Shown piece by piece: positions 1-64,000 of a stretch of DNA of 64,000 nt (positions are counted from its first letter, which is position 1; every line of letters begins with the position of its first letter). The translations under genes and the position numbers were made by a program. The stretch comes from an uncultured Candidatus Melainabacteria bacterium (GTDB lineage: Bacteria > Cyanobacteriota > Vampirovibrionia > Gastranaerophilales > Gastranaerophilaceae). Where the stretch lies: assembly GCA_947361615.1 (NCBI GenBank), contig CANAJP010000001.1, positions 1-64,000 on the forward strand, in the 5' to 3' direction. The notes under the pieces were generated by a model. That model did no database searches. It was given only the letters and a program-made list of their open reading frames with translations, and had not been told where the DNA came from.

Positions 1-86
1 CTCATGCAAGCCAACCCGCGACTGCGCTGTCTAATACGCCACTCACAAGACTCGCGCATGTGCCTTATCGCGAGTCTTGCTCGGAC
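1..86 (-). ncRNA. structured RNA-like repeat, copy A (truncated by window edge)
   Basis: Reverse complement GTCCGAGCAAGACTCGC...GCGAGTCTTGTGAGTGGCGTATTAGACAGCGCAGTCGCGGGTTGGCTTGCATGAG, near-identical to B and C. Confidence 0.55.
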
Positions 87-1413
87 ATTAATAATTTTAA
101 TAAATTTACTCTTTTTATCAGGCTGCGCAAACGCATACGAACTAAATCTTGAATACTGGGAAAACTATCAAGACCCTTATTTGAACGGATATTTGCGCGA
201 CCTTTATGATGGAAATAAAGATTTAAAAATTGCAAAACTAAATTCTTTGCAGGCACAGAATAATATTAAAATGCAGTTTTCAAACCAGTTGCCATACCTT
301 GGTTTCAGCGGAAGCTACAACTGGGCGGCACACGCTGCACAGCAACAGTTCGGCCAGCTTGTAATCCCTGATTACCATCAATACAACCTGCTTATGCCGC
401 TTGCAATGTCCTATGAAGTCGACATCTGGGGCAAAAATTACCTCAAAACCAAAAGCGTGAAAATGGTTAAAGAGATGATTGAACAGGATGAGCGCAGCGC
501 CTATATTTCGATAACATCAAACTTTGCAGGTGATTATTACAACCTAATCAAAATCAACCGTCTTTTATCAAATATGAAAGAAATTCACGAAATCGAACTT
601 GACCTTGTTGCAAAAATGGAAAAAAAATACGCCTGCGGTCTTGCGACAATAACCGATGTTTTAACAGAAAAACAGGAACTTGTGAATATCGAAATGGACT
701 TGAACCTGCTTGAAAAAGACCTTGAACTAATCAAAGATGAACTTATGGTTCAACTCGGAAACAGAAACCTGCACGAGTTTGAAACACTTGCATACGACGA
801 GGTTAAACCATTCGATGTTCCGCAGGAAATTCCCTCAGAAAGCATTCAGGAAAGACCTGACCTTATAAAAACTGAATATTACATCAAAAAAATCGGGATT
901 GATGTAAAAGTTGCACGCCGTGAATTTTTGCCAAAATTCACTCTTTTCGGACAATTCGGGTTTAATGCCTACAGTTTTGCTAGACTTTTTGCGCCGGAAA
1001 CAGTGCTAGGCCACCTCGGCGTTATGCCGCAATTAGACCTTTTTACCGGCGGCGCAAAGAAAGCTAACTTAAATCTCAAAAAACACGAGTACAAAAAAGC
1101 CCTTGAATATTACGAAAAAACAATTCTAACGTCGCTTCAAGAACTCAACGACGCGCTCATAAGTCTTAAAACCTGCAAGGCAAATTACGACAAAGATTTA
1201 GAAAAAGTTTCACTGGAACGCGAAAAATACAGACTCACACAACGTCAATTTGAAATCGGTGCGATTTCAGAGTTGGACAAACTTCTCGCACGCAAATACG
1301 AACTTAAGCTTGAACAAGAACTTGTCAACCAGAAAATTAACTACGTAATCTCAACAATTAACCTCTACAAAGCTCTTGGCGGAAAAAACTATCTGCAATC
1401 GGGCGATTTATAG
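4..1413 (+). CDS. TolC/NodT-family outer membrane efflux lipoprotein; true start uncertain (ATG at 58 possible, or the ORF may extend left of the window)
   Basis: Signal peptide with lipobox-like LFLSGC; long alpha-helical OEP-type sequence (LKTKSVKMVKEMIEQDERSAYISITSNFAGDYYNL; ERPDLIKTEYYIK). Confidence 0.82.
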   Translation: MQANPRLRCLIRHSQDSRMCLIASLARTLIILINLLFLSGCANAYELNLEYWENYQDPYLNGYLRDLYDGNKDLKIAKLNSLQAQNNIKMQFSNQLPYLGFSGSYNWAAHAAQQQFGQLVIPDYHQYNLLMPLAMSYEVDIWGKNYLKTKSVKMVKEMIEQDERSAYISITSNFAGDYYNLIKINRLLSNMKEIHEIELDLVAKMEKKYACGLATITDVLTEKQELVNIEMDLNLLEKDLELIKDELMVQLGNRNLHEFETLAYDEVKPFDVPQEIPSESIQERPDLIKTEYYIKKIGIDVKVARREFLPKFTLFGQFGFNAYSFARLFAPETVLGHLGVMPQLDLFTGGAKKANLNLKKHEYKKALEYYEKTILTSLQELNDALISLKTCKANYDKDLEKVSLEREKYRLTQRQFEIGAISELDKLLARKYELKLEQELVNQKINYVISTINLYKALGGKNYLQSGDL

Positions 1414-1454
1414 TTTAATCTTATCGGGCGATTGAACCATTTGTACAAATATTT

Positions 1455-2372
1455 TTGAATATTTGTATGGATATAAAAAACGCATTACTCGGATTACTCA
1501 AAAAATTTAAAGTTGTACTTATAGTATTTTTCACAATTTTACTAATTCTAAAAGCTATTGAACTTACACACATGAGAATAACGGCCGTCTTTACCGAACT
1601 TGAGCCATTCTCAAACCTTAATGTATATTATAAAGGTTTCAAAATCGGACGCGCAGTAAAAGTCGTTCCGAGTAAAGACTTTCTCACAACGCGTGTAACA
1701 ATTGTTCTTGACAGCTGGAGCTACAACCTGCCGAACAATATCAAGGCAAAAGTCCAAAAACGTCATAAAGATTCTGACATAGACTATATGGAAATCATTT
1801 ACCCTAGTTCACCGGCACTTGCTCGCATAAAATACGGCGACAAAATTGAGGGCGAAATTTCGCACGACTGGAACGATTTAATCAACAACGTAACAGAGGG
1901 CGGCGGGTTTGACGAACTCAAAGGCAACGCAAACAACCTTATGGCAAGTGTTAACTCAGCAGCAAAAGACGTAAGCGATTTATTAAAACAGCTAAATATA
2001 ATGCTAAAAGATATTCAGCCTGATATCAATGCTGCCGCGCACGAAATCTCAACGGCCTGCGGAAACCTGAATAGTATGAGTAAAAAACTCAACGATTCCA
2101 TTGACGAAAAATCTCTCAGAAACTCAATTGCGAATGTTCACACAACGACCAAAAACTTCGAGGGAACAACCCAAATCATAAACACAACGACGCTTCCGGC
2201 CGTTAACGCAACAATCTGCAGCTTGAAATCTTTACTAGACAATGTAAACGAAATCGTCAAAGGTATTGGAAACACACTTAAACAGCGTATGGGTGCCGCA
2301 AGATTGATGTTTGGAACACCGGTCAAGAACACCTGCGCCCCAAAATGCGCAAAATGCCAGACTTGCCCTTAA
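1455..2372 (+). CDS. MlaD/MCE family protein
   Basis: N-terminal TM followed by an MCE-like domain (ELEPFSNLNVYYKGFKIGRAVKVVPS) and a helical C-terminus; next to a TolC-like gene. Confidence 0.8.
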   Translation: MNICMDIKNALLGLLKKFKVVLIVFFTILLILKAIELTHMRITAVFTELEPFSNLNVYYKGFKIGRAVKVVPSKDFLTTRVTIVLDSWSYNLPNNIKAKVQKRHKDSDIDYMEIIYPSSPALARIKYGDKIEGEISHDWNDLINNVTEGGGFDELKGNANNLMASVNSAAKDVSDLLKQLNIMLKDIQPDINAAAHEISTACGNLNSMSKKLNDSIDEKSLRNSIANVHTTTKNFEGTTQIINTTTLPAVNATICSLKSLLDNVNEIVKGIGNTLKQRMGAARLMFGTPVKNTCAPKCAKCQTCP

Positions 2373-2845
2373 TGCGTTCTACGCAAATACGCACGCAACA
2401 AAGTAACCAGTCTTTGCGGATTCTCATACAAAGCAGGTTTGACAGGAACAACCTCATTACGATAAGGGTTTGCAATAACCAAAAACGGCACCGTTTTAAC
2501 CTTAAACTTTGTCATTAACGCAGAGTTTTCAGGATTTTTGGTGTTAAATGCCGCGAACCCGTATTCGTTCTGCAAATTACTATAAACCTGATACCCGTTA
2601 TTAACATATTTTGCCGCGACAGGTAAGTCCGTAAAATCCGCAAACACAATCAAAAAAGGCTTTTTACCACTTTTTATACTGTCATAAGACGGGCCGATAT
2701 GAGAGCGTTTCATAACTTCATTGATATCAACATTATTAGTCTTTGCCAGTTGTAAAATATAATTAATATCCAGACTATCTGCATTTGCCTGCGGCATAAA
2801 TAAGCCAAGAGTAAGAAGGAGTAAATATATACAAATCTTTTTCAT
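2369..2845 (-). CDS. secreted thioredoxin-fold-like protein
   Basis: Signal peptide; KKPFLIVFADFTDLP...FKVKTVPFLVIANP resembles a thioredoxin fold with cis-Pro, without CxxC. Confidence 0.5.
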   Translation of the reverse strand: MKKICIYLLLLTLGLFMPQANADSLDINYILQLAKTNNVDINEVMKRSHIGPSYDSIKSGKKPFLIVFADFTDLPVAAKYVNNGYQVYSNLQNEYGFAAFNTKNPENSALMTKFKVKTVPFLVIANPYRNEVVPVKPALYENPQRLVTLLRAYLRRTH

Positions 2846-2866
2846 ATTAGCATTATAACATATATT

Positions 2867-4063
2867 CTAAGCAGTCACAATCTCTAAAAATTTTTCTAAC
2901 AGCGAAATCTTAGAATTCAAAAGCGTTTCCAGTTCATCAAGTTTTTTTAAAACTTTTCTTGTATCTTTGAGATAAGTATGTTTCAAAAAAATCGTAGTTC
3001 CAACATTATTAAGAATTTCATCCGAAACCGCCATAATTTGCGTGTAGACATTTTCTTCAATTTCATAACGCACCTCGCACACAAGTGCTAGCAGATTTGC
3101 AAAACGAACCTGCGCCATGTTAATTTTATCTTTCATAATAAACTCACGCGTATCAACAAGGAAATTTCGAATTTTAAGATAATTATCAAGATGTTTTACC
3201 TTTTTCACCGGCAATAAATTCTTAAAATACTCAAGCGTTTGCTCATATCCGTTTTGTATAAGCATTTTTCGCTCAGACTCTTTCATCTGAAAATTAACAA
3301 TAACGACATCGCCGGTGTTAACAACAAGACAGTCGTGTTTTTCATCATATTTAAAAAGGTTTACAACAAAATCACTAGCAACCGACGTCACACAGCTATA
3401 TACAGAATTTATAAAACTAATCGGGCTGGCAAGATTTTCAGAAACAGTCCCCTCAAGCCGAACCTCCAAAACATTTTCGTTTAAGCCCGAGAGCGTTTCA
3501 CACAGTTTCCACATTGGCCAGCTTTTCTGCAGATCGCCATCAACAAGAGTACATTCTTCAACCTCAACAGGCCGCATAAGCCCCGGCATACAGGCTGAAA
3601 TTCTTACAGCCTCCGCGACCTCAAAATCAGGCGTCGTATGCTTAGAAAACTCACGGCAAGAAAAATTTGTTAAATCAGTCGTCACCACAACAAGATTTTT
3701 ATCAATATCCTTGAAGGTTACAGGCGGATTTTTACCTTTTACATAATCTTCGCCGTAAAATTTGGATTCAATAACTTCCCTTAACCAATCAAGGAAAATT
3801 TTTCCCTTACTAAGTGCGACAGTCTTACCAAAATCAATATCACGGAAGAGTTCAAAATCGACATCAAGGAAAATCTGTTCCAACTCCTTATCGCTGTATC
3901 CGACAGCCAAAAATGCCGCCGCCAGAGCGCCAACAGATGAACCTGCGAGGGTTCCAATCCCTATACCAAGTTCTTTTAACGCGCGCACAACACCAACATG
4001 CGCAAGCCCTCTAATGGCTCCGCCGCCAAATAAACACGCGTACTGTAACTCTTCTCTCTTCAT
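2867..4063 (-). CDS. patatin-like phospholipase
   Basis: GGGAIRGLAHVGVVRAL oxyanion motif, GSSVGA nucleophile elbow, VDGD motif. Confidence 0.9.
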   Translation of the reverse strand: MKREELQYACLFGGGAIRGLAHVGVVRALKELGIGIGTLAGSSVGALAAAFLAVGYSDKELEQIFLDVDFELFRDIDFGKTVALSKGKIFLDWLREVIESKFYGEDYVKGKNPPVTFKDIDKNLVVVTTDLTNFSCREFSKHTTPDFEVAEAVRISACMPGLMRPVEVEECTLVDGDLQKSWPMWKLCETLSGLNENVLEVRLEGTVSENLASPISFINSVYSCVTSVASDFVVNLFKYDEKHDCLVVNTGDVVIVNFQMKESERKMLIQNGYEQTLEYFKNLLPVKKVKHLDNYLKIRNFLVDTREFIMKDKINMAQVRFANLLALVCEVRYEIEENVYTQIMAVSDEILNNVGTTIFLKHTYLKDTRKVLKKLDELETLLNSKISLLEKFLEIVTA

Positions 4064-4078
4064 AATAATAAAAAACGC

Positions 4079-4378
4079 TTACGCTACTGCTTGACAACCA
4101 TTGATTTCTCTAATCAAGTAATCAGCAATCCATTGAAAATCTTTATTTTTTCTAGCTGCATCTTCCAAATATTTAACTGATTGGTGTCCAAGTCTAATAA
4201 GAGTCATCGCAATAATACCTCTTTTCAAACCTCTGATACTTTGCAACTCTTCAACAAGTAATGGAAGCGCTTTATCACCAAGACTAACCAATTTATTTTC
4301 TAATTCATTCTTATTTGTGTTATCTGCGGTGTCTAATTTAGATAAAATTTCGTTTACAGTTTCCATAATTATCTCCAT
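4079..4378 (-). CDS. small helical (HEAT-like) hypothetical protein
   Basis: ORF with ATG; helical repeat-like sequence. Confidence 0.5.
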   Translation of the reverse strand: MEIIMETVNEILSKLDTADNTNKNELENKLVSLGDKALPLLVEELQSIRGLKRGIIAMTLIRLGHQSVKYLEDAARKNKDFQWIADYLIREINGCQAVA

Positions 4379-4543
4379 AAAATCTTATATTATAATTATA
4401 AAACCAAAAATTAACGAAATTGATTTTCCTTATATAATCTTAACACGCTAGCAAAAGTTGCATTATTTTGTTTTTATACTACAATGAAAGTACAAAGACA
4501 AAATATTACACTCTTAAATTGCTATAAAGGTGGTGAAAACAAA

Positions 4544-4714
4544 ATGGCAGAAGTTAAAGTAGGCGAAAACGAAAGTATCGAAAGCGCATTAAGACGTTTC
4601 AAGAAAAAAATCCAAAAAGCTGGTATCCTTTCTGAAATCAAAAAACGCGAAAGATACGAAAAGCCAAGCGTAAAAAGAAAACGCAAATCTGAAGCGGCTA
4701 GAAAACGCAAGTAA
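4544..4714 (+). CDS. rpsU: 30S ribosomal protein S21
   Basis: [66 protein letters not shown] upstream of ATG 4544 (the supplied ORF start is too far upstream). Confidence 0.96.
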
Positions 4715-4726
4715 TTTCGGTGTGAA

Positions 4727-4833
4727 GCCACGGGTTGACCTGCGGGAGCAGGGCAAGCAGGTGGCGGAACATAACGTCAGCGACGTTTCAAATTTGCCAA
4801 CGGTAAAGCCGTTGAGGCAAATTTGTCAGGAGC
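4727..4833 (+). ncRNA. structured RNA-like repeat, copy D (GNRA hairpin domain plus downstream hairpins)
   Basis: GCCAC-GGG-TTG-A-CCTGC-GGGA-GCAGG-G-CAA-GCAG-GTGGC, then AACGTC/GACGTT and CAAATTTGCC/GGCAAATTTG hairpins, then TCAGG. Confidence 0.55.
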
Positions 4834-4851
4834 TTTTGATTATAAAATATA

Positions 4852-4890
4852 GCAAAGAACATCGAATTTTCATTCGATGTTCTTTTTTGT
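4852..4890 (+). terminator. Rho-independent terminator after rpsU / copy D
   Basis: AAAGAACATCGAA-TTTTCA-TTCGATGTTCTTTTTTG. Confidence 0.85.
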
Positions 4891-6104
4891 TATAAAAGAA
4901 TTTGTGTTCCAAGGAAAAATCTGTGGCTGTCTTCGCGTGCTTCATCCTGGCAGAAGATGTAGTTAATCATAAATTTTAACCCTTGTCCTTTAATATAATA
5001 ATTAAGTCCTGCAGAATACTCCTGTCTTTCATCGTTGTCAACATCACGATTAGGGTCAAAAGTATCAAAACGTGCAACCAGTTGAACTTTAGGTGTTATA
5101 TGATACCCGACAGTAGTATAGAAACCACTGGCTTTTTTATCACTCAAACCTACTCGACCGTTATACCCGTCTGCAATTGCAGCCTCAAAATTAACAAGAA
5201 AATCCTTATATTCATATCCGAAATATGTTCCTGCAACAGCATAATTATTGTTATGCGTGCCCGCACTCAAGCCTGTTCCAAGCGTTAAATCACCATATTC
5301 ACCTTTTGTTTTGCCAAGAGGTTTAAAATCAACCCAGCCGGTAAAATCAACCCCGGGGAAAAATTCTCTAAAATATGTGTCTGAACTATAAACGCCAAAA
5401 TCGTAGTCTACAAGATCCAAATCTCCAATCAAACGCAATCCAGTCTTTCGAGAATTCCCGAATGTTCTTGCAAGCTGAGAACGATTTAGAAAAAGTAAAG
5501 TAGCCGAACTTTGACCACCTTCAACACCAATTGGAAGTTTACTATTACCTACAACAATTTTGTGCCTTTTAAAATTATCGTTAGTAATATACATATCTGA
5601 AACCAGATTTTGCCAGAAACTCCACTGACTTGAAGGAGCAAGTCTGGTTTTAAACTTGTAATTCCAACCATTAACAAATTCACCTTCTAATCCCGCTTCA
5701 ATTGCACTTACATCATATAAAACATCCGTGTCCTGCCCATCGGCGAAATTAAAATTCATATTTCCACGATATGCGCCGAAAAGTTGCATATCTTTTATAA
5801 TACCCTTTTTAGGTTTTATTGTTAAAATATCTTCCAACAAATAAATAGGGGTATCAGTCTGGCTAACCTCAAGTTTATAAATTTTATGCAGCTTCTCACT
5901 AAGAGAATCTTCACTCAATTCAATATCTCTATTTCTATTGATAATAACGTCTTTACGCCCATACATCTTACGATGCAGCTCATAATTTTCATCTCTTTTA
6001 TTACCGGTTTCAAGATGTATTTCCGCCTGTTCAATAGCGAAAACCTTTAATGGCAATAGGGTAAATATTAAAAGTAAACTTAAAATTTTTATTAAATTTT
6101 TCAT
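4890..6104 (-). CDS. phosphate-selective porin O/P-like outer membrane protein
   Basis: Signal peptide, beta-barrel-like alternation, porin-like TRLAPSSQWSFW and VGNSKLPIGVEG segments, C-terminal aromatic FFLGTQILL. Confidence 0.72.
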   Translation of the reverse strand: MKNLIKILSLLLIFTLLPLKVFAIEQAEIHLETGNKRDENYELHRKMYGRKDVIINRNRDIELSEDSLSEKLHKIYKLEVSQTDTPIYLLEDILTIKPKKGIIKDMQLFGAYRGNMNFNFADGQDTDVLYDVSAIEAGLEGEFVNGWNYKFKTRLAPSSQWSFWQNLVSDMYITNDNFKRHKIVVGNSKLPIGVEGGQSSATLLFLNRSQLARTFGNSRKTGLRLIGDLDLVDYDFGVYSSDTYFREFFPGVDFTGWVDFKPLGKTKGEYGDLTLGTGLSAGTHNNNYAVAGTYFGYEYKDFLVNFEAAIADGYNGRVGLSDKKASGFYTTVGYHITPKVQLVARFDTFDPNRDVDNDERQEYSAGLNYYIKGQGLKFMINYIFCQDEAREDSHRFFLGTQILL

Positions 6105-6260
6105 TATTATTTGATTTTAACATAGCAAATATTCATAATCAAGCCGACAGCGAGCGGATTTTTACCAATTATTAACAAGTGTTAAGTTCCCTATTTTCAA
6201 AAAGGCAATTTCCTTAAAAAAAAATACTTTATATAAGGGTAAGGAAAAGAGGACAATTCA

Positions 6261-6464
6261 ATGAACGAAAAGGAATTAAACACTATTATGTCAGTTGTGA
6301 CTGATCCAATTCAGAATGTATATAAAATTGAAACAAGAAAAGATTTAGAAGAGATTTCAAGAATTATCAGAATTATGGATATGGCGCACGAACAACATTA
6401 TAAACATACAATGTTTTCTGTTCGTTCGTTGTTAGCACTCAAACTTGTTATGAGTAACAATTAG
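6261..6464 (+). CDS. small hypothetical protein (67 aa)
   Basis: ORF with upstream purine-rich RBS, followed by a strong stem-loop. Confidence 0.55.
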   Translation: MNEKELNTIMSVVTDPIQNVYKIETRKDLEEISRIIRIMDMAHEQHYKHTMFSVRSLLALKLVMSNN

Positions 6465-6534
6465 CACTAGCGGCTATAACGTTACTTTTTAACAACAAAC
6501 CAAATATAAGAGGCGGTTGACCCCGCCGTCAACA

Positions 6535-6577
6535 GAAAGGATTAGTTTCGTTGATAACAACGAGGCTAGTCCTTTAT
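6535..6577. terminator. bidirectional terminator-like stem-loop
   Basis: AAAGGATTAGTTTCGTTG-ATAA-CAACGAGGCTAGTCCTTT. Confidence 0.65.
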
Positions 6578-7372
6578 TAATATATTTTTTAATTCGGCGT
6601 AGTAGCCGCTATCCAAAAGCTCGTAGAACTTTTCCGTTGTTTGCGGTGCGAGCGCACAAACCCATTCTTCATCAATATACAACCCCTCAACAAGGCGTGC
6701 AAAGAGTTCGGCAGGGCGTTCGTAGTACTTTTTGTAACGGTTAATACGTGCAGACACACGTGAACCCTTTCGTTGCAAAGATTTTAGACGTATACAAGCT
6801 GCAAATGCCTTTTGCATTTCGGGAAAATCTTTTTCTATTGTATCAATAGTGATTATGCGGGTTTTAACATGCCAGAAACCACCTGTAATCTTGACCCTAT
6901 CGTATTTAAGAAGATAGCGCGCGTCCGATTTTTTAATATATTTATCAAACGGCTTGAACGGCTTTGAACGCTGAAATTCCGGATAATCTTCTTTAATAAT
7001 CAATTCTTGCTGTTTAATTTTCACACGAATTTTGTCGCGCATTTCATACAACTTTACCAAACGCGAACTTTCATCAACAAACTGCGTTACGCGGATAAGT
7101 TCTTTTTCATAAAACGGGTTTGAAGAATTAAAAATTTTTTCAAGCGTGCCGCCACAACGATTGATATCGGGTTCAATACGGGAATGTATAAAATGCGCAA
7201 ATTCATGCAAAAGCGTCGGGATAAAACGTTCTTCTGATACATTTTTGGAAATATCAATCCTATCTTTAAGAAAAAATCCCTGATGACCGCGCGCGGCAGT
7301 AGAAGTGTTGACTTCAAGACCAAGCGAACGAAAATATTTTATAAGCGATTTTTTATCAAGTTCTTTAAGCAT
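6566..7372 (-). CDS. putative zinc metallopeptidase-like protein
   Basis: HExxH motif in TLLHEFAHFIHSRI. Confidence 0.55.
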   Translation of the reverse strand: MLKELDKKSLIKYFRSLGLEVNTSTAARGHQGFFLKDRIDISKNVSEERFIPTLLHEFAHFIHSRIEPDINRCGGTLEKIFNSSNPFYEKELIRVTQFVDESSRLVKLYEMRDKIRVKIKQQELIIKEDYPEFQRSKPFKPFDKYIKKSDARYLLKYDRVKITGGFWHVKTRIITIDTIEKDFPEMQKAFAACIRLKSLQRKGSRVSARINRYKKYYERPAELFARLVEGLYIDEEWVCALAPQTTEKFYELLDSGYYAELKNILIKD

Positions 7373-7373
7373 A

Positions 7374-8759
7374 CTAGAAAATTTTATAAGGATTTAGAAT
7401 ATTATTCGGGTCGAATGTTTTCTTGATTTCGCGCATATAATTGAGCGCTGTTTCATTAATTACAAGTCCGATTGCTTCGCGTTTAAGCATACCGATTCCA
7501 TGTTCACCGGAAAGAAGCCCGCCCAAGCGCGCCGTAAGTTCATAGATTTCACTTTTTGCTTTTTTAAATCGTAAATATTCTTCCTCATCACTGTAATCAA
7601 TAGGGATCTGCGGATGAACGCTTCCATCACCGACATGCCCGACCATACAGACAGTAAGATTGTATTTTTCACAAATTTCACGCGTACCAAGCACAAGTTT
7701 TGCAAGATTTTCGCGCGGTACAATCAAATCATCAGTCGTAACATTTGGTTTTAAACGCGTGCAAGCCGCCATAGACGCACGTCTTGCGGCCCAAATTTTG
7801 TTATAATCATCTTCGGATTCCGAAACCTGAATTTCTGACGCACCGAAATTCATAAGGATTTTTTCAATAATATTTTTCTGATAATCTACAGCGCAAGCAA
7901 GCCCGTCAACCTCGATTATAAGAGCGCATTCCTTATCAGTCAAAAGCCCGGCGTGTTTAAACTCTTCGACCGTTTGAATAGCAAATTTATCCATAAAATC
8001 AATCGTTGCAGGCGTAATTTTGTGTTCAATAATAGAATTTACCGCCTGAATTGACTTTTCGACAGAATCAAAATAACTCATCAAAACTACTTTTGTTTCA
8101 GGGCGCGGAACCAATCTTAAAGTAGCTTCCACAACAATCCCCAATGTTCCCTCTGAGCCGACAAAAAGTGTGTTAAGGTTATAACCTGTGGCGTTTTTAA
8201 TAGTGGAAGAGCCGGTTTTCAAAACTTCACCATCAGCCGTAACTACTGTCAAATCAAGCACATAATCCTTTGTAGAGCCATATTTGAACGCTTTTGCTCC
8301 CGCAGAAGCCTGAGCAATACTTCCGCCAATTGTCGAAACCGCAAGATTTGACGGGTCAGGCGGGTAGTAAAGACCGACTTTTTCAACCTCTTTTTGCAAA
8401 TCTCCGACAACCACGCCTGATTGAACCCTTGCAGTCATATTTGCAGGATTAATCTCAAGAATTTTATTCATTTTAGAAAAATTCAGGATAATTCCGTTTT
8501 TCTCCGGCAGGCAGGCTCCGACAACATTTGTACCGGCTCCACGGCAAATAATCGGAATTTTATGTTTATTTGCAAGTTTAACGACATTCTGAATTTGTTC
8601 AATGTTTTCTACAAATATTACGGCGTCAGCTATATTTTTGATATCACGAACATTCAGCGCGTCCTGCGAATAGGCATAGCGTTCTTCCAAACCCGTCAAG
8701 ACGTTAGATTTTGGCAAAATTTTTGATAAATATTCAGTTAATTTTTCGCTAGTCAACAT
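7374..8759 (-). CDS. glcD: FAD-linked oxidase, glycolate/lactate dehydrogenase subunit GlcD-like
   Basis: PIICRGAGTNVVGACLP, PPDPSNLAVSTIGGSIAQASAG, LSGEHGIGMLKR. Confidence 0.88.
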   Translation of the reverse strand: MLTSEKLTEYLSKILPKSNVLTGLEERYAYSQDALNVRDIKNIADAVIFVENIEQIQNVVKLANKHKIPIICRGAGTNVVGACLPEKNGIILNFSKMNKILEINPANMTARVQSGVVVGDLQKEVEKVGLYYPPDPSNLAVSTIGGSIAQASAGAKAFKYGSTKDYVLDLTVVTADGEVLKTGSSTIKNATGYNLNTLFVGSEGTLGIVVEATLRLVPRPETKVVLMSYFDSVEKSIQAVNSIIEHKITPATIDFMDKFAIQTVEEFKHAGLLTDKECALIIEVDGLACAVDYQKNIIEKILMNFGASEIQVSESEDDYNKIWAARRASMAACTRLKPNVTTDDLIVPRENLAKLVLGTREICEKYNLTVCMVGHVGDGSVHPQIPIDYSDEEEYLRFKKAKSEIYELTARLGGLLSGEHGIGMLKREAIGLVINETALNYMREIKKTFDPNNILNPYKIF

Positions 8760-11700
8760 AAGAGGTTAATTTTTCTATGCTATTACTCATCACGGTCAGC
8801 ATTCTTTCCATTTTGTCCACTTTTTGAACAACTGAAACATTGCTGTTTAATGATGATTGTTCCATTAGTTGGTCGATTTTGGCTTCAAGCCTGTCCATTC
8901 TTGATTGCTGTTCTTCAAAACGTTCTTCAAGGAGGTTAACGAGGGCAAATTTTTCAGGAACAGCTTTTCTAAGTTCTGAAAGGGCCTCAGAAACTTCATT
9001 GATTTCATCTGCTTTGTCGTTAATACTTTCAAAGGTATCAGATGCAGCGTCAACCCATTCACCAAGAAACATCATGACTTTGTGGAAAGTTTTATCCATT
9101 TCAGCAGAAGTTTCCAACATCTCTGTCATACGTTCCAATTTTTCAGCAAGTTCAGCGTTGAACTCTTTATTAGAAAGTTCAGAAATTCGTTCTTCAAGGT
9201 TAAACGCCATGTGGCTGAACGAAAGAAGCCCCTCGGTAATTGTTTTTTGCGCTTCATCAGAGTTCAAAAGCAGTTTGTTTGTTCTTGAACTGATACTTAC
9301 AATATCATCATTAAGTTTAAGAATACTGTTTTTTAACTGATAAATCTCAGCAGGCGTAAGGTTTTTGCTGATAGAATCAATTGAAGACGTAAGGTTATAA
9401 ATATTACGTGAAATTTGATTAATTTCTGAAGATGAAGTTGAAGAAGAAATATCGTTTAATACCAAACGCAACTTGGCAATATCGCTTTCAACATCCGCAA
9501 GAGTGTACGAGTATTCTGCTATCTCGTTTTGTTTAATCGTTTGGATTTGAGATTGCACCGTAATCAACTGTTTACTAAGTTCACCGGTTTTTTCTTCAAC
9601 AAAATCCTTAATTTCCTCGGTTTCTTCTACAAAATTTGCATTGCTGAACACTGAAACAACAGTATTAACCAAATCTTCCTTAATTTTTGCAGAATTTTCG
9701 TCGTGTTCGTCAATCGTTTTAGAAATTCCATCAATACGCTCTAAAAGTTTATCAATGTTGGCAGAAATACGTTCGTTTTCAGTGTTATCCTCTTGAGTGA
9801 GAATTTCTTGCTGTTCAAGGATAAGTTCTTTAATTTCTTCCAATTCATCTTCAAGCGCACTGCTGTCACTGGTTGCGACAAAAACATCCAATTTTGCATG
9901 AAGTTCTTTCAATAAATCACGATTATCTGAAAGAATTTCACTATTTTCGTCGATAATCTCCTGAGTTTCAACGATTAAATCTTTTTGCTCGGAAGCCGAA
10001 AGACTATTGGTCAAAAGTAAATCATTAGTTTTATCCAAAAGTTTTTTGTTTTCTAGCAATAGTTCTTTATTTTCCTTAATTGTAAGGTTATTGTTCATAA
10101 GAACATCGCTATTATCGACAAGGAGTTTTCTGTTACCCAGAATCAATTCTTTATTTTCACTAACACCAGCATTATTCTTCAAAAGAACATCACTACTATC
10201 CACAAGGAGCTTTCTATTACCGAGAAGTAACTCTTTATTTTCGCTAACAGCAAGGCTATTATTCAAAAGCATATCGTTACTGTCAGTAATAAGTTTTTTA
10301 TTTTCCAGCAACAGTTGCTGATTTTCAGCGATAAAACGACGATTTGCAATGACTTGTTGCGCAGTTTCGTCAATAGCTTCCCTGTTTTCCTTAACTAACT
10401 CCTGTGTTTCAAGCGATTTGTCAAAAAGCTCATCGAAATTATCTTCATAGTCTATTGAGGCAATAACATCAATCTTTGCGTCAAGTTCGTTGATAAGCCC
10501 AACAATCTTTTCATTAACTTTCAAAATCTGGGTATCTTGAATATTTTCAGTAGTTTCTGTAAGAGCGGAAGTTTTTTCACTAAGTTTTTCTAAATATTCC
10601 AAAAACTGAGAATTAACAACCTTTTGTGCCTGCGGAAACGCATCAAAATCTATCATTAAAATTCTATCAATTTTAGACTGAAGAATTTTCACAAGTTCTT
10701 GAGTTTCTTCATTTTGAATAGAAAGTTCTTCAAAATTAAGAGCATAATCCGTTCCAGCAATAACATCGAGCTTTGCGTTAAGACTTTCGAGAAGCTTCAA
10801 ACTCGCTTCACTAATTTCAGTTGTTTGAACGCCGGCTTTAATAAGGCGTTCATTGTTTACGTTAACTATTTCATACAAATCTCTGAACGACTGCGTAAAC
10901 TGCTGTTGCATTATAACTAACTTATCGCTGTAACTGAGCGAATTTTCATTCAATAATTCTTTCAACTCAGCAAATGATTTACTTAACTTCTCACCCGCTG
11001 CACTGGAAGTTTCACTATAAAGATTATTAAATCCGGTAATTAATTCATTCAAATCCTCTCCGAGATTATTAATATGTTCTTTATATTCAAGCCCGGAAAG
11101 TTTAAGGTTTTCTTCAAGGTTCATCACAGATTCTGCAACAACTTCGATTTTATCGTAGTATTGCTGAACTCTTTCAGATTCTTTTTGAAGCAATTCAGCC
11201 TCTTTGTTCTGAATATCAATCGCAATATCAGCAAACATACTCTTGACTTGCAAAACTTGTTCTTCAAGAAATTCGGTTTTTATATTGAAATTATTATTAA
11301 AAACATCAACTCTTTCAAATAAATCCGCAATATTTTTGCTGATATTCAGTTCCTGCACAGCAGCTATAATATCTGAATTCTGATTTTGTTCTGTGTAACC
11401 AATAACAGTATTTACCGATTTATTAATAATATTAGCCGCATCCTGTAATTTTTTAATTTCAAGCAGAGTATCACTCGCTGAAATAGTTATAGCGTCAAAG
11501 TTTTTCTGCAAAACACCCGACGTTACAGCAGGAATTTTATCTGCTTTATTCAACGCCTCAGCGATAGAAGCTTTAATTGTCTCAAGATCATGAGCATATT
11601 CAGTGTTAGCTTCCTCAAGCGCTTTAAACTGTTCTTGAAGCGTAGATTTTAAGAAAGAACTATCCTGCTTCAACTCACATTGATTAGAGTCAAGAATTTC

Positions 11701-12291
11701 TTTTACAGCTGCATATCTACTTTCAAGAAGCTCTTTATAGAAATTCGTCTGTGAAACGACATTTTCATTGATAAGTTTAAGATTTTCAGCTAAAACTGCA
11801 ACTTTTTGCGAACTTTCTTCCTGCGCCGCTTTAGCATAAAAACCGGCTTCCTGTTGAAAAATTTTAAGCCCGTCTAAAATGCTGGAGAGTTCCTCCTGTG
11901 CAGCTCTGAAATTTTTATCAGACATTTCCGAAAACTTATTCTCAACATCATCAACTCTCGCAATCAAATTAGTAAAAGAAGTATTAAACATTCCGGAAAT
12001 CTGTTGAAATTTTTCCTGTATAATCTGCGCGTTTTTTTCAGCAAGTTCGTCACCTGCGGCCTCTTTTTTAAGTTCTTTTATCAATTCAACAACATTAAAA
12101 ATTTTATTATCAAGAGATTCTTTAAAATCAACAACAGAATTTCTGACGAGAATAAGTTCGTCTGCATCGGAAATCTCTTCCAGTTTGCCATTAATCTCCT
12201 GCAAAGATTTTCTTAAAATCTGTACATTAACCAGACTGCTGGCCTTTAAATCATCAATAACCTCTATAACATTATTAAAATCTCTTGTCAT
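8749..12291 (-). CDS. very long coiled-coil protein (1180 aa) with internal 28-aa tandem repeats
   Basis: Single long ORF, heptad-rich, no TM or signal peptide evident; repeats SENKELLLGNRKLLVDSSDVLLKNNAGV and similar. Confidence 0.8.
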   Translation of the reverse strand: MTRDFNNVIEVIDDLKASSLVNVQILRKSLQEINGKLEEISDADELILVRNSVVDFKESLDNKIFNVVELIKELKKEAAGDELAEKNAQIIQEKFQQISGMFNTSFTNLIARVDDVENKFSEMSDKNFRAAQEELSSILDGLKIFQQEAGFYAKAAQEESSQKVAVLAENLKLINENVVSQTNFYKELLESRYAAVKEILDSNQCELKQDSSFLKSTLQEQFKALEEANTEYAHDLETIKASIAEALNKADKIPAVTSGVLQKNFDAITISASDTLLEIKKLQDAANIINKSVNTVIGYTEQNQNSDIIAAVQELNISKNIADLFERVDVFNNNFNIKTEFLEEQVLQVKSMFADIAIDIQNKEAELLQKESERVQQYYDKIEVVAESVMNLEENLKLSGLEYKEHINNLGEDLNELITGFNNLYSETSSAAGEKLSKSFAELKELLNENSLSYSDKLVIMQQQFTQSFRDLYEIVNVNNERLIKAGVQTTEISEASLKLLESLNAKLDVIAGTDYALNFEELSIQNEETQELVKILQSKIDRILMIDFDAFPQAQKVVNSQFLEYLEKLSEKTSALTETTENIQDTQILKVNEKIVGLINELDAKIDVIASIDYEDNFDELFDKSLETQELVKENREAIDETAQQVIANRRFIAENQQLLLENKKLITDSNDMLLNNSLAVSENKELLLGNRKLLVDSSDVLLKNNAGVSENKELILGNRKLLVDNSDVLMNNNLTIKENKELLLENKKLLDKTNDLLLTNSLSASEQKDLIVETQEIIDENSEILSDNRDLLKELHAKLDVFVATSDSSALEDELEEIKELILEQQEILTQEDNTENERISANIDKLLERIDGISKTIDEHDENSAKIKEDLVNTVVSVFSNANFVEETEEIKDFVEEKTGELSKQLITVQSQIQTIKQNEIAEYSYTLADVESDIAKLRLVLNDISSSTSSSEINQISRNIYNLTSSIDSISKNLTPAEIYQLKNSILKLNDDIVSISSRTNKLLLNSDEAQKTITEGLLSFSHMAFNLEERISELSNKEFNAELAEKLERMTEMLETSAEMDKTFHKVMMFLGEWVDAASDTFESINDKADEINEVSEALSELRKAVPEKFALVNLLEERFEEQQSRMDRLEAKIDQLMEQSSLNSNVSVVQKVDKMERMLTVMSNSIEKLTSYVD
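10000..10325 (-). repeat. tandem ~84-bp in-frame coding repeats (about 4 recognisable units)
   Basis: Recurring plus-strand unit of the form ctttattttc..taac.....ttattcaaaag.a.at.gct..t.....aag.ag.tt.ct.tta. Confidence 0.8.
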
Positions 12292-12321
12292 TTTTATTCT
12301 CTTTAATTTTACACAGTAATT

Positions 12322-12439
12322 GCCCGAGCAAGACTCGCGATAAGGAATGTGAGCGAGTCTTGTGAGTGGAGTATTAGACAGCGCAGTCGCGGGTTGGCTT
12401 GCGTGAGCAAGACAAGCAGGCGACGAAGAACTGCTTTTT
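12322..12439 (+). ncRNA. structured RNA-like repeat, copy B
   Basis: CAAGACTCGC/GCGAGTCTTG hairpin plus GTCGC-GGG-TTG-G-CTTGC-GTGA-GCAAG-A-CAA-GCAG-GCGAC; 3' AAGCAG...CTGCTTTTT. Confidence 0.6.
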
Positions 12440-12575
12440 CCCCTATTGTGATTTTACCAGAACAATAGCATTTTTAGCAAGAATGTTAATATGTATTACA
12501 ATTTAGGGATAAAAATGTCCTGAAAAAATATTAGTGGTAAAATATCAATATATAAGAAATAGGGATTAAAAGAAG

Positions 12576-12788
12576 ATGAGTTATATAACTATAGACAAAA
12601 CTAAATGCAAGGCTTGTTATTTATGCCTTAGCGAATGCCCTAAAAAACTTTTAAAAATAGGGAACGAAGTTAATCACCTCGGTGAAAAACTTGTAGAATT
12701 TAACGACCCGAACCACGAATGTTTGGGCTGCGCAATGTGTGCTACAAGATGTCCTGATATGGCAATTACGGGAGTTTACAAAGAATAA
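12576..12788 (+). CDS. korD: 4Fe-4S ferredoxin subunit of 2-oxoacid:ferredoxin oxidoreductase
   Basis: Two CxxCxxCxxxCP clusters (CKACYLCLSECP, CLGCAMCATRCP); first gene of the kor operon. Confidence 0.9.
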   Translation: MSYITIDKTKCKACYLCLSECPKKLLKIGNEVNHLGEKLVEFNDPNHECLGCAMCATRCPDMAITGVYKE

Positions 12789-13852
12789 TGGCAGAATTAA
12801 CAATCGGAAAAAAGATTTTAACCAAAGGTAACTACGCAATAGCACACGCTGCGGTTCTTGCCGGATGCGAATGCTACTTCGGTTATCCAATCACTCCGCA
12901 AAGCGAAATCGGAGAATATTTAAGCGTAAAAATGCAGGAAGAAGGACGCGCGTTCGTATGCGCAGAAAGCGAACTTTCTGCAATAAATATGGTTATGGGT
13001 GCTTGCTCTACAGGTGCCAAAGCAATGACTTCATCTTCATCCTGTGCAGTAGCATTAATGCAAGAAGCAATTGCCTGCGCTTGTACTGATGAATTACCTG
13101 TTGTTTTAATAAGCGTTATGAGAGGCGGCCCGGGATTAGGATATATCTACCCGTCACAGGGCGATTATAATCAGGCAACAATTACAGGCGGAAACGGCGA
13201 CTTTAGAACAATCGTTCTTGCTCCATCAACAGTTCAAGAATGCGTTGACCTCACTTACAAAGCTTTCCACCTCGCACACAAATATCGCAACCCGACCATT
13301 CTGCTTGCTGACGGTTTAATGGGACAAATGATGGAACCTGTTGAATTCAAACCGTATCCGTACGAAGAAATCGACCATTCCGACTGGGCATTAACAGGCG
13401 CGAAAGGCAGACCGGCGCGCTCAATCAAATCTCTAGGGGTTGATGTTGACAAACAATGCGAACACATCAAAAACCTCTTCGCAAAGTACAAAAAAATCGA
13501 AGAAAACGAAACAGAATGGGAAGAATTTGACACAGAAGACGCAGATATCATTCTCATGAGTTTTGGAAGCCCTTCACGCGGCGTTAAATCTGCGGTAAAA
13601 GAACTTAGAAAACAAGGTTTGAAAGTTGGTTTCTTCCGTCCGATAACCCTATTCCCATTCCCGCACAAACGCCTTGCGGAACTTGCACAACGTGTGAAAA
13701 AATTCGTGGTTATCGAAATCAATATGGGACAAATGGTTCGTGATGTCCGTTTAGCCGTAAACGGCGCTGCAAAGGTCGAACAAATTAACAAACCGGTCGG
13801 CGCTCCAATCGACGTCGAAACCATTATAGAAGAAGTTAAAAGGATGATATAA
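12788..13852 (+). CDS. korA: 2-oxoacid:ferredoxin oxidoreductase alpha subunit
   Basis: GCECYFGYPITPQSEIGEYLS; RGGPGLGYIYPSQGDYNQA. Confidence 0.92.
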   Translation: MAELTIGKKILTKGNYAIAHAAVLAGCECYFGYPITPQSEIGEYLSVKMQEEGRAFVCAESELSAINMVMGACSTGAKAMTSSSSCAVALMQEAIACACTDELPVVLISVMRGGPGLGYIYPSQGDYNQATITGGNGDFRTIVLAPSTVQECVDLTYKAFHLAHKYRNPTILLADGLMGQMMEPVEFKPYPYEEIDHSDWALTGAKGRPARSIKSLGVDVDKQCEHIKNLFAKYKKIEENETEWEEFDTEDADIILMSFGSPSRGVKSAVKELRKQGLKVGFFRPITLFPFPHKRLAELAQRVKKFVVIEINMGQMVRDVRLAVNGAAKVEQINKPVGAPIDVETIIEEVKRMI

Positions 13853-13854
13853 TT

Positions 13855-14613
13855 ATGGCAGTACAAACATTTAAAGTTCCTGACTCAATAAAAAAAGATA
13901 TGAGATACTCATTCTGCCCCGGTTGCGACCACGGCGTAGCTGTCAGACTCGTAGCAGAAGTTTTGGACGAATTAGGATTGAGAGAAAATACTGTAGCACC
14001 GGCTTCTATCGGATGTTCTGTGTGCCTGTATGATTTTCTTGATATAGATATGGTTGAAGCTCCGCACGGCAGAGCTTTAGCAAGCGCAACAGGTATCAAA
14101 CGTGCTCATCCTGAAAAATTCGTTTTCACATATCAAGGTGACGGCGACTTCGCCTCAATCGGGCTTGCAGAAAGCTTGCACGCAGCGCTTCGCGGTGAAA
14201 AACTTAGCGCAATTTGTATTAACAACACAACCTATGGTATGACAGGCGGTCAAATGGGACCAACCTCTTTAATCGGGCAAGTCACGACAACCTCAACAAT
14301 GGGAAGAACAGTGGAAAACTACGGCTACCCGATAAAAATCGCAGAACACGTTGCTTTATGTGACGGTACAGCTTACAGCGCAAGAGTTTCACTCGATACG
14401 GTTGCAAACATAAGAAAAGCCAAACAAGCTATCAAAAAAGCCTTTGAAGTTCAACTAAAGGGCCTCGGCTTCGGCTTTGTTGAAATCCTTTCAACCTGCC
14501 CGACAAACTGGCACATGACACCTCAACAAGCTCACGAAAGAGTCAGAAACGAAATGATGAAAGTTTTCGTTCCGGGTGTATACAAAGACATTACAGCAAA
14601 CAAACAGGATTAA
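13855..14613 (+). CDS. korB: 2-oxoacid:ferredoxin oxidoreductase beta subunit (TPP-binding)
   Basis: YSFCPGCDHGVAVRLVAE; YQGDGDFASIGLAES; NNTTYGMTGGQMGPTS. Confidence 0.92.
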   Translation: MAVQTFKVPDSIKKDMRYSFCPGCDHGVAVRLVAEVLDELGLRENTVAPASIGCSVCLYDFLDIDMVEAPHGRALASATGIKRAHPEKFVFTYQGDGDFASIGLAESLHAALRGEKLSAICINNTTYGMTGGQMGPTSLIGQVTTTSTMGRTVENYGYPIKIAEHVALCDGTAYSARVSLDTVANIRKAKQAIKKAFEVQLKGLGFGFVEILSTCPTNWHMTPQQAHERVRNEMMKVFVPGVYKDITANKQD

Positions 14614-14617
14614 TTTT

Positions 14618-15163
14618 ATGGAAAAGAATTTTATAATCGCCGGTTTTGGCGGACAAGGTGTACTACTCGCAGGTGAAGTTCTTGCAAACGCGTTCATGCT
14701 TGCCGATAAACATGTTACGTGGTATCCAAGCTACGGTGCAGAAATGCGCGGCGGAACAGTTAACTGCGAAATCGTTATGAGTGACGAAGAAGTCAGCGCT
14801 GTTAACAAAAAAGATTTAGACTTTTTGGTTGCACTAAACCAGTTATCATTTGATAAATTCTTGCCTAAACTAAAAAAAGGAGCAACAGTAATAGCAAACT
14901 CAACACTTGTTAAAAAATCTCAACCAATTGAGGGAATAAATTACGTATTTGCTCCTCTATCAGAACTTGCAACAGAGCTTGGCAACGTTAAAATGACAAA
15001 TATTCTTTCACTGGGGCTTCTTGCAAAAGAATTGGGATTTGAAAACCTTGAACTGCTTGAACAAGCATTAGACAATGTTTTGCCACCTCATAGAAAAAAT
15101 CTTTTACCACTTAACTTCAAAGCCTTAAAATTAGGCTATACATACGATTTGGTCAAACAATAG
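14618..15163 (+). CDS. korC: 2-oxoacid:ferredoxin oxidoreductase gamma subunit
   Basis: FIIAGFGGQGVLLAGEVLANA; SYGAEMRGGTVNCEI; ATG at 14618. Confidence 0.92.
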   Translation: MEKNFIIAGFGGQGVLLAGEVLANAFMLADKHVTWYPSYGAEMRGGTVNCEIVMSDEEVSAVNKKDLDFLVALNQLSFDKFLPKLKKGATVIANSTLVKKSQPIEGINYVFAPLSELATELGNVKMTNILSLGLLAKELGFENLELLEQALDNVLPPHRKNLLPLNFKALKLGYTYDLVKQ

Positions 15164-15281
15164 CAACAAAATCACCTAAAAAGCCGATTTATATCTTTTC
15201 AAAAGGTACTATCATCTAATATGTGAAAGGTTAAGTAAAACAAAGACATCCTTTGGCTAAATATTGGATTTATGAGGTATT

Positions 15282-15509
15282 ATGAAAGAAAAGCTAAAAC
15301 AATCAATTCGTGAAAAAGAAATGCAGATGGCAAAACTTGCACCGTTGATTGATAAAAACCCTGTTTGTTCAAATTTATTTAATAAAGTATTAATAGAAAA
15401 AGCTGTGTTAAGAAAACAGCTTGAAGAATTGAATAGCGACACATTTTTTGGCCGCGTAAAACGCTTTCTGCCTAAAAATCAAACTTTGATTTGTGACTAT
15501 TTTAAATAA
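15282..15509 (+). CDS. small hypothetical protein (75 aa)
   Basis: ORF with ATG and upstream GGTATT/GAGG. Confidence 0.45.
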   Translation: MKEKLKQSIREKEMQMAKLAPLIDKNPVCSNLFNKVLIEKAVLRKQLEELNSDTFFGRVKRFLPKNQTLICDYFK

Positions 15510-15585
15510 GCAGGGTCGACCCTAGCACTCCTTATACGCACATCAAACTTTTCTGCAACAAGGTGTAGGAAAGGAGGGCAAAGCA

Positions 15586-15669
15586 ATGACAGAAGAAATT
15601 ATGAAAATAATAAAAGGCATCCTAGTCATTTTAGGACACCTAATATTAATTTTATCTTCATTATTGTAG
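15586..15669 (+). CDS. unannotated 27-aa hydrophobic peptide, type I toxin-like
   Basis: MTEEIMKIIKGILVILGHLILILSSLL; SD AAAGGAGGG 8 nt upstream; nested inside a region with complementary ends and a terminator. Confidence 0.5.
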   Translation: MTEEIMKIIKGILVILGHLILILSSLL

Positions 15670-15679
15670 GGTCTGCAAA

Positions 15680-15712
15680 GGGCTATCTGAACCATAGCCC
15701 ACCCTGCTTTTA
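15680..15712 (+). terminator. terminator-like hairpin after the small ORF
   Basis: GGGCTAT-CTGAACC-ATAGCCC followed by ACCCTGCTTTT. Confidence 0.7.
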
Positions 15713-15742
15713 TTATAACTCATTTAATTAAAATTTCAACCC

Positions 15743-17485
15743 CTATGATAAAGTTTCCTGCACAACTTTTTGCGAAATCGGCAAAGTAAAACCGAATGTT
15801 GAGCCAACGCCGACTTGTGATGTCACAAAAACTTTTCCGCTGTGGTGTTTTTCTATCGTCGTTTTAACAAGTTGTAAGCCCAAACCTGTGCCTTTAATCG
15901 TATGGGTTGCGTTTTCGACACGATAAAATCTGTCGAAAAGTTTCTTCAAATGTTCAGGTGCAATTCCACAGCCCTCATCTGTTACGCTGATTTTAACATC
16001 ATCTCCTTCACGTTCAAGACGAACTGTAATCGTCGAATTTTCAGGCGAATATTTTATTGCGTTCGAAAGCAAATTCGTCAATGCGCGCTGAATACTGTTG
16101 TAATTGAACATAAAGTTCGGGAATTCACCCGTTTTTTGTACAACCATTTTAATATTATTTTGCTCTAACAAAATCTGAACCTGTTTTGTCGCTGTTTCAA
16201 CGAGTTCCACGATATTATTTGGAAGCATTTCAAGTTCGTAGTCAGAATCCAATCTTGAAAAATCAAGAATATCATTAACCATACTGTTAAGCCTTATAAT
16301 TTCTTGATTAAGGGTTCCGAGGAATTCTTTTTGCGTTGCAGCGTCGAACTCATCACCGTAATTATAAAGCGTATCGATATAGCTTCTGAGAACCGTCACA
16401 GGTGTTCTCAGTTCGTGTGAAACGTTTGAAATAAATTGAGAACGCATTGTATCAATTTCGGTTTCTTTCGTAATGTCGATAAGAACTATTATGTATCCCA
16501 AATAATCATGATTGCGCGTAAACATCGGGGATACAATCGATTTGATAATTCTTTTATCAACCTGAATATTAAAAACAGACGGTGCTTTTTCGCGCTCTTC
16601 AATAGGAAGCGCATTGAATTCCGCAATTTTTTCACGGAAACAGAAATTTCCCTCTGTATCGATATAGTCTTGAATATTACTATCTAAAATTTGTTCGTTA
16701 TCAAGTTCAAGAAGATTTTGAGCATGCGGGTTAACAAGAACAACGTTGTCATTGTTATCACAAACAACAACGCCGTTAGCAATATTCATAAGTACAGCTT
16801 CAAACTTGTTCCTTTCAAGTCGTAACTGTTCAAAATTTTCTTCACCGTACGCATGAAGCTTGCCAGACATTTCATTAAAAGCGTTAAAAAGTGCCCGAAC
16901 TTCGCGGCTTACTTCCTGTCTTTCAATCTGATAGCCGAATTCACCTGTCGTAATCTTATCTACACCATCTTTAAGCATACGGAGTTCGCGCGTTGTAAGG
17001 TATGTGCTGATAAGGATTACAGAGGCAAAAATCAACCATGCAAGCGCAAAAACAGAAAAGATTGAAAAACGCGTTGCTGAAAAAGTCTTATCCAAAACAT
17101 TCGCACTAAAAACTATTGTCAAAGACCCACCGGATTTTCGAGGGGTCACGATAGAAAAAGTTTTGTCATTACTCTGAAGCTTATTTCCTTCACTTAAAAC
17201 GAGGTTTCCAGCCTCATCAATATATTTTATTGCCAGAATATTATCACTATCGCCAATAATTGTTTTCAAAAACGCACCGAGTTCGTTCTTTCTGGCAATT
17301 TCGGCGGACGAATCCGCGATAGTCTTAGCAACAATTTCGCCATAATTCTGATAGCTTTCTTTGAGGTTATTTTGAATATTAAAACAGGTTAAAATCCCGA
17401 TTCCCACAATCAAAAACGTACTGGACAACAACCCCGCAATAATTAGTTTGTTCTGTTTTGTAATACTGACTTCTCTATCTTCCAT
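15743..17485 (-). CDS. membrane sensor histidine kinase (HAMP-PAS-HisKA-HATPase)
   Basis: SQFISNVSHELRTPVTVLRSYIDTL H-box; DEGCGIAPEHLKKLFDRFYR; GTGLGLQLVK. Confidence 0.93.
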   Translation of the reverse strand: MEDREVSITKQNKLIIAGLLSSTFLIVGIGILTCFNIQNNLKESYQNYGEIVAKTIADSSAEIARKNELGAFLKTIIGDSDNILAIKYIDEAGNLVLSEGNKLQSNDKTFSIVTPRKSGGSLTIVFSANVLDKTFSATRFSIFSVFALAWLIFASVILISTYLTTRELRMLKDGVDKITTGEFGYQIERQEVSREVRALFNAFNEMSGKLHAYGEENFEQLRLERNKFEAVLMNIANGVVVCDNNDNVVLVNPHAQNLLELDNEQILDSNIQDYIDTEGNFCFREKIAEFNALPIEEREKAPSVFNIQVDKRIIKSIVSPMFTRNHDYLGYIIVLIDITKETEIDTMRSQFISNVSHELRTPVTVLRSYIDTLYNYGDEFDAATQKEFLGTLNQEIIRLNSMVNDILDFSRLDSDYELEMLPNNIVELVETATKQVQILLEQNNIKMVVQKTGEFPNFMFNYNSIQRALTNLLSNAIKYSPENSTITVRLEREGDDVKISVTDEGCGIAPEHLKKLFDRFYRVENATHTIKGTGLGLQLVKTTIEKHHSGKVFVTSQVGVGSTFGFTLPISQKVVQETLS

Positions 17486-17513
17486 AACAAAATTATAGCA
17501 CTAAAATAGCCAG

Positions 17514-36610: not shown

Positions 36611-37297
36611 ATGGATTCAGAATTAATAAAAAAATATTTAGATATGTTCAAAGTCGCTATTGCCATTGTTGTAGTCGCACTTTTAGCATCAATCTTCCTA
36701 TTAACCCAAATAATTCCGCAAACTATTTCATACTTTGGCAATAAAACAAAATATGCTGATAGCGAAAACAGACTTGCAGCAAAAAAAGCTGAACTTGAAA
36801 CAGCTAAAAAGAACAAAGAAAGACAGGAAAAGCTTGATAGTGCAGGTATTGAGGTTAAAGCTTTCTACCGCGATATAAAAAGCACAGGAAACTCAACAGC
36901 GGATATTCTCGCAGGTGAAATTCAAGAAATTAACGACTTAATTAAATTCTACGGAATTAAAATGTATAAAGTTAACTACAATTACGATCCGGCAGAAGAT
37001 ATTTTCTTTAAAGAAAAGAAAGATACCTACGGTGTTTGTAAGATGAATATGGAACTATTCGCATCTTATATGAAGTTCCAAAGCTTTATGAAAGACCTTT
37101 ACAAACACGAACACTTCCTTGATATTCAATCAATTGAAGTTAACCCTTACAAAAAAGACAAATCAATTCTAAATATAAAAATGGAGTTAAGCCTCTACGC
37201 TGAAAAAGACGCCAACGCAGGCGAAAGCAGAGAGGTTCCGCCATCAAAGGGCGATAACTCCTCTTCAAACGACTTAAATCTGGATTTAGATATCTAG
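36611..37297 (+). CDS. pilO: PilO-like type IV pilus inner membrane protein
   Basis: N-terminal TM, coiled coil (YADSENRLAAKKAELETAKKNKERQEKL), C-terminal small domain; follows the PilMN-like gene. Confidence 0.65.
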   Translation: MDSELIKKYLDMFKVAIAIVVVALLASIFLLTQIIPQTISYFGNKTKYADSENRLAAKKAELETAKKNKERQEKLDSAGIEVKAFYRDIKSTGNSTADILAGEIQEINDLIKFYGIKMYKVNYNYDPAEDIFFKEKKDTYGVCKMNMELFASYMKFQSFMKDLYKHEHFLDIQSIEVNPYKKDKSILNIKMELSLYAEKDANAGESREVPPSKGDNSSSNDLNLDLDI

Positions 37298-37301
37298 AAA
37301 A

Positions 37302-38156
37302 TTATACAAAACTTTCAAAATCAATCCCGAAAAACATTTCGGGATTTTTTGTGCAATTTTCACAAAAGTTAGTTTCTAAAACTACTTTTTGAGAAAAGTC
37401 TGCAAGACTTGAACCGCATCTTCCACGGTGGTCATTGGCCAGAAAAGGACAAACATAAACACCGTTAGTTGTTAAAATTCTGCCATATTCACAGTCAAGA
37501 CTTTTCCACATTTGATAATCAGGTTCAGAATTAGAATCCTTATCTACGTAACGATTAATCTTAATATGGTCTTGTTCAACGTCATAATCAACCTTATTAC
37601 AAAGTTCCATAACTTTTTGAAGCATTAGAGCTTCATCTTCATTATAGAAATTTGTGACTGAAATAATAGGGCTAAAATTATACTTCGCAAGTGCCTTTAC
37701 CGCAGATAATGTTTGGCGGAAAGCACCACGTGTTCTGACTTCGTCATTTTTTAATTCGTCATAGTGATCAAGACTTAATTTAACAATAATCTCAAAGTCG
37801 CTTTCTTCTTCAACATTTTTCAAAAATCTTGCTTTTTTCTCATTGATAAAAGAACCGTTCGTAATAATACAGACATTAGAAACCTTTAAACACATTCTCA
37901 AAATAGCGTTAAAATCTGGATGTGTCATAGGTTCAGCGCCTGTCAAATAAATACAATCCAAACCACCGGCCTTAACAAACGCAAGATTATCTTTGATACA
38001 ATTTACCGGAATAAAATCCTTGACGTTTTTAGAAAGCGGAAAATCAATATAACAATGTTTACATCTCATATTGCAATTTTTGGCAGTCATTTCTATAAAT
38101 AAATTTTTAAACGCTTTCATCTGACACACAGGCGCGCGGTAAATTGATGTGCTCAT
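37302..38156 (-). CDS. radical SAM protein
   Basis: CNMRCKHCY cluster motif; GAEPMTHPDF. Confidence 0.92.
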   Translation of the reverse strand: MSTSIYRAPVCQMKAFKNLFIEMTAKNCNMRCKHCYIDFPLSKNVKDFIPVNCIKDNLAFVKAGGLDCIYLTGAEPMTHPDFNAILRMCLKVSNVCIITNGSFINEKKARFLKNVEEESDFEIIVKLSLDHYDELKNDEVRTRGAFRQTLSAVKALAKYNFSPIISVTNFYNEDEALMLQKVMELCNKVDYDVEQDHIKINRYVDKDSNSEPDYQMWKSLDCEYGRILTTNGVYVCPFLANDHRGRCGSSLADFSQKVVLETNFCENCTKNPEMFFGIDFESFV

Positions 38157-38235
38157 ATTTAACTCCTCTTTTATTATAAAATCATTCTACAAATTCAAGA
38201 GGAGAATAAAATTGCCCGACTTGTTAATTTACAAA

Positions 38236-38257
38236 AAGCGAGGGAATTCCCTCGCTT
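38236..38257 (-). terminator. terminator downstream of pilin-like gene 3
   Basis: AAGCGAGGGAATTCCCTCGCTT followed by TTTTGT on the minus strand. Confidence 0.85.
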
Positions 38258-38261
38258 CCAA

Positions 38262-39232
38262 TTAACGTTTGACACACCTTACGTATCTAACGTGATTTTT
38301 TTATGACCGGTTGCTTGAATTCCATATTTAAAAGATGCTCCCCATCCGTAGTCTGCGTTCAAAGTGCTACTTGACCAGTAATTTTCTTGTTGCATTTCTC
38401 CTAATAGCAAGTTATTTATAAGCATAGAGTTTAATTCGTCAATATTTGGCATTCTGCTATCAATATCCTGATTTTTACAACTTGATATTCCTGTTGTATG
38501 ATCTAGCATTGAGCTGCTTATGTCGTTGTTTGCTGCTACTGGAGCTGCAACTATAGAGTCTGTTGCGTTAAATACGGTCATAAAACCAATGTCTTTACCC
38601 ACAGTGTTAGGGCCTTTGCTTCCATTTAAATCATAAATAAAATTTACGCACATTGTAGATTCTGGAAAACCGAATGTATTTCCAAACAGTGTTTGCGACT
38701 CTTGATTCAAATACACTGTTTGACAAGATTGATTGTAAAATGCAACAATACTTTCACCGTTTTGGGTTTCAAAGGCTGCGGCTTTTGTATCTACCGTTGA
38801 ATAAGAGCAGCCAGAATACGTAACATTTTCAAACCAACTGCTTAATTCATAAAGTGTTGATGGCATATTTGTAGATGTAGCTTGCAAGTTAGTAAATGAC
38901 GAAACAACACCACAATCTGATAAGTGTTCATTATCGCAAATGTTATTAATTTTGAGTACTTTCGATAAGCCAGCGGTTAAGAAAGTTTCGGCTGCGGTAT
39001 CTTCCGTAACGCTACCGCTTGCGTCCTCGGTTAGTGTTCCGTAACCATTGAGAGCTGGCATTAAAGAAATGGCCTGTGACATACGCGCATATAAGGCTTT
39101 GCGCTGTGTGTTCCAAGTTCGCTCATTAATATTCCCAGTCAATGATGGTAAAGTAATTGCTGCGACCACACCGATAATTGTGAGGGATAAAAGTATTTCC
39201 GCCATCGTGAAAGCTTTTTTCATAATTTTCAT
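38262..39232 (-). CDS. pilin-like/DUF1566-like surface protein 3; current frame stops at 38279 because of an A7 tract, conserved C-terminus (YVRCVKR) lies in the next frame
   Basis: MKKAFTMAEILLSLTIIGVVAAITLPS; minus-strand CATAAAAAAATCAC (A7); A8 or A5 would give ...HVRYVRCVKR*, matching paralogue ends YIYCVKR and YVRCIKR. Confidence 0.8.
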
Positions 39233-39289
39233 CCTTTCTCTATTACTAATTAGTCATACCTTACTAGTAATATAGCATAGAATAAAAAT

Positions 39290-39577
39290 ATGAAATCCTA
39301 CAAAAAAACTATTTCTGATAAAAAAGCACTACTTCTTAAAATCGTTGGAGAAATAATCAAGGAACAACGGCAAGCCAAAAATAAAGGAATTTTACTCCAT
39401 GCTTATGAATATGATATTCCGAGTAGTTCGTTAAGCTTGATAGAAAAGGGGAAACGTGATATTCAATTATCAACGCTATGGAAAATCGCCAATTCTTTTG
39501 ATATGACAATGGGTGAATTTATTTCCATTGTAGAAAAAAAACTTCCAAAAGATTTTCAAATTATTGACGATAAATAA
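39290..39577 (+). CDS. XRE-family HTH regulator
   Basis: YDIPSSSLSLIEKGKRDIQLSTLWKIANSFDM. Confidence 0.78.
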   Translation: MKSYKKTISDKKALLLKIVGEIIKEQRQAKNKGILLHAYEYDIPSSSLSLIEKGKRDIQLSTLWKIANSFDMTMGEFISIVEKKLPKDFQIIDDK

Positions 39578-39621
39578 TTACCCGACTTGTTAATTCACAA
39601 TAAATATGATAACATTGCAGT

Positions 39622-40020
39622 ATGAGCAGATTAAACGAACGAATTGAAAATTTCAACAGGGCATTCGCAATCTTTAACGACGCAGTAAATGCTTATAATC
39701 AGAATAAAGAAAACATCCTTACGCACATGGCACTTGTTCAAAGCTACGAAGTTTGTTTTGAACTAGGATGGAAAGTCCTAAAAGATTATCTTGCAGAAAA
39801 CGGTATTTTAGTTTACCTGCCAAAACAGGTGATTAAAGAAGCTTTTAACAAAAATGTTATTTCGAATGGTCAAATATGGATTGATATGCTTGATGCTAGA
39901 AATGCCACATCGCACGAATATAAAATGGATAAAATAAACCTCATTCTTGAAAAAATAAGTTCTTCTTATTTTGATGAATTATTAAAATTTTCAAATTGGT
40001 TGGTAAAATTAAATGGATAA
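39622..40020 (+). CDS. HI0074-type/HEPN nucleotidyltransferase-substrate-binding protein (HepT-like)
   Basis: QSYEVCFELGWKVLKDYL; ARNATSHEY (Rx4H). Confidence 0.85.
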   Translation: MSRLNERIENFNRAFAIFNDAVNAYNQNKENILTHMALVQSYEVCFELGWKVLKDYLAENGILVYLPKQVIKEAFNKNVISNGQIWIDMLDARNATSHEYKMDKINLILEKISSSYFDELLKFSNWLVKLNG

Positions 40021-40330
40021 ATTTGGGTTACCGCAAAAAACTATTGATGAATTAATAAACTATTTTACGCAAAGGCCTGAAATAGAAAAAGTTGTTATAT
40101 ACGGTTCCCGCGTTAAGGGTACTCATCACAATGGTTCGGATATTGACTTTGCAATCTGGACAGATAAGCATGAAACCATTTCGAACATACTATCAGAATT
40201 AGACGATTTGCCTACACCATATATGTTTGACGTTACGGATTACAAAACACTCAACCACGAAGGGATGAAGAATAGTATTGACCGTGATGGCAAACTCTTT
40301 TACAGTGCAGATTATTATAATGACAAATAG
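40013..40330 (+). CDS. MNT-type minimal nucleotidyltransferase (MntA-like antitoxin)
   Basis: VVIYGSRVKGTHHNGSDIDFAIW; overlaps the HEPN gene. Confidence 0.88.
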   Translation: MDKFGLPQKTIDELINYFTQRPEIEKVVIYGSRVKGTHHNGSDIDFAIWTDKHETISNILSELDDLPTPYMFDVTDYKTLNHEGMKNSIDRDGKLFYSADYYNDK

Positions 40331-41160
40331 TAATCTTTTAAAATTTTCGTATCAACTTCGATATTAGGGCTTTCGCAGGTAAGCGCGCCACGAACATCAA
40401 ACGCTTTGAACGCTTTCAATAAATCCTTGTAATTCATATCAGATTCTTCAAGGTTCAAGTGACTGCGTTCACCTTTTGCTGTGTACAAAATTCCGGCAAG
40501 ATGCGCGTGGAATGTTTTTAACGCTTTATCGCCCAACTCGTTACCAATCTTTTCTAAAATCATTGAAAATTCATCATAAGTGTTAAACTCACCGCCGCTT
40601 CTAGCGTGAAGATGTGAAAAATCTATACAAGGAAGAACCATATCAAACTCCTTAGAAAGCCTGATAACTTCCTCCAAATCGCCCCACTGTGTAGCTTTTC
40701 CGGTAGTTTCCGGACGAACCCAAACATCTATATTCTGCTCTTTGAGCGCCGAAAATATCATATCATTGCACTTTTTAACCTGAGCGTAAACTTTTTCTTT
40801 ATCACCGCCCATATAATACGCAGCATGATAAGTTATACTAAATGCTCCCGTATCTCTTGCCGCAACAGCAGTTTCAATAATCCGGTTTACACTTGCAAGA
40901 ACTTTATCTTCCTCAGGAGAATTCAGGTTTATATAAAAAGGACAGTGAGCTGTCAAAACCAAATTTTCACTCTCGCGTGTTGAATTCACAAGCGCACGTG
41001 TGTCATCACTCATTCTGACACCGTGAACAAACTCCAATTCCATACCATCAAGCCCCAGAGATTTTATAATCTCAAAAGCTTCTTTATAACTACCTTTCGT
41101 AGCTTTTGGCATTCCGGCTGTTAAAAAATTCAACTTATCAAACTCAAATATTCTTTGCAA
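40315..41160 (-). CDS. TIM-barrel AP-endonuclease 2/sugar-phosphate isomerase family protein
   Basis: LGLDGMELEFVHGVRM; WVRPETTGKATQWGDLEEV; PCIDFSHLHARSGG. Confidence 0.78.
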   Translation of the reverse strand: MQRIFEFDKLNFLTAGMPKATKGSYKEAFEIIKSLGLDGMELEFVHGVRMSDDTRALVNSTRESENLVLTAHCPFYINLNSPEEDKVLASVNRIIETAVAARDTGAFSITYHAAYYMGGDKEKVYAQVKKCNDMIFSALKEQNIDVWVRPETTGKATQWGDLEEVIRLSKEFDMVLPCIDFSHLHARSGGEFNTYDEFSMILEKIGNELGDKALKTFHAHLAGILYTAKGERSHLNLEESDMNYKDLLKAFKAFDVRGALTCESPNIEVDTKILKDYYLSL

Positions 41161-41494
41161 AATAAACTCCTATTCCTGTAGATAATAAACATACTGCAAC
41201 ACTTAGGAAAATATATCCGAAAGACTGCACAAAAGCACCTTTCTCCACCATTTTAAAAAGTTCAAGTGAAAAAGTACTAAATGTCGTCAAACCACCACAA
41301 AAACCCACTGTTATTGCAAGTTTTAGAGAATTTGACACATCAGCTTTATCCATAAAATAACAGTAGAAAAATCCTATAATAAAGCTTCCAATTATATTTA
41401 CAATAATAGTCGGGAACGGACAGACAAGGTTTGCGCCATATCTTAATAAAGACCCCAGACCGCCGCCTAAAAATATAGCAATAACGTTAAGCAT
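41144..41494 (-). CDS. crcB: CrcB/FluC fluoride channel
   Basis: GGGLGSLLRYGANL; VGFCGGLTTFSTFSLE. Confidence 0.93.
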   Translation of the reverse strand: MLNVIAIFLGGGLGSLLRYGANLVCPFPTIIVNIIGSFIIGFFYCYFMDKADVSNSLKLAITVGFCGGLTTFSTFSLELFKMVEKGAFVQSFGYIFLSVAVCLLSTGIGVYFAKNI

Positions 41495-41891
41495 GAACCC
41501 CTGCCGACACTAAACTTTCCATAATTTCCTGCGCGTCAGAAACCATTTTACAGCAATGATGTTTGCGCTCAATTCCCTCAAGTCCTCGTGACAAAATCTT
41601 ACAGCAGGTAAACTGGTTGCGTGCTTTAAATTCATCTACAAGCTCTTTTGCTTTCGCTCTTGCTATAACTTCGTTACCTTTAGAGTTCTCACGGCCAAAG
41701 TGATATCCAAGAACCATCTGAGAAGCAGAAACAGCACCACACAAACAGCCGCTTGACATTCCGCTCGAAAAACTTGTTGCACAAGGCAAAAGTTCCGCCG
41801 GACATAAACCTTTATCTATTGCATATTTTATAATGCTTTCAGAACAAGAATAACCGTTCATAAAATAATCTGTTGCTTTAGTCATACACAC
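41487..41891 (-). CDS. C_GCAxxG_C_C family protein
   Basis: GYSCSESIIKYA; SGCLCGAVSAS; CCKILSR; HHCCKMV. Confidence 0.82.
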   Translation of the reverse strand: MCMTKATDYFMNGYSCSESIIKYAIDKGLCPAELLPCATSFSSGMSSGCLCGAVSASQMVLGYHFGRENSKGNEVIARAKAKELVDEFKARNQFTCCKILSRGLEGIERKHHCCKMVSDAQEIMESLVSAGVHA

Positions 41892-41946
41892 CTCTCAAAC
41901 TTAATAACAGGATAGCACAAATCTGCCCAAAATCTATATAGGCACC

Positions 41947-43062
41947 CTATCTTATTTGAACAGGCATTACCAGACAAACAAAGTCTTCTTCGCTGTTTGG
42001 TCTTAAAACTGTTGCTGAAAGGCTTGTGTTCAAACCGATTTTAACTTCTTCGCTATCAATGTTTTTCAAAGCTTCAAGCATATATTTGTAGTTAAAAGCT
42101 ATTGTTAAAGCATCAGCAGTGTAGTCAATATCAATGTTTTCTTCAGATTTACCTGAATCCGGAGTATCAGCAGTTAAGTTTAAGTTATTTTCAGTAAATT
42201 CAAACTTAGCGATACTTGTTTTTTCGTTAACCATGACAGAAACACGGTCAAGCGCTGAAATCATTTGTGAAACATTCACAATAGCTTCTTTCGGGCTTTC
42301 ATTAGGAATAAGTTTGTTATATTGCGGGAATTGGCCTTCAAGAAGTCTTGAAATTGTAGTTGTTTTTTCAGATTTAATAACGATTCTATTTGTTTCTGCG
42401 TAAATTTTAACATTATCTTCATCGATAAATGAGCAAATTTTAGCAAATTCGTTAACAGTTCTTGCAGGAATGATAAGCAGGTTAGTTTTGTCATTTTCAA
42501 TGCTTTCTCTGACACGCGCAAGTCTGTTACCGTCAGTTGAAGCAACTTCAAGCTGGTTTTCTGAAAGACTGAAAACAATACCTGATAAAAGGTTGCTGTT
42601 TTCATAAGCTGCAGCAGCAAAACCTGCTTGTTTAACGGCTTTAGTTAAAACTTTTACAGGAATTTCAAAACAATTAGCTTCATCAACTTCTACATTTGAG
42701 CATTCTTTAGGAAACTCATCAGCAGAAATACCGATGATATCAAATTTTGTTTTTTTGCAGGTAATATGAACTAACGGTTCAGTGGCAGCCATTTCAAAAG
42801 TTACGAGGTTATCATTTAATTTAGAAACAATTTCGTTCAAAGTTTTTGACGGGAGTGTTATTTTACCTTCTTCTTCGACCTGTGCATCAACGGTTGTAAC
42901 AATAGTCATATCCAAATCAGTCGCAACCAATTTAATAGAATTTTGACCTACTGTTTCAATATAAATGTTTAAAAGAACAGGCTGTAAAGCTTTTACACTT
43001 GTGGCTCTTTCAACAATTTTAATACCGTTATATAAATCCTCTTTTTTAATAACAAACTTCAT
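41947..43062 (-). CDS. dnaN: DNA polymerase III beta sliding clamp
   Basis: MKFVIKKEDLYNGIKIVERATSVKALQPVLLNIYIE; C-terminal CLVMPVQIR. Confidence 0.95.
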   Translation of the reverse strand: MKFVIKKEDLYNGIKIVERATSVKALQPVLLNIYIETVGQNSIKLVATDLDMTIVTTVDAQVEEEGKITLPSKTLNEIVSKLNDNLVTFEMAATEPLVHITCKKTKFDIIGISADEFPKECSNVEVDEANCFEIPVKVLTKAVKQAGFAAAAYENSNLLSGIVFSLSENQLEVASTDGNRLARVRESIENDKTNLLIIPARTVNEFAKICSFIDEDNVKIYAETNRIVIKSEKTTTISRLLEGQFPQYNKLIPNESPKEAIVNVSQMISALDRVSVMVNEKTSIAKFEFTENNLNLTADTPDSGKSEENIDIDYTADALTIAFNYKYMLEALKNIDSEEVKIGLNTSLSATVLRPNSEEDFVCLVMPVQIR

Positions 43063-43158
43063 ACCTCGTCACTCCTTTTCTTACGTAAATTATATTACAA
43101 AGCAGGTGCAAAATACAAGGAAAACTATTGATATTATTAAGAAAGCGCAATATTTTAT

Positions 43159-44145
43159 TTACTCTTTTTCAGGTAAAGCTGCAATATTTTCCATAACTTT
43201 ATCAACATCAATATTTTTTGTATCGAGGCTGACCATTATGTTGTTTTTTCTTAAATCCTTTGGACCCCATTTAGTAAAAAGGTCGCTAAAAAATATTGCG
43301 GTTGTAGGTACTTTTCTTGCTAACGCAAGGTGCATACAGCAAGTGTCAACTGTCACAAATTTTTCACATTTATCTATCAATGCTGCTGTTTCTAAAAATT
43401 TAGTCTTACCGGCAAAATCATAATACTCAAGGTTTGGAAACTCTTTCAATTCATCAACATAATGACGAATATCATTTCCGCCTATGATTACAACTTTATA
43501 TTTATTTTCATTATTAATTTTTGAAATAAGCGCAGCCGATGTAGAAACCATCAAAGATTTCTGTTCTGAATGACATGCAGGACAAAAACCAATAATTTTC
43601 TTATTTTCAAGCCCGTTATTTTTCAAAAGTTCAGAAACATTTTTTTCATCTTCTGCATTAAAATTAAAATAAGTTTCTAATCCCTCTTCATATATTCCTA
43701 ATGGTTTAAGACATCTTGCGTAGTGTTCGGTAATATGAACCTGTAAATTTTTTTCTTCATCAAGATACGGAATAAGACCTGTTAAAAACAACTCTCTCAT
43801 TTGTTCACCTCTGCCAACTCTATTTTTGGCTCCGGTCAAAAATGCGAGATATGCACCTCTTAGTTGATTGTCTAAAACTATTATAGTATCAAACTTTCCT
43901 CTTAATGAAAGTCCAAATTTGGTAACTTCCCAAAAAGACTTGCTTTTGTCGTAACAATAAACATTATCTATTTCCGGGATACCTGCAACAGCAGCAAGTC
44001 CTCTGTTTATTGCTATTATGGAAATATTTGCATCAGGATAAAGATTTCTCAAATGTTTAAAAATTCCGGATGTATTAATAACATCGCCTAGAGGGCCGGA
44101 AATAATTACAGCAATATTTTTTCCAACTATATTAATTTTTTTCAT
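43159..44145 (-). CDS. glycosyltransferase family 9 (heptosyltransferase-like)
   Basis: ISGPLGDVINTSGIFKHLRNLYPDANI; FVTVDTCCMHLALARKVPTTAIF. Confidence 0.88.
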   Translation of the reverse strand: MKKINIVGKNIAVIISGPLGDVINTSGIFKHLRNLYPDANISIIAINRGLAAVAGIPEIDNVYCYDKSKSFWEVTKFGLSLRGKFDTIIVLDNQLRGAYLAFLTGAKNRVGRGEQMRELFLTGLIPYLDEEKNLQVHITEHYARCLKPLGIYEEGLETYFNFNAEDEKNVSELLKNNGLENKKIIGFCPACHSEQKSLMVSTSAALISKINNENKYKVVIIGGNDIRHYVDELKEFPNLEYYDFAGKTKFLETAALIDKCEKFVTVDTCCMHLALARKVPTTAIFFSDLFTKWGPKDLRKNNIMVSLDTKNIDVDKVMENIAALPEKE

Positions 44146-44179
44146 TAATGTATTTTATATTAAATTTTGGTCAATACCT

Positions 44180-44660
44180 ATTAGCCAAGTGGCCAATATA
44201 ATTTATGAACAAAACTCTATTTTTCGGCTAACCTCTATTATTTACTATATAAATAAATTAGTTTATATATATAACTAATAGTCATAGTAAGCTCGAAATA
44301 TTTGTAGAAAACTTCTGAAAGCCTCTATTACCAATAGTTTTCATTGTAAATAGTTTGTAGAATATTTTCTTATGACTATTAGAAAACCTATCATAGTAAT
44401 AATAATCTTTGTAGAAAACATAAAATTTTTGTAGAAAAAGCAGAGTTTTCTACAACTTAAACAAAAGTTTTCTACAATAAATGTAACGAAATGTAACGAA
44501 ATAAAGAGTATATAGCAATTATATAAAATGAAAATACTTTATTAATATGTAAGACATAACACAAAACACTGAACGACAAACGCATTAAATAAAACACGAG
44601 ATATAAAACTAACACACACACTACCTACTACACACTAACCTTCTACACACATGAGGAATT
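44180..44660. other. candidate replication origin (oriC)
   Basis: Gene-free AT-rich region next to dnaN; five exact TTTTCTACA boxes (44303-44311 -, 44410-44418 -, 44430-44438 -, 44446-44454 +, 44468-44476 +) plus degenerate copies. Confidence 0.6.
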
Positions 44661-44678
44661 AAAAACAGATTCCAATTG

Positions 44679-44708
44679 AGACCTATCATTTGATAGGTTT
44701 TTTTTTGC
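44679..44708 (+). terminator. Rho-independent terminator-like hairpin
   Basis: ACCTATCA-TT-TGATAGGTTTTTTTTT. Confidence 0.8.
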
Positions 44709-44736
44709 GCGCTGCGCGGAGCCAGGAAGATTGCTA

Positions 44737-45021
44737 TTATATCGTCTTTGCAAGAATGTAGTGTTCGTAGCTCAGTGCGTAGTTATACAATGCATTCATA
44801 AGTACTCGGCCACTCTCTGATTTTCCTATTATTAGAAACTCGTTGTATTTGTTTTTCGCAAGTGTGAGTTCTGAATGGATAATTTTTTCTACATTTGTTT
44901 TAGGATTTTTAGACATTATAAGCTGAATCCATTCTGAGAGTATGTTTACAGCTGTGGATTTGTTGTTTATTATTTCACTATTTTTTGTTTGGATATATTT
45001 TGAAAATTCACTAAGTATCAT
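44737..45021 (-). CDS. hypothetical protein
   Basis: ORF overlapping the comF stop by a few bases. Confidence 0.5.
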   Translation of the reverse strand: MILSEFSKYIQTKNSEIINNKSTAVNILSEWIQLIMSKNPKTNVEKIIHSELTLAKNKYNEFLIIGKSESGRVLMNALYNYALSYEHYILAKTI

Positions 45022-45665
45022 AGTTTCGGAGTTGTTGTAGCAAAACAGGTTATGTCAGTAACGCCCGCTGCGTGAAATGTTTTTATCATTTCGGCGAAGG
45101 TTGAACCTGTTGTGCAAATGTCGTCTATAATTAATATTTTACCACAATTGGACATTTCTGATAAATTAACCTTAAACGCGTTGTGTAAGTTTTCTGCGCG
45201 CTCTGTTGGTGTAAGTTTGTATTGCGGTTTTGTGTTTTTTACACGGGTGATAAGTTTTGTGTTAAGGGTGTTTCCGGATAGCCTGCAAAACTCCTGAGCA
45301 ACGAGTTCCATGTGATTGTAGCGTCTTTTGGATTGGCGGTCTTTGTGAAGCGGAACTGGCACGACAATGTAATCTGTGTTATCAGTGATATTTTGCCAGT
45401 ATTCATACATAAATTTGGCCTGATAGAAAGCAAGGTCGCGCTGGTTGTGGTATTTAAGCCCGCGGATAAGCTTTTGTAAGTTTTTCTCGTAGACACCTGC
45501 GACATAAACGCTTACGCCGTCTATTGCAAGTCGCTTGCCGTATGAAAGGAATTCCAAACTGTCGTAACATTTGGAACACATTTTGACAGATTCGTTTGAT
45601 TTACGGCAAAAATAGCATTTCTTTTTATAAATCCAGTCTAGTAACCCGAGAAAGAATGCTTTCAT
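45018..45665 (-). CDS. comF: ComF family phosphoribosyltransferase-like protein
   Basis: CYFCRKSNESVKMCSKCYDSL zinc finger; ILIIDDICTTGSTFAEMIKT PRPP motif. Confidence 0.9.
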   Translation of the reverse strand: MKAFFLGLLDWIYKKKCYFCRKSNESVKMCSKCYDSLEFLSYGKRLAIDGVSVYVAGVYEKNLQKLIRGLKYHNQRDLAFYQAKFMYEYWQNITDNTDYIVVPVPLHKDRQSKRRYNHMELVAQEFCRLSGNTLNTKLITRVKNTKPQYKLTPTERAENLHNAFKVNLSEMSNCGKILIIDDICTTGSTFAEMIKTFHAAGVTDITCFATTTPKL

Positions 45666-45669
45666 AACA

Positions 45670-48600
45670 TTATTCCATTGAGAATATTTCTTTAATGTCG
45701 TCCATTGTGAGCGATTTGGTGATGTTTCTATCCACCGAAATTACGCTGTCAACAAGGTTTCGTTTGAACATTTTGAGTTTCTGAATTTTCTCTTCAACCG
45801 TATTTTTGGTTATAAGACGGTAGACGAAAACTTTTTTCGTTTGACCGATACGGTATGCACGGTCTGTCGCCTGATCTTCAACAGCAGGGTTCCACCACGG
45901 GTCGTAATGGATTACGTAGTCTGCGCCTGTAAGGTTCAAACCTGTACCGCCCGCTTTCAAGCTGACAAGGAATATCGGAATATGCGGATTGTTGTTGAAT
46001 TTTTCCACTGCGCCCTGACGGTCTTTTGTTTTACCCGTGAGGTATGAGTATGGAATTCCAACGCGGTCAAGCCAATCTTTGACAAGGTCAAGCATTTCGA
46101 CAAATTGGCTGAACAACAATACGCGGTGTTTTTCAGAGATAATTTCTTCAAGCATAACTTTGAGTTTTTCAAATTTGCCTGATTTAATAATGTTTTTGAC
46201 ATTGTCTTTGTCGTAAAGTCTCGGGTGACAGCAGATTTGACGCAAACGAAGCAATGCAGAGAAGATAGAAAGTCTGCTTTTTTCGAGTCCGTTTTGTTCG
46301 ATAGATTTGAAAAGTTCTTCTTTTGTGCTGTCCAGAACCTGTAAGTAAAAATCCCTTTGTTCGTCTGTAAGTTCGCAGTATGCAATGTTTTCGACTTTAT
46401 CCGGCAAGTCTTTTGCAACATCGCGTTTCATACGACGGAGAATGAACGGATAAATTTGAAGCTTAAGACGTTTCTCAACGATTTTATCAGCGCGTTCCAT
46501 AATAGGGTTGACGTAACGGTAGTTGAATTCATGAACATCAAACAGGAAGCCCGGCATGAGGAAGTCAAATACTGACCAGAGTTCTTCAAGTTTGTTTTCG
46601 ATAGGAGTACCAGAAAGCGCAAGTTTGTGTGTTGCGTTGAGTTTTTTTACTGCCTGTGCGGTTTGAGAACCGGCGTTTTTAATATTTTGAGATTCATCGA
46701 GAACAACGTAGCGGAAATTGTATTCCTTAAGTTTTTCGATGTCGCGTCTAACGAGTGCGTAACTTGTGATTACTATGTCGTATTCAGGAATTTTTTTGAA
46801 TAAGCCTTTGCGCTCTGTACCGGAAATTTTCAGACATGAGAGTTCTGGCGCGAATTTTTGGATTTCAGATTCCCAGTTAAATACGACGGTTGTCGGGCAG
46901 ATAACAAGTGTCGGCATAGGGCCGTCAACATCTTTTGCCTTTTGAATAACTGTTAAGGCTTGAAGCGTTTTACCAAGACCCATATCGTCCGCGAGAATTC
47001 CGTTCAACCCGTATTTGTACATAAACCAGAGCCAGCCGAAACCTTTTTGCTGATATTCACGGAACTCGGCGTTGATAGATTTTGGAAGTTCTGTAGACTC
47101 GGCTGTTGAGAATGTGGACATTTGTGACCAGAATTCTTCAAACTCTTTGCTTAAAATTGTTTCGACGTGAAGGTTTTTAAGTTCGTTAATAAGTCCTGCG
47201 CGGTAAGTTTTTACGATGAATTTGTTTTCGTCGTTGCGGTAAACATCGAAAGAGTTGAACGCGCGCATAAGCCCGTAAATATCCTGTGCAGGGTACTCAA
47301 CAAATCCTAAACTTCTGATACGGCTGTATTTTTCGCCGCCTTGAATAGTTTCGTAAATTTCGTCAAAACTAACAATTTCATCGCCTGCGCGTCCGTAGAG
47401 ATAAATTTCAAAAGAATCTTTTGTTTCCTGACTGAAATCAATATCTGCGCAGAGTTTGAACGGATTATCAAGAATTTTGAAGAAATTCATATCGTCTTTT
47501 TCAACGAACTTCCAACCCTCTCCGGCCTGCTGAATATGATAGTTGTAGAAATCGATGGCGTTTTCTTTTTCAAGCGCGAGGTTGTTTGTCTGCATTGGAA
47601 CAAAACGGCACGCAAGAAGCATATTGTAAGCATCCTGTTCGTGTTTAACGTTACGTTTAACCCAGTAAACTAAATCTTCGTTAGGTTTTTTAACGGTGAC
47701 GTACGGAAGTTTTTCGCCTGTTAATTTTGAATAAGGAACCTTAACGCCGTCGTATTCAAATTCTAAAGAGGCTTTGAGTGACTGGTCGTAATCTATACCG
47801 AGTGTTACCACGTTAAGCGGAGGACGTTCTTCAAGCATTAACTTGGAGATATTTTCAGCGATTTCGACTTTCATAATCTCCTGAATTTCAGGCAGGTCTT
47901 CGTGAATAAATTTCCCACCCTCAGCGTCTTTGAGTTCGGTAAATGATGATTTAAGAATGTTTGTCGGAAGCGACTGCATTGCAATGTTTGTCGGGAAAAT
48001 TATGTTTTTATAACGTCCCCATTTGAGGTGTTTTGAGAAGTAGCGAACTTCTTCAAACGGATAAATTTCATCTTTATCAGGTCTGTGCCATTCAAGGGCA
48101 AGAAGTAATGAACCGCTCTGGCCTGAGTTTACAGTGAGTTGTAATTCCCATTCATCGTCAACGAACTTCAACCGTTCTTTTGTTTTTTCGTCCAGAACCT
48201 CGTCAGCTTTTGCAAGCAGCGCAAACATAGGGCCGAATTTAGTAATCGGAATATCGTACCATCCTGCTTTTTTGTCCTGACGGGCGATGGTTAAAAGTTG
48301 TTGAAAAATTGCGATTTCGACTTTTTGTGTGTTGTTGACTTCAAAATCAGGGTTTTGACGTTGTGCTTCAATCAGCGCACGCAGAATACTTTCAATTTGG
48401 CGTACGATTTTGCCGTTTTCACGAGAACGAACAAGGATAGAGAAGAAGTTAACTTTTCTTTTTGAGTTGAAGTGAAAAATATAACTTCCTGTTGGTTCTT
48501 CTGTTAAAGCTGTGTTTTCATCAGGGTAATCGGTTTCTATGCCGTATTTAGTTTCTAACCAGTCTTCATAAGCGTGATCGTTAATGGCTTTAATGGCAAC

Positions 48601-48849
48601 GGCAACAGCGTGTTTGCACCATTCGTCTTTAAGCGGACAGTTGCAACGTGCTTCGACTTTATTTTTTTTGAAAATGAGGTCAGTGTTGTAGGACGCCTGA
48701 AAGTTTCCTTTAACTTTGCCCATATAGAAGTTTTTTTCTGGATATGATTCAAGCACCATATCTTTAGTGTAAAGCTCATAACCTCTGCGCCAGGCGCCAG
48801 CTCCGGCCTTTTCTTTTACAAGTTTAAAATTAAATTCTTCAGTCGCCAT
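45670..48849 (-). CDS. SNF2-family helicase with N-terminal SWIM zinc finger
   Basis: CNCPLKDEWCKHAVAVA; GILADDMGLGKTLQAL; DESQNIKN; ATDRAYRIGQTKKVFVYRL. Confidence 0.95.
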   Translation of the reverse strand: MATEEFNFKLVKEKAGAGAWRRGYELYTKDMVLESYPEKNFYMGKVKGNFQASYNTDLIFKKNKVEARCNCPLKDEWCKHAVAVAIKAINDHAYEDWLETKYGIETDYPDENTALTEEPTGSYIFHFNSKRKVNFFSILVRSRENGKIVRQIESILRALIEAQRQNPDFEVNNTQKVEIAIFQQLLTIARQDKKAGWYDIPITKFGPMFALLAKADEVLDEKTKERLKFVDDEWELQLTVNSGQSGSLLLALEWHRPDKDEIYPFEEVRYFSKHLKWGRYKNIIFPTNIAMQSLPTNILKSSFTELKDAEGGKFIHEDLPEIQEIMKVEIAENISKLMLEERPPLNVVTLGIDYDQSLKASLEFEYDGVKVPYSKLTGEKLPYVTVKKPNEDLVYWVKRNVKHEQDAYNMLLACRFVPMQTNNLALEKENAIDFYNYHIQQAGEGWKFVEKDDMNFFKILDNPFKLCADIDFSQETKDSFEIYLYGRAGDEIVSFDEIYETIQGGEKYSRIRSLGFVEYPAQDIYGLMRAFNSFDVYRNDENKFIVKTYRAGLINELKNLHVETILSKEFEEFWSQMSTFSTAESTELPKSINAEFREYQQKGFGWLWFMYKYGLNGILADDMGLGKTLQALTVIQKAKDVDGPMPTLVICPTTVVFNWESEIQKFAPELSCLKISGTERKGLFKKIPEYDIVITSYALVRRDIEKLKEYNFRYVVLDESQNIKNAGSQTAQAVKKLNATHKLALSGTPIENKLEELWSVFDFLMPGFLFDVHEFNYRYVNPIMERADKIVEKRLKLQIYPFILRRMKRDVAKDLPDKVENIAYCELTDEQRDFYLQVLDSTKEELFKSIEQNGLEKSRLSIFSALLRLRQICCHPRLYDKDNVKNIIKSGKFEKLKVMLEEIISEKHRVLLFSQFVEMLDLVKDWLDRVGIPYSYLTGKTKDRQGAVEKFNNNPHIPIFLVSLKAGGTGLNLTGADYVIHYDPWWNPAVEDQATDRAYRIGQTKKVFVYRLITKNTVEEKIQKLKMFKRNLVDSVISVDRNITKSLTMDDIKEIFSME

Positions 48850-48956
48850 ATCTTCCCTTGCTCCGGGGTAATCTGCTTATATAGATAAATCTATAATCTC
48901 GGAGTTACCATTATTATTGCATAAGTAGTAAAAAAAAGCAAGTAGGTTAAATAAGC

Positions 48957-49178
48957 TTACTTGAGCATATATCTTTGGGCTGTGTCTATCTGGTTGTATA
49001 GCCCGCGACTTTTTTCTAATAAAAGCTCAGTCATTAGCGTTAAACCTAAGAATTTTTCGTTTTTATTTTCATTGTGTTCACAGTAATCTCTAAGTATTTT
49101 TAATATGAATTCAATTTCGCTGCACGTTTCCATTGCGTTATCTGTTTCTTGTAAAAATTCACGTTGTTGCTGTTTCAT
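48957..49178 (-). CDS. small helical hypothetical protein
   Basis: ORF with GGGAGAA RBS upstream. Confidence 0.5.
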   Translation of the reverse strand: MKQQQREFLQETDNAMETCSEIEFILKILRDYCEHNENKNEKFLGLTLMTELLLEKSRGLYNQIDTAQRYMLK

Positions 49179-49267
49179 AAATTCTCCCTTTATTTTCTTA
49201 AGTGCGCTTATGATAAACTTAAGTATATATGCTGATTATTTTTTTGCAAGTATTATATAATTACAAT

Positions 49268-49480
49268 ATGGATGAAAAAGAATTAAAGAAAATAATATCA
49301 ACAAATATTCGTATGCAGAGAGCTAAAAAAGACATTACTCAAGAACATTTGGCGGACTTGATAAACCTTAGTGCAACACAGATTGGAGCATTAGAACGTG
49401 GCGTATCTATGCCTAAAATTATTACCCTTATGAAGCTTGCCGATGTCTTTGGCGTTACAGTCGACGATTTATTGCACTAA
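49268..49480 (+). CDS. XRE-family HTH regulator
   Basis: IRMQRAKKDITQEHLADLINLSATQIGALERGVSMPKI. Confidence 0.85.
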   Translation: MDEKELKKIISTNIRMQRAKKDITQEHLADLINLSATQIGALERGVSMPKIITLMKLADVFGVTVDDLLH

Positions 49481-49493
49481 GTTTTTCCACTCC

Positions 49494-49581
49494 TGTCATC
49501 CCGAACTTGTTTCGGGATCTGGCCAACGAATACCGATAGCTTGCAACGCGGGATAGATGCTGAAACAAGTTCAGCATGACA
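49494..49581. repeat. short palindromic TIR element (88 bp)
   Basis: TGTCATCCCGAACTTGTTTCGGGATCT ... AGATGCTGAAACAAGTTCAGCATGACA. Confidence 0.75.
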
Positions 49582-49587
49582 GAAAGG

Positions 49588-50679
49588 TTAATTTATCTGT
49601 CCGTTTTCTATGTTGTAGATTTTGACGTCTTGGAGAAATTCTTCCTCAAAGTGCAGGGTGTCCACTGAGGTTATTATCGTTTGAACTCCCGATTTTATCG
49701 ATTTTAACAGAAAATTCTGGCGGATGTCGTCAAGTTCCGCTAGTACATCATCCAACAGCAAAACAGGGTTTTCGCCGGTTTTGTCAGTTATTATTTCAAG
49801 TTCTGAAAGTTTGAGCGCCAGAACAACTGTTCGCTGCTGGCCCTGTGAGGCAAATTTTGTCGCTTCGCTTTCATTAATATAGAATAAAATATCGTCACGC
49901 TGTGGCCCCACGCAAGATTGACCGCGGCGGATTTCCTCGCTCATTCGCTCTTCAAGCGACGCCGCAAAAAGCTGAGAAATAGTTTCTACATCCTCTTCGC
50001 CGTTTAAAAAAGAGCAATCGTATTTGATTTTAAGTTCTTCGCTTTCGCTGATGATTTTGTGTTTCTCCCGCGCAATGCGTTCGATTTCTTTTAGAAATTT
50101 AAGGCGTAAAAATATAATATTACTACCCGCAATCGCCATTTGTTCGTTATAAACACGCAATAGGGTTTCGTCAATATAGTCGCTTTTCAGCAAATTGTTT
50201 TTTTGAATACGAATTTTGTCGTATTTTGAAAGCCTTTCGTCATACGCGGGATATACCTGTGAGATTGCTCTATCCAGCCATTCGCGTCTGTCTGACGGGT
50301 TTCCGCGAAGTAATAGCAAATCAGGTGTTGCAAAAAGTACCGTCCGCAGAACCGATTTGAAATTCTTAGGTGTCGTTTTAAGTGTGTTTACCCTTAATTC
50401 ACGTGTTTTTTCACGGTTGTAAAAATATGCGAGTTCGATGTCTGTGTCTGCTTTTAATATATCGGAGTGAATTTCGACGCTTTCAGCGTTAAAATTTATC
50501 AGTTCCTGATTATTTGAAGTTCTTGGACTTTTTAAGGTTGACAGGAAATAGACGCTTTCAAGAATATTAGTTTTTCCCTGCGCGTTTTTTCCGATAATCA
50601 AAATCTTATCAAACCCTAAATCCAACGAGATTGATTTGCAGTTTCTATAGTTTTTTAATGTTAAATTTTTTAATCTCAC
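49588..50679 (-). CDS. recF: DNA replication/repair protein RecF
   Basis: LTLKNYRNCKSISLDLGFDKILIIGKNAQGKTNILESVYFLS; FASQGQQRTVVLALKL; LLLDDVLAELD. Confidence 0.95.
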   Translation of the reverse strand: MRLKNLTLKNYRNCKSISLDLGFDKILIIGKNAQGKTNILESVYFLSTLKSPRTSNNQELINFNAESVEIHSDILKADTDIELAYFYNREKTRELRVNTLKTTPKNFKSVLRTVLFATPDLLLLRGNPSDRREWLDRAISQVYPAYDERLSKYDKIRIQKNNLLKSDYIDETLLRVYNEQMAIAGSNIIFLRLKFLKEIERIAREKHKIISESEELKIKYDCSFLNGEEDVETISQLFAASLEERMSEEIRRGQSCVGPQRDDILFYINESEATKFASQGQQRTVVLALKLSELEIITDKTGENPVLLLDDVLAELDDIRQNFLLKSIKSGVQTIITSVDTLHFEEEFLQDVKIYNIENGQIN

Positions 50680-50772
50680 AAAAAAATTATACTCTAAATA
50701 TATGATTTATTGAATATGCCTTGTAGAAACCGCAATTTTTTTATATAATTTATTATAAGCGAGGAAAAGTAT

Positions 50773-51018
50773 ATGTTACCTGTTATTACAGAAGAGATAT
50801 CAGCAGAAATTTTTACGGAAGTGTTCAAAGATGTGCCTGTCTGGCGCAAAAAGATGATTCACTACTTGAAAGAAGAAAATCCCGAGATTAATACTGCTAT
50901 TATTGAAGCGGCTAATAAAACAGATTTAGATCCGAAAGCAGTCGCGCTCGGTGCTTATATGACATATCTTCTCATTGAGAGAGCTACAAAAGAACAAGAT
51001 ATATTTTCAGAAGACTAG
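50773..51018 (+). CDS. small hypothetical protein upstream of pilT
   Basis: ORF, GAGGAAAAG RBS. Confidence 0.55.
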   Translation: MLPVITEEISAEIFTEVFKDVPVWRKKMIHYLKEENPEINTAIIEAANKTDLDPKAVALGAYMTYLLIERATKEQDIFSED

Positions 51019-51031
51019 AGGATAGGATAAG

Positions 51032-52111
51032 ATGATTATAGAAGATTTATTAGAGCAGCTTGTAAAAGAGGGAGGCAGTGACCTTCACGTATCCAGTAAT
51101 TTGGCACCCGTTATTCGTGTTGACGGTAAGCTTAAACGTATTGATGTTCCGCCTCTCAGTCCTCAGGATGTGGAAGCTTTATTATTCCCTATGCTTTCTA
51201 ATGAGCAACGCAGAAGACTTGAACAGGACTGGGAACTCGACTTTTCTTACGGTATAGAGGGTTTAAGCCGTTTCAGGGTTAACTTCTATAAAGATAAAGG
51301 CAATTACGCAGCTGCTTTCCGTACTATTACATCTACAGTACCAAACTTTGAACAGCTCGGACTTCCGGAAGTTGTTAGAAGAACTGCTAACGCTCCTAGA
51401 GGTTTGGTTCTTGTTACAGGCCCTACAGGTTCCGGTAAATCTACAACGCTTGCAGCGATGATTGACCACATTAACCAGACTAAAGCAGAACACATTCTGA
51501 CAATCGAAGACCCTATCGAGTTTGTGCATCCGTCTAAGAAAAGTGTTGTTCACCAGCGCGAATTGGGCATGGACACACGTTCATTTGCAAACGCTCTTAA
51601 ATCCGCTCTTCGTGAAGACCCTGATATCATTCTGGTAGGTGAGATGCGTGACTTTGAAACTATTTCTCTGGCGCTTACTGCCGCTGAAACAGGTCACTTA
51701 GTATTCGGAACACTTCACACCTCGTCTGCTTCACAAACAGTTGACCGTATTATCGACGTTTTCCCTGAGGGGCAACAACAACAAATTCGTGTTCAGATTG
51801 CAAACTCACTCGTTGCAATTTTTGCGCAAACATTGTTACCTAAAACTCTTCCGGACGGAACGAAAAAAGGTCGTGTAATGGCGCAGGAAATTCTTGTTAC
51901 TAACGGCGCGATTGCTAACCTTATCCGTGAAGGTAAATCTGCTCAGCTTTACTCATCTATTCAGATGGGTCAGGGTCAGGGTATGCAAACGCTAGAAGCT
52001 TCACTTGCAAGCCTGTGTCTTCAAGGACTTGTCAGTGTGGAAGACGCACTTGCTAAAACTTCAAGACCTGAAGAGCTTAAACGTCTTTTGAAAGAAGCTA
52101 AAGAAAGATAA
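51032..52111 (+). CDS. pilT: type IV pilus twitching motility ATPase
   Basis: GGSDLHVSSNLAPVIRVDG; GPTGSGKSTTLAAMIDHIN; ALREDPDIILVGEMRD; ETGHLVFGTLHTSSA. Confidence 0.95.
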   Translation: MIIEDLLEQLVKEGGSDLHVSSNLAPVIRVDGKLKRIDVPPLSPQDVEALLFPMLSNEQRRRLEQDWELDFSYGIEGLSRFRVNFYKDKGNYAAAFRTITSTVPNFEQLGLPEVVRRTANAPRGLVLVTGPTGSGKSTTLAAMIDHINQTKAEHILTIEDPIEFVHPSKKSVVHQRELGMDTRSFANALKSALREDPDIILVGEMRDFETISLALTAAETGHLVFGTLHTSSASQTVDRIIDVFPEGQQQQIRVQIANSLVAIFAQTLLPKTLPDGTKKGRVMAQEILVTNGAIANLIREGKSAQLYSSIQMGQGQGMQTLEASLASLCLQGLVSVEDALAKTSRPEELKRLLKEAKER

Positions 52112-52113
52112 TA

Positions 52114-53085
52114 ATGAAATTAGCACAAGTCTTTGAAGATGGAATAAGGGTAAAAGAAGTCCCTAATATTGCGCTTGATGGTCGCAAGGGAGCGATTGTA
52201 AAAGTCCTTGGATGCGGCTTGTGTGGTAGTGATATTATAAAATTTGACCATAAAACAGTTCCATTTGGGACTGTTCTAGGTCATGAAGTTGTTGCGCAAA
52301 TTCTGGAAATTGATTCCGCAACTGATTTTAAATCAGGCGATGTCATAGTTACAACCCACCATATTCCTTGCGGGAAATGTGATTATTGCAAAAATGGAAA
52401 TGTTTCTATGTGCAGGCATTTTAAAGAAACAAATATTTACCCCGGGGGATTTAGCGAATTAGTTTTTCTTTCAGAAGAACATCTACAAAATGTTGCATAC
52501 CTTAAGCCTGAAAACTTGACTGTAGAGGAAGCTTCATTTTATGAGCCGCTTTCCTGCTGTGTTAGAGCTGTCAGAAGAGCGCAACTTCTCACCTCAAGCG
52601 AAGTTCTTGTTTTAGGTCTCGGGTCAATCGGGATTTTGATGGCGCAGGCTTTGAACGCTGCCGGCATGAAAGTTTTAGGCTGCGATTTGCTTGATGAACG
52701 CGTAGAAATTTTGAAAAATTTTGGAATAGACGCTGTGAAAAGTGTTCCTGTAAATTTTCGTCCGAACGCTGTGTTTTTGACTGCGGGGGCCGATAAAACA
52801 GTTGAAATTGCCATAAAAATAGTGCGTGACGGTGGAAAAATTATAGTTTTTTCAAGCACTCCGAATAGTTTTCCGTTCGCTAATAATGAAATTTATTACC
52901 GCGAATTAACTGTTATGGGAAGTTATTCACCTGATTTGTGTGATATGCGTCAATCTTTAAATCTTTTGCAATCAGGCAGGGTGAAAGTCAAAGGCCTTTC
53001 AACAGTTTACCCGTTAGAGAAAGTTGAACAGGCAATTCAAGACACAAAAAACGCAAAAATCATTAAGGCTCTTATTAAAGTTTAA
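52114..53085 (+). CDS. zinc-dependent MDR-family alcohol/sugar dehydrogenase
   Basis: GCGLCGSDIIKFDHK; GHEVVAQILEI; CGKCDYCKNGNVSMC; VLVLGLGSIGILMAQA. Confidence 0.92.
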   Translation: MKLAQVFEDGIRVKEVPNIALDGRKGAIVKVLGCGLCGSDIIKFDHKTVPFGTVLGHEVVAQILEIDSATDFKSGDVIVTTHHIPCGKCDYCKNGNVSMCRHFKETNIYPGGFSELVFLSEEHLQNVAYLKPENLTVEEASFYEPLSCCVRAVRRAQLLTSSEVLVLGLGSIGILMAQALNAAGMKVLGCDLLDERVEILKNFGIDAVKSVPVNFRPNAVFLTAGADKTVEIAIKIVRDGGKIIVFSSTPNSFPFANNEIYYRELTVMGSYSPDLCDMRQSLNLLQSGRVKVKGLSTVYPLEKVEQAIQDTKNAKIIKALIKV

Positions 53086-53863
53086 CCAGTTCGGGCAACT
53101 CTTTTAGTTCGCAGAAAAGCTTTGATGCGTCTTTAAAGTTTTGAGGGTTTGAGGAAACATAAAAATGTTCACTGCCTGTGCCGTTTGGATTGGACGCCAA
53201 ATCATCTTTTATAAACTGCGCAAAGTATTTTGACGGGTCGATTAAATCCTTTTCAGGATAGAATTGTTTCAAAATTTCTGTCAAATAAGGGTAATGTGTG
53301 CAGCCTAGGATTATTTTTTCCGGCATGTGCGGAAGCATTTCATTTACCCTTTCTTTTATTTGCAAAAGGCTTTGAGGTTGGTTAAGTCTGTTTTCTTCTA
53401 CAATCCGAACCCATGCCGGACACGCAATTTCTGTTATTTTAATTGAGGGGTTAAGTTTGTTGATTTCACGCGCGTAAGCGTGAGAATTTATTGTCGCAGG
53501 TGTTGCAAAAACCCCGAGACGCTCAACAGGAAGTTTCGACATAACTTTTGCGACTGATTGGATTATTGGATAAATCTTAAAGTCGTAATCGTTTTTAAGG
53601 GTTTCGTAAGTCATAGCAGATGTCGTATTACACGCCATTACAACAGCTTTTACATGTTTTTCGGCAAAGAAATCAAAAATTTTTCTCGCGATATTGATTA
53701 ATTCTTCCTGTGTTTTTTCTCCGTAAGGCATGTTTATTGTGTCGCCATAGTATAAATAATCTTCGTTAGGAAGAAGTTTTTTAACTTCTTTATAAACAGT
53801 CAGCCCGCCGACACCGGAATCAAAGAACGCTATAGGAAAATCTCTTTTATCATTCTTGTCCAA
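53075..53863 (-). CDS. murI: glutamate racemase
   Basis: IAFFDSGVGGLTVYKEVKKLLPNEDYLYYGDTINMPYG; VVMACNTTSA; LGCTHYPYL. Confidence 0.95.
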   Translation of the reverse strand: MDKNDKRDFPIAFFDSGVGGLTVYKEVKKLLPNEDYLYYGDTINMPYGEKTQEELINIARKIFDFFAEKHVKAVVMACNTTSAMTYETLKNDYDFKIYPIIQSVAKVMSKLPVERLGVFATPATINSHAYAREINKLNPSIKITEIACPAWVRIVEENRLNQPQSLLQIKERVNEMLPHMPEKIILGCTHYPYLTEILKQFYPEKDLIDPSKYFAQFIKDDLASNPNGTGSEHFYVSSNPQNFKDASKLFCELKELPELVKL

Positions 53864-55700
53864 AATATTTCAATACTCCCTCAACAATAGCTTTAGCCGT
53901 TTCCTGTTTTCTCTTTTCTGTGATGAGAAGTTTGCGTTCCTCGTCATTTGAAATAAATCCGATTTCGCAAAGAATTGCAGGAATTTCTGTATGATTTATA
54001 ACATAAAATTTTGACTTAAACAAGCCCCTGTCGAAAGGTTTTAAGTTGCTTATCAATGATTCGTGAACAACCTGTGCAAGTCCCATACTTTCCTGATGGT
54101 AGTAGTGTGTTTCGATGCCCTCAATTTCAGGTTTGACGCTGGAATTTACGTGAATACTTACGAAAATTTCACCTTTATTTTGTGCGCTTATGTCCACGCG
54201 GTCTTGAAGTGAGATATAGTCGTCGGTGCTTCTGGTCATTATGACTTTGTGGCCGAGTTTAGTGAGTTCTTTTTGAACTTTTTTGGCTACGTCAAGCGTT
54301 ATTGTTTTTTCGTTGACATCGCCTCTGATTGCGCCGTAGTCTGTTCCGCCGTGGCCCGCGTCGATTATTATTGTTTTTGATGGGATTTTGCTTGTCGGAA
54401 TGTTGAAAAGTTGTTTTTTACTTCTGTTTGTTTCTTTGAGTACGACTTTTATGGATTTTCCGTCAGCGCCGAGGTAGGTGTTTACCTGCGAATCCTGTCT
54501 GAGCGGAATATAAATTCTTACACCTGCTCCTTTTTCGTTACAGATTAATTTGGCGTTCCAGAAGAACGAGCCGGCAAAGTTTGATTTGAATTCTTCTTCG
54601 TTGAAATTTATTGCGTTAAAAATTGTCACAACAAGAGCATTATTTTTGCGGTCAATACTGTGAACTATTGGCGCGTCAAAGTTTAGGGTCATTGATTGCG
54701 TAAGGTCATTGATTTCCTGTGCTTGATATTGAATTGTTTTGGCAAAGCTTTGTACAAGTTGCGCCATATCGTAAGTTTTCTGGTTAATGAACAAAACTGA
54801 TTGGTTGTCGGCCGCAAGTACAGGAACATAGTTTTCAACGTTTTCGGTGTAGATTACTGCGCGAACTTTGTTTATTGAGAATTGGCCGATAACGATTTTG
54901 TCAGTTTCGTTGATTTGATATTCGCGGTTTCTGACCTCAGGTGCGGAGAGTGAGTTCGGAAAATCATAGATTAATCGTGTCGGGTTTGTCAGAACCGTTG
55001 GTTTTTCAAATGTCATTTCACCGAAACCGCTTAAAAGTATAGAGTTTGGTCTTGCGGTTACGTTGTTCATATAGTATTTTGTGTTGAGTTTGAACCTTTT
55101 AAAATCCGGTTCATCCTTTTGCTGTGCGGGCGGTTGCGCCGGCGTAACGTTGAACGCGTTTTGGATTTCGTCTGCCATATTTACAGGTGACAAAGGTTCT
55201 GAGTAAACGACTTTGAGGTTTTCATAGAAGTCGCTTGAAGACGCGTGTTCGTCGCGGTAGATGTGTTGATAGTAATCGTTTTGAATATCATTACCGTTGA
55301 GGCGCATTATGATATTATTTTTTATACGGTAGAATTTTATGTCCTTAAAGATTTTGTCTTCTTTCGGATAGAAAACGACGCGGACAATGTTCGGGTTATT
55401 CTGAAACTGGCTGATTAAGATTCTGTCAAAGTTTCCGTTGCGAAAAACCCAGTCTTGTTTCGGAATTGTTAAGACTGTTGAATCAAGGTCAAAGTAGTAT
55501 CTCGTCGGGTTTTCAAGTTTTTTGAGATTAATATTTTCAGCAATATTTCCCTCAATAGAATCCTTAGCGCTAAGAACAACAATCGCGTTAGATAAATCGT
55601 AGTTAGCCGAAACAACCCTGAAATCTGCGCCAAAAGCGGTTTGGGCAACCATAAACAACATTATTAAAAAGAATTTTATAATAAGACGGAACTTTCCCAT
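53850..55700 (-). CDS. amiC: N-acetylmuramoyl-L-alanine amidase with AMIN-like domains
   Basis: KTIIIDAGHGGTDYGAIRGDVNEKTITLDVAKKV; ISLQDRVDISAQNKGEIFVSIHVNS; PAILCEIGFISN. Confidence 0.92.
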   Translation of the reverse strand: MGKFRLIIKFFLIMLFMVAQTAFGADFRVVSANYDLSNAIVVLSAKDSIEGNIAENINLKKLENPTRYYFDLDSTVLTIPKQDWVFRNGNFDRILISQFQNNPNIVRVVFYPKEDKIFKDIKFYRIKNNIIMRLNGNDIQNDYYQHIYRDEHASSSDFYENLKVVYSEPLSPVNMADEIQNAFNVTPAQPPAQQKDEPDFKRFKLNTKYYMNNVTARPNSILLSGFGEMTFEKPTVLTNPTRLIYDFPNSLSAPEVRNREYQINETDKIVIGQFSINKVRAVIYTENVENYVPVLAADNQSVLFINQKTYDMAQLVQSFAKTIQYQAQEINDLTQSMTLNFDAPIVHSIDRKNNALVVTIFNAINFNEEEFKSNFAGSFFWNAKLICNEKGAGVRIYIPLRQDSQVNTYLGADGKSIKVVLKETNRSKKQLFNIPTSKIPSKTIIIDAGHGGTDYGAIRGDVNEKTITLDVAKKVQKELTKLGHKVIMTRSTDDYISLQDRVDISAQNKGEIFVSIHVNSSVKPEIEGIETHYYHQESMGLAQVVHESLISNLKPFDRGLFKSKFYVINHTEIPAILCEIGFISNDEERKLLITEKRKQETAKAIVEGVLKYFGQE

Positions 55701-55945
55701 ACTAAGAATTATAAACCCGCGAAATCAAGTGAGCAAAAATGTAAAGATATATCAAAATTTACCCCTATACAAAACTAGGATTATATGATAATATGTTCTT
55801 ACATGTAGTAGATAATATTTTTTATAATATATGCAATGATAAATCAAACAAAATTTTAAATAGATTTGATAGAGAAACCTGATAGGTTACATGTGTCAGG
55901 CTTTGTATATCTTATTAAAAAATAAGAAAAAGGATAAGAACATTT

Positions 55946-64000: not shown

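Follow-up and report, generated by a model that had tools for sequence, protein, structure and literature searches.

REP, BIME and REPIN elements, mobilised by RAYT (an IS200/IS605-related Y1 transposase), are short, strand-specific intergenic hairpins present in tens to hundreds of copies (PMC3733652). They adjoin the 3' ends of ORFs and can provide the stop codon, GTAG REPs included (PMC3733652). The repeat family described here, a copy of which lies behind rpsU in the window (the whole stretch of 64,000 nucleotides analysed), is alike on both counts: its copies are hairpins of this kind and number, and they too adjoin ORF 3' ends and sometimes provide the stop codon. It is unlike REPs in lacking a conserved GTAG/CGTC tag; no unpaired GTAG or CGTC tag is present, class II copies starting with GCGTNAGCC (N variable) and class I copies with TGTCCGAG. 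It also differs in its two-hairpin bodies of 100-145 nt, in caps that can be exchanged, and in an internal loop, a mismatch and a GNNA loop that do not vary; of the seven genomes of the genus, six lack RAYT.

Rickettsia palindromic elements (RPEs) are palindromes of 105-146 bp with stable folds, found in intergenic regions, in tmRNA and, in frame, within proteins (PMC2229807). The likeness is one of behaviour only: the cap hairpin called alpha here lies in frame inside dapF of another MAG (L065), and copies occur upstream of tRNA and tmRNA genes whose 5' ends are copied. The families belong to different phyla and probably differ in sequence, and neither exchangeable caps nor the alpha architecture is described for RPEs (PMC2229807). 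BOX/RUP, ERIC, Correia (NEMIS) and other small non-autonomous repeats are likewise dispersed between genes and able to fold as transcripts (PMC2229807). The present family has a different sequence and different modules, and the class I junctions examined show no terminal inverted repeats with TA target duplication. BOX elements are modular. The repetitive hairpin-forming elements and GC clusters of mitochondrial genomes are mobile hairpins too, and likewise spread into intergenic DNA (PMC2800124, PMC4478555). The family resembles them in this, and differs in residing on a bacterial chromosome and carrying a conserved non-helical motif.

With many copies, a stable hairpin and variable orthologous sites, the family falls within the broad class of dispersed mobile palindromic repeats. 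The evidence is best read as a REP/RPE-like family that is new and has modular caps, not previously reported in the open PMC literature; in open PMC papers no description of a modular cap architecture was found, nor anything relevant on repeats in Gastranaerophilales/Melainabacteria.

The starting point is a hairpin immediately 3' of rpsU. Its letters and coordinates, as given in the earlier note, are exact, and the fold is present at 4727-4765; the stretch named there, 4727-4833, contains a second hairpin besides alpha. The features of the locus, by window position and strand, are as follows.

4544..4714, + strand: rpsU (ribosomal protein S21), the insertion host gene; 56-aa product in 39 of 40 relatives
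4719..4833 (model match 4709-4833), + strand: element D, class II repeat; R3 91.4 bits (window search, E 8.7e-21)
4727..4765, + strand: alpha cap hairpin of D; R2 58.4 bits, and covariation
4789..4825, + strand: second class II hairpin of D, CAAATTTGCC...GGCAAATTTG, with an apical AACGG/CCGTT stem; from the fold
4854..4885, + strand: hairpin resembling an intrinsic terminator, downstream of D

D is a class II unit inserted directly past the rpsU stop codon, starting a few nucleotides beyond it. Its alpha cap consists of a GCCAC/GTGGC outer stem, a GGG/GCAG internal loop, TTG/CAA, an A.G mismatch, a 5-bp stem and a GGGA loop. Other class II copies also have a second hairpin at the same position, with different stems. 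Because D lies between the rpsU stop codon and the terminator-like hairpin, it should be part of the rpsU transcript. It would then form a hairpin in the 3' UTR of the mRNA and might mildly affect 3'-end stability, and the insertion may be tolerated because of this position between stop codon and terminator.

D and E belong to class II, and A, B and C to class I. The alpha coordinates given earlier for B (12386-12424, +) and E (63407-63446, -) are likewise exact.

1..88, - strand: copy A, class I, cut by the contig end at the window start; R1 69.9 bits, 3' truncated
12320..12438, + strand: copy B, class I, alpha cap 12386-12424; R1 124.4 bits
34692..34810, + strand: copy C, class I, alpha cap 34758-34796; R1 126.1 bits
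63317..63459, - strand: copy E, class II, alpha cap 63407-63446; R3 66.8 bits, R2 61.5 bits

Copy B is laid out as a P1 hairpin, the linker GAGTGGAGTATTAGACAGCGC, the alpha cap and the tail AAGAACTGCTTTT. Copy E has a CCGCC/GGCGG closing stem, lies directly past the stop of an MFS-type gene with a terminator-like hairpin downstream, and has an orthologous copy in L111. In copy C (L003 1414-1532) the P1 apex reads TCACGTACCTTATC where the other copies have GATAAGGNACNTGA; it is inverted, as though it had been turned round while the arms stayed in place.

The same modules recur throughout the genus. At a counting threshold of E < 1e-6, the window's genome holds at least about 47 class I and at least about 19 class II matches and the richest congeners at least 81 and at least 61, respectively, the class II model also catching copies nested in class I. 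Class I copies consist of TGTCCGAG, the P1 hairpin, whose arms are compensated, then GAGTGGCGTATTAGACAGCGC, a cap and GGAGAACTGCTTTT. Class II copies consist of the 5' tag GCGTNAGCCGGTG (in full copies), the alpha cap, the linker CAYWACGTCAGCGACGTTTC, the second hairpin and GTCAGGAGC; a variant has the CCGCC/GGCGG closure instead of the GTCAGGAGC end. The alpha cap is thus a portable module carried by at least two scaffolds, and caps are interchangeable, class I scaffolds also bearing beta and gamma caps. By our own count, class I caps in the window's genome comprise about 25 of alpha type, 13 of beta type (pattern GCGC...GGTTCA...GGAA) and 2 gamma. Class II copies also occur nested within the apical loops of class I alpha caps, and tandem arrays of copies exist.

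The fold of alpha is strongly conserved. Compared with shuffles, 4719-4833 folds with z = -5.3 as RNA and -7.4 as DNA. Among 42 distinct relatives, 99.6% of the cells of the 13-pair alpha structure are paired (77.8% in shuffles), a percentage somewhat favoured by the collecting pattern, which demanded most pairs. The count of double-sided changes is less affected: they occur in 12 of the 13 pairs and in 119 cells, against 27.8 in shuffles, and none of 500 shuffles is equally high. The compensatory stem changes proposed in the earlier note therefore hold far beyond shuffles. Slid control versions of the structure collapse, and RNAalifold, unaided, returns the same 13 pairs. The supposed fixed parts fared unevenly: the internal loop RG(N)G/GCAG, the purine-purine mismatch and the GNNA loop are constant, whereas the TTG/CAA inner helix, listed with them, varies with compensation (TCG/CGA, CTG/CAG, CAG/CTG). 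The stems, which drift fully compensated, are separated with unusual clarity from the fixed non-helical parts (internal loop, R.R mismatch, GNNA loop), which would be protein recognition sites on a folded single strand. Recognition in this folded form is fairly likely.

The motif, which the earlier note did not recognise as a named family, is absent from Rfam. Rfam gives no match in the window at the gathering score and only chance-like, below-threshold matches at a permissive threshold; in 14 loci with class I, class II and other copies, only the flanking tRNA/tmRNA matched. Covariation among paralogous palindromic copies alone does not distinguish RNA from single-stranded DNA. In the stems, G.T pairs outnumber A.C mismatches (9:1, 4:1 and 5:1 in separate counts, all of small numbers), which weakly favours a folded single strand and selection on that strand.

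Orthologous sites vary in their content. At the rpsU site, the congeners G001, G003 and G005 have a short plain 3' UTR with the terminator only and no element; in G002 and G004 this place is taken by a class II copy whose stems differ; the sequence of G006 is unlike either, and the other genera shown have no element. The spacers of copies B and C are both empty in G001, G002, G003 and G005, and in G004 each holds a reversed class I copy, beta-capped in the case of spacer C. Comparison of spacer C between G004 and G002 reveals a clean insertion, and no target duplication is clear there. Variation among congeners extends to the rpsM-rpsK and tuf sites, the rpsM site being without an element in G003 and G005. 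Loss could explain some of the empty sites. Copies are mostly intergenic and occasionally lie within genes; in G002 the gene of a RAYT-type transposase is broken by a class I copy. Alpha occurs in 28 of 148 genomes of the phylum, all in the window's own family (f1, Gastranaerophilaceae), with 22-42 matches per genome in four sampled genomes of the genus and 0-15 in other genera. Viral contigs gave five pattern matches, none with the surrounding element.

Because copies are dispersed, vary at orthologous sites, disrupt one gene and stand in frame in another, a mobile repeat is, on this sequence evidence, a very probable identity. That D is one copy of a small, non-autonomous mobile hairpin repeat family confined to Gastranaerophilaceae is, taken as a whole, probable. 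For the same reasons the conserved fold recognised in the earlier note stands as a single-strand fold, but not as a locus-specific RNA. A caution follows for similar cases: covariation among paralogous copies can mimic a regulatory RNA where the object is a mobile repeat.

Several elements adjoin RNA genes. Alpha-bearing elements lie directly upstream of tRNA-Asp, tRNA-Arg and tmRNA genes (L050, L104, L107, L114, L123; L110, L126, L294). On either side of them stand direct duplications, about 17-50 nt long, into which the 5' end of the RNA gene falls. These duplications do not fit the duplication-free class I junctions. In addition, a terminator, CAGGGGGAATACAAACTTCCTG plus T-run, is conserved across several species, and the class II copies that come after it differ in their caps (L313, L352, L353); this site is a hot spot of repeated insertion or cap exchange.

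The placement of class II copies raises the question of function. In the genus, 39 of 50 copies follow their upstream gene in sense, and about half of the 50 start -16..+4 nt from its stop codon, where random intergenic sites would give 3.1%. The resulting P of ~4e-23, which rests on gene calls made by a simple script, is overstated since copies at sites shared across congeners are not independent; the effect is still large. Some copies provide the stop codon themselves (GCG-TAA or GCG-TAG), and others begin directly past a terminator T-run or a tRNA. Class I copies in co-directional spacers have no orientation preference (7 sense, 10 antisense). The preference of class II for the sense orientation at stop codons exceeds what simple insertion tolerance predicts; a function at the RNA level, or insertion by a route linked to RNA, may lie behind it. 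Class II could be a candidate functional 3'-UTR RNA element (e.g. an mRNA-stabilising or processing hairpin past stop codons) that selection maintains even though it arose as a mobile repeat. Its placement, including past intrinsic terminators and tRNAs, hosts such as rpsU, rpsM and tuf, the stable fold as RNA and the position of D ahead of a terminator all speak for this; the same cap in unoriented class I copies, the empty rpsM sites and an rpsU site empty in three congeners and all other genera examined speak against it, and on balance it is somewhat unlikely. A dedicated cis-regulator of rpsU, which the conserved fold directly 3' of the gene might suggest, is extremely improbable: dozens of copies stand beside unrelated genes, and the reading is refuted by the lack of conservation at rpsU within the genus. 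Plain look-alike intrinsic terminators or attenuators are very unlikely as well. Class I does end in CTGCTTTT past a GC-rich stem, but D and E are each followed by a separate terminator-like hairpin, class I orientation to genes is mixed, and termination needs no conserved internal loop, mismatch or 120-nt scaffold.

By analogy with RAYT for REP, a trans-acting enzyme would copy or move the element; mobilisation specifically as single-stranded DNA has somewhat less than an even prospect. An unrecognised REP/RAYT family, with the palindromes being REPs moved by a Y1 tyrosine transposase, would account for the size, copy number, strand-specific hairpin, position at ORF 3' ends and stop-codon supply, and RAYT-like genes do exist within Gastranaerophilaceae. 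It is nevertheless unlikely. Y1_Tnp/RAYT is absent from the window's genome (G000) and from G001 and G003-G006, the single RAYT among these seven genomes (G002) is the one broken by a class I copy and has its own GTAG-type repeats, and the corresponding motif, GCGTNAG, does not conserve the REP tag. DEDD_Tnp_IS110 was found in none of the seven genus genomes; Y1 transposase and IS110 are thus rejected as mobilisers, being missing or broken in the genus. Tyrosine recombinases are present, and no integron core boxes (GTTRRRY/RYYYAAC) were seen by eye. An autonomous element bounded by two copies was also sought, and the two candidate pairs contained only ordinary genes. A single reverse transcriptase (RT) is conserved in the genus and lies beside a short Avd-like protein (L364 1210-3314), probably a diversity-generating retroelement, and a class I copy stands directly upstream of this RT gene. 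RTs also occur in alpha-free genomes, so that no link to mobilisation is evident.

The reading as a mobile repeat family can be extended to a more specific scheme: alpha, beta and gamma caps would be swapped between scaffolds, and class II would be inserted in sense at stop codons, terminator T-runs and tRNA ends by an RNA-linked route with a novel enzyme, giving many mRNAs a standard folded 3' end. This scheme is quite unlikely as a whole. The sense placement at stop codons offers a natural test, through filled and empty congeners, of the effects of repeats on mRNA 3' ends. The family would add a lineage-specific, highly active hairpin repeat to the non-photosynthetic gut relatives of cyanobacteria.

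Other observations concern the same genomes. The MAG JAMPIJ01 was deposited under the name Fusobacterium sp. NALB_7963_5, but its locus sequence (L031 / L313) is identical to that of G003; its label looks wrong because G003 is a member of the window's genus. A separate palindrome, GTGAATGAGTTGCGGAGCAACTCCCGCTCACGC, is nested in the apical loops of class I and class II hairpins (L018, L022, L033, L077, L078). A second dispersed palindrome, GATCCTGAAACAAGTTCAGGATGACA, occurs with stem variants in the window (26304-26457, 49494-49581, 63120-63271, 30261-30286), and has many copies in congeners; most of its copies form REPIN-like inverted pairs separated by about 60-130 bp.
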